Below, in pieces: positions 1 to 64,000 of a DNA stretch of 64,000 nt. This DNA is from Casimicrobiaceae bacterium (GTDB lineage: Bacteria > Pseudomonadota > Gammaproteobacteria > Burkholderiales > Casimicrobiaceae): NCBI GenBank assembly GCA_026646885.1, contig JAPKHK010000006.1, forward strand, positions 124,001-188,000, written 5' to 3'. Below the pieces are notes generated by a model. It was not told the DNA's origin. It saw only the letters and a program-made list of their open reading frames with translations, and searched no databases. Positions within the stretch are counted from its first letter, which is position 1. Each line of letters opens with the position of its first letter. Both the position numbers and the translations under genes were made by a program.

Positions 1-716
1 AATCGACTTACTTGGAGGCGCTCGACCAGACCAATGCCGACCGCCTCTTCGCGGACGCCGTTGCGGCACTGTTGCGCTGGCAGGCGGCCAGCCGCGAGGG
101 GGTGCTGCCGCCCTATGACGAGGCCTTGCTGCGCCGGGAACTCGCGCTCTTTCCGGAGTGGTATGTCGGCCGTCACCGGCAGCTCACCCTGAGCGAAGCG
201 CAGCGTGCCACTTTGGAGGCGGCTTTTCAGCTCATCGTGGACAATAACCTCGCCCAGCCCAAGGTCTACGTGCATCGCGACTACATGCCGCGCAATTTGC
301 TGTTGAGCGACCCCAATCCCGGGGTGATCGATTTCCAAGACGCGGTTTTCGGCCCCATCAGCTATGACCTCGCCTCGCTCTACAGGGACGCCTTTTGCAG
401 CTGGGAAGAAGAGCGGGTGCTCGATGGGTGCGTGCGCTATTGGGAACAGGCCCGCCGCTTGGGACTGCCGGTGCGGGCGGACTTCGCTGATTTCTACCGC
501 GACGTGGAATGGATGGGGCTGCAGCGCCACCTCAAGGTCCTGGGCATCTTCGCCCGGCTCAAATATCGCGACGGCAAAGCGAGCTACCTCGCTGATACAC
601 CACGATTTGTCGGTTACGTGCGCCACACCGCCGGGCGCTATCGCGAACTGGCACCGCTTCTGCGCCTCTTCGACGAGATCGAGGGCGCGCCGCCGCGTGC
701 CGTCTACAGCTTCTGA
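1..716 (+). CDS. amgK: N-acetylmuramate/N-acetylglucosamine anomeric kinase AmgK (3' part)
   Basis: This is the C-terminal part of a cytoplasmic sugar kinase of the aminoglycoside phosphotransferase fold. The frame is open to the window edge, so the start lies outside. About 237 residues remain of a family usually near 340. The catalytic loop is visible as HRDYMPRN near base 273, followed by the metal-binding DFQD near base 330. AmgK phosphorylates the anomeric carbon of MurNAc or GlcNAc released during wall turnover. The next gene is murU, the uridylyltransferase that uses the product, as in Pseudomonas. That pairing makes the assignment firm. The gap to murU is about 70 bases, so the two are probably one operon. 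Confidence 0.9.
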   Translation, partial: STYLEALDQTNADRLFADAVAALLRWQAASREGVLPPYDEALLRRELALFPEWYVGRHRQLTLSEAQRATLEAAFQLIVDNNLAQPKVYVHRDYMPRNLLLSDPNPGVIDFQDAVFGPISYDLASLYRDAFCSWEEERVLDGCVRYWEQARRLGLPVRADFADFYRDVEWMGLQRHLKVLGIFARLKYRDGKASYLADTPRFVGYVRHTAGRYRELAPLLRLFDEIEGAPPRAVYSF

Positions 717-785
717 GCCGCGCGCATCTGTCCGCATGAAGGCTAACCACATTTGCCCGCGCCAAGCGGCCCGCGCGAGGACACC

Positions 786-1481
786 TTGAGAGCGATGCTA
801 CTGGCGGCCGGGCGCGGCGAGCGTATGCGCCCTCTGACCGACTTCAGCCCCAAGCCGCTACTTTCTGTGGGGGGCAAGGCGCTGCTCGATTGGCACTTGG
901 AGAAGCTCGCTGCCGCGGGGGTGCGCGAGGTGGTGATCAACGTCGCCCATCTCGGCGAAGCGATCGTCGCGCACTGTGCTGAGGGCCATCGCTGGGGACT
1001 GGCGCTGCGTTATTCGCGCGAACCCCGGCCCCTGGAGACCGCCGGCGGCATCGCCACGGCGCTGCCGCTGCTGGGCGAGGGCTGCGTGCCGATCATCAGC
1101 GCCGACGTCTTCTGTGGCTACGACTATGCCGCCCTGGTCGATCAGGCCCGCCGGATCGCTGCGTCGAGCGCGGGGCCGCGGCTGCACCTGGTGATGGTGA
1201 AAAACCCGGACTTCCACGGTGGCGGCGATTTTGCCCTCGAACAAGGGCGCCTCACCCTGGCGGAGGATGAACGCCTCACCTACGCGAGCCTGGGGGTGTA
1301 TGATTTGGCGCTTTTCCGCCCCCTGCCGCGAGGCACGAGGATGAAGCTCACCCCTTTCTACCGCGAATGGGTCGCGCGGGGCCTCGTCTCTGGCGAGCGC
1401 TTCGACGGCACTTGGCACAACTTGGGGACGCCAGAACAACTGGCGGCCCTGAACGCCCAATTCTCTTCACAAAAGAGCTGA
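786..1481 (+). CDS. murU: N-acetylmuramate alpha-1-phosphate uridylyltransferase MurU
   Basis: This 231-residue nucleotidyltransferase makes UDP-MurNAc from MurNAc-1-phosphate and UTP. It completes the salvage route that bypasses de novo MurA/MurB synthesis, the route known to lower fosfomycin sensitivity in pseudomonads. The N-terminus carries the signature LAAGRGERMRPLTD followed by PKPLL, the nucleotide-binding loop of sugar-phosphate nucleotidyltransferases. I chose the TTG start at 786 because it gives MRAMLLAAGRG, the usual family N-terminus, and has an AGG-rich ribosome site five bases upstream. ATG at 795 is the alternative. It follows amgK directly. Confidence 0.93.
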   Translation: MRAMLLAAGRGERMRPLTDFSPKPLLSVGGKALLDWHLEKLAAAGVREVVINVAHLGEAIVAHCAEGHRWGLALRYSREPRPLETAGGIATALPLLGEGCVPIISADVFCGYDYAALVDQARRIAASSAGPRLHLVMVKNPDFHGGGDFALEQGRLTLAEDERLTYASLGVYDLALFRPLPRGTRMKLTPFYREWVARGLVSGERFDGTWHNLGTPEQLAALNAQFSSQKS

Positions 1482-1492
1482 GAGCCCGAGAC

Positions 1493-3520
1493 ATGGACAA
1501 CCCCTTGCTGGATTTCCGCGGCTTGCCGCATTTCGACCGATTCACCGTTGCTTGCGTCACCCCCGCGATCGAAGCGCTCATTGCGGAAAACCGTGCCGTG
1601 ATCGCGCAAGTTGCGGCCGACACCGCCGCCCCGACCTGGGAGAACTTCGTGGCGCCCTTGGAAAACGCGGCCGAGAAGCTCGACCGGGCTTGGAGTCAAG
1701 TGGCGCACCTCAACGCTGTGCGCAATTCGCCGGAATTGCGAGAGGTGTACAACGCGCTTTTGCCCAAGCTCACCGAGTTTCACTCCGAGGTGGCGCAAAA
1801 CGAAAGGCTCTACCTGCGCTTCAAGACCTTGGTCGGTTCCGCGGCCTACGCTCGCCTCAGCGGCACTCAGCAGCGTATCGTTGACAATGAACTGCGCGAC
1901 TTCAAGCTCGGCGGCGCCGAACTCGACGCCGCCGCCAAGCTGCGCTTCAAGGCGGTGCAAGAAGAACTGGCGAGCCTTGCGGCCAACTTCGAGCAGAATG
2001 TGCTCGACACTACCGACGCCTACGGCCTGGTGATCGAAGACCCGGCGCGGCTCGCCGGCCTGCCCCAGGATCAGATCGAAGCTGCCCGGGCCGAAGCCGA
2101 GCGAGCTGGCGTCGCCGGTTGGCGCTTTACCCTGCACGCGCCCTCGTATCTACCGGTGCTGCAATATGCCGAGGATCGCGACTTGCGTGCCACCTTGTAT
2201 CGCGCCTATGTCACTCGAGCTTCCGAGTTCGGTTTACCCGAACGCGACAACACGCAGATCTTGCGGCGCATTCTCGCCCTGCGCCTCGAAGAAGCCAAGC
2301 TCTTGGGCTACCGCCATTATGCAGAGGTGTCGCTGGTGCCGAAGATGGCGCAAACGCCCGAGGACGTGCTGGTCTTCTTGCGCGAACTGGCCAGCAAGGC
2401 GCGCCCTTACGCCGAGCGCGATTTGGCCGAACTCAAAGACTACGCCCGCGGCGTGGGCCTCACGGAGGTCGCGGCCTGGGATCTCGCTTTCCTGAGCGAA
2501 AAACTGCGCCTCGCTCGCTACGATTTCTCCGATCAGGAAGTGAAGCAGTACTTTCCGGAAAACCAAGTATTGGCAGGTCTTTTCAAGGTGGTGGAGAGCA
2601 TTTACGGTCTGCACATTCGCGAAACCAAGGCGCCGGTTTGGCACGATACCGTGCGCTTCTTTGAAATCACCGAACAAGGCCGCCCGGTGGGGCAGTTCTA
2701 TTTCGACCTCTACGCCCGCCCCAACAAGCGCGGCGGCGCCTGGATGGACGACGCCATCAACCGGCGCGCCGTGAGCGAAGGCACGCAGCGGCCGGTGACC
2801 TACCTCACCTGCAATTTCTCTGCCCCCGTGGGCGGTAGGCCAGCCCTCTTCACCCACGACGAAGTGCTCACGCTCTTTCACGAATTCGGCCACGGCCTGC
2901 ACCAGCTTCTCACCGAGATCGACCACTTGGGCGCCTCGGGCTTGGCCAACGTCGAATGGGACGCCGTGGAATTACCCAGCCAGTTCATGGAAAACTTCTG
3001 CTGGGAGTGGGAGGTGTTGAAGCACATGACCGCCCACGTCGATACGGGCGCGCCGCTGCCGCGCGCGCTCTTCGAGAAGATGATCGCCGCCAAGAACTTC
3101 CAGAGCGGCTTGCAGATGCTGCGCCAGCTGGAGTTCTCGCTCTTCGATTTCGTCATCCATAGCGACTACGACCCGGCCGGTCCGGTGACCCCGCTGCAGG
3201 TGCTGGAATCGGTGCGCCGCGAGGTGGCCGTCGTGTTTCCGCCGGAATTCAACCGCTTTCCGAATGCGTTCACGCATATTTTCGCTAGCGGCTACGCTGC
3301 GGGCTACTACAGCTACAAGTGGGCGGAGGTGCTCTCCGCGGACGCCTACAGCCTGTTCGAAGAGCTGGGTGTGCTATCGCCGGAGGCGGGGCGGCGCTTT
3401 CGTCAGGAGGTGCTGGCTAGAGGGGGCAGCCGCCCGGCGCTGGAGTCTTTTGTCGCTTTTCGCGGACGGCCCCCCCGCATCGATGCTTTGTTGCGGCATA
3501 ATGGTATGACTTCGGCATGA
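1493..3520 (+). CDS. prlC: Oligopeptidase A, M3 metallopeptidase
   Basis: This 675-residue cytoplasmic zinc peptidase belongs to family M3A and cleaves short peptides, including degraded signal peptides. The zinc motif HEFGH is at residues 463-467, and its length matches E. coli PrlC (about 680). The N-terminal sequence MDNPLLDFRGLP is typical. The start at 1493 is preferred because the upstream extension of the frame runs into murU and is not family-like. It begins 11 bases after murU, so it may be transcribed with the salvage genes. Nothing looks unusual in the catalytic region. Confidence 0.96.
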   Translation: MDNPLLDFRGLPHFDRFTVACVTPAIEALIAENRAVIAQVAADTAAPTWENFVAPLENAAEKLDRAWSQVAHLNAVRNSPELREVYNALLPKLTEFHSEVAQNERLYLRFKTLVGSAAYARLSGTQQRIVDNELRDFKLGGAELDAAAKLRFKAVQEELASLAANFEQNVLDTTDAYGLVIEDPARLAGLPQDQIEAARAEAERAGVAGWRFTLHAPSYLPVLQYAEDRDLRATLYRAYVTRASEFGLPERDNTQILRRILALRLEEAKLLGYRHYAEVSLVPKMAQTPEDVLVFLRELASKARPYAERDLAELKDYARGVGLTEVAAWDLAFLSEKLRLARYDFSDQEVKQYFPENQVLAGLFKVVESIYGLHIRETKAPVWHDTVRFFEITEQGRPVGQFYFDLYARPNKRGGAWMDDAINRRAVSEGTQRPVTYLTCNFSAPVGGRPALFTHDEVLTLFHEFGHGLHQLLTEIDHLGASGLANVEWDAVELPSQFMENFCWEWEVLKHMTAHVDTGAPLPRALFEKMIAAKNFQSGLQMLRQLEFSLFDFVIHSDYDPAGPVTPLQVLESVRREVAVVFPPEFNRFPNAFTHIFASGYAAGYYSYKWAEVLSADAYSLFEELGVLSPEAGRRFRQEVLARGGSRPALESFVAFRGRPPRIDALLRHNGMTSA

Positions 3521-3582
3521 TGCTGAGCGGCCGGCGCGGCGGGCGCCCGCCGCGCTTACATCCCCAGCCTCAAGGAGACGAC

Positions 3583-4176
3583 ATGCTTGATCGCCAAACG
3601 CTGCTGCAGGCCCTGACTCTGGGCCTGGTGCTTGTCGCTGCGCCGGTTCTGGCGCAGCAAATGTACCGCTGGACCGACGCCGAGGGTCGCGTGCACTACT
3701 CCGACCAGCCCCCGCCCAAGGAGGCCAAGAACGTCCAGACCAAGAACCTGGGCTCGAATGTGGTCGAAACCGATGCCATGCCCTATGCCGTGCAAGTGGC
3801 GCGGCGGCGCAACCCGGTGACGCTGTACGCCTTCGAATGCGGTGATGTCTGTAGCCAGGCCAAGAGCCTGCTGCGTGGGCGCGGCGTGCCTTTCAGCGAA
3901 ATCGACCCTCGCCAACCCGCCAATGCCGAAAAGCTCAAGGCGCTGACCGGCAGCACCGACGTGCCCGTGCTTAAAGTCGGGGACAGCGTAGTCAACGGCT
4001 TCGAAGCCGGACGCTGGCAAACCGCGCTCGACAATGCCGGCTACCCGGCGACCGTCTCGTCACGCCAGGCCGCAGCCGCCGGGCGCGCCAGCGAACAGGC
4101 CGCGGCGCCGGCGCCGGGGGGGGAGGTCAAGGTCGAAGGCGGCGAACCCAAGAAAGTGCCCGGGGTCGCATACTGA
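3583..4176 (+). CDS. Secreted DUF4124 plus glutaredoxin-like protein
   Basis: The 197-residue product starts with a signal peptide ending near VLAQQ at residue 27. A DUF4124 domain follows ([18 protein letters not shown]) and then a glutaredoxin-like domain with CGDVC near residues 86-90. The tail is rich in Ala, Gly and Pro and looks disordered. The spacing of the cysteines is CxxxC, which is common in this DUF4124-glutaredoxin group rather than the CxxC of classic glutaredoxins. A strong AAGGAG site six bases before ATG 3583 decides the start. A periplasmic thiol role is plausible but unproven. It sits 62 bases after prlC. Confidence 0.82.
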
Positions 4177-4189
4177 ATCGGTGGCGGCG

Positions 4190-4999
4190 ATGAAGCTCGC
4201 CACCTGGAACGTCAATTCCCTCAAGATTCGCCTGCCGCAGCTTCTCGATTGGCTGGCTGCGCAGCGGCCCGACGCGGTATGTCTGCAAGAAACGAAAACC
4301 GAAGACCCGAACTTCCCCACCGGGGAAATCCAAGCAGCAGGCTACAACGTCGCTTATAGCGGGCAAAGAACCTACAACGGAGTGGCTGTCCTCAGCCGCG
4401 TTGCCGCCGCCGACATTCAAAGGGGCATCCCCGGTTTCGCCGACGAGCAAAAGCGCGTCCTTGCCGCCACGGTGGGTGACATCCGACTCGTGTGCACTTA
4501 CGCGCCCAATGGCCAGGCGGTGGATTCCGACAAATACCGCTACAAGCTCGATTGGTATCGGGCTCTTGCCGCCTGGCTGCGCGAGGAACTCCAGCGCCAC
4601 CCGCGCCTCGCCGTGATGGGGGACTTCAACGTCGCGCCCGAAGACCGCGACGTCTGCGACCCCCAAGCCTGGGCCGGGCAGGTATTGGTGAGTGACCACG
4701 AGCGCGCCGCCTTTCGTGCCTTGCTCGACCTTGGCCTCAGAGACGCCTTCCGGCTCTTCGAGCAAGCGCCCAAGCTCTATAGCTGGTGGGACTACCGCCG
4801 GCTCGCCTTCCAAAAAAACCAGGGTCTGCGCATCGACCACATTCTAGTCAGCGAAGCGCTCGCCTCAGAGAGCAAGGCTTGCTTTATCGACAAAGCTGCG
4901 CGCAAACGCGAGCGGCCCTCGGACCATGCGCCGGTGGTGTGGGAGGGAGGTGGCTGGAACCCACCGGCAACACCTTCGACGTCGCTCCTGTCACCGTAA
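4190..4999 (+). CDS. xthA: Exodeoxyribonuclease III
   Basis: This 269-residue enzyme of the exonuclease-endonuclease-phosphatase family is the AP endonuclease and 3'-5' exonuclease of base excision repair. Visible family motifs are the N-terminal [18 protein letters not shown] with the metal-binding glutamate, [12 protein letters not shown], the WWDYR segment and the C-terminal catalytic SDHAPV. Length matches E. coli XthA (268). ATG 4190 gives the standard N-terminus; a GTG nine bases upstream is also in frame. The gene starts 13 bases after the DUF4124 gene. Confidence 0.96.
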
Positions 5000-5071
5000 C
5001 GTTATTGTGCGCTTCCGGTACCCCAGCGCGCGACGCGGCTTGATTGACCAGCCCGCCGTCGCGGCCCACTT

Positions 5072-5980
5072 TCAGGTCTTGCCAAAATATTCCCGCCACT
5101 GCGCCGCGCCGGCAAAGGCGGGACGCTCGGCGAGGCGCAGGGCGGCGATGGCGTTCGCGCAGAATAGCTTGGGCAGGACCTCCCCGGTCCAGGGCAAATT
5201 GCGGAAGCGCTCGACCTGTTCGCCCAGGGCGTTGAGCGGGTAGGCGCTGGCGAACACGAAGCGGGAAGCGAAGCCCAAGGCGTTGTAGTTGATCGCTTGC
5301 AGCCAATCGGCGTAGCCCAGGTGGTAGAGGTAGGAGTCGGGGGCGAGCCATACGTTGTCATAGCGGCAGGCCATGACGATGGCTTCGCGCACGTAGGGGT
5401 AGCAGCCGTGACCGCAGATGATGTTGAGGCCCGGGAAATCGCCGGCCACCCTTTCGATGTACTTGGGGTTGGCATAGTCCAGCAGCTTGCCCCCCAATAG
5501 GCCGGAAGTCTGGGGAATGATGGTCACATGGCGCTGTGCGCAGAATTCATAAAGCGGATAGAGCTGCGGGTCGTCGAGGTTACATCCGGGAGCCCGCCCG
5601 GGCTCGATGAATACCGCAAAGATCCCCAGCTCGTCCACGCAGCGCCGCAGCTCCTGGAGGGCATCATGCATCTGATTGCTGACGTCGATTCCGGCCACGG
5701 CGATGAAGCGGCCTGGGTAGGCGGTCTGCACCGCAGCCAAGGCATCGTTGGACGCGGTGCGGGGCGGTAGATCGAAACGACCGAACCGGGCGCCGGGATT
5801 GCAGCCCGAAACCGAAACCGCGGTAGTCACACCTGCAGCATCCAGTTCGGCAAAAAACGCGGCTAGGGAATTGTCCGTAAGGGCGGGCACGCGGGCGAGC
5901 TTGCCAGCATGAGCAACACGGTCGTAGAAGTAGGCTCCTTCTTCCCCGGTAGTGAGCCGGCAACGGCAATCGATTATCAT
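5072..5980 (-). CDS. Amidohydrolase_2 family protein with DxRxR in place of HxH
   Basis: This 302-residue TIM-barrel protein resembles the amidohydrolase_2 (PF04909) group, related to aminocarboxymuconate-semialdehyde decarboxylase and resorcylate decarboxylases. The first strand reads MIIDCRCRLTTGE, so the usual metal-binding DxHxH is DxRxR; this occurs in a known subgroup. Later elements are kept: IIPQTSG, a histidine in CGHGCYP, and ASAYPLN where the usual catalytic Asp region lies. ATG 5980 has a GAAGG site upstream; the longer upstream frame lacks family features. It is divergent from the ATP-grasp gene and convergent with xthA. The substrate is unknown. Confidence 0.75.
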   Translation of the reverse strand: MIIDCRCRLTTGEEGAYFYDRVAHAGKLARVPALTDNSLAAFFAELDAAGVTTAVSVSGCNPGARFGRFDLPPRTASNDALAAVQTAYPGRFIAVAGIDVSNQMHDALQELRRCVDELGIFAVFIEPGRAPGCNLDDPQLYPLYEFCAQRHVTIIPQTSGLLGGKLLDYANPKYIERVAGDFPGLNIICGHGCYPYVREAIVMACRYDNVWLAPDSYLYHLGYADWLQAINYNALGFASRFVFASAYPLNALGEQVERFRNLPWTGEVLPKLFCANAIAALRLAERPAFAGAAQWREYFGKT

Positions 5981-6120
5981 GGCGCCTTCACAGAAGTTTT
6001 TGTTGCTAGCTATTCTATGCCGAGCAGGGAGGGGACCGTGCCTGCAATTTGGCCCGCGGGAACGAAATACGTCGGCTCGGCGCTTTGGGCAAGCTTCGCG
6101 GGCGCGCTCGGAGCACCAGG

Positions 6121-7239
6121 GTGAAGCGCCCGGGCGTGTTGTTGCTCTCCGGGGGCGGCCACACCGGCGCCAACATCCTGGCGGCGCTGGGTGACCGCCG
6201 GAGCGGCTTGCGGCTCGTAGCCATGAGCGACGTCGCCGATGAACCGGCACTTCTGCGCTTCGACGCGGCCTACCTTGCGCCCCGGCTCGCCGAACAGGCC
6301 GAACGCTTCGAAGAGCGTGTGCTGGACATTCTTGAGCGGGAGCGCATCGATGTCGTCATTCCCTGCCGCGATGAAGATGCTTGGTGGTTGGCCGGATTCG
6401 CCGCGCGCCACCCGGCGCTGGCGCCGCGCCTGTTATGCGGGAGCGTAGCGGCGGCCGAAGTCGCCCTGGACAAGTGGCTCGCGCACGAATTCTGCCGGCG
6501 CGAGGGCTTACCCTATGCCCCCTCGTTTCCCACCGGTGAAGCGGTCGGGGGGGAGGCTTTTTTTGCACGGGCAGGACTGCCCTTGGTATTCAAGCCGCGG
6601 CGCGGCGCCAACGCCGCCGGCATTCGCCTGCTGGTTACCCTGGCGCAGGCGCGCGCCGCTCTGCAGGAACCGGACGGTGTCTTGCAACAATACTTGGGCG
6701 ATGGGCAGGCGGTGACGGTCTTTCTCGACAGCCTCGGGAGCAGCGGGGTGCCCTTGGAGCATTCCTTCATGGGCGACAAGCGCTCTATCCAAGTGATGAT
6801 CGGCCCGCGTGGCGAAGTTGCCAATGTTGCCTGCACCCGCAACCTCATGAGCGGGCGTATTTCGCGCCGCATCAGCATCGACCCCGATCCGGCCGCCCGG
6901 GCCATTGGTCTGGACTGTGCAACGGCCTTCGCCCGGCTTGGCTGGCGCGGGCCGCTCAACATTCAGTGCCAGCCCGCCGCCGATGGCCAGCTGCTCATCC
7001 ACGAATTCAACGCGCGCTTCACCGGCGCCACTGCGGCGCGTCGTCTGCTGGGGATCGACGAGGTCGCGCTGGCACTGCGGCTTTTCATCGGCGCGGTGCT
7101 GCCGCCAAGCAATGAGCCCGCTGCGGTGCCGCAAACGGCGCTAGAGAGTCTCTCTGCGCGAGCGGGGGATCCTTGTGCCCTGGCCATCCTTGATGCCGAG
7201 GGAGTGTGGCGGGCGCCTGGCCCAGAGGCGCCATGCTGA
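6121..7239 (+). CDS. ATP-grasp ligase, carbamoyl-phosphate-synthase-like
   Basis: The 372-residue protein has a Rossmann-like N-terminal domain (VLLLSGGGHTGANIL) and an ATP-grasp core. The core shows PLVFKPRRGANAAGI, the phosphate-binding lysine strand, and LLIHEFNARFTG, the metal-binding Glu/Asn strand. It resembles the PylC/CPS-like ligases that sit in surface-glycan loci. The GTG at 6121 is chosen because the upstream residues are not conserved in appearance. Its stop overlaps the start of the glycosyltransferase by seven bases, so the two are probably translated together. The amino or acyl group it would ligate cannot be told from sequence. Confidence 0.72.
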   Translation: MKRPGVLLLSGGGHTGANILAALGDRRSGLRLVAMSDVADEPALLRFDAAYLAPRLAEQAERFEERVLDILERERIDVVIPCRDEDAWWLAGFAARHPALAPRLLCGSVAAAEVALDKWLAHEFCRREGLPYAPSFPTGEAVGGEAFFARAGLPLVFKPRRGANAAGIRLLVTLAQARAALQEPDGVLQQYLGDGQAVTVFLDSLGSSGVPLEHSFMGDKRSIQVMIGPRGEVANVACTRNLMSGRISRRISIDPDPAARAIGLDCATAFARLGWRGPLNIQCQPAADGQLLIHEFNARFTGATAARRLLGIDEVALALRLFIGAVLPPSNEPAAVPQTALESLSARAGDPCALAILDAEGVWRAPGPEAPC

Positions 7240-8495
7240 CCCTGCGCGTAATTTCCTCTGGCAGCGCAGCGGCGCAGAGCGAAATTGCCTGGATTCCGCC
7301 AGCGCCTTTGGCCCTTCCCGACCGCTCGGCGTCGGTCATCACGATCGATGCGCAGGCAGCAGCTCTGACGCGGCGCGATCAAGTGCTGCTGCTCTGGGAA
7401 TGCCGCCGTGCCCTGCGACCGGGCGGCACGCTGCACTGCACGGGCCGAGAAGCCGACAGCGCGTTGGCGAGCCTCGCACCCTGGGCGGAGCTGGTCGGCC
7501 TGGTGGAGTTGCCGGCGGGTGGCACGGTGCACGGCTGGAGTAAGCGTGCACCCCCCCAGGGCAAGCGACCGTTAGTGTCGATCCTCATTCCCACGGCGAA
7601 CCCGCGCTATTTTCTGCAATGCTTGGATAGCGCCCTGGCGCAGAGCTATCCGAACATCGAAATCGTGGTCTGCGACGATTGCGATAGCGACGACATCGCA
7701 CGCCTCGCCGCCAGCCGCGCCGGCCGCCGCGGGCTGCAGTATCACAAGAACACCCCGCGTTTACACGCCCGCAAGAATTACGCACGTTTGCTTGAGCTAG
7801 CCCAGGGCGAGTACATCAAGTACCTCAACGACGACGATCTCTTGGCGCCGCAGTGCGTGGCCAGCATGGTCGACGCCTTCGAGCGCATTCCCGATGTGAC
7901 GCTGGTCACCTCGCATCGCTGGCGTATCGACGAGCGCTCCCAGGTCATTGCCGATATGCCGGCGACGCTCCCGGTGGTTGGCCGGGATTCCGTGATCGAA
8001 GGGCTGAGCCTGGCCAACGCGGTGATCATGCATGGCCTCAATTTCATCGGCGAACCCAGCACCATGATGTTCCGCCGCAGCGATTTCGCGCCGCGGCCGC
8101 GGCTCGACGGTGAGCGTCCATTCCACTTCAACGGTGAAGAAGTGACCGGGGCAATCGATTACGCCATGTTCTCGCGGATGCTGGTGCAAGGAAACGCAGT
8201 GTTCTTGAAGAAACGGCTCAGTTCCTTTCGCAAGCACGGCGAGCAGGCCCAGGCGAGGCCCGAAGTGGTGGGTCGCTCGGTCGATGGCATCCGCGGCTTG
8301 CAGCGCATGTGGATCGAGCTGGGGCTCTTTCGACGCTTTCCGCCGCACGTGCTGAACTGCCAGCCGCTTTCACGCAGCGAAGCCCAGGCCTCATTGTGGC
8401 AGCCCGAGGTCGCGCGCAGCTTGCCCGCGCCGCCGCTGCCGGTCGATGAAGCCATCCGGCAATGGCGCGCGACCGCCAAGCATCCGTTCGAGTGA
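7233..8495 (+). CDS. Family 2 glycosyltransferase with methyltransferase-like N-terminus
   Basis: This 420-residue protein is bipartite. Residues 1-105 look like a shortened SAM-methyltransferase tail (RRALRPGGTLH, as in motifs after the GxGxG loop), but no glycine-rich SAM loop is present. From about residue 110 a GT-A family 2 glycosyltransferase follows: VSILIPT, VVCDDCDSDD and the NDDDLL metal-binding motif. Cytosolic transfer of a sugar to a lipid carrier or protein is the normal role. ATG 7233 overlaps the stop of the ATP-grasp gene. The end is convergent with the glutamate dehydrogenase, 11 bases apart. Confidence 0.77.
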   Translation: MLTLRVISSGSAAAQSEIAWIPPAPLALPDRSASVITIDAQAAALTRRDQVLLLWECRRALRPGGTLHCTGREADSALASLAPWAELVGLVELPAGGTVHGWSKRAPPQGKRPLVSILIPTANPRYFLQCLDSALAQSYPNIEIVVCDDCDSDDIARLAASRAGRRGLQYHKNTPRLHARKNYARLLELAQGEYIKYLNDDDLLAPQCVASMVDAFERIPDVTLVTSHRWRIDERSQVIADMPATLPVVGRDSVIEGLSLANAVIMHGLNFIGEPSTMMFRRSDFAPRPRLDGERPFHFNGEEVTGAIDYAMFSRMLVQGNAVFLKKRLSSFRKHGEQAQARPEVVGRSVDGIRGLQRMWIELGLFRRFPPHVLNCQPLSRSEAQASLWQPEVARSLPAPPLPVDEAIRQWRATAKHPFE

Positions 8496-8506
8496 GGGCG
8501 GGCCCC

Positions 8507-11500
8507 TCACCCCAAACCGCGCAGCTCGCGCAGTGCCACTGAGAGCATCGCCAGATCGGTGCTCTTGGCGGTTTTGAGGTCGGCGAGCACCTGCCGGGCA
8601 TGTTCCAGCACTCCGGCCTGAGCGCCCTGCCAGGCCTTGATCAGGTTTTCCGCAGCCATTGGCTTGGGCGAATGCTCCAGCACGCGCTTGGCCAGTTCGC
8701 GCTGGCGCGCCCGCACATCCTCGCGAATGGCGGCACGCGCCATGATCTGGTAGTAGCTGTCTGTGGGCAGCGCGAGAATTTGCCGCCTGAGCCAGGCGAA
8801 GTCGAGCGCTTCGTCGAGAGCGTAGTAGACGCCAGCCACCAGATCTACGGGTCGAGACAGCGCCGTCGCCACATCGGCGATATCCAGCGCGGCGTTCATG
8901 GCCTCGAGAGAGGCCACTCGAGTGGCGAGTTCGAAGGGCACGCCGTCCTTGGCAAGGCGGTCGCGCGCTGCCAGAAATGCGGCGCGCTCGGCGGGGGAAA
9001 GAAGGTCTTCGAGGTCCTTGGCCAGCGCCTCCACTACAGGCTGCAAGCGCGCCACTTCCGCGGCGATGTCGCGCAGGCCGCGTCGGCGCCGCAGTACCCA
9101 CTGCGTGGCCGCAAACGCGAGCCGCGCTGTTTCGATGCTCATGTGGATTTGCGCCTCGGTCGGCACCTGAGCGTCCAACGCGTCAATGTTGCTCCAGACA
9201 TTTTGGAGTTCGAAAGTCTCGCGCACGAGCAAGAACGCGCGGACGATCTCCGGCGCCGGAGCCCCCGTTTCTTCCTGTAAGCGCGCGACAAACAAGCTGC
9301 CCACTCGGTTGGGCAAATGGTTGGCCAGGGTCGTGGCGATGATCTCGCGCTTCAAGGGGTGGGAAGTCATAGCCTCGCGATAGGGCTCTCGCAGCGGCCG
9401 CGGGAAATACTCCACCAAGGCCGGGGCGACATAGGCGTCCTCCGGCAAGTCGGAAGCGAGCAGTTCGTCGTAGAGCGCCATCTTGCTGTAGGCCAGTAGC
9501 ACCGCATGCTCGGGAGAGGCGAGGCCGCGTTTGGCGAGCTTGCGCTCGGCGATGGTTTCTTCGCTGGGCAAAAACTCGATGGCGCGATTCAGGCGCCCGC
9601 TCTTCTCCAAGCTGCGGATCTGTCGCGCTTCCCAATCGACCAAGTGCGCGGCGCCAGCGTCGGCGACGGCGAGGGTAGCCGTTTGCAGGTAATTGTCGCG
9701 CAGTACCAGTTCGCCCACTTCGTCGGTCATTTCGGCGAGGAGCTTGTTGCGCTGCTTTCCGGTCATGTCACCGGAGGCGACGACGCTGTTGACCAGGATC
9801 TTGATGTTCACCTCATGATCGGAGCAATCCACTCCGGCCGAATTGTCGATGGCGTCGGTGTTTATGAGCCCGCCAGCGAGCGCATATTCGATGCGGCCCA
9901 GTTGGGTGAAGCCCAAATTCCCGCCTTCCGCCACGACTTTGCAGCGCAACTCGCGCCCATCGACGCGCACCGCGTCGCTGGCGCGATCGCCCACCTCGGC
10001 GTGAGATTGGGTGGCGGCCTTGACGTAGGTGCCGATGCCGCCGTTGTACAAAAGATCGACCGGCGCTTTGAGGATGGCGCGAATGAGGTCGGTGGGCGCC
10101 AGGGTGTCTTCGCCGAGGCCGAGCGCCTTCTTGATCTCGGGCGAGAGCGCGATCGCCTTGGCACCGCGGGGGAAGACGCCGCCGCCGGGAGAGATCAGGC
10201 TCGTCTCGTAATCGGCCCAGGAAGAACGCGGCAGGCCAAACAGGCGCTCGCGTTCGCGGAAACTCTTCTCGGGGTCGGGATCAGGGTCGAGGAAGATGTG
10301 GCGATGGTCGAAGGCGGCGAGGAGTTTGATGTGCCGCGACAAGAGCATGCCGTTGCCGAACACGTCGCCGGACATATCGCCAATACCCACCACGGTGAAG
10401 TCGGTGGTCTGGGTGTTGACGCCCAGGGAGCGGAAGTGGCGCTTAACAGATTCCCAAGCCCCTTTGGCGGTAATGCCCATCTTCTTGTGGTCGTAGCCCG
10501 CCGAGCCCCCAGAAGCAAAGGCGTCGCCTAGCCAGAAGCTATAATCCGCGGCAACGCCGTTGGCAATGTCGGAGAACGTGGCCGTACCTTTGTCGGCGGC
10601 CACCACCAGATAGGGGTCATCGCCGTCATGGCGCACTACCTGCGGGGGCGGCACGACTTTGCCGGCGACAAGATTGTCGGTGAGGTCCAGCAGACCGCAG
10701 AGGAAAGTGCGGTAACAGACGACGCCCTCTTTCTGGTATGCCTCGCGGTCGGTGGCCGGGGGCGCGGCTTTGAGCACGAAGCCCCCTTTGGAACCCACCG
10801 GTACGATGACCGCGTTCTTCACCATCTGTGCCTTGACCAGTCCCAGCACCTCGGTGCGGAAATCTTCCCGCCGGTCAGACCAACGCAGCCCCCCGCGGGC
10901 CACCTTCCCGCCGCGCAAATGGATGCCTTCGACTCGTGGCGAGTAGACGAAGATCTCGAACATCGGTTTCGGTTCGGGTAGACCGGGCACGGCGCGGGGA
11001 TCGAGCTTGAAAGACAGATAATCCTTGGGCTGCGAGTCGGGCTGGCGCTGGAAATAGTTGCAGCGCAAGGTCGCCTGCATGGTGCCCAGGAACTGACGGA
11101 TGATGCGGTCTTCGTCCAGGCTCACCACTTGATCCAGCGCCTGGTGAATGTCACCGAGCAGGGATTGCATTGCGGCCTCGCGCCCCGCGGCCCGCGCGGG
11201 GTCGAAGCGTAGCTCGAAATACTTGGCCAGTTGCTTGGCGATACCGGCGTTGTGGGTGAGTGCTGCCTCCATGTAGGCTTGGCTGAAAGCCACGCCGATC
11301 TGCCGCAAGTAGCGTGCGTAGGCCCGCAAGATCGTGATTTGGCGCGCCTCCAGCCCGGCGGATAGGACCAGGCGATTCAAATCGTCACTTTCGATCTTGC
11401 CCGCCCAGGCCTGGGCAAAGGCGTCTTGGAAGACACCTTTGACGCGGTCGATTTCGACCTCCAGGCCATCGGGCAGTTCCAGGCCAAAGTCGGTGATCCA

Positions 11501-13330
11501 CACCGGCTGCGCCCCTTCGCGGTCGTTTGGCTGTGGGTCGATGCGATAGGGACGCTCTTCGCGCACTTTGACGCCCATGCGCTCCAACATCGGCAGGCTT
11601 TCCGAGAGCGGCACGGCGCTGCCGTAATGGAACACCTTGAAGCGCAGGCTACCCGCCTTGGCTTCCACCGGCACGTAGAGATTCATCGCCAGTGGGGCTT
11701 GGGGGGACAAGGCGTCGATCACTCCGACGTCATACACCGCGGCCCGCGCCGCGTAGTCTTCGCGGTACCCGGCGGGGAACGCCTCGGCATAGCGGCGGTA
11801 GAGCTCGTTGCCGCGCTCCTCTCCGTATTGTTCGAGCACCGCGTCGTGCAGATCGTCCGCCCAACGGCGGGTGGCAAGACCGATGCGGGTTTCGAGCTCG
11901 CGCACGTCGTAGGCCGGAATCTGTCCCGGCTGCGTGCGAATCATCACGTGCAGGCGCGCCAGCACCGATTCCGACAGTTGCTGGGTGAATTCGCTGGCGA
12001 CGCCGTTGAACGCTTGCATCAGGATCGCCTGGATGCGGCGCCGGACCTCGGTGTTGAAGCGATCCCGCGGCACATAGACCAGACACGACATGAAACGGCC
12101 GAACTTGTCTGGGCGCACGAATAGGCGCAATCGCTGACGCTCTTGCAGGCGCAGGATGCCCATGCTGGTGGCCAGCAATTCCTCCTCGGTGACGTCGAAG
12201 AGTTCATCGCGCGGGTAATTGTCGATGATGGCTTGCAGCGCCTTGGCCATGTGACTGCGCGGCAGGAAGCCGGCACGCTCGATAGTGGTGGCGGTCTTTA
12301 CGCGCAAGAGCGGAATGTCGGAGGGCATGGCGCTGTAGGCGGTCGAAGTGAACAGACCGAGAAAGCGCAGCTCGCCGGTGACTTTGCCGCTTTCGTCCAG
12401 ACGCTTGACGCCGATGTAGTCGAGGTATCCCGGGCGATGCACTGTGGCGCGCATGTTGGCCTTGGTCACCAGCAACAGATCGGGCCCGCTGATGAAGGCG
12501 CGCGCGGCGGGCGGCAACAGTGCCGGCGGCGCATGGTCTTCGGCGGTCTCGCGCAGAATGCCCTTGCCGGTGCCTGGCACGACGCGGAGGTAGTCCTTGT
12601 CTCCGTCTTGAATGAGGTCATATTCCCGATAGCCGAGGAAGGTGAAGTGGTTGTCCACCAGCCACTCGAGAAAGTGCCGGGCTTCGACCACGCCGGAAAG
12701 TTGACTCTGTGCCACGCGTGCGATGGTGGCGTTCATCGCCGAGGTCATGCCGCGCCAGTCGTCGACGACGGCACGCACGTCGGCGAGGATGCGCAAGAGG
12801 TCCTGCTGCAATGCTTCGACCCGCTCGGGCTTGGTCTGGCGATCAATTTCGATGTGAATCACTGACTGGAAGCTCGCTCCCGCGGCGGCACCGCCATTAG
12901 GCAAGAGTTCGCGCAGCTGTCCGGCCGCATCGCGTAGCGCTCGAATCACCGGATGAATGATCAGATGCAGCGCCAAGCCATGACGGTTGACTTCCATGCC
13001 CACCGAGTCGACCAGAAAGGGCATGTCGTCGTTGACGATTTCGACGATGGTATGGCTCGATTGCCAGCCGTGCTCGTCGGTGCGAGGGTTGTAGACGCGG
13101 ACCTTGGGCTTGCCCGACTGGAAACGCTGCAAGAATTGCCACTGCGACAGCGCCGCGCCATACAGGTCGGCGACTTCGCGCTCGTGCAAATCGGCAGTGT
13201 CGACTTGGGCGTAGTAGAGACGGATGAACGGCTCGATCCGGGCGAGATCGCTCGGGGGCAATTTCGCGCGGGCGTGCGCGAGAACCGCTTCCAGACGATC
13301 GGCGATGGCGCTTTCCTCGGCTTGTGGCAT
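8507..13330 (-). CDS. gdhB: NAD-specific glutamate dehydrogenase, large class
   Basis: The 1607-residue product matches the roughly 180-kDa NAD-glutamate dehydrogenases of Pseudomonas and other proteobacteria. It oxidises glutamate to 2-oxoglutarate and ammonium in catabolism. An N-terminal regulatory part of about 700 residues precedes the catalytic region, where RGGLRWSDRREDFRTEVLG and VPVGSKGGFVLK mark the active site and VGIGDMSGDVFGNGM marks the dinucleotide-binding segment. I placed the start at ATG 13330 because GGAGGG lies six bases upstream and the longer frame begins in unconserved sequence. The gene stands alone. Confidence 0.95.
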   Translation of the reverse strand: MPQAEESAIADRLEAVLAHARAKLPPSDLARIEPFIRLYYAQVDTADLHEREVADLYGAALSQWQFLQRFQSGKPKVRVYNPRTDEHGWQSSHTIVEIVNDDMPFLVDSVGMEVNRHGLALHLIIHPVIRALRDAAGQLRELLPNGGAAAGASFQSVIHIEIDRQTKPERVEALQQDLLRILADVRAVVDDWRGMTSAMNATIARVAQSQLSGVVEARHFLEWLVDNHFTFLGYREYDLIQDGDKDYLRVVPGTGKGILRETAEDHAPPALLPPAARAFISGPDLLLVTKANMRATVHRPGYLDYIGVKRLDESGKVTGELRFLGLFTSTAYSAMPSDIPLLRVKTATTIERAGFLPRSHMAKALQAIIDNYPRDELFDVTEEELLATSMGILRLQERQRLRLFVRPDKFGRFMSCLVYVPRDRFNTEVRRRIQAILMQAFNGVASEFTQQLSESVLARLHVMIRTQPGQIPAYDVRELETRIGLATRRWADDLHDAVLEQYGEERGNELYRRYAEAFPAGYREDYAARAAVYDVGVIDALSPQAPLAMNLYVPVEAKAGSLRFKVFHYGSAVPLSESLPMLERMGVKVREERPYRIDPQPNDREGAQPVWITDFGLELPDGLEVEIDRVKGVFQDAFAQAWAGKIESDDLNRLVLSAGLEARQITILRAYARYLRQIGVAFSQAYMEAALTHNAGIAKQLAKYFELRFDPARAAGREAAMQSLLGDIHQALDQVVSLDEDRIIRQFLGTMQATLRCNYFQRQPDSQPKDYLSFKLDPRAVPGLPEPKPMFEIFVYSPRVEGIHLRGGKVARGGLRWSDRREDFRTEVLGLVKAQMVKNAVIVPVGSKGGFVLKAAPPATDREAYQKEGVVCYRTFLCGLLDLTDNLVAGKVVPPPQVVRHDGDDPYLVVAADKGTATFSDIANGVAADYSFWLGDAFASGGSAGYDHKKMGITAKGAWESVKRHFRSLGVNTQTTDFTVVGIGDMSGDVFGNGMLLSRHIKLLAAFDHRHIFLDPDPDPEKSFRERERLFGLPRSSWADYETSLISPGGGVFPRGAKAIALSPEIKKALGLGEDTLAPTDLIRAILKAPVDLLYNGGIGTYVKAATQSHAEVGDRASDAVRVDGRELRCKVVAEGGNLGFTQLGRIEYALAGGLINTDAIDNSAGVDCSDHEVNIKILVNSVVASGDMTGKQRNKLLAEMTDEVGELVLRDNYLQTATLAVADAGAAHLVDWEARQIRSLEKSGRLNRAIEFLPSEETIAERKLAKRGLASPEHAVLLAYSKMALYDELLASDLPEDAYVAPALVEYFPRPLREPYREAMTSHPLKREIIATTLANHLPNRVGSLFVARLQEETGAPAPEIVRAFLLVRETFELQNVWSNIDALDAQVPTEAQIHMSIETARLAFAATQWVLRRRRGLRDIAAEVARLQPVVEALAKDLEDLLSPAERAAFLAARDRLAKDGVPFELATRVASLEAMNAALDIADVATALSRPVDLVAGVYYALDEALDFAWLRRQILALPTDSYYQIMARAAIREDVRARQRELAKRVLEHSPKPMAAENLIKAWQGAQAGVLEHARQVLADLKTAKSTDLAMLSVALRELRGLG

Positions 13331-13573
13331 GGGGTCCCTCCAGAAGCCCGCCTGGGTAAGGCGAGCGGTATGCACAATGTGATCCTCGCGCGTTGCGGGC
13401 ATTATCACCCTTCTGGTCACGCCGCTTTCTTCAACAGCCTGTCGCTCTGAGGCGCGCCCGAACCCGCACGCAGCGCGATCGCAAAAACCGTCACCCGGGC
13501 GGGGGCAAGGGCGGAAAGTATCCTGCGGGCGCGGGGCAGGGGTAATCCCTTTTTCGGACACGCTCCATCGAAT

Positions 13574-13882
13574 TTACGACAGTCCTTCGCCCCACTGAAG
13601 GTCGGGGCGGCGCGCCGGACCGAGAATTTCCACCTCTTTGGCGCGGCTGGCGACGCCGCGCACCAACCGCACACGACGTTGGGGCACACCAAAGGCTTCG
13701 GCGAGAAAGGCAAGGAGGGCGACGTTGGCTCTGCCATCGACCGGCGGTGCGGCCAGGCGGATCTTTAGCGCGTCGCCATGTTGGCCGACGATTTCGGTTG
13801 TTCGGGCGCCCGGCTGCACTTGCAGCACCAGGGTGAGCGCGTCCCGCGACGCATCAAAGCGGCGCCAGGGCACGCTGGACAA
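13574..13882 (-). CDS. yggU: DUF167 family protein YggU
   Basis: This 102-residue protein of the YggU/DUF167 family shows the core LQVQPGARTTEIVG and GDALKIRLAAPPVDGRAN. The function of the family is unknown. It is the last gene of a four-gene run in the order yggS, proC, yggT, yggU on the minus strand, a common betaproteobacterial arrangement. TTG 13882 has GGAG seven bases upstream and overlaps the end of yggT by 29 bases. GTG 13873 is an alternative start. Confidence 0.88.
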   Translation of the reverse strand: MSSVPWRRFDASRDALTLVLQVQPGARTTEIVGQHGDALKIRLAAPPVDGRANVALLAFLAEAFGVPQRRVRLVRGVASRAKEVEILGPARRPDLQWGEGLS

Positions 13883-14438
13883 GGGTTTGCTCCAGCCAAG
13901 TCACGGGCAACATCAGAAGCAGGTTGCAGATGACGAACAGCACCAAAGGCGACAAGTCGAGTTGGCCGCCCAGCGGGGGAATGATGCGGCGAATCGGGCG
14001 CAGGAACGGGGCGGTAAGTGCGTTGAGAATGGCATGCATCGGGTTGTACGGCGATACCCAGGAGAGCACGGCCTGCACGAACACCGTAGCCATGAGGAGG
14101 TAGAGGCTCACTTTGACCAGGCTGATGCCGGAGAGCAAGAACAGCGCGAGCCAGAATTCTCCTAGGCGCGCTGGATGCCCGCGCAAGGCGAATACCGCGA
14201 GGTGCCAGGCAAACTGCAGAGCCCAAGCCAGCAACAGGGTGGACCAATCTACCCCGCCCCAGCCGGGCAGAACGCGCCGCACCGGCTTCACCAGCCAATC
14301 GGTGAGCGCCGCCACCATTTGCCCGAGGGGGTTGCGGAAGGGCGCGCGCAGCAGTTGCATCCAGAAGCGCAGCAGCAAAGCGTAGACGAAGATGCCGAAA
14401 GCGACGTTGAGCAAGTAATGGAGTGCATCGGCAAGCAC
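13854..14438 (-). CDS. yggT: YggT family integral membrane protein
   Basis: This 194-residue membrane protein has two copies of the YggT unit, each a hydrophobic hairpin with a conserved PFRNPLGQ or PFLRPIRRIIPPLGG stretch. Homologues have been linked to cell shape, osmotic stress and potassium handling, but no activity is established. GTG 14438 has a strong GAGGAG site. It starts 12 bases after proC and overlaps yggU, so it belongs to the same transcript. Confidence 0.92.
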   Translation of the reverse strand: MLADALHYLLNVAFGIFVYALLLRFWMQLLRAPFRNPLGQMVAALTDWLVKPVRRVLPGWGGVDWSTLLLAWALQFAWHLAVFALRGHPARLGEFWLALFLLSGISLVKVSLYLLMATVFVQAVLSWVSPYNPMHAILNALTAPFLRPIRRIIPPLGGQLDLSPLVLFVICNLLLMLPVTWLEQTLVQRALAPL

Positions 14439-14450
14439 GATCGGGGCTCC

Positions 14451-15266
14451 TCATTCCTGGCCGAAAATTTCGCCCATTTCCCGGCCGCGCGCCCTAGCGG
14501 CGTGCACCGCGGCGACGAAATGCTCGGCAACTTCCGCGGCATCCAGAGCGGCCAGCGCGCACTCAGTGGTGCCGCCCTTGGAAGTGACCTGGGCGCGCAG
14601 TTGGGCGGGGTCCAGCGGGCTCGCCAGGGCGAGTTTGATCGCGCCCGAGAAAGTGGCATAAGCGAGGCGCCGTGCCGCCTCCGGGGCGAGACCCAAGCTC
14701 GCCGCGGCGCGTTGCAGCGCTTCGAGAAAATAGAACACATAAGCCGGGCCGCTGCCGGAGACCGCGGTCACGGCATCGAGCGCGGCTTCGTCCTCGAACC
14801 ACAATATCTCTCCCGCGGCCTCGAGAATGGCGCCCGCCGCCGCCCGGCCGGCAGTATCGACGCTGGGGTGTGCATAGAGCCCGCTGATCCCGGCGTTGAT
14901 CAACGCCGGCGTGTTAGGCATGGCACGCACGATGCGCGGGTAGCCCCCAAGCCAGCGCGACAGATCGGCGCTGCGAATGCCGGCGGCAATGGTCAGCACC
15001 ACTTGTTCGGCTAGTTGTGGCGCCAGCTCGCGTGCTGCGGCATGCATTTGCTGCGGTTTGACGGCCAGCACGACGAGGTCCGCCCCGCCTACGCGTGCGT
15101 CGATACCTTCCTGCACTGCGGCGCCGGTTTGTGCGGCGAGGCGCGCCCGTGCCTCGGCGCTGGGATCGACGGCCAAGAGGTCGGCAGCGGTGTGCCCTTT
15201 GGCCAGCAGCCCCCCGATCAGGGCACGGGCCATGTTGCCGCCGCCGATGAAGGCAATCTTGCTCAT
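14451..15266 (-). CDS. proC: Pyrroline-5-carboxylate reductase
   Basis: This 271-residue cytoplasmic enzyme makes proline from pyrroline-5-carboxylate with NADPH. The N-terminal dinucleotide fold is clear (IAFIGGGNMARALIGG, residues 4-19), and the C-terminal dimerisation domain shows AVSGSGPAYVF and the TSKGGTTE proline-binding segment near residues 233-240. Length agrees with the family. The ATG overlaps the stop of yggS by four bases, so the two are translationally coupled. Confidence 0.96.
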   Translation of the reverse strand: MSKIAFIGGGNMARALIGGLLAKGHTAADLLAVDPSAEARARLAAQTGAAVQEGIDARVGGADLVVLAVKPQQMHAAARELAPQLAEQVVLTIAAGIRSADLSRWLGGYPRIVRAMPNTPALINAGISGLYAHPSVDTAGRAAAGAILEAAGEILWFEDEAALDAVTAVSGSGPAYVFYFLEALQRAAASLGLAPEAARRLAYATFSGAIKLALASPLDPAQLRAQVTSKGGTTECALAALDAAEVAEHFVAAVHAARARGREMGEIFGQE

Positions 15267-15979
15267 GATGTGTGTCCTTCCACAGCGGGCGCGTGGCCGC
15301 GCGCGCCAAAGATGGCGGTGCCCAGGCGCACCAGCGTGGCCCCTTCGGCGATGGCCGCATCCAGATCGGCCGACATGCCCATCGACAGGGTATCGAGGTA
15401 TAGGCCACGGGCGCAGGCTTGTTCGCGCAGTTGGGCGAGGCGGGCAAATTGTGCCCGCGGCAAGGCTTCATCGACCGCTGGTTCGGCGATGCCCATGAAG
15501 CCCCGCAGTTTAAGGCCCGGCAGCGCGGCCACAGCGGCTGCCAAGTCCAGCGCTTCCTCGGGGGCCACACCGCTCTTGCTCGCTTCGCCGCTGATATTCA
15601 CCTGAACACAGACTTGCAAGGGCGGCAGCTCGGGGGCGCGCGCCTGAGCGAGGCGTTGTGCAACTTTCAGCCGGTCGATGCTGTGCACCCAATGGAAATG
15701 CTCGGCGATGGGGCGGGTCTTGTTGCTTTGGATGGGCCCGATGAAATGCCATTCGAGATCGACTAGGTCGGCAAGGTCGGCGATCTTGGGTAGCGCCTCT
15801 TGCAAGTAATTTTCTCCAAAGGCGCGCTGACCCGCGACGTAGGCCTCGCGTATGGCCGCGGTCGGGAAAGTCTTGCTCACCGCCAAGAGGCTGGCGCCGC
15901 CTGGCGCCCTGCCGCAAGCGGCGAGGGCCTCGGCGATATGCCGTCTGCATGCTTGCACCGCTTGTGCGATTGGGCTCAT
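15263..15979 (-). CDS. yggS: PLP homeostasis protein YggS
   Basis: This 238-residue single-domain, alanine-racemase-fold protein binds pyridoxal phosphate and controls cellular PLP balance. The PLP lysine is K36 in LLAVSKTFP. FGENYLQE, WHFIGPIQSNK and the SMGMSADLDAAI phosphate-binding motif are all present. ATG 15979 gives the standard start; the frame runs further upstream only through the pilT coding region. The gene is divergent from pilT, and the predicted pilT promoter overlaps its first codon. Confidence 0.95.
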   Translation of the reverse strand: MSPIAQAVQACRRHIAEALAACGRAPGGASLLAVSKTFPTAAIREAYVAGQRAFGENYLQEALPKIADLADLVDLEWHFIGPIQSNKTRPIAEHFHWVHSIDRLKVAQRLAQARAPELPPLQVCVQVNISGEASKSGVAPEEALDLAAAVAALPGLKLRGFMGIAEPAVDEALPRAQFARLAQLREQACARGLYLDTLSMGMSADLDAAIAEGATLVRLGTAIFGARGHAPAVEGHTS

Positions 15980-15982
15980 AAT
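15953..15982 (+). promoter_or_regulatory. Predicted sigma-70 promoter for pilT
   Basis: TTGCAC at 15953-15958 and CATAAT at 15977-15982 are separated by 18 bases. They point toward pilT, whose ATG is 82 bases downstream. The -10 box lies on the start codon of the divergent yggS. This is a pattern match only, with no support from a transcript. Confidence 0.4.
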
Positions 15983-16064
15983 GGGCCGCCAGGTGGTGAA
16001 ATCGTGTGCTCGAAAGCGAAGCCAGGCAAGGCTTGGCGGGGACTGTCTGTGATCGGGGATTATA

Positions 16065-17108
16065 ATGGATATCGCGGAATTGCTCGCGTTTGGCGTCAAG
16101 AACAAAGCGTCTGACTTGCACCTTTCTTCCGGATTGCCGCCGATGATCCGGGTGCATGGCGATATTCGTCGCATCAATTTGCCCCCGATGGAGCATAAGG
16201 ATGTGCATGGCATGGTATATGACATCATGTCTGACTCCCAGCGCAAGATGTACGAGGAGAACCTGGAGTGCGATTTCTCCTTTGCCATCCCGAACCTCGC
16301 GCGCTTTCGGGTCAACGCCTTCGTGCAAGACCGCGGCGCCGCGGCGGTATTTCGGACCATTCCCTCGAAGGTGCTCTCGCTCGAAGACCTGAACGCACCG
16401 CGGGTGTTCGCAGAGATCTGCATGAAACCGCGCGGCCTGGTGCTGGTCACCGGCCCCACCGGCTCGGGCAAGTCCACCACCTTGGCGGGCATGGTCAACC
16501 ATGTCAACGAGAACATCTACGGCCACATCCTAACCATCGAGGATCCGATCGAATTCGTCCATGAGAGCAAAAAGTGCCTCATCAACCAGCGCGAAGTCGG
16601 GCCACAGACATTGTCCTTCTCCAACGCCCTGCGTTCGGCCCTGCGCGAGGATCCCGATTACATCCTTGTGGGCGAGATGCGCGACCTGGAAACTATCCGC
16701 CTGGCGCTTACCGGCGCGGAAACCGGGCACCTCGTTTTCGCCACCCTACACACCTCCTCGGCGGCCAAGACCATCGACCGGATCATCGACGTCTTTCCCG
16801 CCGCCGAAAAGGACATGGTCCGCTCCATGCTCTCCGAATCGCTGCAAGCGGTGATATCGCAAACCCTGCTCAAAACCAAGGACGGCATGGGCCGGGTGGC
16901 CGCGCACGAGATCATGCTAGGCTCGCCGGCGATTCGCAACCTCATTCGCGAAAACAAGGTCGCGCAGATGTATTCTTCCATCCAGACCGGCCAAGCCATG
17001 GGCATGCAAACCCTGGACCAGTGTCTCTCCGATCTGGTGCGGCGAAACGTTATCTCCAATGCGGAGGCGCGCACGCGGGCGGTAAACAAAGATGCCTTCC
17101 TCGGCTAG
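16065..17108 (+). CDS. pilT: Type IV pilus retraction ATPase PilT
   Basis: This 347-residue hexameric motor disassembles type IV pili and powers twitching motility from the cytoplasmic face of the inner membrane. Walker A is GPTGSGKST at residues 130-138. The Asp box (ILTIEDPIEF), Walker B (ILVGEMRD) and the His box (GHLVFATLHT) follow in order, and the C-terminal AIRNLIRE motif needed for retraction is present. The N-terminal MDIAELLAFGVKNKASDLHLSSG is typical. pilU follows after 91 bases. Pilus assembly genes are not in the window, which is normal for this locus. Confidence 0.97.
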   Translation: MDIAELLAFGVKNKASDLHLSSGLPPMIRVHGDIRRINLPPMEHKDVHGMVYDIMSDSQRKMYEENLECDFSFAIPNLARFRVNAFVQDRGAAAVFRTIPSKVLSLEDLNAPRVFAEICMKPRGLVLVTGPTGSGKSTTLAGMVNHVNENIYGHILTIEDPIEFVHESKKCLINQREVGPQTLSFSNALRSALREDPDYILVGEMRDLETIRLALTGAETGHLVFATLHTSSAAKTIDRIIDVFPAAEKDMVRSMLSESLQAVISQTLLKTKDGMGRVAAHEIMLGSPAIRNLIRENKVAQMYSSIQTGQAMGMQTLDQCLSDLVRRNVISNAEARTRAVNKDAFLG

Positions 17109-17199
17109 GGGTTCAGTTCTGGCGAGGATGACCGTTAGAGTTTCTGGATCCTGGCGAGTGGGAGTACCGGATCATAGGACGAACGCATAGAGGCCGATC

Positions 17200-18339
17200 A
17201 TGGAACGGGAACAGGCGACCAAATTCATCCACGAATTGCTAGAGCTGATGGTCAAGCAAAATGCCTCCGACCTTTTTGTTACCGCAGGTTTTCCGCCGGC
17301 GATCAAAATCGACGGCCGCATTACCCCGGTCTCCAAGCAGCCGCTGTCTCCCCAGCACACCATCGCGCTAGCGCATGGCATCATGAATGATAAACAGGCC
17401 GCGCAGTTCGAGGCGAGCAAGGAGTGCAACTTCGCCATCAGCCCCGCGGGCCTGGGGCGCTACCGCTGCAACGCGTTCTTGCAACAGGGGCGGGTGGGTC
17501 TCGTGCTGCGGACCATCACCACGACCATTCCCGAGGTGGAGGATCTAGGCCTGCCTACGATTCTGCGCGACGTCATCATGACCAAGCGCGGACTGGTGAT
17601 CTTCGTCGGCGCCACCGGCTGCGGCAAGTCCACTTCGATGGCCTCGCTTCTGGAGCACCGCAACCGCAACAGCTATGGCCACATCATAACCATTGAAGAT
17701 CCGATCGAATTCGTCCACGATCACAAGAATTGCATCGTCACTCAGCGTGAGGTGGGAGTAGACACCGACAGCTGGGAAGCGGCGCTCAAGAACTCCTTGC
17801 GGCAGGCGCCAGACGTCATTCTGATCGGCGAGGTTCGCGATCGCGAAACCATGGATTTCGCCATCGCCTTTGCCGAAACCGGCCACCTTTGTCTCGCTAC
17901 CCTGCACGCCAATAACACCAACCAGGCGCTGGACCGCATCATCAACTTCTTTCCGGAAGAGCGGCGCTCACAGCTCCTGATGGACCTCTCGCTGAACGTG
18001 CGGGCCTTTGTCTCGCAGCGCCTGTTGCCCCGGCGCGACGGGCGCGGCCGGGTGCCCGCGGTGGAGATCATGCTCAATTCACCGCTGATAGCCGACCTCA
18101 TCTTCAAGGGCGACGTGCATGAGATCAAGGAGATCATGAAAAAATCGCGCGAGCTGGGCATGCAGACCTTCGACCAGTCGCTCTTTGATCTGTACGAAGC
18201 CGGGCTCATCACCTACGAAGATGCCTTGCGCAACGCCGACTCGCTCAACGACCTGCGCCTCACCATTAAGCTTCGAGGCAAAGAGGCGGGCGAGCGCAAC
18301 CTGCTCTCCGGGATCGAGCACCTGGGCATCGTCGAGTAG
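17200..18339 (+). CDS. pilU: PilT-like accessory retraction ATPase PilU
   Basis: This 379-residue PilT paralogue works with PilT to increase retraction force. Walker A is GATGCGKST at residues 137-145, with the Asp box IITIEDPIEF, Walker B ILIGEVRD and the His box GHLCLATLHANN. The longer C-terminal tail (ILRGKEAGE-like region ending in LLSGIEHLGIVE) is characteristic of PilU rather than PilT. It is downstream of pilT in the usual order. No separate promoter was evident in the 91-base gap. Confidence 0.95.
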   Translation: MEREQATKFIHELLELMVKQNASDLFVTAGFPPAIKIDGRITPVSKQPLSPQHTIALAHGIMNDKQAAQFEASKECNFAISPAGLGRYRCNAFLQQGRVGLVLRTITTTIPEVEDLGLPTILRDVIMTKRGLVIFVGATGCGKSTSMASLLEHRNRNSYGHIITIEDPIEFVHDHKNCIVTQREVGVDTDSWEAALKNSLRQAPDVILIGEVRDRETMDFAIAFAETGHLCLATLHANNTNQALDRIINFFPEERRSQLLMDLSLNVRAFVSQRLLPRRDGRGRVPAVEIMLNSPLIADLIFKGDVHEIKEIMKKSRELGMQTFDQSLFDLYEAGLITYEDALRNADSLNDLRLTIKLRGKEAGERNLLSGIEHLGIVE

Positions 18340-18465
18340 CCGGGGGTAGCTCTCGGCAAAGCCATGCTCGAAGTCGGGTTTTGGCGAGAGGGCACGGCGC
18401 TGGAAGGCGCGGAACTGGCCGCAAAAGCTGCTAGAATTAAATAAATTAGCAAGCGGGCTTGTACC

Positions 18466-18888
18466 ATGGCCGGCCTCGGCGAAAAATTCCCACTTCCGGT
18501 TGAAATCAAGCTGCACCGCGTCTCCAAGGTCCTCGAAGTCAGTTTCGAGGATGGGGTGCATGCCCAGTTGAGCTTCGAGTTCCTCCGGGTCTTCTCGCCT
18601 TCGGCCGAGGTGCGCGGACACGGTCCGGGCCAGGAAGTGCTGCAGACGGGCAAGCGCGAAATCGATGTCAGCGAATTCGAGCCGGTCGGGCACTACGCCG
18701 TGCGCCCGGTTTTCACCGATGGCCACGACAGCGGTATCTATTCCTGGGACTATCTCTACAAGCTGGCCAAGAACCGCGACCGCCTGTGGGCCGATTACTT
18801 GGCCCAGATCGAGGCCGCCGGCGCCAGCCGCGATACTCCGCCCGGAGGCCTGCGGCCGCCGCCAAGCAAAGGCTGCGGCCATGGTTGA
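18466..18888 (+). CDS. DUF971 (gamma-butyrobetaine-hydroxylase-like N-terminal domain) protein
   Basis: The 140-residue product carries the small beta-rich DUF971 domain, seen here as [18 protein letters not shown], then [15 protein letters not shown], and a later tryptophan in [11 protein letters not shown]. In eukaryotic gamma-butyrobetaine hydroxylases this domain binds zinc. The bacterial stand-alone form often precedes ubiE, as here, and a link to Fe-S or quinone metabolism has been suggested but not settled. The end overlaps ubiE by eight bases. The 126 bases upstream contain AT-rich TAGAATTAAATAAATT, which may be part of its promoter. Confidence 0.85.
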
Positions 18889-19651
18889 TTCGGCTCCTTC
18901 GGGTGACTCCTCCCGAACCGGCGACACCACCCATTTCGGCTATCGAACCGTTACCGCCGACGAGAAGGCGGGAAAGGTGCGCGAGGTCTTCGATTCGGTC
19001 GCCCGGCGCTACGACCTGATGAACGACCTTCTGTCCGCAGGCCTGCACCGCCTGTGGAAGCGCTTTGCCGTGCAGGCGAGCGGCGTGCGCTCGGGCGCCC
19101 GCGTGCTCGATCTGGCCGCAGGCACGGGGGATCTTACGCGACTATTTCAAGAGCGAGTCGGCGCTCAAGGCGAGGTCTGGCTAACCGACATCAACGCTGC
19201 GATGCTGGCGGTGGGGCGGGATCGGCTGCTCGATAGCGGGCAACTCGTCCCGGTCGTGCAATGCGATGCAGAGCACCTACCCTTTCCCGACAATCACTTC
19301 GATTGCGTGAATATCGCCTTTGGCCTGCGCAACGTCACGCGCAAAGAGCGGGCGCTGGCGGAAATGCGCCGCGTGCTTCGCCCTGGCGGGGCGGCGCTGG
19401 TGCTGGAGTTCTCCAAGGTGTGGGCGCCCCTCCAGTCAGCCTACGACTGGTATAGCTTCAAGGTGCTGCCGCGACTCGGCGAGGCGGTGGTGAACGACGC
19501 CGACAGCTACCGTTATCTTGCCGAATCGATCCGCATGCATCCGGATCAGCAGGCGCTCAAGTGCATGATGGAACAAGCCGGCCTGGAAAGCGTCCAATTT
19601 TGGAATTTGGCCGCGGGAGTCGTCGCGCTGCACCGCGGACTGAAATACTGA
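18881..19651 (+). CDS. ubiE: Ubiquinone/menaquinone C-methyltransferase UbiE
   Basis: This 256-residue class I SAM methyltransferase performs the C-methylation of the quinone ring in ubiquinone (and menaquinone) synthesis. The SAM loop is [10 protein letters not shown] at residues 75-84. The family signatures [17 protein letters not shown] and the later [13 protein letters not shown] are clear. ATG 18881 sits inside the end of the DUF971 gene. ubiB, another ubiquinone gene, lies one gene downstream, as in many proteobacteria. Confidence 0.96.
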
Positions 19652-19725
19652 AGGCCGACTGGTCCGCCCGAGCTGCCGTGACTCGGGGGGGTGGAATCTG
19701 CGGCAAGTGAGCGTAGGAGTGGACG

Positions 19726-20625
19726 ATGAATGCTAACGGGTGGGTTTCGATGCTGATGGTGGTCGCTGCTGCCGTGCTGGCTCTGCCGGCCGAGGCTAAA
19801 CGCCTGGGAGGCGGCAAGAATCTTGGGGCGCAGCGCGAGGCGGTGACCCAGCGCCAGGCCAGCCCACCACCGGCCAGCCCGCAGCAAGGCGCGCAAAATA
19901 CCGCTTCCGCGGCAGCCCCAGCGACCGGCGGCGGCAGCCGCTGGCTGGGCCCTATCGCCGGCATCGCCGCAGGGTTGGGCCTGGCCGCCTTGTTGTCGCA
20001 TTTTGGTCTGGGCGAGGGCCTTGCCTCGCTGCTGCTCGTCGTGCTTCTGGTGGTTGGTTCAGTCTTGCTCGTGCGGCTTTTGCTGCGCGCCCGGCAGCCA
20101 GCGCGCGCGCCCGGCATGGCCTACGCTGGACCGGCCCCGGCCGCTCGCGGGTTGCATACCCCGCACGGGTATGAGACGCAGCCCGCGCCCTCATTCGGTA
20201 GCGGCGAGCGCTTCGGTACACACCCAGCGGCCAGTGCATCGCCGTGCAAGGTGCCGGCGGGTTTTGATGCGACTGGTTTCTTGAAGCACGCCAAATTCAA
20301 CTTCACGTCCATGCAGCAGGCTTTCGATCGCGCCGATATACTGGCGATCAAGAGCCTTACCACGCCCGAGATGTTCGTCGAAGTGAAGCGCGATCTCGAT
20401 GAGCGTGGCGGCGCGGGAAACCAGACAGAAGTGCTCAAGTTGGACGCGGAAATCGTCGAAGTCGTCCAGGAAGGCGATCTTGCCTGGGCGAGTGTGCGTT
20501 TCACCGGTCTGGTGCGCGAGAGCCCCGGGGAACCAGCCACCTCCTTCGACGAGGTCTGGAACCTGCGTAGAGACCTGGCGGCTGGTGAAGGTTGGCTTCT
20601 GGCGGGGATTCAGCAGTTCAACTGA
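19726..20625 (+). CDS. Tim44-like domain membrane protein
   Basis: This 299-residue protein has a signal peptide (cleavage near AEAKRLGGGK), a Pro/Ala/Gln-rich linker, two hydrophobic segments at about residues 68-120 and a C-terminal Tim44-like domain from about residue 185 (FNFTSMQQAFDRADILAIK, then LTTPEMFVEVKRDL). Tim44-like domains bind membranes and are related to the mitochondrial import component. The role of the bacterial proteins is unknown. It lies between ubiE and ubiB, a conserved position in betaproteobacteria, and is followed by a terminator. Confidence 0.85.
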   Translation: MNANGWVSMLMVVAAAVLALPAEAKRLGGGKNLGAQREAVTQRQASPPPASPQQGAQNTASAAAPATGGGSRWLGPIAGIAAGLGLAALLSHFGLGEGLASLLLVVLLVVGSVLLVRLLLRARQPARAPGMAYAGPAPAARGLHTPHGYETQPAPSFGSGERFGTHPAASASPCKVPAGFDATGFLKHAKFNFTSMQQAFDRADILAIKSLTTPEMFVEVKRDLDERGGAGNQTEVLKLDAEIVEVVQEGDLAWASVRFTGLVRESPGEPATSFDEVWNLRRDLAAGEGWLLAGIQQFN

Positions 20626-20650
20626 TCGTTTGCTTGCTTTGCGGCAGAAG

Positions 20651-20674
20651 AAGGGCGCTACGGCGCCCTTTTTT
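20651..20674 (+). terminator. Rho-independent terminator after the Tim44-like gene
   Basis: The sequence forms a GC-rich stem from AAGGGCGC and GCGCCCTT with a short loop, followed directly by a run of T. It is 25 bases past the stop codon and should separate the ubiE/Tim44 transcript from ubiB. Confidence 0.85.
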
Positions 20675-20748
20675 CCGGCGGGCGTCGGGGGGGCTCCTGC
20701 GCCGTGCAATGGCGCCGCCGGTTCCGGCCTTCCCGTACAATGGCGGCC

Positions 20749-22263
20749 ATGCGAATTTTCCGCTTGCTGAGAATCTTCCAGGTGGCGCTTCGTTACGGCC
20801 TGGAGGAGTTCCTGCTGGGTCATGCGCGTTTTCGCACCGTGCGCTGGGCGGCGCGGGCGGCGCTGTTCTGGCGGCCCTTGCGCGCGCCGCGCGCGGTGCG
20901 CCTGCGCGAGGCCCTGGAAGACCTCGGACCCATTTTCGTGAAGTTTGGGCAGGTGCTGTCTACCCGCCGCGATCTCCTGCCGGCCGACCTTGCCGACGAA
21001 CTCGCTAAGCTCCAGGATCAGGTGCCACCCTTTGCCTCGCAAGATGTCGTCGTCCTCTTGGAGCGCACCTACGGCATGGCGCTTGGCGAGGTTTTTGCCC
21101 ACTTCGACGAGACCTGCGCGGCCAGCGCGTCGGTCGCCCAGGTGCATTTCGCCACCTTGCCGGCGGGCACGGCGGTGGCGGTCAAGGTGCTGCGCCCGGG
21201 CATAGCCAATGTGATCGCCCACGATGTGGCGTTGCTGGAAACCGGCGCGGGACTGCTGGAGCGCCTGTGGTCGGACGGCAAGCGCCTGCGCCCGCGCGAA
21301 GTGGTGGCCGAATTTGCCAAACACCTCGAAGACGAGCTCGACTTGATGCGCGAGGCCGCCAACTGCTCGCAGCTGCGGCGTAATTTCGAGGGCTCACCGC
21401 TCTTGCAAGTGCCTGAGGTCTATTGGGATTGGTGCGCGCGCGAAGTGATGGTGATGAGCCGCATGCAAGGCATACCCATCGGCCAGACCGAGCGCCTGCG
21501 CGAGCTGGGTGTGGACCTCAAGGCCTTGAGCCGCGCTGGAGTGGAGATTTTCTTCACCCAAGTGTTTCGCGATGGGTTTTTTCACGCCGACATGCACCCG
21601 GGTAACATCCTCGTGGCGCCGGACGGGCGGTATGTGGCGCTGGACTTCGGCATCATGGGCACCTTGTCCGAGCGCGACAAAGAATACCTGGCGCAGAACT
21701 TCCTCGCCTTCTTTCGGCGTGACTACCGGCGCGTGGCCATCGCCCATATCGAATCCGGCTGGGCGCCGCCGGAAACTCGCGTGGAGGAATTCGAAGCCGC
21801 CATACGCGCGGTGTGCGAGCCGGTGTTCGATCGCCCTTTGAGTGAGATTTCGTTCGGCAAAGTGCTCTTGCGGCTTTTCCAAACCTCGCGCCGCTTCAAT
21901 GTCGAGATACAGCCGCAGCTAGTACTCCTGCAAAAAACCCTGCTCAACATCGAAGGCTTGGGACGTCAGCTCGACCCGCAGCTCGACCTTTGGGATACCG
22001 CCAAACCCTTCCTGGAACGCTGGATGCGCGAACAAATCGGCCCGGTTGCCTTCGAGCGACGCATGCGCGAAGAAGCGCTGTTCTGGGTCAAAGTGCTGCC
22101 GCAGTTGCCTCGCTTGTTGTCCGAACTAACCAAGAAAGCCGCCCCCGAAGACCGTACCGTCGTCACGGCGAGTTCCCGCATCGGCCCCTGGGTGCTGCTG
22201 GCGGTACTCCTGGGCGGAGCGGCCGGTGCGGCAACGGTACTGCTGGTGGCGCTGCTGCTGTGA
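20749..22263 (+). CDS. ubiB: Ubiquinone biosynthesis ATPase/kinase-like protein UbiB
   Basis: This 504-residue protein of the ABC1/ADCK/UbiB family acts at the inner membrane in ubiquinone synthesis and lipid trafficking of intermediates. The signature KFGQ is at residues 65-68, in place of the usual protein-kinase loop, and the alanine-rich AxxSxAQVH-type segment ([13 protein letters not shown]) follows. The catalytic loop DMHPGN and the metal-binding DFG (ALDFGIMG) are intact. A C-terminal hydrophobic anchor fills the last 27 residues. ATG 20749 gives MRIFRLLRI, the usual start; another ATG is nine bases upstream. Confidence 0.95.
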
Positions 22264-22308
22264 GCGCATTCTCGAGAACGACCGCGAGTGGACCCTGGAA
22301 ACGGCATT

Positions 22309-23355
22309 TCAGCTGATCGTCCCAGCCTCGGGTCGGCGCGCAACATTTGGCGGAGCGACATCCAGCCGCCGTCGCCGGCAAGCCCAGCGGTAGAGCGGCC
22401 GCTCCACCCAGCGATAGTGGAGAAGGGATAGGGCCACGATGCCGACCAGCCAGCAACAAAATGCGGCAAGTCGCAGGCTGGTTGTGCTCAGCATCGGCGC
22501 GATCTGGATATGGAAGACTTCAAGCAGTGGGTAGTGCATCAGGTACAGCCCATACGAGGCATCACCCACTCTGCTGAGCCAGCCGGCCGAATTATGCCCC
22601 AGGGCTGCCGCCCGGTCGGCGACGTACACCAGCAGCAAAGCAGACGTACCCACGGCGATGATCTTGGGCAGAGGGTAGACACTGGCGGTCCAGAACCAAG
22701 CCAGAGCCAGCGCGGCCGCCAGGGCGCATACGACCCTGAGACTGGGGCGCGCGGCCGGAAGCAGTTTCGCCTGGCCAAGGAACATTCCGGCAAACAGCTC
22801 GAGGAAGTGCGGGCTTAGGAGGAAATGAACGGCGTTCATCGGGTCGGCGAGGTTTGCTACGAGGATGATGCCGAGATAGGCGCCAATGCACAGGCGCATC
22901 GATTGGCGAGAGGTCATCGCCAGCAAACTGAAGCTGGCATAAAAGAATAACTCGTGTGCGAGAGACCAGGAGGGCCCGATCAGCAAGTGCTCTATGCGCA
23001 CGCCCAGCAACAGCGCCGATGCCCATGGGTCGACCGCGGCCAGGCGCGCGGGGGCGGCGCTGGCGTAGTAGGCGAGGGCGACGGCGGCGATCGGCCAATA
23101 GCCCAAATAAATGCGCAAGAGCCGACGCTCGAAGAAGCGGCGCGCTTGCAGCGGCGTGAAGGGCACGGCCCCGGCGCTGCGCGCGATGATGAATCCGCTC
23201 AGAATGAAGAAGAGATCCACCCCGACGTGCCCGGCCGCGAAAACGTTCCTTAGCACGCCGAGCTGCCCACCGTATCTGCCATAGAATTCGGCGGAATGAA
23301 AAACGAGCACGGCCAGCGCGGCGTAGGCGCGAAGCCTTTGGAGGTTGTAGTTCAT
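22309..23355 (-). CDS. Acyltransferase 3 family membrane protein
   Basis: This 348-residue polytopic inner-membrane protein has about ten hydrophobic segments. It begins with LQRLRAYAALAVLVFHSAEF, the conserved acyltransferase-3 opening with the catalytic His, and has VDLFFILSGFII and a second conserved motif around FFERRLLRIY. Members O-acetylate or otherwise acylate surface sugars. The neighbouring genes are not glycan genes, so the target is unknown. The start at 23355 is based on homology to the family N-terminus. The ribosome site is weak, and an upstream in-frame start cannot be excluded. Confidence 0.82.
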   Translation of the reverse strand: MNYNLQRLRAYAALAVLVFHSAEFYGRYGGQLGVLRNVFAAGHVGVDLFFILSGFIIARSAGAVPFTPLQARRFFERRLLRIYLGYWPIAAVALAYYASAAPARLAAVDPWASALLLGVRIEHLLIGPSWSLAHELFFYASFSLLAMTSRQSMRLCIGAYLGIILVANLADPMNAVHFLLSPHFLELFAGMFLGQAKLLPAARPSLRVVCALAAALALAWFWTASVYPLPKIIAVGTSALLLVYVADRAAALGHNSAGWLSRVGDASYGLYLMHYPLLEVFHIQIAPMLSTTSLRLAAFCCWLVGIVALSLLHYRWVERPLYRWACRRRRLDVAPPNVARRPEAGTIS

Positions 23356-23554
23356 CGCGGGGTCAGCACCGTCGGCCGCCGCGCAAGGTTTCGGGCGACC
23401 ATAGAACAAGCATACCATGCGGGTCCCTGTTCGCTGAGGCGCAGCCCTGCTGCCGTCGCGCTCCGATACGGCGGCTAGGTGGTCGGTAGGTTTTGCGGCG
23501 CGCGTGCGACGTGCCATACTTCGCGCCACGCCAACAACAAGACGGAGGTCCGTC

Positions 23555-24511
23555 ATGCTTGCTTTCCTTCGCCAATGTGTCTTGCTTGCACTCTTCTTTT
23601 GCACCGCAGCCGCTCTGGCTGAAGCTCCCCAGCAAAAGACCCAAGTGCCCGGCTATTACCGTCACTTGCTGGGTCAATTCGAAGTGACGGCCTTGTTCGA
23701 TGGCGCGATTCAGCTCGACGAAAAACTACTGAAGAACGTGCCCAAGCGCGAATTGCAGCGGCTACTGGCGCGCGAATTTTTGCAAGGCCCCAAGGTGCAA
23801 ACCGCGGTCAACGCCTATCTGGTAAACACTGGCAATAAACTCGTGCTCGTCGATGCGGGTGCCGCTAAGGGCTTCGGCCCGAGCTTGGGCAAGATCGCCG
23901 AGAACCTCAAGGCTTCCGGTTATGCACCGGAACAAATCGATTTCGTTCTGCTTACCCACTTGCATGCCGATCACGTCAACGGCCTCGCCACCCCCGAAGG
24001 CAAGGCGGCCTTTCCCAATGCCGAAGTCTGGGCCGCCAAGGCCGACGCCGATTTCTGGCTGAGCGAGGAAGTCGCCGCCAAAGCGCCGGAAGGGTTCCGC
24101 GCTTTTTTCAAGATGGCGCGGGACGCCGCCGCGCCTTACATCGCCAGCGGCAAGTGGCAGACTTTCGATACCGAACGCGAGCTCCTGACGGGGGTGAAAG
24201 CCATGGATACCCGAGGCCATACGCCGGGCCACGCGAGCTACCTCTTCGTGAGTGGTGACGCGCGCCTCCTGGTGCTGGGGGACTTGGTGCACAACCACGC
24301 GGTGCAGTTCGCGCGACCGGAAGTGGCCTTTGAATACGATGTCGATGCCAAGCAGGCGGTAGCCACTCGCAAGCGCATTTTCGCCTTGGCGGCGAAGGAA
24401 AAGTTGCTGGTGGCCGGCATGCATCTGCCTTTCCCCGGCATGGGTCATGTGCGGCGCGAGCCGCGCGGTTTTGCCTGGGTGCCGGTGGAGTTCGGGCCCT
24501 TGCCGCAATGA
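23555..24511 (+). CDS. Periplasmic metallo-beta-lactamase-fold hydrolase
   Basis: This 318-residue protein has a cleavable signal peptide (about residues 1-22) and the metallo-beta-lactamase fold. The zinc motif THLHADH is at residues 134-140, GHTPGHASY provides the next histidine, and LVLGDLVHNH the bridging aspartate. This pattern fits the AttM/quorum-quenching-lactonase and MBL-hydrolase group often annotated broadly, not antibiotic lactamases. CGGAGG lies before ATG 23555. The following gene starts five bases after its stop. Confidence 0.87.
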   Translation: MLAFLRQCVLLALFFCTAAALAEAPQQKTQVPGYYRHLLGQFEVTALFDGAIQLDEKLLKNVPKRELQRLLAREFLQGPKVQTAVNAYLVNTGNKLVLVDAGAAKGFGPSLGKIAENLKASGYAPEQIDFVLLTHLHADHVNGLATPEGKAAFPNAEVWAAKADADFWLSEEVAAKAPEGFRAFFKMARDAAAPYIASGKWQTFDTERELLTGVKAMDTRGHTPGHASYLFVSGDARLLVLGDLVHNHAVQFARPEVAFEYDVDAKQAVATRKRIFALAAKEKLLVAGMHLPFPGMGHVRREPRGFAWVPVEFGPLPQ

Positions 24512-24515
24512 TTCA

Positions 24516-25154
24516 ATGCGGCCAATGACGGCACAACGGGCGCGGCGATTCGGCGCCGGCCTCGTTCTGGTCGCTCTGGGTTTACCCGCGGTGGTCTTGG
24601 CCGGCCGCGAGCCGGTCCCCCGCGAAGCCCTGCCCGCCGAGTGGATGCGCTTTGTGCCCGGCGGACAAATCGTTATCGCTCAGGCGCGCGCCGACCTGAA
24701 TGCCGATGGGCGCGAAGACGTATTGCTGGTGCTCGAAGCGGACCGCGAGGAAACCAAGGGCGACGAGCCCGATGAAATGCCGCGACGGCTACTCATCCTG
24801 CGTCGCGACACCTCCGGCGCTTTGCAGCTCGCCAAACAAAGCGAACAAGCGGTTCTTTGTCGGCAGTGCGGCGGCGTCGTGGGCGACCCCTTCGAGAGCG
24901 TCGAGGCGAAAAAGGGCAGTTTCACCATCACCCACTACGGCGGCAGCGCCTGGCGCTGGGCTTCGCGCTATCAATTCAACTACTCGCGACGCGACCAAAC
25001 CTGGCAATTGGTTTACGCCGAAGAGACGAGTTTCCAAGCAGCCGACCCCGAGAAGACGCAGAAGAAATCCGTGGCTCGGCCGCCCAAACAATTCGGCAAG
25101 ATCGCCATCGAGGAATTCGATCCCTACGACTATCGAGGTAAGGGTGCGCGTTGA
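24516..25154 (+). CDS. Secreted hypothetical protein with an FG-GAP-like calcium motif
   Basis: This 212-residue protein is not recognised as a named family. An N-terminal signal segment (residues about 8-33) suggests export. Residues 60-75 (RADLNADGREDVLLVLE) form a DxNxDGxxD calcium-binding loop like those in FG-GAP/VCBS repeats. Two cysteines (CRQCGG) sit near the middle. It may be coupled with the metallo-hydrolase, five bases upstream. The gap to the next gene (115 bases) shows no clear signal. Confidence 0.7.
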   Translation: MRPMTAQRARRFGAGLVLVALGLPAVVLAGREPVPREALPAEWMRFVPGGQIVIAQARADLNADGREDVLLVLEADREETKGDEPDEMPRRLLILRRDTSGALQLAKQSEQAVLCRQCGGVVGDPFESVEAKKGSFTITHYGGSAWRWASRYQFNYSRRDQTWQLVYAEETSFQAADPEKTQKKSVARPPKQFGKIAIEEFDPYDYRGKGAR

Positions 25155-25269
25155 TTTCTGGTGCCGCCCTTGCTTTGGGCGTGCTCGCGTATTTCGTGCC
25201 GTTCTGTTACCGCAAACTTCTGTGAAATATTCGCCGTCGCGCCGGTAGACGCTTGCCGACGACTGACCC

Positions 25270-27045
25270 TCAAGATGCGGCGCGCCCTCGGTTCTCGGCC
25301 CAGGAGCGCCATACCGCACTACGCTGGAGAAGGGCGAGCAACTCGGCATCCTCGGCGAGCCAATCAAGGGCCGGAGAGATCGCGGTGTGCAGCACGCTCA
25401 AGTCCTGCGATGCCATGCTCGCTCGCAACAAACGCAGTGTTTCGTCGCGCTCGCCAAGGCAGGCGCTGATGCTGGCCAGACGCGCCAGGGGCAGTTGCGG
25501 ATGGCGGCTCAGAATTTCTTCGCGCAGCGTTCGCGCGCGCGACTTTTGGTTCCCCAGCGCCAAGGCACACGCCAATTCGCATGGTGCCGCCGGTTCATCG
25601 GGAAACTTCTGCACCGCTTCTTCCAACAGGGCGATGGCCGTTGTGGTATCACCGGAAAAGGCCGTGTTCCGCCCCGCACTCCATAGTCCCCAAGAACTGG
25701 CCTCGCCCGCGGCGCGCAAAAGCGCCCAGGCTTCTTCGGCGGCGGTGTAACGGCGCTGCATACCGAGGAGCATGAGCCTCGCGAGCAACACGCTGGGTGA
25801 GAGCGGGTCGTAGTGTCGCGCGAGGTTCAATTCCGCCAGGCTGTCATCGTCGCGGCCCATCAGCGTGAGGAGTTCGGCGAGATTGAGCCGTGCCGAGGTG
25901 TAATGCGGCGAGCTGCGCAAGACCCGTCGGAAGGCACGCTCGGCCGCGACCCCATCATGATCGGCGCGCCCCAGCACGATGCCCTGGGTGCGCAGCGCGA
26001 TCGGCTGCTCCGCGTCGAGCGCCAGCGCTTTTGCGTTGGCGGCGCGCAGTTCTTGCAGCAAAGGCCCTTGCGGCAGATCGTGAAAACTCTGCCGGCTGTA
26101 GAGCGCGGCCGCCAGCATGGCCCAGGCTTCGGCGAGTTCCGCATGGCCCTCGGTCAGCCGGCGACCGAGATCGACGGCTTCTTGCGTCGCCGGGATGGTG
26201 CGGCGCAGGAGCAGGAAACGGATTTGGTCGCAGGTGGCGCGTTGCGCGTGAGCCAAGGGCAGGTAGCGGCCCGGCGCGAGGTGGTTCGCGCCCGCTCCGG
26301 CAGGCAAGGTATCGAGGGTGCGTGCCACCACCAGGTTAAGCAAGCGATCGAGCAAAACGGGTGCGCTGTCGCCGATCAGAGTTTCCACCCAGCGCACACT
26401 ACCGTCGGTGGCATCGAGCAGGCGCAGGGACGCTCGCAGCGTGGCATCCGGCTCACGCGCCAGCGACGCATCGAGGAGGTAGCGCACGCCCAAGGACTGT
26501 GCCAACTGCGTGCTGGTCGCGGGAACGGCCTGAGCGGCATCCACCGAACAGCGCGCCACCACCCGCGGCAAACCGGCGCGGGAGAGCTGATCGGTGAGCA
26601 CTTCGGCGAAACTCTCCAAAGCCATGTCCAAAGCGGCGTCACCACTCTGGTTGCGGGGTCGCAAAACCGCCAGGCCCAAAGCCTTCGAGGTGTTGGGTGA
26701 GCCCGTCTGGAATTCCGGCGCATACCGCCCCTTGGGCAGCACGATACGCAGCTTGGGCGGGGCGTCGAAACCGGCGTAATGCGCTTCCAGGCGTTCACGT
26801 AAGCGCCGGGTGGTGACGCGCACGATGGGGTCGCGCGCCGGGTCGTAGGTGGCCGGGTCGCGGCGAAAAACTTCCAGCGCGATAGAAGCTTCGCGCAATG
26901 CCCCCGCGTCGCCCGCCAGACGCTTGTCCACCAGGTAGCGCAGCAGGCGCATGTGCGAGGGGGCGCGGCGCAAGGTTTCGCTGTCGAAAAGACGGCGCAA
27001 TTCCTCTTCGACCAAAGCGGCGGCGGGTGCGGGCAAGTCGGACAT
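25270..27045 (-). CDS. TPR protein with winged-helix/TolB-like N-terminus, probable regulator
   Basis: This 591-residue protein opens with a conserved segment found in adenylate-cyclase-like and TPR regulators: MRLLRYLVDKRLAG, then DPIVRVTTRRLRERL and LPKGRYAPEF (about residues 32-110). A TolB-like stretch follows (LGLAVLRPRNQSGDAALD), then many TPR helices to the end. No transmembrane segment or cyclase domain is visible. It is divergent from the giant RHS gene with a 121-base gap, so control of that gene is a reasonable guess only. Confidence 0.72.
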   Translation of the reverse strand: MSDLPAPAAALVEEELRRLFDSETLRRAPSHMRLLRYLVDKRLAGDAGALREASIALEVFRRDPATYDPARDPIVRVTTRRLRERLEAHYAGFDAPPKLRIVLPKGRYAPEFQTGSPNTSKALGLAVLRPRNQSGDAALDMALESFAEVLTDQLSRAGLPRVVARCSVDAAQAVPATSTQLAQSLGVRYLLDASLAREPDATLRASLRLLDATDGSVRWVETLIGDSAPVLLDRLLNLVVARTLDTLPAGAGANHLAPGRYLPLAHAQRATCDQIRFLLLRRTIPATQEAVDLGRRLTEGHAELAEAWAMLAAALYSRQSFHDLPQGPLLQELRAANAKALALDAEQPIALRTQGIVLGRADHDGVAAERAFRRVLRSSPHYTSARLNLAELLTLMGRDDDSLAELNLARHYDPLSPSVLLARLMLLGMQRRYTAAEEAWALLRAAGEASSWGLWSAGRNTAFSGDTTTAIALLEEAVQKFPDEPAAPCELACALALGNQKSRARTLREEILSRHPQLPLARLASISACLGERDETLRLLRASMASQDLSVLHTAISPALDWLAEDAELLALLQRSAVWRSWAENRGRAAS

Positions 27046-27166
27046 GACGCAGTCTAAACGGGCGCGGTCGAATCCAGAACGGGGATGTTACATGTTGTTA
27101 CCGGGTGGTGCGAAGTCCTCGGGCTAGACTGGCGGCTCGAATTTCGCTCCTTGCCCCGAGGTTGCC

Positions 27167-30100
27167 ATGCCCGTGTCACGCCGCTGTATCCTCGCCCTCT
27201 GCACCGCGCTGGCGTTGGTCGCCAGCGGGTTGGCCCAGGCCGGTTCGAGCACCGTCAACCTGCTGCTCGACCTCGATCGCAACGGTGCCACGGGTTGCAC
27301 GGTGAACCTCGCGGGCGGGAGCATGACCGGGGTCGAGCGGGTGTACAGCGCGTTGGCGTCCACCACCACCAGCAGCGCCACGGTTTTGCGCCTGGAGCGG
27401 CGCATTTGCACCGGCGGCGTGTTGGGCGCGCCGGAAATCTACGACGCCGGCACTTGGCCGGTGGGTATGGGCAACGGCCAGGGGGGCATGGCGGTGATCG
27501 AGGCGAGCTTGCCGCTCGCCGCCTTCACCCCCGGTGTGCAGCCACTGGCAAGGGTGAGCACGGACAACGGATCAGGCGGCGAAGATGTCTCGGCGAGTTT
27601 CAACATCGTTTGGGCCGCCGCCGACAACGGCGCGGTTCCGGTCCCCTTGTCACCCGCCTTGCTTTTGGCCCTGGCCGCGGTCTTGGCCCTGCTGGCGGCG
27701 CAGGCGCTGCGCCGGGGTACGGTCGCGGGGCGGTTTTTGGGTATGCTGGCGGTGTGCCTGGTCTCCGGCTTGGTGTTGGCCGCGACGGCCATACGCGACG
27801 GGCAGATTGGCGATTGGGCGGGAGTAGCACCCGCACTCACCGACCCCGCGGGAGATGCGCCGCCCAACGCCGACTTGGTGGCGGTCTTTTTCCAGAATGA
27901 CGCCAATCAACTCTATTTGCGTTACGACCTCGATGTGCGATTTGACGGCGCGGCGGTAAACCAAGCCCCCCAAGTCAACGCCGGGGCCAACCAAACGATC
28001 ACCCTTCCGGCCTTGGCCAACCTTGGCGCCAGTGCCACCGATGACGGTCTGCCCAACCCGCCGGGTGCACTGAGTTTTCTTTGGAGTCAAGTCAGCGGAC
28101 CAGGGACGGTAACCTTCGGCAACGCCACGGTCTTGAACACCACCGCCAGTTTTTCTCAGGCGGGCAACTACACCTTGCGCTTCACCGCCAACGACGGCGC
28201 ATTGAGCAGCTCGGCGGACACCCAAGTCACGGTCAGCCCGACCGCCCCGGTGGCGGGCCCGACGCTTTTGCCTGTCGCTAACCGCAACCTGACTCTGGGT
28301 TCGCGTTTTCAGCAGATCCTGCAGGCCACGCATAGCGACGCCAACATGCTGCTGAGTTTCGCGCTGACTCAGGCCCCCAGCGGGGCCGGCCTGAGCCCTG
28401 CGCCTTTGATCGACTGGACCCCCACGGCCGCGCAGCTCGGGGCACACGATTTCACCGCGCGCGTGACCGATGGCAATGGCCAAAGCGCCAGCGCGAGTTT
28501 TCGCGTCACCGTGGTGCGCGGAAACCAGGCGCCGGTTTTGGCCGGGCAGGCCGATGCCACGCAGCCGATCGGGCCGGTTTTCTCGCGCACGCTGAGCGCC
28601 ACCGATCCGGATGGCGATGTGCTGAGCTACGCGCTGGTTGCCGGCCCGCCCGGCATGACGCTCTCCGGCGCAACCCTGACCTGGCCCACGGCCGCGCGGA
28701 CACCGGGCGAGTACACCGTGACCGTGCGAGTCAGCGACCCCGGCGGGTTGAGCGATGTCCGCACTTTCCGCATTCGCTTACTGGCCGCCGCGGCACCGCT
28801 TGCCCAGAACGACTACTACCGCATTGCGGCCGGACAAATTCTCGATGTACCGAGCCTCGGCGTGCTTTCCAATGACCAGGCGAGCTACGCCCGGAGCTTG
28901 AGCGCGCAAAAACTTTCCGACCCCGCCGCGGGGAATGTCAGCGCTTTCGCCGCCGATGGCGGTTTCACCTTTCAGGCGCCCGCCACACCGCCCGGAACGC
29001 CCCTCGATTGGCAGAAGCAGCGCAACTTCAACAGGACCTGGAGTTACGGCGCCCATGAAGTCATTGGCGACCTCAATGGCGACGGCGCGCCCGATATCAT
29101 CACCCACAACCTCAATGCCGATATCCGCGCCTCCTCGGGGGCTGATGGCACCGAGCTGTGGGCCATCGATACCACCGGCGCCAGCGATTGCACGGTGATG
29201 ACCAACAGCTCCATGAATCATCGCGTGTTGGCTGACATCGACGACAGCGGCCATCCGGCTTACGTCTTTACCACGTCTTGCACGCGTGACGGCAGCGTCT
29301 GGGCCGACCGCATCATCGCTTTCGATCACCTGGGCAAAGTGAAGTGGGTGTCACCGCCGGTGTCCAAACAAATTCCCGAGATCCGGCGTAACCCGACCCC
29401 GGTGCCACCGGGCGGCTTCAACATCGGCGGTCTGACCTGGAATCGTGGCCTCAGCGTCGCCCGGCTCACCGCCGCGGGAGCGCCAACGCTCTTGATGCGC
29501 GCGGAAATCACCACCAATGACGGCTATTTGTACTACCTCGACGAGTTCAACGCGGGTCATTACGCCGGTTGCCGCGCCATAACGGGCTTGGTCGCCGATG
29601 AAAACCTCGCCTGCCGGGCGACCGTGCTGATCTCCGGTGCCGACGGCTCGGTGCAGCAAGTGCTGGTGGCCCCGAACCCCACCAACACCCGAATCTCTGG
29701 AGGACCCGAGGCGCTCAAAGAACTGCCCCCCATCGCCTTTGACGTCGATGGTGATGGCCGAGTGGATTTGGTTTCCGGCGGCGAAGTGTGGAAACAAAAT
29801 GCCGGCGGCGGGTTCGATTTGGCCTGGCAGAGCAACGCCCCGGTCAACGACACCGCGGTGGCCGACCTCGATGGAGACGGTCAGGCGGAAATCCTCTTCC
29901 TGCGCAGCGCCGGCGCCGCCACCGCCGATCGCGGCCTGTTCATTTATACCCACAATGGCACGCTGCTTCGCCATCTTCCCTTGCAGACCTATTGGTTCAC
30001 CCCCATGACCATCGCCGATGTCGATGGCGACGGGCGCAGCGACATCGTGTTCGGCGCCGAGGGCAAGGTGCTGGCCTTGCGTGACGACGGACGCATCATT

Positions 30101-33100
30101 TGGACTTACGTCGTGCCAGACGAAGCGCCCAGCGATCCGATCTTCGGCCCCCTCTACACCCCGGCGACGGAGGGCTTTCGCGTCAGCAACAGCGCAGCGC
30201 AGGTCTACGACCTCGATGGCGACGGCATCAAAGAAGTCATCTTCGCGGCCGACAGCCGCATCATGGTGCTCGATGGCCGCAGCGGCGAGCGCAAGCTCGA
30301 CCCCTACTGGACCTTCTCCCGCAGCTATAACGATGTCGGTACCTTGGCGCTGGTCGATATGAACAACGACGGCCAGGTGGACATCCTCCAAAACGCCCCC
30401 TTCGCGTTTAATTGCGGCTTTGTCGGCCTCCCTCCCGGCGCGTGCGACTCCGTGGTCGGCCCGGTGGTGATGGCCGCCGGCACAGGCACGAGCTGGAACC
30501 CCGGCCCCAAGGCTTGGCATCAACTGCAATACCGCGCCAGCTCCATCGGTGCGAGCAGCCAGGTGTTGCACGACACCACCGTAGCTCGCGTCTTCCGCAC
30601 GCCCGAGCAGCAAGGCAGCGTGGTTGACCCGCGCCTGACGCAGGCGGTTTCCTTCAGCTACCGGGCCTACGACGGGTTCGACTACTCAGCGCCCGCCGAC
30701 GTGGTAATCACCATCGACCCCGAGAACCGGCCGCCGATCTTCACCTCGATACCACCTCACAGCCTGTATCAGCAATTCGCGCCCAACCCGCCCGGCGGAT
30801 TGGTCACCCACTATTATCAGCCGGCGGCCTACGACCTCGACCCCGGCGACACCGTGAGTTACTCGCTGAAATCGGCGCCCGCGTGGGTGACCATGGATGT
30901 CGGCACTGGCCGCATCCGTTTCGAGCCCACTTGCGGCTCGTATGGAAATCCCTGCAATTGGGGCTGGACGTTCGTGGTGCTGACCGCGACCGACAGCCGC
31001 GGTGCCAGCACGGATCAAGCCTTCCTGGTCAACCTCACGGTTTACGCGGTGACCGTACCCAATGTCGTCGGCCAGCCTCTTGCCGCGGCGCAAGCCACCT
31101 TGCTGGCGAGTGATTTGCAAGGCGTGGTTTTCGCGGAGATCTTCAGCGCAGCACCGGCCGGCACGGTGCTCGCCCAAGAGGCCGTGGCGGGCACGCTGGT
31201 CGGCCAGTTCGACGATGTGCGCCTCACCGTCTCCAAAGGCCCCGCGCCGGTGATCATGCCCGACGTGGTGGGCACTGATTTGGATGCCGCTCGTGCTCGC
31301 CTCGAAGCGCTGGGTATTCCCTTCGATATCCAAGTGCAAAGCTCCAGTGTGGTGCCGCGCAACGAAGTCATGGCGCAGGCGCCGGCGGCCGGCACGAGCT
31401 TCGTGCCGGCACCGGGCAATCTGGCCACCCTGACGGTGGCCTCGAGCCCCCTGCCAGCCGGCACGATCACCGGACTGCTGGTTGAACCGGGCAGCGCCGC
31501 GCGGCTCATCGGCGAAACCGTGCCGCTCCAGGCGACCGCGCTTTTTGCCGACGGCACCGCGACCGATGTCACGCTCAATGTCGTGTGGCTCTCCACCGCG
31601 CCCGCCGTGGCCAGTATCGATGCCACCGGCGCGGCGCAGGCCTTGTCGGCCGGCAGCACGCAACTTCGCGCCACCTTGGGTGCCCACAGTGCCGAGGCCA
31701 CCCTCACGGTCAGCACCGTGCTCGGCGACAATGTCTTGCCCATGGCCGAGATTGCAACCCCGAGTGACGGGAGCGAAGTGGTCAGCCCCGTCGATGTCTT
31801 GGGAACAGCAAGTGACGCCAATTTCCTACGCTATGAGCTGCACCTGGCGTCTGCTGGGGAAGAGGATTGGACGCTTCTCGCCGAGGGTACGTTGCCGGTG
31901 AGCAATGCGCTCCTGGGCCGACTGGATCCGACGGTGCTGATCAACGGCGCCTACAGCCTGCGCTTGCGCGCTTACGACCGCGGCGGCAATGTCGCCGAGG
32001 CCCTCACCAGCGTGGTGGTGCGCGGTGAACGCAAGGTCGGACTCTTCACGCTGGGTTTCACCGACCTCAACGCGGCGCTCTCCGGCGTGCCGATCACCGT
32101 CACGCGCACCTACGACAGCCGCGACAAGGCGCGCGGCGATTTCGGCATCGGCTGGCGTCTGGGGCTCAACACCCTGCGTTTGCGCACCAATCGCGTGCTG
32201 GGCACCGGCTGGACGCGCACCCAATCGGGTATTTCCTCCAGCCTCAGCGCCAATGGGCCGCATTTCGTTACCGTCACGCTGCCCGACGGACGCGTCGAAA
32301 CCTTCGACCTGGTGCTTGCGCCGATGGCGGGCGTGGGGGTGCTCACCAGCCTTCAAGTCACCCAACTCAGCCCGCGGCCGGGTACTCAAGGGCAACTGGA
32401 ATTGCTCGACAACCCCGGGCTTTTGGTTCTGAACGACGGCGCGCGCGATGTGCTGGTCGATGATGTGACCCTGGAAATCTTCGACCCGCGGCACTTCCGC
32501 TACACCACACTGGACGGCACGAAAATCGAAATCGACCGCCTCGAGGGCGTCAAGAAAGTCACCGACCGCAATGGCAACGCCATTACCTACGGCCCCAATG
32601 GCATTCTGCACAGCAACGGCCAAGGCATCGTCTTCGCTCGCGATGCGCTCGGGCGCATCCGCTCGATCACCGATCTCAATGGCGCGATCCAGACCTACCA
32701 ATACGACGCCAACGGCGACTTGGTGGGCCACACCGACGCCACCGGCGCGGCCTCGACTTACGCCTATGACCGGCGGCACAACTTGATCGATCAAAAAAAC
32801 GCCCTGGGCGTCTCGATGACCCGCAACGAATACGACGCCCAGGGGCGCCTCATCCGCGTGATCGATGCGCAAGGCAACCCGATCGTCTTCACCCTCAACG
32901 ATGCCGCCAACGAGCAGTTGGTGACCGACCGGCGCGGCAACGTCGCACGGTTGGTGTATGACAACGAGGGCAACGTCACCCGCGACGAACGCAACGTCAC
33001 GCTGGAGGGCGGCGCGGTGCTGGCGGTAACCACCACCGCTTACGACGCCCTGGGCAACGAAACCGTCAAAACCAATGCTGACGGGCAACGAATCGAGCGG

Positions 33101-36100
33101 ACCTTTAGCGGCTTGCTGCCGACGGCAACACGCACCGATCCCGCTGGCTTGAACCTCACCACGACCTTCACCTACAACGCGGCCAATGAGGTCACCGCCG
33201 CCACCGATCCGGGTGGACGGGTTTTTGCTTTCAGCTACGATGCCGCCGGCAACCTGACCGCGGCCCAGTTGCCAGGCTTCGGCGCGAGCACGGTGACGAG
33301 CAATGCGCAAGGCCAACCCACCGAGCGCATCGACGCACTGGGCAACCGCACGGCGATGAGCTACGACGCCGCGGGGCGCCTGATCCGCGAGGAAATTTAC
33401 AGCGGCGCCAGCTTGCTGCGGCGCATGGAATGGAGCTGGGATGGCAACGGCAACAAGCTGAGCGAAACACTCTATCGGACCATCGGTGCGGTGCTCACCC
33501 CGCTGACTACCACCATGGCTTATGACGCGGCCAACCGCTTGATCCGGCGCACCGACCCGGCGGGTGGCGTGACGCGCTGGGAATATGACGCAGCCGGCCG
33601 CAACACCGCGATCATCGACGCCCTCGGTCGCCGCAGCACGCACACCTATGACACCCTGGGACGCAAGACCCGCAGCGATCATCCGGACGGCACGTTCGAG
33701 ACCACGAGCTTCGATGCCGAGAACAACATCGTGTCGGAAACCGATCGCGCCGGTCGCACCACGACGCACGTCTATGATGAACTGAATCGCCGCATCCGCA
33801 GCACCGGCCCGGACGGCGCGGTCACCCAAACGCTGTACTCCGCGGGCGGGCGCCTGATGGCCACCATCGACGCGCGCGGCAACCGTACCGATTTCACCTA
33901 CGACGCGGCCGGCCGGCGCCTATCCACCCAGGCGCCGGCGGTGCCCAATGGGCCAGGCGGGCCGCTGGCACGACCCACCGTCACGCAGACCCTCAATAGC
34001 CTCGGGCAGCCGCTCACCCGCAGCGACCCATTGGCGCGGGTCACCAGCTTCGAGTATGACGCCCAAGGGCGGCTCACCAAAACCACTCATCCCGAAGGCA
34101 GCTTCGCCACGCAAACCTGGGACGCCCTCGGTCGGCGCAGCAGTGCAACCAACGAAGAAGGCCAAACCACGAACTACAGTTACGACGCGCTCGGCCGGCT
34201 GATCGGCGTATCGGGTTTCGCCGGCAGCGCCACTTATGCCTACGACGAAGCCGGCAATTTGTTGAGCGAAACCGACGCGCTGGGCCGCAGCACCACCTAC
34301 CAGTACGACACCCTCAACCGTCTCACCCAGCGCCAATACCCCGGCGGGGAGACCACGCGCTTTGCTTACGATGCGGTAGGCAACCTGGTTGCGCGCACCG
34401 ACGGCATGGGGCGGGTGATCGGCTGGGCCTACGACACCATGAATCGGCCGATTTCCAAGACCCTGCCCGGCGGCGTCACCGTCGCCACGACTTATCGACC
34501 CGACGGCCAGCGCGCTTCGGTGACCGACCCCCGTGGCGTTACCCACTACAGTTACGACACCGCCGGGCGCCTGGCCTCGGTGACCCATCCGACCGGTGAA
34601 GTGTTGAGTTACAGCTACGACGCCGACGGCAATCTCACCGCGCTTACCAGTCCGGCCGGAACCCAAACCTACAGTTACGACGCATTGGCCCGATTGAGCG
34701 CCGTCGCCGCGTCCGAAGGAAGCGCCACGCTGGCTTACGACCTCGCCGGCAATCGTCTGCGCCAAACGCTCGCCAACGGCATCATCAGCGAGGCGAGCTA
34801 CGACAATCGCAATCGCCCGGTGAACCTGGCCCACAAGCTCGGGGCCACGGTCTTGCAGTCCTACACCACCGCGTGGTCACCGGCCAGTCGGCGCACCAGC
34901 ATCACCGAGGCCGACGGTTCGGTGGAAAGCTACAGCTACGACAGCCGCGGCCGGCTGGCGGGCGCCAACCGCAGCGGCACCGGTCCGCTGACGCTGACCA
35001 TGGCCTATGACGCGGTCGGCAATCGCACGCAGCTGGTGCGCAACGGCAGCACCACCAACTTCAGCTACGACCTCAATGATCGGCTCAGCGGCGATGGCAG
35101 CGCCAGCTATAGCTATGACGCCAATGGCAACCTGGTCAGCCGCAGCGAAGGCGCCAGCGTGACCAACTACGCATGGAGCGCCGAGGATCGGTTGATCGGC
35201 GTCAGCGCCACGGGGGTCAATAACCAGTACGTCTATGACGCCGATGGCCGTCGCGTGGCGGCCAACACCAATGCCGGCAACACGCGTTTTCTGGTCGATG
35301 CGCGCAACCCCACGGGTCTTGCGCAAGTGCTGGAAGAGCGCGAGGCGAGCAGCGGCAACCTGGCGGCCCGCTACACCATCGGTCGCGAGCTCTTGACCAT
35401 GGAACGCGGCGGCACCGCCAGCAGCCTGCTGGCCGACCCCTTGGGCAGCGTGCGCGCCCTTACCAGCGCGGCTGGCAACATCACCGACACCTATCGCTTC
35501 GACCCCTATGGCAATGTGCAAGCGGCCAGCGGCAGCACCGTCAACCCCATCGGCTGGCGCGGCGAGCGAGTTGAAGAATCTGGCCTGGTCGATCTGCGCG
35601 CGCGGATGTACTCGCCAGCGACCGGGCGATTCCTGAGCCGCGACCCGTTTGAGGGACGAGCGGCCGATCCCGTTTCGCGGCATCGCTACTTGTACGCACA
35701 TGCGGATCCGGTCAACTCGATCGATCCGAGCGGTACTACGACCTTGACGGAGCTTACCTTCGTTCAGGGGGTGCAATCGATTTTGCGGGTCGCCCAATCG
35801 GGTAGCGAAGTCGCGAAGGCGTGCGGTCTCTTGGAAGGCGCAAAGGAAGTGGGGAACGCCGTCGCGCTCTTGCAAATCGCCACGGCGGGGGCTGCCTTGG
35901 CGGCGCAAGCGGGTCTAGCCGTACAGGCCGCTAGCGGTGGAAAGGGGATGGCCGTCGCTGGCGGTTTCGAGACCGAAGAACTGCCGGAGCCCGGATTGAA
36001 GAAACTGGGCATTCATTTGCAAGGCAGCGGAGGTCAGCTTGGCGTTGCCTTCAGCTTTGATTTCCATAACGGGGCCTTAGGATTGGCGACCCTGAACTTG

Positions 36101-36415
36101 ATGCCGCCTCCGGTCCGTTTGGACGGTGTGATCGGCGGCGGCATAGAGTATCTGATCAAGGAATTCAAAGTTTGCGGAACTGTTACCGCCGGTAGGGTTG
36201 TGGCCAAGGGATCGATGACCGGTGGAGCGAGCGCAGTGGGCGGCGGTATCTATGGCACGCACCGTGCGGCCGTGGACATCGAAGCGAACTTGTTAAGGGG
36301 CGGGCTGAAATTCCAGCTACCGTTCCTGGAATATTCGTTTGGCGCGACCGAAATGAGCATGAGCATGTTTGGTGGTTTGCTGCCGATATTCAACGTGCCA
36401 CACTCGCCGAACTAG
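27167..36415 (+). CDS. Giant RHS/YD-repeat surface protein
   Basis: This 3082-residue polypeptide is a mosaic. A signal peptide (1-27) and a small secreted domain are followed by PVPLSPALLLALAAVLALLA (about 158-185), which looks like an IPTL-type sorting tail, and another hydrophobic stretch to residue 210. PKD/cadherin-like domains lie at about 265-540, FG-GAP/VCBS repeats (DLNGDG, DVDGDG) at about 620-1080, and two PASTA domains at about 1294-1426. A bacterial Ig group 2 domain spans about 1430-1515. Dozens of YD repeats run from about 1840 to 2760. The RHS core (YDPYG-like DPYGNV, GRFLSRDPF) ends near 2835. The last 226 residues are variable and match nothing I know. ATG 27167 has GAGG upstream. 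Confidence 0.9.
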   Translation: MPVSRRCILALCTALALVASGLAQAGSSTVNLLLDLDRNGATGCTVNLAGGSMTGVERVYSALASTTTSSATVLRLERRICTGGVLGAPEIYDAGTWPVGMGNGQGGMAVIEASLPLAAFTPGVQPLARVSTDNGSGGEDVSASFNIVWAAADNGAVPVPLSPALLLALAAVLALLAAQALRRGTVAGRFLGMLAVCLVSGLVLAATAIRDGQIGDWAGVAPALTDPAGDAPPNADLVAVFFQNDANQLYLRYDLDVRFDGAAVNQAPQVNAGANQTITLPALANLGASATDDGLPNPPGALSFLWSQVSGPGTVTFGNATVLNTTASFSQAGNYTLRFTANDGALSSSADTQVTVSPTAPVAGPTLLPVANRNLTLGSRFQQILQATHSDANMLLSFALTQAPSGAGLSPAPLIDWTPTAAQLGAHDFTARVTDGNGQSASASFRVTVVRGNQAPVLAGQADATQPIGPVFSRTLSATDPDGDVLSYALVAGPPGMTLSGATLTWPTAARTPGEYTVTVRVSDPGGLSDVRTFRIRLLAAAAPLAQNDYYRIAAGQILDVPSLGVLSNDQASYARSLSAQKLSDPAAGNVSAFAADGGFTFQAPATPPGTPLDWQKQRNFNRTWSYGAHEVIGDLNGDGAPDIITHNLNADIRASSGADGTELWAIDTTGASDCTVMTNSSMNHRVLADIDDSGHPAYVFTTSCTRDGSVWADRIIAFDHLGKVKWVSPPVSKQIPEIRRNPTPVPPGGFNIGGLTWNRGLSVARLTAAGAPTLLMRAEITTNDGYLYYLDEFNAGHYAGCRAITGLVADENLACRATVLISGADGSVQQVLVAPNPTNTRISGGPEALKELPPIAFDVDGDGRVDLVSGGEVWKQNAGGGFDLAWQSNAPVNDTAVADLDGDGQAEILFLRSAGAATADRGLFIYTHNGTLLRHLPLQTYWFTPMTIADVDGDGRSDIVFGAEGKVLALRDDGRIIWTYVVPDEAPSDPIFGPLYTPATEGFRVSNSAAQVYDLDGDGIKEVIFAADSRIMVLDGRSGERKLDPYWTFSRSYNDVGTLALVDMNNDGQVDILQNAPFAFNCGFVGLPPGACDSVVGPVVMAAGTGTSWNPGPKAWHQLQYRASSIGASSQVLHDTTVARVFRTPEQQGSVVDPRLTQAVSFSYRAYDGFDYSAPADVVITIDPENRPPIFTSIPPHSLYQQFAPNPPGGLVTHYYQPAAYDLDPGDTVSYSLKSAPAWVTMDVGTGRIRFEPTCGSYGNPCNWGWTFVVLTATDSRGASTDQAFLVNLTVYAVTVPNVVGQPLAAAQATLLASDLQGVVFAEIFSAAPAGTVLAQEAVAGTLVGQFDDVRLTVSKGPAPVIMPDVVGTDLDAARARLEALGIPFDIQVQSSSVVPRNEVMAQAPAAGTSFVPAPGNLATLTVASSPLPAGTITGLLVEPGSAARLIGETVPLQATALFADGTATDVTLNVVWLSTAPAVASIDATGAAQALSAGSTQLRATLGAHSAEATLTVSTVLGDNVLPMAEIATPSDGSEVVSPVDVLGTASDANFLRYELHLASAGEEDWTLLAEGTLPVSNALLGRLDPTVLINGAYSLRLRAYDRGGNVAEALTSVVVRGERKVGLFTLGFTDLNAALSGVPITVTRTYDSRDKARGDFGIGWRLGLNTLRLRTNRVLGTGWTRTQSGISSSLSANGPHFVTVTLPDGRVETFDLVLAPMAGVGVLTSLQVTQLSPRPGTQGQLELLDNPGLLVLNDGARDVLVDDVTLEIFDPRHFRYTTLDGTKIEIDRLEGVKKVTDRNGNAITYGPNGILHSNGQGIVFARDALGRIRSITDLNGAIQTYQYDANGDLVGHTDATGAASTYAYDRRHNLIDQKNALGVSMTRNEYDAQGRLIRVIDAQGNPIVFTLNDAANEQLVTDRRGNVARLVYDNEGNVTRDERNVTLEGGAVLAVTTTAYDALGNETVKTNADGQRIERTFSGLLPTATRTDPAGLNLTTTFTYNAANEVTAATDPGGRVFAFSYDAAGNLTAAQLPGFGASTVTSNAQGQPTERIDALGNRTAMSYDAAGRLIREEIYSGASLLRRMEWSWDGNGNKLSETLYRTIGAVLTPLTTTMAYDAANRLIRRTDPAGGVTRWEYDAAGRNTAIIDALGRRSTHTYDTLGRKTRSDHPDGTFETTSFDAENNIVSETDRAGRTTTHVYDELNRRIRSTGPDGAVTQTLYSAGGRLMATIDARGNRTDFTYDAAGRRLSTQAPAVPNGPGGPLARPTVTQTLNSLGQPLTRSDPLARVTSFEYDAQGRLTKTTHPEGSFATQTWDALGRRSSATNEEGQTTNYSYDALGRLIGVSGFAGSATYAYDEAGNLLSETDALGRSTTYQYDTLNRLTQRQYPGGETTRFAYDAVGNLVARTDGMGRVIGWAYDTMNRPISKTLPGGVTVATTYRPDGQRASVTDPRGVTHYSYDTAGRLASVTHPTGEVLSYSYDADGNLTALTSPAGTQTYSYDALARLSAVAASEGSATLAYDLAGNRLRQTLANGIISEASYDNRNRPVNLAHKLGATVLQSYTTAWSPASRRTSITEADGSVESYSYDSRGRLAGANRSGTGPLTLTMAYDAVGNRTQLVRNGSTTNFSYDLNDRLSGDGSASYSYDANGNLVSRSEGASVTNYAWSAEDRLIGVSATGVNNQYVYDADGRRVAANTNAGNTRFLVDARNPTGLAQVLEEREASSGNLAARYTIGRELLTMERGGTASSLLADPLGSVRALTSAAGNITDTYRFDPYGNVQAASGSTVNPIGWRGERVEESGLVDLRARMYSPATGRFLSRDPFEGRAADPVSRHRYLYAHADPVNSIDPSGTTTLTELTFVQGVQSILRVAQSGSEVAKACGLLEGAKEVGNAVALLQIATAGAALAAQAGLAVQAASGGKGMAVAGGFETEELPEPGLKKLGIHLQGSGGQLGVAFSFDFHNGALGLATLNLMPPPVRLDGVIGGGIEYLIKEFKVCGTVTAGRVVAKGSMTGGASAVGGGIYGTHRAAVDIEANLLRGGLKFQLPFLEYSFGATEMSMSMFGGLLPIFNVPHSPN

Positions 36416-36471
36416 GTGCAAGCCGAGTTGACCGCGGCGGCGCGGTAGCTGGCCCGCCCGCAAGGAGGACT

Positions 36472-36502
36472 GGGTGCCGAGGGGCAACTGCCTTCGGCAC
36501 CC
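36472..36502 (+). promoter_or_regulatory. Hairpin between the RHS gene and the ketoacyl synthase
   Basis: GGGTGCCGA at 36472-36480 pairs with TCGGCACCC at 36494-36502. The loop can pair further through GGC and GCC. There is no T run, so it is not a typical intrinsic terminator. It may be an attenuator or a stabilising stem. Confidence 0.4.
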
Positions 36503-36544
36503 TGTGATATCCTTCCGCATCCCTTTCCCACAAGGCTTGGCGGC

Positions 36545-37666
36545 ATGAACCGCGTGGTCATCAGCGGCAGCGGGCTGGCGCTCGCGCCCCACACCATCAC
36601 CAACCAAGAGTTGGTCGTATCGTTCAATCAATATGTCGCGCTCGAGAACGCCCGTTTCGCCGAAGACATCGCTGCCGGCCGGCGCGAGCCCTTGCCGGAG
36701 TCGAGCGTCGAGTTCATCGAAAAGGCCTCGGGCATCAAGCGGCGTTATGTGATGGACAAGGACGGCGTGCTCGATCCAAAGCGCATGCGCCCTCGTTTCT
36801 CGCCGCGCCCCAACGAGGAACTGTCGCTCCTGGCTGAATTCGGCGTGGCCGCGGCGCGCGACGCCTTAACCCGTGCTGGGCGCAGCGGCGCCGATATCGA
36901 CGGGGTGATCTGCGCCGCCTCGAACATGCAGCGCGCCTACCCGGCCATGGCCATCGAAATTCAAAACGCCCTGGGCGCCCAAGGTTACGGCTTCGACATG
37001 AACGTGGCCTGTTCTTCGGCCACCTTCGCCATCGAGCAGGCGGCCAATGCCGTGCGCTCGGATTCGGCGCGGGCGGTGCTGGTGGTGAGCCCGGAAATCA
37101 CTTCGGGCCATTTGGCCTGGATGGATCGCGATTGCCATTTCATTTTCGGCGATGTGGCCACCGCGGTGCTGGTGGAGCGAGCCGATGCGGCGCAAGCGGC
37201 GGAGCAGTTCGAGATTCTCGGCACGCGCTTGGCGACGGCGTTCTCCAACAACATTCGCAACAACTTCGGCTTTCTCAATCGCGCCGAAGATGACGACCCC
37301 GAAGGGCGCGACAAGCTCTTCATGCAAGAAGGCCGCAAAGTGTTCAAGGAAGTCTGCCCCATGGCCGCGGCGCACATCGCCGGCCATCTGCAGGCCTTGG
37401 GCAGCACGCCGGCGGAAGTGCGCCGCTTCTGGCTGCACCAGGCCAACCTCGCCATGAACCAGTTGATCTCCAGAAAGCTCTTGGGGCGCGACGCCACCGC
37501 CGACGAAGCGCCGGTCATCCTCGACACCTTCGCCAACACCGCCTCGGCGGGTTCCATCATCGCCTTCCATCAACACCACGCGGATTTCGTCCCGGGCGAC
37601 TTGGGCGTGATCTGCTCCTTCGGCGCTGGATATTCCATCGGCAGCGTGGTGCTCAGACGCTTGTGA
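36545..37666 (+). CDS. Ketoacyl-ACP synthase III, beta-ketodecanoyl-ACP synthase type
   Basis: This 373-residue thiolase-fold enzyme resembles Pseudomonas PA3286 along its length, including ESSVEFIEKASGIK and FSNNIRNNFGFLNRA. PA3286 condenses octanoyl-CoA with malonyl-ACP and so feeds beta-oxidation products into fatty acid synthesis. The catalytic triad is intact: C156 (NVACSSATF), H298 (WLHQAN) and N331 (FANTASAG). It stands alone between the RHS gene and an MFS gene with no fab cluster nearby, as in pseudomonads. The substrate length is inferred from homology. Confidence 0.87.
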   Translation: MNRVVISGSGLALAPHTITNQELVVSFNQYVALENARFAEDIAAGRREPLPESSVEFIEKASGIKRRYVMDKDGVLDPKRMRPRFSPRPNEELSLLAEFGVAAARDALTRAGRSGADIDGVICAASNMQRAYPAMAIEIQNALGAQGYGFDMNVACSSATFAIEQAANAVRSDSARAVLVVSPEITSGHLAWMDRDCHFIFGDVATAVLVERADAAQAAEQFEILGTRLATAFSNNIRNNFGFLNRAEDDDPEGRDKLFMQEGRKVFKEVCPMAAAHIAGHLQALGSTPAEVRRFWLHQANLAMNQLISRKLLGRDATADEAPVILDTFANTASAGSIIAFHQHHADFVPGDLGVICSFGAGYSIGSVVLRRL

Positions 37667-37775
37667 AACCCCCGCAGCACCGTCCCCAAGGGTGCGGGCA
37701 AAGGACTGGCGACCTACCGCGGCGAGCCGCGATCTTCGCCTCCGGCCGAGAGGTAAGGGCGGAAAGGGTCCAGGC

Positions 37776-39014
37776 GTGAGCCAAACGGCGCGCGCGCGCG
37801 GCCCTTCGCTGCTGGCGGTGTATTTTGCTTTTGCGGCGGCCTATTTCCTTTCTTATTTTTACCGCACCGCCAATGCCGTGCTTTCGCCGCGGCTCATCCA
37901 AGACTTGGGTCTCACCGCCGGCGACCTGGGCCTTTTGACCAGCGCCTATTTCGTGAGCTTTGGCTTGGCGCAGCTTCCTCTGGGTTTGCTGCTCGACCGC
38001 CACGGCCCGAGGCGGGTCGAAGGCACCCTGCTGCTCTTCGCCGCAGCCGGCGCCTTGCTCTTCGCCCTGGGGCAGAACTTCGGTACGTTGCTGGTGGCGC
38101 GGGGTCTCATCGGTTTTGGTGTCGCCGCCTGCCTCATGGCGGCGCTCAAAGGTTTCGTGCTGTGGTTTCCTGCGCCGCAGCGCCCGGCGTTGTCGGGCTG
38201 GATCATGGTGGCTGGTGGTAGCGGTGCGCTGGTCTCTACCGCCCCGCTCGAAGCCGCGCTGCACTGGACCGATTGGCGCGGCGTTTTTTTCTTTCTCGCC
38301 GGTGCCACAACGATCGTTGCCTTGGCTTTGTGGCGCACCCTGCCCGCGGGTCACGATGAGCACCCGCCCAGCCGCGCCGAACTGTTGGCCGGGCTTGTGC
38401 AGGTGCTGAAAAGCGCACGCTTCTGGTGGATCGCGCCCTTGGGCGGCTTGGGCATGGGCGGCTTCATGGCGGTACAGGGTTTGTGGTCGGTGCCCTGGCT
38501 CATGCAAAACGCGGGTTACAGCAAAGAGGGCGCGGCGGGCGTGCTGCTGGCGATGAGTGTCGCGCAATTGGCCGGTTACCTTGCCCTGGGCCTGGGCGCC
38601 AGCCGCTTGCAACGCTGGGGTTTGGCGCCGCGGCAGCTCTTCCTGTTCGGCTTCAGCCTGCACCTGAGCGCCTTGGGCCTGATGTTGGTTGCCAGCCCCG
38701 GCTGGAGTATCGTGCTCTGGTGTGCGTATGGTCTGGCGGTGACTTGCAACGTGCTGGGTTTCAATGTTTTGGCCGAAGGTTTTCCCGACCGCTTAGCAGG
38801 GCGGGCGAGCACGGCGCTCAACTTGATGATGTTCGCCGGTAGTTTCGTCAGCCAATGGGGCATCGGCGTGGTGATCGATGTCACCGGCGCTGGGGCCGCC
38901 TGGACGCCGGCGCAGGGTCTGCGCGCGGGTTTTGCGCTGCTCCTCGCCTTGCAGGTGGCGAGCTTCGTTTGGTTCGTTTGGGGCTGGCGTCGACACGCGG
39001 GAGGGCGGCCATGA
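37776..39014 (+). CDS. Major facilitator superfamily transporter
   Basis: This 412-residue inner-membrane carrier has 12 predicted helices and the MFS loop motif GLLLDRHGPRRVEG between helices 2 and 3. The overall look (FLSYFYRTANAVLSP at the start) is that of the nitrate/nitrite- or sugar-phosphate-like MFS group. The substrate is not apparent. GTG 37776 has GGAAAGGG seven bases upstream. Its stop codon overlaps the start of the TPR glycosyltransferase by four bases, so the two are translationally coupled. Confidence 0.83.
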   Translation: MSQTARARGPSLLAVYFAFAAAYFLSYFYRTANAVLSPRLIQDLGLTAGDLGLLTSAYFVSFGLAQLPLGLLLDRHGPRRVEGTLLLFAAAGALLFALGQNFGTLLVARGLIGFGVAACLMAALKGFVLWFPAPQRPALSGWIMVAGGSGALVSTAPLEAALHWTDWRGVFFFLAGATTIVALALWRTLPAGHDEHPPSRAELLAGLVQVLKSARFWWIAPLGGLGMGGFMAVQGLWSVPWLMQNAGYSKEGAAGVLLAMSVAQLAGYLALGLGASRLQRWGLAPRQLFLFGFSLHLSALGLMLVASPGWSIVLWCAYGLAVTCNVLGFNVLAEGFPDRLAGRASTALNLMMFAGSFVSQWGIGVVIDVTGAGAAWTPAQGLRAGFALLLALQVASFVWFVWGWRRHAGGRP

Positions 39015-40912
39015 AAGCGGGTCGGACTGCTTTCGCCCAGGCCACTGCTGAGGCTGCGCGTCTCTTTGCCGTTGGACAACTCGGCGCGGCGGCGCGGGCT
39101 TATCAGCAGTTGTTGGCGCAAGCGCCCGGCATGGCGGAACTGCATTTCAACCACGCGAGCGTGCTGCGCGCGATGAACGACGCCCAGGGCGCGTTGGCCG
39201 CTTTCGACCGGGCCGCCCGGCTCAGACCCGGCTGGGTGTCGCCGCTCATTCAGCAAGGCATTCTGCTCTTCGTGCTGGGACAACTCGAAGGGGCACAGAA
39301 GGTTTTCGAGCGCGTGGTGATGCAGGAGCCGAAAAACCTCGCGGGTCGGTTCAACCTCGCGCGCACGCTCATCGCCAACCGCCGCTGGCGCGTGGCCATA
39401 CCGCATCTGCAAGAAGCGCGGCAGCTCGCGCCCGACAACGAAGAGATCTGGATGACCTTGCGCGACACGCTGCGGCTCACTGGGCGGCATCAGGAAGCGG
39501 TCGAGGATTTCCTCGCGTTTGAAAAAGCCGGCAAACCTTCGGTGTGGACCGCCATCGCCAACCTCGCATCTTGTCGCAGCTTGGGCGACCCGGCGCGCGA
39601 GGCGAAGGCGGTGGCCGATGTGCTCGCGTGGCCTTTTGAGCTGGCCGATGGCGCCATCGTCGCCGAAGCGCTGATGCTCCTGCATTACTTCGACGTCAGC
39701 CGCGAGAATCTTTTCCGTCTCTACCAGACCTATGATCGCCTGCAAGTGCGACCCGAGAGAGTGCTGGCGAGCGCGCAGCGCAAGGCCGGCAAGCGCTGGC
39801 GCATCGGATATGTATCGGCGGACTTCCGACGCCACGTGATGGGGCCACTGATCGCGCAAATCTTGCTGGAGCATGATCGTGAACGCTTCGAACTTCATTG
39901 CTACTCGCTGGCACCGGCGGCCAACGAGGATGACCTCACCGAGGTTTTCCGCGAGGTCTCGCAGCGTTTCCTGCGCCTCGAAGATCTCAGCGACGAAGAA
40001 GCCGCGGCGGCCATCGCCCAGGATGACTTGGACGTGTTGGTCGATCTCATGGCGCATACCAGTTTCGCCCGGCCGGGCATCTATTTGCATCGTCCGGCGC
40101 GGCTGATGGTCACTCACCTGGGCTACCACGGCGCCTTGGGACTGCGAGAGATCGACTTCAAGCTCTCCGACCACCATGTCGATTTGCCGGAGAACGATCG
40201 CTATCTGATTGAAAAGCTCCTGCCCATGGGGGTTTGCGTGTTGCCCTTCCGCCACGTTGCCGCCTCGCCCGAGCCGCCGGCGACACGCGCAAACTTGGGG
40301 CTAAACGACGCTACCGTGGTCTTCGGTACTTTCGTCAGCGCCCTCAAGATGAGTCCCCGTTGTCTCGAAGTCTGGCGGCGCATCCTTGACGCCTTGCCCG
40401 AAGCGGTGCTCGCGTTTTCGCCTTACTCGGAAGCCGATCGGCCGGCGCTGCTGCGCCAAGCGCAAGGTTATGGCATCGCGCCGGAGCGCATCGTTTTCAT
40501 TCCCCCCGGCGCCAATCAGGGCGAGGCGAGGGCACGCTATCGGTTGGTGGATGTGGTACTCGACAGCTTTCCGTATTCCGGCGGCGACACCACCACCGCC
40601 GCGCTCGACATGCATGTGCCGGTGGTTACCCTGACCGGGTTGCGGCAAGGCGAGCGCATGAGCCTATCCATCCTCACGCATCTGGGAATAACCGAAATTA
40701 TTGCCCAAACCGAAGACGACTATGTCGCCATCGCAGTTAGCCTTGCGCGTGAGCCGGAAAGGCGTGCCGAGCTCGCGCAAACGATTGCGCAGCGACTCAG
40801 CGCCAGCGGCTTGGCTGATACGAAACGCTACACGCGCGCCCTGGAGGAAGCCTATCTCGAAGCCCTGCGCCGCAAGGGCCTGCGCCGTGACGAACAAACC
40901 CTCCCCGATTAG
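39011..40912 (+). CDS. SPINDLY-type TPR O-GlcNAc transferase family protein
   Basis: The 633-residue product has TPR repeats in residues 1-220 and a GT41-like catalytic domain from about 255. Catalytic-domain motifs are RIGYVSADFRRHVMG, then LMAHTSFARPGIYLHRPA and VVLDSFPYSGGDTTTAALDM with GLRQGERMSLSIL. In eukaryotes such enzymes transfer GlcNAc or fucose to Ser/Thr; bacterial members often modify flagellin or surface proteins, or glycolipids. The acceptor is unknown. It is coupled to the MFS gene upstream. Confidence 0.85.
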   Translation: MKAGRTAFAQATAEAARLFAVGQLGAAARAYQQLLAQAPGMAELHFNHASVLRAMNDAQGALAAFDRAARLRPGWVSPLIQQGILLFVLGQLEGAQKVFERVVMQEPKNLAGRFNLARTLIANRRWRVAIPHLQEARQLAPDNEEIWMTLRDTLRLTGRHQEAVEDFLAFEKAGKPSVWTAIANLASCRSLGDPAREAKAVADVLAWPFELADGAIVAEALMLLHYFDVSRENLFRLYQTYDRLQVRPERVLASAQRKAGKRWRIGYVSADFRRHVMGPLIAQILLEHDRERFELHCYSLAPAANEDDLTEVFREVSQRFLRLEDLSDEEAAAAIAQDDLDVLVDLMAHTSFARPGIYLHRPARLMVTHLGYHGALGLREIDFKLSDHHVDLPENDRYLIEKLLPMGVCVLPFRHVAASPEPPATRANLGLNDATVVFGTFVSALKMSPRCLEVWRRILDALPEAVLAFSPYSEADRPALLRQAQGYGIAPERIVFIPPGANQGEARARYRLVDVVLDSFPYSGGDTTTAALDMHVPVVTLTGLRQGERMSLSILTHLGITEIIAQTEDDYVAIAVSLAREPERRAELAQTIAQRLSASGLADTKRYTRALEEAYLEALRRKGLRRDEQTLPD

Positions 40913-40916
40913 AATT

Positions 40917-40958
40917 CCCTTGTCTCTTGTCTCTTGTCTCTAGTTTCTAGTCTCTAGA
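40917..40958 (+). repeat. Heptamer tandem repeat upstream of mpl
   Basis: TGTCTCT occurs three times in tandem at 40921-40941, followed by AGTTTCT and AGTCTCT (40942-40955). The whole interval between the SPINDLY stop and the mpl start is thus five seven-base units and a few extra bases. No purine-rich ribosome site is left in front of mpl. Confidence 0.8.
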
Positions 40959-40959
40959 C

Positions 40960-42297
40960 ATGCACCTCCACATCCTCGGCATCTGCGGCACCTTCATGGG
41001 CGGCATCGCCGCCATCGCCAAAGCGGCGGGGCACACCGTCACCGGGTGCGACGCCAACGTCTATCCGCCCATGAGCACGCAGCTCGAAGCGCTGGGTATC
41101 GGCCTGGTGGAAGGCTGGGAGGCCGATCAACTCGACGGCGTGGCGCGCGGCGCCGACGTTTTCGTGGTGGGCAACGCGGTTACGCGTGGCAAGCCGGTGA
41201 TGGAAGCCATTCTGAATCGCGGCCTCGCCTATACCTCCGGGCCGCAGTGGCTGTTCGAGAACGTGCTGCAGGGGCGCTGGGTACTCGCGGTGGCGGGCAC
41301 GCATGGCAAGACCACCACCACCGCCATGCTGGCGTTTATCCTCGAACGCGCGGGGTTCACGCCGGGTTTTTTGATCGGCGGGGTGCCGGTGGATTTCGAT
41401 TTCTCGGCGCGGCTCACCGCGAGCAATTTCTTCGTGATTGAAGCCGACGAATACGACACCGCCTTTTTCGACAAGCGCTCCAAGTTCGTGCATTACCGGC
41501 CGCGCACCGCCGTGCTCAACAATCTGGAATATGACCACGCCGACATTTTCGCCGATCTTACCGCCATCGAAACGCAGTTCCATCATCTGGTGCGCACCGT
41601 GCCCGGCGATGGCTTGCTGGTGGTCAACGGCAGCGAAGCGAGTTTGCAGCGCGTGCTCGAGCGCGGTTGTTGGTCGAGTGTCGAGCGTTTTGCCGCAGCC
41701 GCCGCTTGGGACATCGACGCCGGTGGCGACATCCACCACCGCGGGCAGGCGGCGGGACGCTTGCGGCTCGATTTGCCCGGCCGCCACAATCAACTAAACG
41801 CCCTGGCCGCCTTGCTGGCGGCGCGGCATGCCGGAGTGCCCATCGCGCAGGGTCTCGAAGCGCTGGCGTGTTTCGGCGGCGTGAAGCGGCGACTGGAAAA
41901 GCGCGGTGAAGTGCGCGGCATCACCGTGTACGACGACTTCGCGCATCACCCCACCGCCGTCGCGGCGACGCTGGCCGCACTGCGCGACCGCATCGGCAAG
42001 GCGCGCCTCATCGCCGTGCTGGAGCCGCGCTCCAACACCATGAAGCTGGGCACCATGAAGGCCCAGTTGCCCGAGAGCCTGCAAACCGCCGACCGCGTTT
42101 TTTGTTATGCCGGCGGCCTCGGTTGGGATGCCGCGGCGGCCTTGGCGCCCCTGGGCGACCAAGCCGAAACCTGGCAGGACCTCGACGGCCTGGTGCGGCG
42201 CCTGGCCGAAGTCGCGCAAGCGGGTGACCATGTGCTCATCATGAGCAATGGCGGCTTCGGCGGCATCCACGACAAACTCTTGCGCGCGCTTTCGTGA
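40960..42297 (+). CDS. mpl: UDP-MurNAc:L-Ala-gamma-D-Glu-meso-DAP ligase
   Basis: This 445-residue Mur-family ligase reattaches the recycled murein tripeptide to UDP-MurNAc in peptidoglycan recycling. The N-terminus HILGICGTFMGGIA binds the UDP part. The ATP loop is GTHGKTTT at residues 113-120, the conserved EADEYDTAFFDKRSKF follows, and DDFAHHPT is in the C-terminal domain. Length matches E. coli Mpl (457). It starts at ATG 40960 directly after the heptamer repeat and overlaps yqiA by four bases. With amgK/murU it makes two recycling routes in one window. Confidence 0.96.
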   Translation: MHLHILGICGTFMGGIAAIAKAAGHTVTGCDANVYPPMSTQLEALGIGLVEGWEADQLDGVARGADVFVVGNAVTRGKPVMEAILNRGLAYTSGPQWLFENVLQGRWVLAVAGTHGKTTTTAMLAFILERAGFTPGFLIGGVPVDFDFSARLTASNFFVIEADEYDTAFFDKRSKFVHYRPRTAVLNNLEYDHADIFADLTAIETQFHHLVRTVPGDGLLVVNGSEASLQRVLERGCWSSVERFAAAAAWDIDAGGDIHHRGQAAGRLRLDLPGRHNQLNALAALLAARHAGVPIAQGLEALACFGGVKRRLEKRGEVRGITVYDDFAHHPTAVAATLAALRDRIGKARLIAVLEPRSNTMKLGTMKAQLPESLQTADRVFCYAGGLGWDAAAALAPLGDQAETWQDLDGLVRRLAEVAQAGDHVLIMSNGGFGGIHDKLLRALS

Positions 42298-43007
42298 TTC
42301 GTCTCATTTATCTCCACGGCTTCAACAGCTCGCCGCAGACCATCAAGGGCAGGCAGCTTGCCGCCTCGCTGGCGCCGCTGGCCGACCCTATCGCCTTCGA
42401 TTTGCCGGCTTTGCCACATCGCCCAGGCGAGGCCATCGCACTCGTCGAGCGCCTTCTCGCCCAGCACGCCGCCGATGACCACGGGTCAAGCGCAAGCCCC
42501 GCCATTTATGGCGGGGTCAGCGAGACGAAACGTGAGCGAGGGGCCGCAGGCCCCGCTCAAGCTCGTGGCGATGACGCCCCGCCCTTCCACGGCGGGAGGA
42601 ATCACATCACCCTCATCGGCAGTTCGCTGGGCGGCTATTACGCCACCTTCTTGGCCGAGAAACACGGCCTCAAAGCGGTGCTCATCAACCCCGCCGTGTT
42701 GCCCGACCGCGACCTCGAACAATTTCTCGGGCCGCAACGCAATCTCTACACCGGTGAGCCCTACGAGCTTACGCCCGCGCACCTCGCCGAAATGCGGGCC
42801 TTGTCTGTGCCGCGCATCACCCGGCCGGAACGTTACTACCTCTTGGTGCAGACCGGCGATGAAGTGCTCGATTATCGTGAAGCGGTCCGTTACTACGCCG
42901 GCGCGAAGCAGTGCGTGATCGAAGGCGGCGACCACGGCTTTCATGATTTCGAGCGGGAGATACCCGAGATTTTGCGCTTCGCGGGGTGGCCGGCGGCTAG
43001 CCTCTAG
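42294..43007 (+). CDS. yqiA: YqiA-family esterase with in-frame palindromic insertion
   Basis: This alpha/beta-hydrolase (237 residues) resembles E. coli YqiA (about 193): IYLHGFNSSP at the start, the nucleophile elbow GSSLGG with S111, QTGDEVLDYR and GGDHGFHDFE. YqiA acts on short acyl esters, role unclear. About 43 residues (61-103) are extra relative to E. coli and correspond to a multi-hairpin DNA element (42490-42600) just before the nucleophile elbow. The frame is kept through the insert. The start overlaps the end of mpl. Whether the enzyme still folds is uncertain. Confidence 0.86.
   Translation: MIRLIYLHGFNSSPQTIKGRQLAASLAPLADPIAFDLPALPHRPGEAIALVERLLAQHAADDHGSSASPAIYGGVSETKRERGAAGPAQARGDDAPPFHGGRNHITLIGSSLGGYYATFLAEKHGLKAVLINPAVLPDRDLEQFLGPQRNLYTGEPYELTPAHLAEMRALSVPRITRPERYYLLVQTGDEVLDYREAVRYYAGAKQCVIEGGDHGFHDFEREIPEILRFAGWPAASL
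42490..42600 (+). repeat. Palindromic element inside yqiA
   Basis: Three adjacent hairpins are visible. CCCCGCCAT (42497-42505) and ATGGCGGGG (42508-42516) form a perfect 9-bp stem. GAGC..GGGGCC and GGCCCCGCTC (42534-42558) form a stem with a 2-base bulge. CCCGCC (42578-42583) and GGCGGG (42591-42596) make a third. The element adds about 43 codons to yqiA without a stop. It looks like a REP or RPE-type repeat; other copies were not found by eye in the window. Confidence 0.65.
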
Positions 43008-43068
43008 CCCGGGGGCTCGCGAAGTCGAGACGGTGGAGTTTCGCAGCAAATCGTTCTAGACTGCGCCC

Positions 43069-43818
43069 ATGTACCTCACCGCCTCGGAAAGCCGAGTTCT
43101 GTCACGCCTCTTCGGCCTCTTGGCCGAAGACATGGCCGAGCGCGAAGTGCGCGAGCGCCTGGGCCACGGCTTGCTGGAACTCTTGAAGGCCGACTACTTC
43201 GCGTCCTACGTGTGGGATTCAGCGGCGCAGCGCTTCGACGGGCGGGTGAACATCAATATGAATGACGAGAGCCTCGCGCGCTACGAGGCCTATTATCAGT
43301 TCCACGACCCCATTACCTACGAGCTGCAAGCGCGCCGCGTGCCCACGCTGGTGACGCAGGTGCTGCCGCAAAACGAACTGATGCGCACCGAGTTCTTCAA
43401 CGATTTTCTGGCGCGCGACGGCCTCTATTGGGGAGTGAATGTCTACGCCTACGCCGCAGGGCGCAACATTGGCGACTTGCGCATCTGGCGTGGCAAAACG
43501 CGCGACAACTTCGACGCCCACACCCTTGACCTGTTGCAGCTCATTGAGCCCGCCTTCACCGGGGCGCTGCATCGCGCGGCCCTCCATGCGCAGCAGGAGC
43601 GGGCGATTGCGCCAACCGGCGCCGCCGAGCTGTCGCCGCGCGAACTGGCCGTGGCGCGCATGGTGAGCGATGGCCTCACCGACAAGGAGATTGCCCAGCA
43701 TCTCGGCGTCGAGCTATCCACCGTGCGCACTTATCTCAAGCGTACGATCGATAAGCTCGGCGTGCAGCGTCGCAGCGGGGTGGCGGCGGCGGTCGGGCGG
43801 CGCTCCTGCAGGCGCTGA
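43069..43818 (+). CDS. LuxR-family transcriptional regulator
   Basis: This 249-residue regulator has an N-terminal sensor domain without a recognisable ligand family and a C-terminal LuxR/GerE helix-turn-helix: LSPRELAVARMVSDGLTDKE, then LGVELSTVRTYLKRTIDKLG near residues 190-235. No LuxI-type synthase is in the window, so it may be a solo regulator. It is divergent from nothing and its targets are unknown. The C-terminus ends in a short arginine-rich stretch. Confidence 0.8.
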   Translation: MYLTASESRVLSRLFGLLAEDMAEREVRERLGHGLLELLKADYFASYVWDSAAQRFDGRVNINMNDESLARYEAYYQFHDPITYELQARRVPTLVTQVLPQNELMRTEFFNDFLARDGLYWGVNVYAYAAGRNIGDLRIWRGKTRDNFDAHTLDLLQLIEPAFTGALHRAALHAQQERAIAPTGAAELSPRELAVARMVSDGLTDKEIAQHLGVELSTVRTYLKRTIDKLGVQRRSGVAAAVGRRSCRR

Positions 43819-44040
43819 CACGGCGCGTGCCCTACCGTGTGGCCGCGCGCAGCCTCCGGCGCCGCGCCGAAGCCGCGAGACAACCTCTTCCCCGCGCCGG
43901 ATCGGCATTTTTGCCTTTGCCGTGTTCGTCACGAAAGAGATGATGAAAATGCCGCTTCGTAGCATTTCCGATTTCGTGGGAAAGTTGACCACGGCCCCTA
44001 TGTCTCGCTCCTATGTCGCGCTATGTCGCATTCAGCACAG

Positions 44041-44649
44041 TCACCTGGGGTGTGTTTCCTGAGAGGCCGCACTACGCGCCTCACGCGATGCCGCCAGGAC
44101 CTTCTTGAGCTGCTCAAGCCCTGGGTACTCCGGGATCACTCTGAGAGCGCGGTTCTTCAGGGCCCCAACACTGCTCAGGTTCCTGAGCGCTCCATGTTCG
44201 AGCAGGAAGGCGGCATCATCCACCAGCAACATGAGATCCTTCGATGTCGGGTTGGCCTTCGGAAGCAGATCAGAGTACCGACGCAGCTTGCGCTGAACTG
44301 TGCGAGAGTCTCGCCTACAGACCGGGCAAAAGACGCAGTCAGCGTCAACGAAGAAGCGCAGTGTCTCAAACCAGTAGCGCTGCTCCCGGGCGAAGAAGAT
44401 GAACGGGCGATGGCAAGCGCGGCAAGTTCGTAGCACGTCAACGTAGTAATGCCGCGGAAAGACGGCGAAGTTCTGCCTGTCAGTGTTCGCGCGAAGGACG
44501 GTTTCCGGGAACAACTCGTCACGATCATGCCGCCAGAACCCGCGACGGATTTCGTCTTCTGGGATCTTCAGGCCAGACGCGATCGGCGCGGACCCATAGC
44601 GCGGATGCGGTACTGGATTTCCAGAGCGGGTGAGGGACCGACGCGGCAT
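44041..44649 (-). CDS. Zinc-ribbon protein, function unknown
   Basis: This 202-residue protein has two CxxC pairs (CRACH near residue 75 and CPVC near residue 110) with FIFFAREQRYWFETL between them, like the probable zinc-ribbon family PF13451. The rest is not recognised. Base composition is visibly less GC-rich than in the neighbours, and the gene is flanked by 220 bases upstream in map order and 460 bases on the other side without genes, which suggests acquisition. CTATGTC-type short repeats lie just past its 3' end (near 43997-44030). Confidence 0.65.
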   Translation of the reverse strand: MPRRSLTRSGNPVPHPRYGSAPIASGLKIPEDEIRRGFWRHDRDELFPETVLRANTDRQNFAVFPRHYYVDVLRTCRACHRPFIFFAREQRYWFETLRFFVDADCVFCPVCRRDSRTVQRKLRRYSDLLPKANPTSKDLMLLVDDAAFLLEHGALRNLSSVGALKNRALRVIPEYPGLEQLKKVLAASREARSAASQETHPR

Positions 44650-45109
44650 GTTGTGTGCGGCCCAACCTCTAAATAGGGCGCCAAAAAGATGGCAAACAAA
44701 CTATCAAGGCTGGATCGGGTGGGCCACTATTCCCAATCGAATCAACACCCCGTCTGGTTGTAATGCGCCCTAATGAAAAACCGAAAGCCATCGTTCCCAG
44801 CCCTCCCGAATTCTTGATTCATTTGGCTCACCGGCTCCGTCGCCTCAGCACTCCCGCTCCCGGCGAAGCGATTGCCGCACATGATGCTCCAATCGACCGC
44901 GCGGCTCAAGCTGCAGTCTTGCAGCCCGAGGTCGCCCGGCCTTGGCGGTTCAGCAGCACGACTCACACGTCGCCGCAGTCTTGGCCAAACCGCCGCCCCC
45001 AAAAACCGAGAGGCCGCACACGGCGGCCCCTCACTCACTTTTCTGCGCTCAAGTACTCACCCTAGCACCGGCGCACCCTGGAACTTGCCGCCGCCCTCAC
45101 GTTACTCCC
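44650..45109. other. Gene-poor interval between the zinc-ribbon and amidase genes
   Basis: No convincing gene was found. Short open frames on both strands (for example 44742-45038 on the minus strand) lack family features and good starts. An 8-bp inverted repeat, TAGGGCGC at 44674-44681 and GCGCCCTA at 44765-44772, bounds about 100 bases and could be the ends of a tiny decayed element. The terminator of the amidase gene lies at 45001-45032. Confidence 0.5.
45001..45032 (-). terminator. Rho-independent terminator downstream of the amidase gene
   Basis: Read on the minus strand, a ten-pair stem (GAGGGGCCGC with GCGGCCTCTC, one G-U pair, five-base loop) is followed after two bases by five T. 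It lies 78 bases past the amidase stop codon. Confidence 0.7.
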
Positions 45110-46615
45110 TCAGCGCTTGGGCGCCGGCAGCCGCCCCAGCACTTCTTCCAAAGCCAAACCGATGGCGATGAGCTTGCGGTCGCTGCCCGCGGGGCCGTCG
45201 AGTTCCAGGCCGACCGGCAGCTTGCTGGTGGCGCCCAGCGCCATGGGCAACTGCAAGCCGGGGATGCCGGCGTTGCTGCCGGGGTCGGTGTTTTGAATGT
45301 AGGTGACGAAGTTCACTATGCTGCTCGACTCGGGGCTGGCGTCGATGGCCACCTTGGGCACGGTGGGGAAGACGATGGCGTCGAGTTCGTGCTTGGCAAA
45401 AGTTTCTTTGTAGAGCTTCTGCAAGGCGGGGCGGCTGGTTTTCGTCGCCGCGTCGTAGGCCGGTTTGGCATCGACCACGGTGTTGTTGGGCCCTGGCAGC
45501 TTGCGCGGAATCACGAGCCCGTCGTAGGTGCCTTTCACGTCCGGGCTGGAAATTGCTTTCGCCAAATCGGCGATGCTTATGCCCGAACCGCTCGCCTTGA
45601 GGTACTTCACCATGTCGTCATAGGCTTCATACAGCGCCAGCGGGAAGCCCACCGCGGCGTTGGTTTCCATGAGCTTGGGTATGTCCACATCGAGCAAGGT
45701 GACGCCGGCCGCTTTCATCTTGGCGAGTGCGGCATCGTAAGCGGCTTGGGTGTCGGCATCGAGGTTGGCTTTGAGCGGTGCCACCACGCCCAGGCGTACC
45801 TTCTTGAGGTCGGCCGCTTTGATGGCGCCGCCACCGGCGATGGCGCGATCGAGCAAAGCCACGTCGGCCATGGCCACGCCCATGGGGCCGGCGGTGTCGC
45901 GGGTGTGCGAAATGGGCGCGATGCCTTTTTGCGCATAACGCCCCACCGTGGGCCGCAGCGACGCGCAACCGTTCAAGGCGCAGGGAATGCGCACCGAGCC
46001 GCCGGTGTCGGTGCCCAAACCCGCCAAGGCGATGCGCGCGCCGATGGCGGCACCGCTGCCCGACGATGATCCACCGGCGATTTTGGCGCTGTTGTAGGCA
46101 TTGCGCACACCCACTTGTTCCCCGCTCTTGAAGGCGGTGTTGTAGCCCGAAATGCCGAAGGCCAATTCATGCATGTTGGTTTTGCCCAGAATGATGGCAC
46201 CGGCCTTGCGCAACCTGGCCGCCACCGGGGCGTCGGCTATGGGCACGAATCCTTTGAGCGCGGGAGTGCCGGCGCTGGCCGGCAGACCGGCCACTTCGAT
46301 GTTGTCCTTGATCACCACCGGCACGCCGCCCAAGGGTTTGCAGGCGCCCTTCTTCTTCGCCGCGTCGAAGGCTTTGGCACTCTTGATTGCGCCGGCTTCA
46401 TCGAGGGTGATGAAAGCGTTCAAATCGGCGCGCGCTTTGGCGCGGGCGATGGCGGCGCCCACCAAAGCAAGGCTGGTGTACTTGCCGGCGCAAATGTCCG
46501 CCGCGGCTTGGACCGCGGTGAGGCTGTCCAAGTCCGGCGCGGTTTGCGCTTGAGCCAGCGCGGGCAGGGCGAGCAAGGCGGCGAAAGCCAAGCGCCGAGT
46601 GTGTGGGGTGTTCAT
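45110..46615 (-). CDS. Secreted amidase-signature family amidase
   Basis: This 501-residue hydrolase of the amidase signature family has a signal peptide ending near AQAQT (residue 24), so it acts outside the cytoplasm. The catalytic triad appears as K103 (VIKDNI), S183 (GGSSSGSG) and S207 (GTDTGGSVRIP). Related enzymes include mandelamide, indoleacetamide and peptide amidases. An exported form suggests degradation of an external amide. It stands alone, with a terminator after it and no regulator adjacent. Substrate unknown. Confidence 0.9.
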   Translation of the reverse strand: MNTPHTRRLAFAALLALPALAQAQTAPDLDSLTAVQAAADICAGKYTSLALVGAAIARAKARADLNAFITLDEAGAIKSAKAFDAAKKKGACKPLGGVPVVIKDNIEVAGLPASAGTPALKGFVPIADAPVAARLRKAGAIILGKTNMHELAFGISGYNTAFKSGEQVGVRNAYNSAKIAGGSSSGSGAAIGARIALAGLGTDTGGSVRIPCALNGCASLRPTVGRYAQKGIAPISHTRDTAGPMGVAMADVALLDRAIAGGGAIKAADLKKVRLGVVAPLKANLDADTQAAYDAALAKMKAAGVTLLDVDIPKLMETNAAVGFPLALYEAYDDMVKYLKASGSGISIADLAKAISSPDVKGTYDGLVIPRKLPGPNNTVVDAKPAYDAATKTSRPALQKLYKETFAKHELDAIVFPTVPKVAIDASPESSSIVNFVTYIQNTDPGSNAGIPGLQLPMALGATSKLPVGLELDGPAGSDRKLIAIGLALEEVLGRLPAPKR

Positions 46616-46822
46616 GGGGGTCCTCCTCCGGGCCGTGTCAGCAACGCCGCTTCCAATGGGCGGCTCGCCGAAAATTCTGCGCTTGGGGTGGGCCGCGTGT
46701 CTGTCCTCATTTTTGTGGACAAACGCGAAAAACGGCCTCTGTGCCCTCCCTCGTATGCTGGGGGTGAGTGCGGCCGTAGTGCCGCCCGATGCGGGCGTCG
46801 CGGCTCGGACGAGCGGTCAGGT

Positions 46823-47041
46823 CTATTCGATGCTAGTTGAGTGACCTGAACTTTCCGTCGACTCGCCTCCGAGGGCAGGCGCCGTGCCGATCGACGAACC
46901 CATCTCCGGCAAGCCGAACAGACGGCGAACGCCCGGCTCGGCAAAACGGAGCAACTCCGGATTCTGCCGGTAAGCCAACCAGAGAAAGTCACGGTTGGCT
47001 TGTATCTCCATCAGGAGGCGATAGTTCTCGTCGGCCGTCAT
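46823..47041 (-). CDS. Small protein overlapping the nucleotidyltransferase gene
   Basis: This 72-residue frame starts at ATG 47041, overlapping the stop of the nucleotidyltransferase by four bases. The sequence MTADENYRLLMEIQANRDFL is charged and probably helical; the last 25 residues are Ser/Thr/Gly-rich. It resembles no known toxin or antitoxin that I recognise. The overlap argues for co-translation with the upstream gene. Confidence 0.5.
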   Translation of the reverse strand: MTADENYRLLMEIQANRDFLWLAYRQNPELLRFAEPGVRRLFGLPEMGSSIGTAPALGGESTESSGHSTSIE

Positions 47042-47568
47042 GATCCGCCGCCATTCTTGATTCTCTGCAACTCCTCGATATCGATCGCATCCTTGCTGCG
47101 CCCGGTGCCGGTTTTCATGGCGATCAAATGATCGATCGACGCGACGGGAATTCGCAGCGGCCCAACTTCGACAAAAACGGCATCGCGGCGGAGTTGTTCG
47201 AAGGGGACCACTGCCCGAAACAAAATATCGATGATAGTCGCCATGCCATCCGGTTTGCGCAATCCGAAGGCCAGCATGCCCTTTTCCTGGTGCCAACGTT
47301 CGAGCAATTCAGGCTGAACCAGGGATTCGATGTCGACGGGCATCACCGGTTTGAGGCCCGCCGTCCGCGCCCCGGCGATAAATCGTCGCAGGTTGCTCTC
47401 ATCCAGCGCCAGCACGACATCCACATCCATGGTTACGCGCTGATAGCCGTGCAGAGCCACCGCCAACCCACCGACCAGCACGTAGTCGACGCCAGCGTCC
47501 TCCAGCATTTTAATCAGATCGAACATACCCATGGACGAATCATAAGACAAGTGCGCTGATCCAGTCAT
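47038..47568 (-). CDS. Nucleotidyltransferase-fold protein (AbiEii/MNT-like)
   Basis: This 176-residue protein shows a nucleotidyltransferase core: DYVLVGGLAVALHGY, then TMDVDVVLALDESNLRRF, with the two metal-binding aspartates in DVDV, and a later AIDIEELQRI. Such proteins form minimal nucleotidyltransferase toxin-antitoxin pairs or stand alone. I kept the ATG at 47568; ATG 47532 (MGMFDLIKML) is a credible alternative because family members often start there, and neither has a good ribosome site. A 72-residue frame overlaps its end. Confidence 0.7.
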   Translation of the reverse strand: MTGSAHLSYDSSMGMFDLIKMLEDAGVDYVLVGGLAVALHGYQRVTMDVDVVLALDESNLRRFIAGARTAGLKPVMPVDIESLVQPELLERWHQEKGMLAFGLRKPDGMATIIDILFRAVVPFEQLRRDAVFVEVGPLRIPVASIDHLIAMKTGTGRSKDAIDIEELQRIKNGGGS

Positions 47569-47749
47569 TCCAATTCAAGAACACGTGGAAAGACAAAAAC
47601 GAGCGTGGCGGGTTTCGGCGAAGACCTACCTCGGCCTGGCCCAGGTCCTGTCCTACGAGACTTCACCGGGTACACGCAGAAGCCGTCCTAGCCGCGTGCC
47701 GAGGACCCATGCGCCGCCGAAAGATCTTAGACGCCCCACACGCGGCCGC

Positions 47750-48124
47750 TCAACCGCCCCGCGCCTGCAACACCGCCGCTACCCGCTCCAAGAGCTCTTG
47801 GTAACGAAAAGGCTTGGCGATATAGTCGTCGCATCCGGCGGCCAGAATGCGCTCCTCGTCTCCCTTCATGGCCAGGGCGGTGAGCGCCACGATGGCGATG
47901 GTGGCGGTTTGCGGATCGGCGCGCAGCAGGCGGGTGGCCTCCAAGCCATCGAGGCCGGGCATTTGTACGTCCATGAGCACCAGGGCGGGAAGCTGGGCGC
48001 GCGCCAGCGCCACGCCGGTCTCGCCATCGGCAGCGGTGAGCACCTCGTAACCGGCGCCGGTCAGCACCACCGCCGCAAGCTTCAAGTTGGCCGCATTGTC
48101 ATCCACTACCAGAATCTTCTTCAT
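47750..48124 (-). CDS. Single-domain response regulator (receiver only)
   Basis: This 124-residue receiver domain has the phospho-acceptor D52 (LVLMDVQMPG), the acidic pair D8-D9 and K104 (YIAKPF). It has no output domain, like CheY or the DivK group. It is the last gene of the minus-strand signalling block, and 149 bases with a hairpin separate it from the REC-kinase. I chose ATG 48124 (MKKILVVDD) over a longer frame that runs through the repeat. Confidence 0.9.
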   Translation of the reverse strand: MKKILVVDDNAANLKLAAVVLTGAGYEVLTAADGETGVALARAQLPALVLMDVQMPGLDGLEATRLLRADPQTATIAIVALTALAMKGDEERILAAGCDDYIAKPFRYQELLERVAAVLQARGG

Positions 48125-48198
48125 GCTGAAGGCCAATTCCTCTCTTGGTTCATCGGACTTCGGTGTGGGCCTGACGGTCGCTCCACCATGGCCCAGCC

Positions 48199-48221
48199 CC
48201 TTCCCTCCTGAAAGGGGAAGG
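48199..48221 (-). repeat. REP-like hairpin between kinase and receiver genes
   Basis: CCTTCCC (48199-48205) and GGGAAGG (48215-48221) form a 7-bp stem in a pyrimidine/purine-rich stretch running on to about 48235. Similar CCCCTTCCC...GGGGATGGGGGTG sequences are common intergenic repeats in proteobacteria. It lies between the stop of the REC-kinase and the start of the receiver gene. Confidence 0.5.
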
Positions 48222-48273
48222 CGGGGATGGGGGTGAACACGGTTCGCGGGCGGTGCCCGCTCCGGTGTCTGTC

Positions 48274-49380
48274 TCATGCGCCCAAGGTGAAATGGAAGGT
48301 CGCACCCTGTCCCGGCTGCGACTCTGCCCAGATACGGCCGCCATGGCGCCGTACCACGCGCTCCACGGTGGCGAGCCCCACGCCGCTGCCCGGAAATTCG
48401 TCTTGGCGATGCATGCGCTGGAAGGGTCGAAACATGCGATCGCCGGCAGCTTGCAAATCAAAGCCGGCGCCATTGTCGGCGATCGAAAAAACGGTTTCCC
48501 CATCCGCCGCGTGCCGGCTGAAAGCGATGCGCGCATCGGCGGTCTTGGCGGTGAATTTGAAAGCATTGCCGAGGAGATTGCTGAGCAGAATACGCAGCAT
48601 GCCGGCGTCGCCCGAGGCTTCCATGTCGCTTTCGACGACCCACTCCACTTGGCGGTGTGGCGCACGCTGCAAAAGCTCGGCCAGAATTTCGTCAGCCAGG
48701 GCCGACAGATTCACGCGCTCGCGGTGGAATTCGCGGCGCGTGAGAGTGGCCAGCGCCAGCATGGCGTCGATCAACTCCCCCAGGTGCTTGGCCGAAATCG
48801 CGATCCTTTCCAAATACGCGTGTGTCGCGCCCTGGGCTCCGAACTCTTGGCGCAACAGCGCTTCGGCGTAACTGGCAATGTGATGGATGGGCGCTTTGAG
48901 GTCGTGCGCGGCGGCATAGCTGAAACTTTCCAGCTCGGCGTTGGCGGCGCGCAGTTCGCAGTTGGTCGCCTCGACCTCATGGCGCAAGCGCAAAAGGTCG
49001 ATGAACACGCGCGCCTTAGCGCGCAGAATATCAGGAGCCACTGGCGCAACCAGGTAATCGACGGCGCCGGCGCCGTAGCCGGCGAAGGCATCGCTATCCA
49101 GAGTGTGCACCGCGGACACGAACACGATGGGCGTGTAGGCGCAACAAGCAATGGCGCGGATTTGGCGCGCCGTTTCGAAGCCATTGATTCCGCCCAGATG
49201 CACGTCGAGCAGGATCATGGCGTATTCCTGGTCCTGGCAAAGCGTGAGCGCCACTTCGCCGCTGGCCGCCTCCACCACTTCGGCGCCCAGATCGCTCAAG
49301 ATGAGTCCATAGAGACGGCGGTTCTCCGGGGTATCGTCCACAACCAGGACGCGAATCGTTCCTTCATGCGGATCGTTCAT
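48274..49380 (-). CDS. REC-histidine kinase with lysine-less receiver
   Basis: This 368-residue protein has an N-terminal receiver (residues 8-128), a coiled linker, a HisKA domain with H159 (SYAAAHDLKAPI) and an HATPase domain (LSNLLGNAFKFT, GSGVGLATV). The receiver keeps the acidic pair D15-D16 and D59, but the conserved lysine is replaced: the segment reads YLVAPVAPDIL with A112 where K is expected. Phosphorylation may still occur but signalling could be altered. ATG 49380 has GAGGAG upstream. It follows the CHASE3 kinase after 121 bases. Confidence 0.88.
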   Translation of the reverse strand: MNDPHEGTIRVLVVDDTPENRRLYGLILSDLGAEVVEAASGEVALTLCQDQEYAMILLDVHLGGINGFETARQIRAIACCAYTPIVFVSAVHTLDSDAFAGYGAGAVDYLVAPVAPDILRAKARVFIDLLRLRHEVEATNCELRAANAELESFSYAAAHDLKAPIHHIASYAEALLRQEFGAQGATHAYLERIAISAKHLGELIDAMLALATLTRREFHRERVNLSALADEILAELLQRAPHRQVEWVVESDMEASGDAGMLRILLSNLLGNAFKFTAKTADARIAFSRHAADGETVFSIADNGAGFDLQAAGDRMFRPFQRMHRQDEFPGSGVGLATVERVVRRHGGRIWAESQPGQGATFHFTLGA

Positions 49381-49501
49381 GGTTTGCGCTCCTCGGTGCC
49401 GCAACGCGAGCTTGGCGCCGCTGGGTTTTCCGGGTCTCGACCGAGCCGCTGCTTTTGCCCCGGTTGGCCCTTGAGTATTTCACCCAATTCCGCGCACGGA
49501 A

Positions 49502-50992
49502 TCAAGTCTCGCTGATTCTGGCCGGACGATAGGGCAGCCAGACGCGAAAAGTCGAGCCTTGCCCGGGCGTGCTCTCCAGTCCGACAGCTCCTCCGTGCAG
49601 CTCGGTCAGGCGTTTCACCAGCGCCAGACCCAGGCCGGTGCCCTCGTAGTGGCGCGCGAGCGACGAATCGATCTGAGTAAAGGCGGAAAAAAGCCGCTCT
49701 TGATGTTCGGCGGATATGCCTATGCCGGTGTCGGCGACACTGATCTCAAGAAACTCCGGCGGGCCGTCCGGCGCCGCCGCCCGCGGCACCTCTCGCGCCG
49801 ACACGCGTCGTGCGCCTAGAACGACGCGGCCACCCTCGGGGGTAAACTTGACGGCGTTGGACAGCAGGTTGTAGACGATTTGCTTGAACTTGCGACCGTC
49901 GGCGCGGATTTCGCCGCAGTCCGGCGAGACCTGCAATTCCAGCGCCAGCCGATGCGCCGTCGCCTTCTCGCGCACGATCGAAAGCGCCGCTTTCATATGC
50001 GAGTCGACCGGCACGTTTTCCGGCTCCAAAGTCATTTTGCCGGCCTCGACCTTGGAGAGATCGAGAATATCGTTGATCAGTGCCAGAAGGTGCGTGCCAC
50101 TGTTGGAGATGTCCTGCAAATACTCGCGCTGCCGCGGCGTCACCGCGCCGGCAAGGCCGTCGCGCAGCACCTCGGAAAAACCGATGATGGCGTTCAAGGG
50201 CGTTCGCAGTTCGTGCGACATCGAGGCGAGAAAATCGCTCTTCATGCGGTCCGATCGCTCCAGCGCGACATTGACCTCGCGCAACGCGATCTCGCGTTCG
50301 GCGAGGGCGCGGCGGCCGGCTTCCACCGCGCGTAGCTGGCGCCGGATCAGGGCGTAAGTCACGACGAGCAAGGTGAACAAGGCCAGCGCCGCGGAAGTCG
50401 AGGCCGCCAGGGCGGTCTGGCGCGCGCGGGCGTAGCCGGCACTGCGCGCATCCAGCAGGCGGCGCTCCTCTTCCTGCATGGCATCGAGCAGAAGAAACAG
50501 GCGCTCCTCGGTCTGGCGCAGCGGCGCCGTGGCGACCCAGGCACTCGCCGCCGCTTCGCCCTGGGCCTTGCGCAATTGTTCGACGCGCTGCGAGATCGCC
50601 TTGCGCTCTTCCACCACCGCCCGCAACATCTCTAAGCGCGTCTGCTGGACGGGGTTGTCGTCGGTCAGGCGGGTAAGGTCTTGGAGCGCGATTTCACGCG
50701 CCGCGATTGCCGCATCGCGCCGCGCCAGATGCGAGGGCTCGCCGGTCTGACGAAAGTTGCGCGTGGACAATTCCGTCTGCACTGTATTGCCGCGCACCAC
50801 GGACATCGCATCCAACACGGCGTGGGTGTGGGAGACGCGCAGCGCCGCTTCCTCGGCGTCACGCGACAGCTTCCAGGTGGTGGCGCCGAGCAGCAACACC
50901 GTCAACCCGGCCGCGGCGAAGGCGGCCAGCACCCGGGATTCGAAACCGGCGCGCGGTGCCGTTCCGGCGGGGTCAAGCCGCGTCCGCCTCAT
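49502..50992 (-). CDS. Membrane histidine kinase with CHASE3-like sensor
   Basis: This 496-residue kinase has two transmembrane segments (about 21-38 and 196-214) bounding a helical periplasmic CHASE3-like domain, then HisKA with H260 (FLASMSHELRTPLN) and HATPase (NLLSNAVKFTPEGG, GTGLGLALVKRL). The kinase core (residues about 248-492) is almost the same as that of the upstream hybrid kinase, so one arose by duplication. It overlaps that gene by four bases. No receiver is attached, so it must act on a partner, possibly the nearby single receiver. Confidence 0.9.
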   Translation of the reverse strand: MRRTRLDPAGTAPRAGFESRVLAAFAAAGLTVLLLGATTWKLSRDAEEAALRVSHTHAVLDAMSVVRGNTVQTELSTRNFRQTGEPSHLARRDAAIAAREIALQDLTRLTDDNPVQQTRLEMLRAVVEERKAISQRVEQLRKAQGEAAASAWVATAPLRQTEERLFLLLDAMQEEERRLLDARSAGYARARQTALAASTSAALALFTLLVVTYALIRRQLRAVEAGRRALAEREIALREVNVALERSDRMKSDFLASMSHELRTPLNAIIGFSEVLRDGLAGAVTPRQREYLQDISNSGTHLLALINDILDLSKVEAGKMTLEPENVPVDSHMKAALSIVREKATAHRLALELQVSPDCGEIRADGRKFKQIVYNLLSNAVKFTPEGGRVVLGARRVSAREVPRAAAPDGPPEFLEISVADTGIGISAEHQERLFSAFTQIDSSLARHYEGTGLGLALVKRLTELHGGAVGLESTPGQGSTFRVWLPYRPARISET

Positions 50993-53900
50993 TGTTCCCG
51001 CCTTGCCGACAGCGCGCGATGCACTTCGGCCAGCAACACCTCTGGCGCGAAATGGTTCTTCAGCACCACTGCCTGGACGTAACCGTTGAGCGTGCAGCGC
51101 TCAGCGGCGTCCAGCGTCTTTCCGGTAACCACGACAATCGGTGTGAGCAGGGTGCGCGGGTCGGTACGCAGTGCGGTGACCACGTCGAAGCCGGAGAGGT
51201 CGGGCATCATCAGGTCGAGCAGAATCAGGTCGGGCGGGCTGGCGAGCGCCTTGTGCACAGCCTCCTTGCCGCCACTGGCGCGCTCGATCACATGGCTCTC
51301 GGCCTCCAGCAGCAGGGCCAAGCGCTCGACGGCCTCGGGCTCATCGTCAACCACCAATACGCGCGCTCGCCGCGGCGGCGCGAAGCCGAGGTCGGCGAGG
51401 ATGCGCAGAAGATCTTCCTTCAGGAAGGGCTTTGGCAGCACGCCGGAGGCGCCCAGAGAGATGCCTCTCCGACCGTCGGCCACGATGGAGATCACCACCA
51501 CGGGAATGTGGGCCACAGCGGCACTCTTCTTCAGCCAATCGAGGAACTGCCAGCCATCCTCGTCAGGCAAAAGGATGTCGAGCGTGACAAGATCGAAGGC
51601 CTGCTCGGTCAGTCTTGCTCGCGCTTCGGCGGCATCGGCGGCGCGCGTCACCGCGAGGCCGTCCTCCTCCAGCACCCGGCGCAACAACTCGGCGGCGCGC
51701 GGGTCGTCCTCCACCACCAGCACCTTTCGCGCGGACGAATGAGGCGTCAAGCCCTGGATGCGGCGCTGCAAATCGGGGCAGTCGAGCACCGGACGATAGG
51801 GCAGCCAGACGCGGAAAGTCGATCCTTGCCCTGGCGCGCTTACCAGTCCGACCGCCCCTCCGTGCAATTCGGTCAGACGCTTCACCAATGCCAGACCCAG
51901 ACCGGTGCCCTCGTAGCGCCGGGCCAGTGACGAATCGATTTGGGTGAAGGCGGAGAACAACTTCTCTTGGTCCGCGGCGGAGATGCCGATGCCGGTGTCG
52001 GCGACGGCAATCTCGAGGAATTCGAGCGTGCCTTCCGGCGCCGCAGCTTCGGGCACATCCTGCGCCGGAGCGCGTTGCGCGCTCACCGCGATGCGGCCAC
52101 CCTCGGGCGTGAACTTGACCGCATTGGAGAGCAGGTTGTAGATGATCTGCTTCACCTTGCGCGCATCGGCACATATTTCGCCCGTGTCCTCGGCCACCTG
52201 CAGTTCGAGTTTGAGCTGGTGCGCCGCGGCTTTTTCGCGAACGATGGCGAGCCCCGAACGTAGGAGGGAATCCACCGGCTGGCATTGCAATTCGAGGGTC
52301 ATTTTGCCGGCCTCGACCTTGGAGAGATCGAGAATGTCGTTGATCAACTCCAAGAGGTGCGTGCCGCTGTCGAGAATGTCCTGCAGGTATTCGCGCTGCT
52401 GCGCCGTCACCTCGCCGGCAAGGCCGTCGCGCAGCACCTCGGAAAAGCCGATGATGGCATTGAGCGGGGTGCGCAATTCGTGACTCATGCTGGCGAGGAA
52501 GTCGCTTTTGACGCGACTGGCATCGTGCGCTGCCAGCTCACGTGCTTGCGCCCGCAGGGTGGTGAGGCCGATGGCCAGATCGTCGGTGGCCTGGGCCAGC
52601 AGCGCGATTTCACCCCGGCGGAAGGCATGGGGGGCGCCGGAATACATCGAGATCGCCCCCCACACCTCGCCGCGCAGCCGGATCGGCAGCGCCACAGCGG
52701 CGGCGAAGCCGCGGCTCTGCGCGAGCACCCGCAGGGATTCCGGCGCTGGTTCGGCGAACAGATCCTGGATGACCACGGGGCGGTTCTCGCGAATCGCCGC
52801 GCCGACCGGGCCGTAGCCCATATCGGCTTCCACCCAGTTGATCTGGCGCAGGTAGGCCTTCAGTTCGTCGTCGACACCTTCGCCGGCGATATAATCGACA
52901 CTGTGCGCCTCGTCGTCCTTGCGGCGGCCGACCCAGGCGGCGGCATAGCCTCCTTCCTTCACGATGTGGTGGCACATGGCGGCGAGTAGCTCCGCTTCGC
53001 CGCCGCCTTTCAGCAGCTCGCGGCTGGCAGCGTTGATGATGCGCAAGGCGCGGTTTGCACGCTCCAGGCGCTGTTCGCGCTCGGCTACCGCATCGGCCAT
53101 GCCGTCCAGCGCGGTGGCGAAGCGGCCGATTTCGTCGCTTTCGGCGAGGCCAGCGCGCGCCGTCAGATCGCCGACGGCGATGCGCCCAACCGTTTCCGAC
53201 AGACGCTGCGCGCGGCGCAGCACCAGCCGTTCGGCGACCCACCAAGCCAGCGCGAAGGCGGCCAGCAAGATCGCCGTCATGACCGAGATGCTGGCGGCGA
53301 AGCGCTGCCTGGCGGCCGCATTGGTGGCGTCCTTCGCCTGGCCAAAAACGACGGTTAGCTCTTCGTGCGTGCCTGGCACGCGGTGAAAGGCGTACAGCCG
53401 CATTCTGCCGTCCACGCCCGCGGCTTCGACCGTACCTGTCTTCTGGGCGCCGAACGCGGCGATAAAGCGCGGTGCCTGCGGATGCCGTTGGCCAACCCAG
53501 GCGGCATGGTCCGGATGGCGCGCGAGAATGCGGCCGGATTCGTCCAGCACCACTAGCGCCGAATTTTCCGGCAGGGGCAGTTCGGATATGAAGTGCGACA
53601 GCCAGGCAAGATCGAGCGCAATGAAGGCCACTCCGGCGAGCTCACCATTGCCGCGCGGCACGGGCAGGCCGAAAGTAAGGCTGGAGAGGCCGGTGAGACG
53701 GCCGACGAGATAGTCGCCGATGGCGAAACCGCGCGTCTCCAAGGCGCGCCGATACCACAGGCGATCGGCGACCTCCGCCGGGCGGGTGCGGTCGAAGGGC
53801 GCGGCGCTGCACACCACTTTGCCCTCCGGCGTCGCCACGCCGAGATTGGCGACGTGGGGCAATTCGCGCTTCATGGCGACGAGTATTTCGCTACAGCGCG

Positions 53901-54186
53901 GCAGCCGAGGATCCTCGCGCGGCGTTGGAAAGCCGGCGACGATGGCCAGCAGCCCGCGCATGTCCTCGATCTTCTCGCCGACTTCTAATGCGCGCGAGGC
54001 GGCGATGCGGCGCGCGGACGCAGTGATGTCGGCGCGGTCGGCCTCCAGGCGGTCGTAATGAATCCAGGCGATGTGCGCGAAGGCGGGCAGCAGGGCGACG
54101 ACGACCAGCGCCAGCAGGCGCGCGCGCAGGCTCTTGAAGGGCGAGGGCTTCGGCGTGTCGCGGTGGCCGCCTGGGTCGAGGGGCAT
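50989..54186 (-). CDS. Hybrid histidine kinase with sensor, HAMP, GAF and two receivers
   Basis: The 1065-residue protein has transmembrane segments at about 22-42 and 300-318 enclosing a large dCache-like extracytoplasmic sensor (WYRRALETRGFAIGDYLVG). A HAMP region (about 320-370), a GAF domain (385-550), HisKA with H569 (ASMSHELRTP), HATPase, and two receivers (about 815-930 and 945-1060) follow. Both receivers keep D and K. There is no HPt domain, so phosphotransfer partners lie elsewhere or are the neighbours. ATG 54186 lies one base from the stop of the HD-GYP gene. Confidence 0.88.
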   Translation of the reverse strand: MPLDPGGHRDTPKPSPFKSLRARLLALVVVALLPAFAHIAWIHYDRLEADRADITASARRIAASRALEVGEKIEDMRGLLAIVAGFPTPREDPRLPRCSEILVAMKRELPHVANLGVATPEGKVVCSAAPFDRTRPAEVADRLWYRRALETRGFAIGDYLVGRLTGLSSLTFGLPVPRGNGELAGVAFIALDLAWLSHFISELPLPENSALVVLDESGRILARHPDHAAWVGQRHPQAPRFIAAFGAQKTGTVEAAGVDGRMRLYAFHRVPGTHEELTVVFGQAKDATNAAARQRFAASISVMTAILLAAFALAWWVAERLVLRRAQRLSETVGRIAVGDLTARAGLAESDEIGRFATALDGMADAVAEREQRLERANRALRIINAASRELLKGGGEAELLAAMCHHIVKEGGYAAAWVGRRKDDEAHSVDYIAGEGVDDELKAYLRQINWVEADMGYGPVGAAIRENRPVVIQDLFAEPAPESLRVLAQSRGFAAAVALPIRLRGEVWGAISMYSGAPHAFRRGEIALLAQATDDLAIGLTTLRAQARELAAHDASRVKSDFLASMSHELRTPLNAIIGFSEVLRDGLAGEVTAQQREYLQDILDSGTHLLELINDILDLSKVEAGKMTLELQCQPVDSLLRSGLAIVREKAAAHQLKLELQVAEDTGEICADARKVKQIIYNLLSNAVKFTPEGGRIAVSAQRAPAQDVPEAAAPEGTLEFLEIAVADTGIGISAADQEKLFSAFTQIDSSLARRYEGTGLGLALVKRLTELHGGAVGLVSAPGQGSTFRVWLPYRPVLDCPDLQRRIQGLTPHSSARKVLVVEDDPRAAELLRRVLEEDGLAVTRAADAAEARARLTEQAFDLVTLDILLPDEDGWQFLDWLKKSAAVAHIPVVVISIVADGRRGISLGASGVLPKPFLKEDLLRILADLGFAPPRRARVLVVDDEPEAVERLALLLEAESHVIERASGGKEAVHKALASPPDLILLDLMMPDLSGFDVVTALRTDPRTLLTPIVVVTGKTLDAAERCTLNGYVQAVVLKNHFAPEVLLAEVHRALSARREQ

Positions 54187-54187
54187 C

Positions 54188-55246
54188 TCAGTCGGCGTTG
54201 GCGTCGTAAATCTCGCGCCAGCGCCCGGCGCATTGGCCGAAGGCAGCCAGCACTCGCGGGTCGAAGTGACTCGGTTGGGTGCGGCCATCGCCGACGGTTA
54301 GGATGTCGCAGGCCTTTTCATGTTCAAAGGGTGGTTTGTAAGGCCGCTTCGCGCGCAAGGCGTCGTATTGATCAGCGAGGGTCATCAGGCGCGCGGCGAA
54401 GGGGATTGCCTCGCCTCGCAGTCCTTGCGGATAACCCGTGCCATCCCAGCGTTCATGGTGGCTGAGCGCGATTTCCGCGCCCATCCGGGTGAAGGGCGAG
54501 CCGCCTTTTTCGAGGATCTTGGCGCCGTAAGCCGCGTGCCCCTGCATTACCCGCCATTCCTCTGGGGTGAGCTTGTCGGGCTTGAGCAAAATGGCATCCG
54601 GAATGGCGATTTTGCCGATGTCGTGCATCGGGCTGGCGTAAAAGATCTCCTCGCAGAATTGATCTCCCATACCCAACTCCTCGGCCAGGTCGCGGCAATA
54701 GTAGCTAATGCGTTGCACGTGCCGGCCGGTTTCTTCATCCTTGAACTCCGCCGCGCGCACCATGGTGACGATGGTGTCCTTGTAGGCTTCGCGCAGCGCC
54801 TGCGTGCGGGCGGCGACCTGCTCTTCGAGAATGCGGTTGTGCTCGGCAAGAAAGTTCTGGTACTCCTTGAGGCGCAACATATTGCGCACGCGGATCCAAA
54901 GTTCCGACCGGTCCACCGGCTTGTTGAGGAACTCCTCGGCGCCCTCGTGCAGGGCTTGCAGGCGCGAGTCGCGGTCGTCGAGCGCCGTGACCATGATGAC
55001 CGGAATGTTCTTGGTGCGGGCCTCGGCCTTGAGCCGGCCGGCGACCTCGAAACCGCTCATGCCCGGCATCATGATGTCGAGCAGGATCAGGTCGGGCAGA
55101 CGGTTCTTCAACTGCTCCAGGCATTCCTCGCCGGAGAAAGCGCTCATCACTTCGTAGCCCTCTCCCTTGAGTTGGGATTCGAGCAGGCGGGTGTTGCGGA
55201 CGTCATCGTCCACGATCTGGATGGTGGCGGCGGCGGGCTGATTCAT
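54188..55246 (-). CDS. HD-GYP response regulator, probable c-di-GMP phosphodiesterase
   Basis: The 352-residue protein is a receiver (D57, K109) joined to an HD-GYP domain: H176 (GRHVQRIS), HDIGK at 208-212, HH at 263-264 and GYP at 271-273. All expected metal-binding residues are kept, so hydrolysis of cyclic di-GMP is likely. Proteins of this type resemble RpfG. ATG 55246 has GGAGG eight bases upstream; a longer start at 55261 is possible. It is the first gene of the signalling block, followed by the hybrid kinase. Confidence 0.9.
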   Translation of the reverse strand: MNQPAAATIQIVDDDVRNTRLLESQLKGEGYEVMSAFSGEECLEQLKNRLPDLILLDIMMPGMSGFEVAGRLKAEARTKNIPVIMVTALDDRDSRLQALHEGAEEFLNKPVDRSELWIRVRNMLRLKEYQNFLAEHNRILEEQVAARTQALREAYKDTIVTMVRAAEFKDEETGRHVQRISYYCRDLAEELGMGDQFCEEIFYASPMHDIGKIAIPDAILLKPDKLTPEEWRVMQGHAAYGAKILEKGGSPFTRMGAEIALSHHERWDGTGYPQGLRGEAIPFAARLMTLADQYDALRAKRPYKPPFEHEKACDILTVGDGRTQPSHFDPRVLAAFGQCAGRWREIYDANAD

Positions 55247-55689
55247 GGCCTTGTCCTCCATGTGTCGGCGGGTTTCTCCCCAGGCGGGCGCACGGCGAGA
55301 GTGCTGACCGGCGTTGCTGCGCCTTCTCGCAGTATATCGTCCTCATCAACCGGGGCAAACAGCTGCTCTGGTCTCGGCCGCGGTCACTCACCAGCACGCT
55401 CAGCCGGGCCCGCCTCCAGCGGACAACCGGCGCGCCCCCGCTTCGTTCCGGCTTGGCCAGCACAGGAGGGCCAAGACCCGATGAGTTGGCGAGTGACCTA
55501 GCGTTTGGAGAAAGATACCTTCCCCAACGGAAGCTGGAGGCGGTGGTGTCTGCGCCGGGCGGTTTTGTCCGACCCTAGTCTACTGGACAAGGTGGAGCGC
55601 GTTTGCCGCCCTCACACTTCCAACCCCTACGCGCAGCGGCATCACTTCTGGATGCACTATGCCGAAGAGCACCGCAGTGCTGCCTGACT
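55247..55689. other. Interval upstream of the HD-GYP gene
   Basis: Nothing convincing is seen here. The promoter of the signalling block should lie near 55260-55350, but no clear boxes were found. A 60-residue open frame at 55505-55687 on the plus strand has no recognisable features. Confidence 0.4.
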
Positions 55690-55699
55690 GGGAACTCCT

Positions 55700-55903
55700 G
55701 TGGACTATCACGGTGCACGAATCACCGTTCCGACCGAAGGTGAGATTCTGTGCATCAAGCGTGTGCTGATCCTCAAGCGCAATGCCACGCGAGACCACCT
55801 CGACTTCGTCGCCTTGGCCGATCACCTTGGCGATGCCAGCGTCGCCTTCGCGCTGCAATCCTTCGACCGGGTGTGTGAAATGGACGCAGATCGTTCAACC
55901 TAA
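55700..55903 (+). pseudogene. Remnant of a nucleotidyltransferase-like gene
   Basis: The 67-codon frame reads like the middle of AbiEii/nucleotidyltransferase-like proteins: ITVPTEGEILCIKRVLILKR, then ATRDHLDFVALADHLG and a following helix with ALQSFDRV. The N-terminal nucleotidyl-transfer half is missing and the C-terminus stops inside the left end of the MITE-like element (55894-55915). It is most likely a cut and decayed gene copy. The match is from memory of such proteins, so the family is tentative. Confidence 0.45.
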
Positions 55904-56138
55904 AAACCTCAGTTGGGCGCGCCCGATGGTGCCTTTGGCCGGGTGCATGGCGCGAAGCGACGACGCGCAATAGCCATTCTATTCAAGGAGGAGCGACAAA
56001 GCCAGGCGCCCGGACGAAGGCGCCAGCGGGTGTGAAGCGTTGTCACCCAGGAGGTCATGGTGCAGATTCGCCCACTGACCCCGCCGAGCCTGCCAGATAG
56101 CGACCGGATGAGCGGTCAACTGAGGTTTCTAGGTTCAA
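55894..56138. mobile_element. MITE-like element, 245 bp with 22-bp inverted ends
   Basis: The 22 bases at 55894-55915 are an inverted copy of 56117-56138, with two mismatches; the shared core is AAACCTCAGTTG. The interior has no gene. The element ends the nucleotidyltransferase remnant. No clear target duplication is visible, and the family of the ends is not known to me. It could also be the two ends of an internally deleted insertion sequence. Confidence 0.55.
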
Positions 56139-56187
56139 ATGACTGTGGAATGGAACCGTGAAAGGGAGTACGAACCGGCGAGGTTCG
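56102..56187. other. Three consecutive small hairpins
   Basis: GACCG/CGGTC at 56102-56117, GGTTC/GAACC at 56132-56157 and CGAACC/GGTTCG at 56171-56187 follow one another. The GGTTC and GAACC arms of the last two could also pair with each other in alternative ways. The stretch lies between the MITE-like element and the 3' end of the thiolase-fold gene. It may be a structured RNA or a repeat; I have no family for it. Confidence 0.4.
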
Positions 56188-56198
56188 CCTAACCACCC

Positions 56199-57242
56199 TC
56201 ACCCCCAGCGCACCACCGTCGCGCCCCACACATAACCGATGCCGGCGGCGATGATCACCATCACCTGGCCGTCGCGCAGGCGGCCGGTGGCAAGCCCCAG
56301 GTGCGTGGAGAGCATGGCATCGACTTGGCCGAGGTGTCCGTAGTCGGCGAGGTAGAAAGACTGGTCCTCGCGCAAACCCAGCGCCGCGAGCATTTGCTGA
56401 TGCCCGGAAGGTTTGAAGTGCAAGGCGTTCAAGTAGCCGATGTTTTGGCGGGTGTAGCCGCTCTTTTCCAGGGCGCGGTCGATGCAGGTGTACCAGTTGG
56501 CCATCGAAACTTCGTTGAGCCGCGCTTTCATGTGCGGCGCGTCGAATACCTTGAGGCTCTTGTTGCCGCGCCGGCGCAGGGTTTGGAGTTCGGCTTCGGG
56601 CAGCGCCTCGATGGGGTGTTCGGTGCCGCCGTACCACACGCCGCAATCGCGCGCGAGGCTGCCGTCGGTGATGATGTGCGTTCCCAGCACTTCGTTTTTG
56701 GCTTGGCCGCGCCTCAAGATGAAAGCGCCGGCGCCCGCGGCGAGGTTGAACATGAAGGACACATCCGAATCCGCATAATCGATGAGGTCGCCATTGCGAT
56801 AGCCACCCACGATCAATACGGTTTGAATGTCCGGATCGGCACGCATCATGTCTTTGGCGATTTTTAGGGCCGCCACCGTGGTGTTGCAACGCTGCTGCAC
56901 GTCGATGCCCCACGCTCGCCACGCGCCAATGCGTTCTTGAATGTAGATCGCCGAAGTGGTGAGCGGATATTCCTTCCACTCTTCGCCCATGCACAGGATG
57001 AGATCGATCTCTTGGGCATCGATACCGCTTCTTTGCAAAGCATCGAGCGCGGCGCGTGCGCCCATCTCTTGCGTGCCGTCATCGGGGCCGGGAACCGTCT
57101 TGCGATGTAGGCCGAGTTTTTCGCGCACCGCGGCGGCGGACCAGCGGCCCGCGGTGGCGGCGGCGATGTCTTCCGCGCTCACCGTGGAGCTGGGCAGGTA
57201 AAGGCCGTAGCCGGCGATGCCAACCGGAGTTTCAAGCGACAT
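56199..57242 (-). CDS. Thiolase-fold ketoacyl synthase III-like protein
   Basis: This 347-residue protein is FabH-like. The catalytic cysteine is C119 (VQQRCNTTVAA) and a histidine is at H275 (LNALHFKPSG). Where FabH has the third catalytic residue Asn, this protein reads DYGHLGQVD with H303. The same change is found in a KAS-III-like group outside fatty acid synthesis. It sits last in a catabolic operon with an acyl-CoA synthetase and a MaoC protein, so a thiolytic or condensing step on a CoA thioester is likely. It follows the MaoC gene after two bases. Confidence 0.78.
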   Translation of the reverse strand: MSLETPVGIAGYGLYLPSSTVSAEDIAAATAGRWSAAAVREKLGLHRKTVPGPDDGTQEMGARAALDALQRSGIDAQEIDLILCMGEEWKEYPLTTSAIYIQERIGAWRAWGIDVQQRCNTTVAALKIAKDMMRADPDIQTVLIVGGYRNGDLIDYADSDVSFMFNLAAGAGAFILRRGQAKNEVLGTHIITDGSLARDCGVWYGGTEHPIEALPEAELQTLRRRGNKSLKVFDAPHMKARLNEVSMANWYTCIDRALEKSGYTRQNIGYLNALHFKPSGHQQMLAALGLREDQSFYLADYGHLGQVDAMLSTHLGLATGRLRDGQVMVIIAAGIGYVWGATVVRWG

Positions 57243-57244
57243 GA

Positions 57245-58093
57245 TCAGCGCGAGGCTTTGTTTTCGAGATTGCGCACCAGCACCAGGGCTTCGCCATCGA
57301 CGACCAGGCTTTGCCCAGGGCCGAAAATTTGCGTGCGCAGGTTGACCAGTTCCTTGGCGGCGCGCAGGCGAGCGATTTCGACTCGTGCGATCAGCGCCTC
57401 TCCCGGTTGCGCGGGGCAGAGCAATTGCAGGCGTTGTTTCATCCAGCCCGTGCCGCGCCCGGGCAGGCGCGTGCCCAAGAGGTCGGAGAACATGCCGGCC
57501 AAAAGCGGGCCCGGCACCTCGGCAGCGTCGCCGCGAAACAGCGGGTTGCGGTCGCCCAGCAGGTCGCCGTATTCCGCGAGGTCGCGCGCGGTGAAGCTGC
57601 GTGTGGCTTCGGCTTGCATGCCCAGCCGCAAGCCGTAAAGTTCGGTGTCGCTTTCACCTTCGGCGCCGGGTGCGCGCTCGAAGGCGGGTGGTGCGTGGTG
57701 GCCCTGCGGCAAAACGCGCGTATGCCCTTCGGCGGTGACGACACCCCCGGCTTTGCTGACGCGAGTGAGAATATCCAACGCGCCATCGGAAGAATGGTTC
57801 GGGCATTCCAGTTCGATGCGGATTTCTTCGCCCGTGTAAGTGGGGTTCGGAAACATCAGCTCCTGGCTGAGCTGGCGCACGCCGGGGCCGGGGATGAGTT
57901 CGCTCAAACCCTTGGCGATCAGGCCATAGAGCAGCATGCCGTGCGATACCGTGGCGCCGAAGTGGGTGTGTTGGGCGTAAGAAGGATCGCAGTGTATGGG
58001 GTTGTCGTCGCCAGTGAGTCGGGCGAAGCGATCGAAATCGTCTTGCAGCAGCACGCGGCGAAACGAGGCGCGCTGGGGAAAATCGCCGTTCAT
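57245..58093 (-). CDS. Double-hotdog MaoC-like enoyl-CoA hydratase
   Basis: The 282-residue protein contains two hotdog domains. The first has the hydratase motif LTGDDNPIH with D29 and H34, so it is probably catalytic. The second has the same frame (LLGDRNPLF) but Phe in place of the catalytic His, so it is likely structural, as in fused MaoC proteins. It would hydrate a 2-enoyl-CoA to the R-3-hydroxy form. It overlaps the acyl-CoA synthetase gene by four bases. Confidence 0.84.
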   Translation of the reverse strand: MNGDFPQRASFRRVLLQDDFDRFARLTGDDNPIHCDPSYAQHTHFGATVSHGMLLYGLIAKGLSELIPGPGVRQLSQELMFPNPTYTGEEIRIELECPNHSSDGALDILTRVSKAGGVVTAEGHTRVLPQGHHAPPAFERAPGAEGESDTELYGLRLGMQAEATRSFTARDLAEYGDLLGDRNPLFRGDAAEVPGPLLAGMFSDLLGTRLPGRGTGWMKQRLQLLCPAQPGEALIARVEIARLRAAKELVNLRTQIFGPGQSLVVDGEALVLVRNLENKASR

Positions 58094-59616
58094 CCTGCGC
58101 TACCGTACAGGCTGCGCAAGCGCGGCTTTTCCACTTTGCCGGCGGCGTTGCGCGGCAAGGCTTCGACGAACAACACCTGCCGCGGCACTTTGTAGCCGGC
58201 TAGGCGTTCGCGGCAGAAGTCGATCACCGCGGCAGCGTCTAGGAAGCCGCCGGGTTTCAAGGCAATGATGGCCTTGCCCACTTCGCCCCAGCGTTCATCC
58301 GGAAACCCGATCACCGCGGCTTCGGCCACTTCGGGCATTTGGAAAAGCACGTTTTCCACTTCCGCCGGGTAGACGTTTTCGCCGCCGGAGATGTACATGT
58401 CCTTGGCGCGATCGACCACGTAGTAGTCGCCGCCTGCATCGAAGTAGGCGATGTCGCCCGAACACAGCCAGCCGTCTTCGAAAGCTTTGGCGGTGGCCTC
58501 GGCGTTATTCCAGTAGCCCGGCGTCACCCCCGGGCCTTTGATGAGCAGCTCGCCCCTTTCGTTGGGGCCTAAGCTCTTGCGCGTGGCCACATCGACCACT
58601 TTGGAGAGCATGTAGGTCACGGGGCGGCCGACGGTGCCGATTTTGTTGCGCGCCGTTTCTTCGTCGGTGAGGAAGACGGTGGGGCCGGTTTCGGTCATGC
58701 CGAAGCCGAAGCAAATGGTCACGCCCTTGGCGAGATATTGCTCCAGCAAACTCTTGGGTATGGGCGCGCCGCCGCAGGCCCAACTGCGCACGCGAGAAAA
58801 GTCCGCGCTGGCGAAGGTGGCCTGCTGCGACAAAAAGAGGTAAATCGCCGGCACGCCGAACATCACCGTGATGCGCTCTTGCAAAAGTTCGATGGTGCGC
58901 AGCGGATCGAACTGCTTCATCACCACCACCGTGCCGCCGCATTGCAAAAGCGGATTGGCGTAAAGGTTCAAGCCCCCGGTATGAAAGAAGGGCAGCACCG
59001 ACAAGAGCACGTCGTCTCGCGACAACTTGGCGGCGTGCATGGCGTTGACGCCATTAAAATGCGCCATGCCGTAGGTCTGCAACACGCCCTTGGGTTTGCC
59101 GGTGGTGCCCGAGGTGTACAGGAGATACCAAACTTCGTCCAAGCCGCGGCAAGGCATTTTCAGCGCGTGGCCGGAAGCGGCGGCCAGGCTGGTTTCGTAG
59201 TCTGGCCAATCGGCGATGGCGCCGCCGAGACTCATCGCCTGTTCGATGGCGCAATGCGTGCGCAATTCTAGGCCGGCGGCGGCGAACTCGGCGCTCACCA
59301 CGAGCGCGCGGGGGCTCGCATCGTCGAGCACGGCGAAGTTCTCGCGGGCCGACAAGCGCCAATTGAGGCAGACCATCACCGCGCCGAGTTTGGCGCAGCC
59401 GTAGAGCATTTCGAAGTAATCCGAACTATTGCTCGCCAGCACCGCAACGCGGTCGCCGGGGCGTAGGCCCCAAGCATCGCGCAAGAAGAAAGCAAAGCGG
59501 CTGGCGCGTTCATCAAAAGCGCGATAGCTCACCTCGCGTCCGGTGGCCAAATCGACCAGCGCGATTTTGTCGGGATAATTGGCAGCCCCTTTGGCCGCCC
59601 AGTCGATGACGTACAT
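58090..59616 (-). CDS. Acyl-CoA synthetase (AMP-forming)
   Basis: This 508-residue ANL-superfamily enzyme activates a carboxylic acid to its CoA thioester. Motifs are YTSGTTGKPKG (ATP phosphate loop), FGMTETGP, the SGDIAYFDAGG/DR region and the C-terminal lysine in RNAAGKVEK. It resembles the medium-chain and aryl-acid synthetases; the substrate is not apparent. It starts three bases past the crotonase stop and is in the operon with transport genes upstream. Confidence 0.92.
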   Translation of the reverse strand: MYVIDWAAKGAANYPDKIALVDLATGREVSYRAFDERASRFAFFLRDAWGLRPGDRVAVLASNSSDYFEMLYGCAKLGAVMVCLNWRLSARENFAVLDDASPRALVVSAEFAAAGLELRTHCAIEQAMSLGGAIADWPDYETSLAAASGHALKMPCRGLDEVWYLLYTSGTTGKPKGVLQTYGMAHFNGVNAMHAAKLSRDDVLLSVLPFFHTGGLNLYANPLLQCGGTVVVMKQFDPLRTIELLQERITVMFGVPAIYLFLSQQATFASADFSRVRSWACGGAPIPKSLLEQYLAKGVTICFGFGMTETGPTVFLTDEETARNKIGTVGRPVTYMLSKVVDVATRKSLGPNERGELLIKGPGVTPGYWNNAEATAKAFEDGWLCSGDIAYFDAGGDYYVVDRAKDMYISGGENVYPAEVENVLFQMPEVAEAAVIGFPDERWGEVGKAIIALKPGGFLDAAAVIDFCRERLAGYKVPRQVLFVEALPRNAAGKVEKPRLRSLYGSAG

Positions 59617-59619
59617 GGC

Positions 59620-60390
59620 TTACTCCCCGTCCGGATAGCTCGCGAAGTGCTTCAAGAATTGCTCGACGCCGGCGCGCGCCGCGGCCACCTGCGCGACGAA
59701 GGCGACGCGCTCGGCTGCGAGCGCCGCGGCGATGGCGGGCCGTTCGGCCGCCAGCAGCCGCTTGGCGCTCAAGAGCGTTCCCGCGGGTGCCGCAGCAATA
59801 CGCGCAGCAAGGGTTAACGCGGTGGAGCGCACGGCGGCGCCGGGGCAGACTTCGTAAGCCAATCCGAGAGCGAGCGCTTCCTCGGCGCGTATCGCGCGGT
59901 TGGCATAAAGACAGGCGGCCACGCGGGAAGCACCGATGCGCCGCGGCAGCATGGCCGTCCAGCCGCCGTCGGGCGCGAAGCCGGCGCTCACGTAGTGCGC
60001 CTTGAACACCGCCGCTTCGGCCATGAGCAGCAAGTCGCTGGCAAGGACCAGCCCCAGCGATCCACCGGTCACATGGCCGTGCACCGCGGCAACCACGACC
60101 TGCGGCAAGTCGATGAGGGCGAGGATGGCTTCGTTCAAGAGGCCGACCAGGCGCGCGCTGTAAGCTTCGATGTCTCGCGCGTATTCGCGCTGAAAGCGGC
60201 GCATGTCGCCGCCCAAGGAAAAGACTCCGCCTTCGGCGGCGAGCACCACGACGCGTATCTCGGGGTCGGCGGCCACTTCACGCAGGCGGGAAAGCAGTGC
60301 TTCCAGGAGTTCCGGCACCAGCGCATTGCCCATTTGCGGGCGGGCGAGCACCAGGGTGGCGACCGCCCCCGTCCGTTCCAGGCGGATCAT
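59620..60390 (-). CDS. Crotonase-family enoyl-CoA hydratase/isomerase, PaaG-like
   Basis: This 256-residue crotonase has the oxyanion segments FSLGGDM and HGHVTGGSLGL. The glutamate pair of classic hydratases is absent, but an aspartate (D141 in APDGGWT) occupies the position used by PaaG-type isomerases. That argues for isomerase or another crotonase activity, not simple hydration. ATG 60390 overlaps the stop of the LivM-like permease by four bases. Confidence 0.84.
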   Translation of the reverse strand: MIRLERTGAVATLVLARPQMGNALVPELLEALLSRLREVAADPEIRVVVLAAEGGVFSLGGDMRRFQREYARDIEAYSARLVGLLNEAILALIDLPQVVVAAVHGHVTGGSLGLVLASDLLLMAEAAVFKAHYVSAGFAPDGGWTAMLPRRIGASRVAACLYANRAIRAEEALALGLAYEVCPGAAVRSTALTLAARIAAAPAGTLLSAKRLLAAERPAIAAALAAERVAFVAQVAAARAGVEQFLKHFASYPDGE

Positions 60391-61448
60391 CGCTTGAGGG
60401 CGCGCAGCTTGCCGACGATGCCGGTGGGGAAGAAATACACCGACAGCACGAAGAAAACGCCCAGCCACAACAACCAGCGGTCGGGATGCAAGAGATTGGC
60501 GAGCATCGGCACCGCGGTGAGCGCGTCGCTGGCTTGCTTCATCAGCGCCTGCAAATAATTCTGCGCGAGGATGAATAGTGCCGAGCCGATCATCGCGCCA
60601 TACAAGGTACCCATGCCGCCGATCACCACGATGAGCAGAATGTCCATCATGATGGTGAAAGACAAGGTCGTCTGCGGGCCCGCGTAACGCAGCCACAAGG
60701 CCATGAGTGCGCCGGCCAAGGTAGCGATGGCGGCGGCCAGGCAATTGGCCAGCGTGCGATAGATCACGGTGCGGTAGCCTAGGGCTTCGGCGCGAAAATC
60801 GTTTTCGCGGATTGCTTGCAACACCCGGCCGAAAGGTGAATTCACCACCCGCAAGAGCAGCAGAAAGAAGGCCAGTGCGACGAAGAAGACGAGGTAATAG
60901 GTGATGAGCTTGCCGTTGATGGCGGTGCCGAAAATTTCTGTTTCAAAGAGACGAAAACCCGGCCGTAGCATTTCTGGCACGCTGAAGGTGCGCCCGTCTT
61001 CGCCGCCGGTGAAATCAGAAAGTTGCGAGGCGAGGATGGCGAAGGCCGAAGCCACGGCCAGGGTGATCATGGCGTAGAAAATCGCCTTCACCCGTAGCGA
61101 AAAGAGCCCGATCACCAAGGCCAGCACCAGCGAGAGCACCAGCGCGATTCCGAAGCCCAGCGCCATGGCGCCCCAGGTCGGCCCGATGCTGTAGAGCGCG
61201 AGCCCCACGCCATAGGCGCCGATGCCGTAAAACATGGTGTGGGCGAAAGAAACGATCCCGGTGTAACCCAGCAGCAAATCGTAGGAGGCCACCAGCAGGA
61301 TGAACACACAAATCGTCGCGGCGACGTTCATGGCGCGCGCGCCGGTGAATAAAAAAGGCGCCAGCGCAAGTACGAGGACCAACAGCGCCAGCGCCCCGGA
61401 AAGCCAAGGGCTGCGAGGGAAATCACCCGAAAGAAGTCGGTGGAGCAT
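60387..61448 (-). CDS. livM: Branched-chain-type ABC transporter permease, LivM-like
   Basis: This 353-residue inner-membrane permease has about nine to ten hydrophobic segments and the LivM signature around FGRVLQAIRENDFRAEALGY, the EAA-like loop that contacts the ATPase. ATG 61448 has AGGAT upstream and is preferred to the longer upstream frame. It lies between the LivH-like gene and the crotonase and overlaps the latter. Such HAAT transporters also move aromatic and dicarboxylic acids, which fits the catabolic neighbours. Confidence 0.9.
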   Translation of the reverse strand: MLHRLLSGDFPRSPWLSGALALLVLVLALAPFLFTGARAMNVAATICVFILLVASYDLLLGYTGIVSFAHTMFYGIGAYGVGLALYSIGPTWGAMALGFGIALVLSLVLALVIGLFSLRVKAIFYAMITLAVASAFAILASQLSDFTGGEDGRTFSVPEMLRPGFRLFETEIFGTAINGKLITYYLVFFVALAFFLLLLRVVNSPFGRVLQAIRENDFRAEALGYRTVIYRTLANCLAAAIATLAGALMALWLRYAGPQTTLSFTIMMDILLIVVIGGMGTLYGAMIGSALFILAQNYLQALMKQASDALTAVPMLANLLHPDRWLLWLGVFFVLSVYFFPTGIVGKLRALKR

Positions 61449-61456
61449 GGCCGATC

Positions 61457-62473
61457 CTAACGTTTCGCGACGGGGTAGAGGCCCTGCGGCCGCCACAACA
61501 AAATGGCCACCATGAGCAGAATGTTCGAGGCCAGCGCAATCTTGGGCACCAGAAAGCCAGCATAGTTGGCCACCAAGGCCACCAGCAACGCGCCGATGAA
61601 ACAGCCCCCCACCGAACCCAAGCCGCCGATGATGATGACGATGAACACCAGCACCATGATTTCCGAGCCCATGGCGGCGGTGAGCATTTCCTTGTAGAGG
61701 CCCCAGAGCACGCCGCCCAAACCCGCCAGCGCCGAACCGGCGATGAAGACACCGACGAACAGGCGCCGGATGCGGTAACCCAAGGCTTCGACCATTTCGC
61801 CGTTTTCCACCCCGGCGCGAATCAAGAGGCCCACCTTCGTGCGATTGAGCACCAAGAACATGGCCACGAAGACGATGAGTCCCACGGCCACGGCGATGAG
61901 GCGAAACTTTTCGATCGCCGCGTCGCCGAAAATGATGGCGCCGCGGAAGGAGGCGGGCAGCGGCAAAGGAATTTGGTCCGGACCCCAGACGACGTGAATC
62001 ATCTGTTCAGCGACGATCATGCCGCCCATGGTGATGAGGATTTGCTTCAAATGCTGCCCATACACCGGCATGATGATCACGCGCTCGAAAGCCCAGCCCA
62101 GAAGGCCGGTCACCAACATCGCCAAGGCGACGGCAAGGGCGAGCGCGGTGAGATTCATCAGCACCGAATCGGCCTGCATCCAGCCTTGCATGGGCAAGAG
62201 CACCAAGGTTGCGGTGAAGGCGCCGACGGTGACGAAAGCGCCGTGTCCGAAGTTGAGCACGTCCATCAAGCCAAAAACGAGCGTGAGTCCCGAGGCCATG
62301 ATAAAGATCATCATGCCCATGGCGAGGCCGGCGATGGTGAGCGTCACCCAAGTGGGGGCGCTGCCGATCAGGGGCAGTGCCGCCAGCGCCAGCGCGGGCA
62401 GCACCAAGAGGGGCGCCCAGTCGAGCTTGAGCTTGGGGAGCTCGGCGTCGGTGGGGGTGGCAATCGGGGTCAT
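61457..62473 (-). CDS. livH: Branched-chain-type ABC transporter permease, LivH-like
   Basis: This 338-residue inner-membrane permease carries the LivH-type features GLMDVLNFGHGAF near residue 70 and the EAA-like AGVENGEMVEALGYRI. Its N-terminal extension of about 30 residues is longer than in E. coli LivH. It starts four bases before the LivF stop and precedes livM by eight bases. Together they form the membrane channel. Confidence 0.91.
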   Translation of the reverse strand: MTPIATPTDAELPKLKLDWAPLLVLPALALAALPLIGSAPTWVTLTIAGLAMGMMIFIMASGLTLVFGLMDVLNFGHGAFVTVGAFTATLVLLPMQGWMQADSVLMNLTALALAVALAMLVTGLLGWAFERVIIMPVYGQHLKQILITMGGMIVAEQMIHVVWGPDQIPLPLPASFRGAIIFGDAAIEKFRLIAVAVGLIVFVAMFLVLNRTKVGLLIRAGVENGEMVEALGYRIRRLFVGVFIAGSALAGLGGVLWGLYKEMLTAAMGSEIMVLVFIVIIIGGLGSVGGCFIGALLVALVANYAGFLVPKIALASNILLMVAILLWRPQGLYPVAKR

Positions 62474-63195
62474 TGGTGCGCGTCCAGGGAAAGGCCCAAT
62501 AAAGACTGTTGCAAATCGCGATCTTCGGCCAGTTCGGCCATACTCCCCTTGTGCACGATGCGCCCGTCGTCCATGACCGCGACCGAGTCGCCCAGCGAGC
62601 GCACGAAGCTGAAGTTCTGCTCGACTAACAAGAGGGTGGTCTCCATCCCTTTGAGTTCGCGAAAGGCGGTGATGAGGCTTTGTATGATCGCCGGGGCCAG
62701 CCCTTTGGTGGGCTCATCGACCAGCAAGAGTTTTCTCGGCTCGACGATGGCGCGGGCGATGGCCAGCATCTGTTTCTGTCCGCCGGAAAGGGTGCCCGCG
62801 GCTTGGTTCCAGAATTTCTTGAGCGCCGGAAAGAAACCGAATATCCATTCTAGGCGCTGGGCGTCGGGCTCTCCGGCGCGCGCGGCGAGGATCAAGTTCT
62901 CGCGCACCGTGAGGTCGGAGAAGATCCCCATGTTCTCGGGGACGTAGGCGATGCCGGCGGTGGCGATGTCCGGGGTCGAGGCGCGGGTGATGTCCTGCCC
63001 GTCGAACACCAGCCCGCCTCGGGAGGCCTTCCACAGGCCCATGATGGTGCGCAGGGTGGTGGTTTTCCCGGCGCCGTTGCGCCCCAGCAGTACGGTCAAT
63101 TCGCCGCGCGGCACGGCGAGATCGACGCCCTGCAGAATGTGATATTGCCCGATGTGGGTGTGCACGCCGGTGAGCGTGAGCAAGGCTTCAGACAC
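62470..63195 (-). CDS. livF: Branched-chain-type ABC transporter ATPase, LivF-like
   Basis: This 241-residue ATPase has Walker A GRNGAGKT at 38-45, the signature LSGGQ at 136-140 and Walker B LLLVDEP near 157-162. The GTG start at 63195 overlaps the livG stop by eight bases. It works with LivG to drive the permeases. Confidence 0.93.
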   Translation of the reverse strand: MSEALLTLTGVHTHIGQYHILQGVDLAVPRGELTVLLGRNGAGKTTTLRTIMGLWKASRGGLVFDGQDITRASTPDIATAGIAYVPENMGIFSDLTVRENLILAARAGEPDAQRLEWIFGFFPALKKFWNQAAGTLSGGQKQMLAIARAIVEPRKLLLVDEPTKGLAPAIIQSLITAFRELKGMETTLLLVEQNFSFVRSLGDSVAVMDDGRIVHKGSMAELAEDRDLQQSLLGLSLDAHQ

Positions 63196-63958
63196 TTTCC
63201 GCCACTCCCATGCCCAGATAGGCTTCTTGCACGATGGGCGAAGCCATCACTTCGGCCGGATCGCCGTCGGCCACTAAAAAACCGTTATGCAAAACGATGA
63301 TGCGATCGGCGAGCGAGCGCACCACGTCCATTTTGTGTTCGACCAGCAGCACGGTCTTGTCGCCCTGCGACTTGATGTGGTGGATCAGTTCCAGCACCAC
63401 CGGCACTTCGTCGACGCTCATGCCCGCGGTGGGTTCATCGAACATGAAGATGTCGGGCTCCAGCGCCAGTAGTATGGCCACTTCGAGCTTGCGTTTGTCG
63501 CCGTGCGACAAAGCCGAGGCGGTTTCGAAACGCCGTTCGGCGAGCGTTACGCGATGCAGGAAATGTTCCGCCTTTTCGGTGGTCTCGACATGATCCGACC
63601 ACAGCGACAAGAGGTTCAAGCCCAAGCCCGCGCGGCTCTGCACCGCCAGCCGCACATTTTCGAGCACGCTGAGGTTGGGGAAGAGATTGGTGAGCTGGAA
63701 AGCCCGGCCCACCCCGCGCTTGGCGCGCTGCGCCGCACCCAGGGCGGTGACGTCTTCGCCGTACAGCAGCACGCGGCCGGTGCTCGCCGGCAACTGCCCG
63801 GAGATGAGATTGAAGTAAGTGGTCTTGCCCGCGCCGTTGGGGCCCACGATGGCGGTGAGCGTGCCCGGCCGGAACTCGGCCGAGACATTGTTCACCGCCA
63901 CGTGACCGCCAAAGCGGATGGTGAGACCTTGCGTGGCCAGTACCGGCGCTTCACTCAT
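63188..63958 (-). CDS. livG: Branched-chain-type ABC transporter ATPase, LivG-like
   Basis: This 256-residue ATPase has Walker A GPNGAGKT at 39-46, the signature LSHGDKRKLE and Walker B MFDEPTAGMS. The C-terminal LivG-type tail (DGDPAEVMASPIVQEAYLG) is present. It is the first complete gene of the operon in this window. The substrate-binding protein is not seen and must lie outside or elsewhere. The last 42 bases of the window hold no complete gene. Confidence 0.93.
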   Translation of the reverse strand: MSEAPVLATQGLTIRFGGHVAVNNVSAEFRPGTLTAIVGPNGAGKTTYFNLISGQLPASTGRVLLYGEDVTALGAAQRAKRGVGRAFQLTNLFPNLSVLENVRLAVQSRAGLGLNLLSLWSDHVETTEKAEHFLHRVTLAERRFETASALSHGDKRKLEVAILLALEPDIFMFDEPTAGMSVDEVPVVLELIHHIKSQGDKTVLLVEHKMDVVRSLADRIIVLHNGFLVADGDPAEVMASPIVQEAYLGMGVAESV

Positions 63959-64000
63959 GAATCGACCTTTTCGGTAAGACCACGCTCAGCCTCACGAGGC

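Follow-up and report, generated by a model that had tools for sequence, protein, structure and literature searches.

A conserved head with a putative internal exosortase H signal in a giant RHS protein of a Casimicrobiaceae bacterium

The window analysed in the present study, a stretch of 64,000 nucleotides from a Casimicrobiaceae bacterium (GenBank assembly GCA_026646885.1, contig JAPKHK010000006.1, positions 124,001 to 188,000 of the forward strand), contains the gene of a giant RHS protein, the features of which are listed in Table 1. Behind its head, the protein has a body with PKD, He_PIG/Big_9, FG-GAP, PASTA and Big_2 domains and RHS/YD repeats, and it matches the RHS models PF05593 (414 bits) and TIGR03696 (62 bits, cut-off 32.5). 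Within the head lies the segment VPVPLSPALLLALAAVLALLAAQALRRG, in which a V-P-L-S motif is followed by a 21-residue helix and R-R. An earlier note on this DNA had quoted the segment, which is indeed present, but the quotation had missed 'AL' before RRG; the further hydrophobic stretch that it described behind the segment was also recovered (FLGMLAVCLVSGLVLAATA, at about residues 189-207 in the sequence and modelled by AlphaFold2 as the helix at 186-204). No tie to sorting was observed among the gene neighbours (TPR, ketoacyl synthase III, MFS, glycosyltransferase 41 and Mur ligase). Near the giant RHS gene, positions 38855-40912 of the forward strand encode a TPR and glycosyltransferase family 41 (OGT/SPINDLY-like) protein, a candidate protein glycosyltransferase of bacterial type.

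Table 1. Features of the giant RHS protein and its gene (positions in the window)
Feature	Residues	Position	Strand	Remarks
Giant RHS protein, 3082 aa	head 1-261, then body	27167..36415	+	translation
Signal peptide MPVSRRCILALCTALALVASGLAQA	1-25	27167..27241	+	from the sequence; putative cleavage site; A25 nearly invariant
Beta domain of the head	26-150	27242..27616	+	conserved D35, D37, G43, C44, C81, E112
Putative internal IPTL-type sorting signal	157-184	27635..27718	+	VPVPLSP, helix 163-183, R182-R183
Second transmembrane helix	186-204	27722..27778	+	after positively charged loop
Post-helix module AIRDGQIGDWAGVAPALTDPAGDAPPNADLVAV...LYLRYDLDV	207-257	27785..27937	+	D211, G212, W217 invariant
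Body	262-3082	27950..36415	+	first ~1430 residues 40% identical to the L130 protein (see text)
RHS repeat-associated core	2778-2856	35498..35734	+	then ~225-residue C-terminal tip

The claim of a segment resembling a sorting signal near the start of the protein agrees with the IPTL tails of the same genome, with the exosortase H (XrtH) encoded there and with the invariant proline and arginine of the segment. First, a profile built solely from 11 C-terminal IPTL tails of the own genome was run on 37 head sequences, and it matched helix 1 with up to 27.4 bits (E 4e-9) and helix 2 with at most 1.8 bits. Residues 156-183 of the giant RHS protein obtained 9.4 bits with this profile, a score reached by none of 2000 shuffles of the segment (best shuffle 6.2). 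Second, ten IPTL_CTERM matches over the cut-off were observed in the own genome; nine are C-terminal, and the tenth is internal. This last match belongs to a paralogue of the giant RHS protein, a 2459-residue frame on the same contig, about 111 kb away, with a head 39% identical; its segment, IPALSNFGLALLSLLLSGVALYWLRR, scores 26.6 bits against a cut-off of 20.5, and a Pseudomonadales relative scores 28.7 bits. Third, P160, L169 and R182 are invariant among 23 aligned relatives, and a further set of 14 relatives, drawn from different phyla, shows no variation at P160 and L161 and hardly any at R182 and R183; in Acidobacteria heads the motif has its canonical form (IPTLGGW, VPTLKTW and IPTLSFW). 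The segment of the window protein is a VPLS variant that falls under both curated cut-offs (NF033207 and IPTL_CTERM). The giant RHS protein remained below the 20.5 bits of IPTL-CTERM (TIGR04174), without an IPTL_CTERM match at E<0.1, and about 2900 residues follow the segment, whereas TIGR04174 describes a signal at the C-terminus. When a 37-residue segment alone was scanned against NCBIfam, one model matched, weakly, namely NF033207, 'midcut-by-XrtH protein' (13 bits). The low scores in curated models might suggest a chance likeness, in which an ordinary Ala/Leu-rich membrane helix stands beside prolines; the result of the shuffles, the conservation of the heads in relatives down to 25-30% identity and the paralogue segment over the curated cut-off make this explanation hardly credible. 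Thus, sequence comparison supports the view that helix 1 differs from an ordinary membrane helix and is sorting-signal-like. The own genome also contains two tandem tiny frames of about 62-69 aa (L013 and L014, G000:C1:201479-201795), in which a signal peptide is joined to an IPTL tail (VPTLDE...RRRK) with little else; they resemble minimal sorting-enzyme substrates.

The head, of about 260 residues, is composed of a signal peptide, a beta domain with two conserved cysteines, the Pro motif with helix 1, an Arg-rich loop, helix 2 and a DG-x-x-x-DW module; 23 heads agree without exception at D37, G43, C44, C81, E112, P160, L169, R182, D211, G212 and W217. In the AlphaFold2 model, the beta domain is confident, helices are placed at 163-183 and 186-204, and the linker 152-162 before helix 1, which is where a protease would need access, is of low confidence. 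No Pfam model matched the beta domain. Its fold, although well modelled (pLDDT 85, pTM 0.80 for the N-terminal domain), had no counterpart at E<=0.001 in either the PDB or a viral structure library, and a sequence profile gave none either; a DOMON/CBM9-like identity found no support and was dropped. The loop between the helices has a net charge of +2 to +5 and is positive in all 33 sequences. The positive-inside rule relates such charge to membrane topology, and therefore the beta domain and the body are both predicted to lie outside, with the two helices as a hairpin. This topology agrees with the internal membrane anchor that the earlier note had considered, but the model of helix 1 as an ordinary membrane helix does not hold. 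The two predicted helices with their positive loop might also represent a permanent inner-membrane hairpin anchor. Its IPTL likeness would then be a relic, left by an ancient fusion, at which cutting has ceased; the VPLS form of the window motif, with its scores under the cut-offs, is consistent with such a relic. A relic should decay, yet the proline and arginine are (nearly) invariant across phyla and the Acidobacteria keep canonical motifs; moreover, helix 2, an equally good anchor, is free of such a motif, and the VPLS form is frequent in NF033207-type midcut proteins as well (AVPLSGW). We consider the relic unlikely.

Relatives of the head were searched with alignment A1 across 64 genomes of the bacterial family and were observed in 28 of them; the head is also present in other Proteobacteria and in Acidobacteria. 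In a genome collection of 84,980 species, a narrow alignment used as query revealed 15 head loci, belonging to Betaproteobacteria, Ca. Contendobacter, one Pseudomonadales MAG and three Acidobacteria/Holophagae, and the Acidobacteria head proteins have about 2100-2400 residues. The complete head frames in the family (n=22) range from 481 to 3285 residues, with a median of 2495, and the bodies behind the head vary: RHS, Big_3_5/Big_5 (Ig), cadherin-like repeats or a short unassigned domain. No complete stand-alone head ending at helix 1 was found in the 64 family genomes, the 399 order genomes or the 15 collection loci. The short frames L125, L126, L127 and L128 were rejected as stand-alone N-domains, being truncated by contig ends, and so was L165, a decayed copy. 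The latter (L165:8050-8466, Ca. Contendobacter) is broken by a stop and a frame change and lies upstream of an apparent integrase frame. The absence of stand-alone forms argues for a conserved architecture and not for a recent fusion. Thus, the stand-alone homologues envisaged by the earlier note are missing among complete frames, and its proposal of a small exported protein fused to an RHS gene fits the architecture (signal peptide, folded domain and IPTL-type tail) but not as a recent event. The note had named two results that together would speak against its reading, the lack of any stand-alone homologue and a normal membrane helix in all relatives; the first was observed and the second was not. 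In one family genome, two contigs (G021:C550 and C551) carry RHS proteins, L123 and L124, with frames of 2837 and 2920 residues, near-identical starts at helix 2 and the DW module and different following parts, and both contigs end within the head. Assemblies break at near-identical repeats, as in these two contigs.

The own genome encodes the enzyme that such a signal would require. Its XrtH scores 207.9 bits (cut-off 86) and is adjoined by an XrtH-associated membrane protein (164 bits, cut-off 35). The XrtH sequence has CNG, NVVR and then a His, in keeping with the Cys, Arg and His reported for EpsH (PMC1569441). XrtH exceeded the cut-off in 57 of the 64 family genomes, and since it is nearly universal there, co-occurrence within the family says little. 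Among the 399 order genomes, 22 had XrtH over the cut-off and seven had the head, and these seven all belong to the 22; the naive hypergeometric probability of this overlap is 6e-10, but it ignores kinship, and since six of the seven heads come from one family the independent weight of the match is small. Outside that one family, G392 has both head and XrtH. Named head-bearing genomes gave an XrtH match in 9/9 cases, over the cut-off in 6/9, where two of the nine are apparently G060 and G392, already counted in the other sets. In the three Acidobacteria the matches reached 73-78 bits, under the cut-off of 86, and XrtH was the best-scoring exosortase model. XrtH was not detected in the fragmented assembly of G021, in which head proteins are present. 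A single Ca. Contendobacter genome (G453) contains two XrtH matches over the cut-off.

Several known systems share parts of this arrangement. Like the proteins of IPTL-CTERM/exosortase H sorting (TIGR04174, TIGR04177; PF18203), the window protein has a Pro motif, a helix and a basic cluster, and its genome encodes the partner enzyme; unlike them, it carries the tail at residue ~160 of ~3000 and not at the C-terminus. The related PEP-CTERM signal lies near the C-terminus virtually without exception (PMC1569441). The RHS/YD-repeat proteins (PF05593, TIGR03696) share RHS repeats and the RHS core with the window body, but the window head is also common to non-RHS proteins. To our knowledge, ordinary RHS proteins have no internal exosortase signal. 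A mid-chain XrtH signal is already catalogued in NCBIfam as midcut-by-XrtH (NF033207), and the literature library searched contained no paper on XrtH or 'midcut' sorting and no published cleavage of the midcut type. NF033207 proteins, like the window head, have a signal peptide, a motif of the [VI]P-[LIV]-S type, a helix, a basic loop, a second helix and an exported C-terminal part, and they occur in XrtH genomes. The window head displays this set of features, that is, an internal IPTL-like motif with helix and basic residues, a second helix and a further exported domain, in a genome that encodes XrtH. The model matched the helix region in 14 of 23 heads at E<0.1, and on the window protein it obtained 16.9 bits with hmmscan and 23.6 in the genome search, below the cut-off of 45. 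The members and near-members found here have ~20-40 residues from signal peptide to motif and another C-terminal domain, several being 175-240 aa long; the window head, in contrast, has a 125-residue folded domain before the motif, the DG-DW module after it and bodies of up to ~3000 aa. Because of its score under the cut-off and its different N-domain and post-helix module, the window head is not filed as a member; by analogy, it is considered to work like an NF033207 midcut protein.

The strongest argument for the importance of the cut element comes, in our view, from a protein with a different head on a homologous body. Over 1604 alignment columns, the body of L130 (G021:C12) shares 40% identity with the window protein, beginning at window residue 262, directly past the end of the window head. 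The head of L130 ends at residue 155 and represents the NF033207 type, with 38.7-42.5 bits against a cut-off of 45; it has only the Pro motif, the helix, the basic loop, the second helix and, in general terms, a signal peptide in common with the window head. Since the Pro motif and the helix pair were kept when the rest was replaced, the cut element seems to be the point of the head. In other words, heads appear to be exchangeable cassettes.

We propose that residues 157-184 are probably an internal signal that XrtH recognizes and cuts, within a conserved 'midcut' head. First, the N-terminal signal peptide, to judge from its sequence, would direct the chain through Sec. Second, the 125-residue beta domain would fold in the periplasm and helix 1 would cross inwards; the Arg-rich loop would stay cytoplasmic, helix 2 would cross outwards and the giant body would be exported, a topology suggested by the loop charge and the structure model. 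Third, XrtH would make its cut at the Pro motif, on the periplasmic side, and the N-terminal domain thus separated would probably be passed to an acceptor, as are ordinary IPTL proteins. Fourth, the body would stay anchored by the two-helix hairpin or, more speculatively, might be freed by signal peptidase I at the conserved alanine after helix 2. This residue, A206, is nearly invariant among the head relatives and could be a signal-peptidase I site. With the positive stretch and the hydrophobic core before it, the alanine preceding the DG module even gives helix 2 the look of an internal signal peptide, which might do no more than restart the export of the body, with signal peptidase I and not XrtH as the cutting enzyme. 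As the whole explanation this is quite improbable, and it leaves the invariant Pro and Arg of helix 1 and the XrtH match unexplained; it can also hold together with the cut by XrtH.

If XrtH cuts within the chain, a single gene would yield two exported products in equal numbers (1:1). Moreover, the chances seem evenly balanced that XrtH acting on internal signals is a general polyprotein-splitting device, in which, across two phyla or more, unrelated giant surface proteins are fronted by interchangeable midcut heads. In that case, each gene would provide, at a fixed ratio, a small protein that is sorted and a giant protein that is secreted or anchored by the hairpin. Exosortase tails are defined by their position at the protein end. 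Giant proteins across phyla with such a tail in mid-chain, together with the exchange of two unrelated heads before one body, would imply a chain-splitting activity of the enzyme besides the trimming of ends. The function of XrtH is directly testable here, since the two products can be followed with two tags, an option that substrates with an ordinary C-terminal signal lack. The arrangement also hints at how giant RHS and Ig-repeat proteins might be tethered or released by Gram-negative cells.
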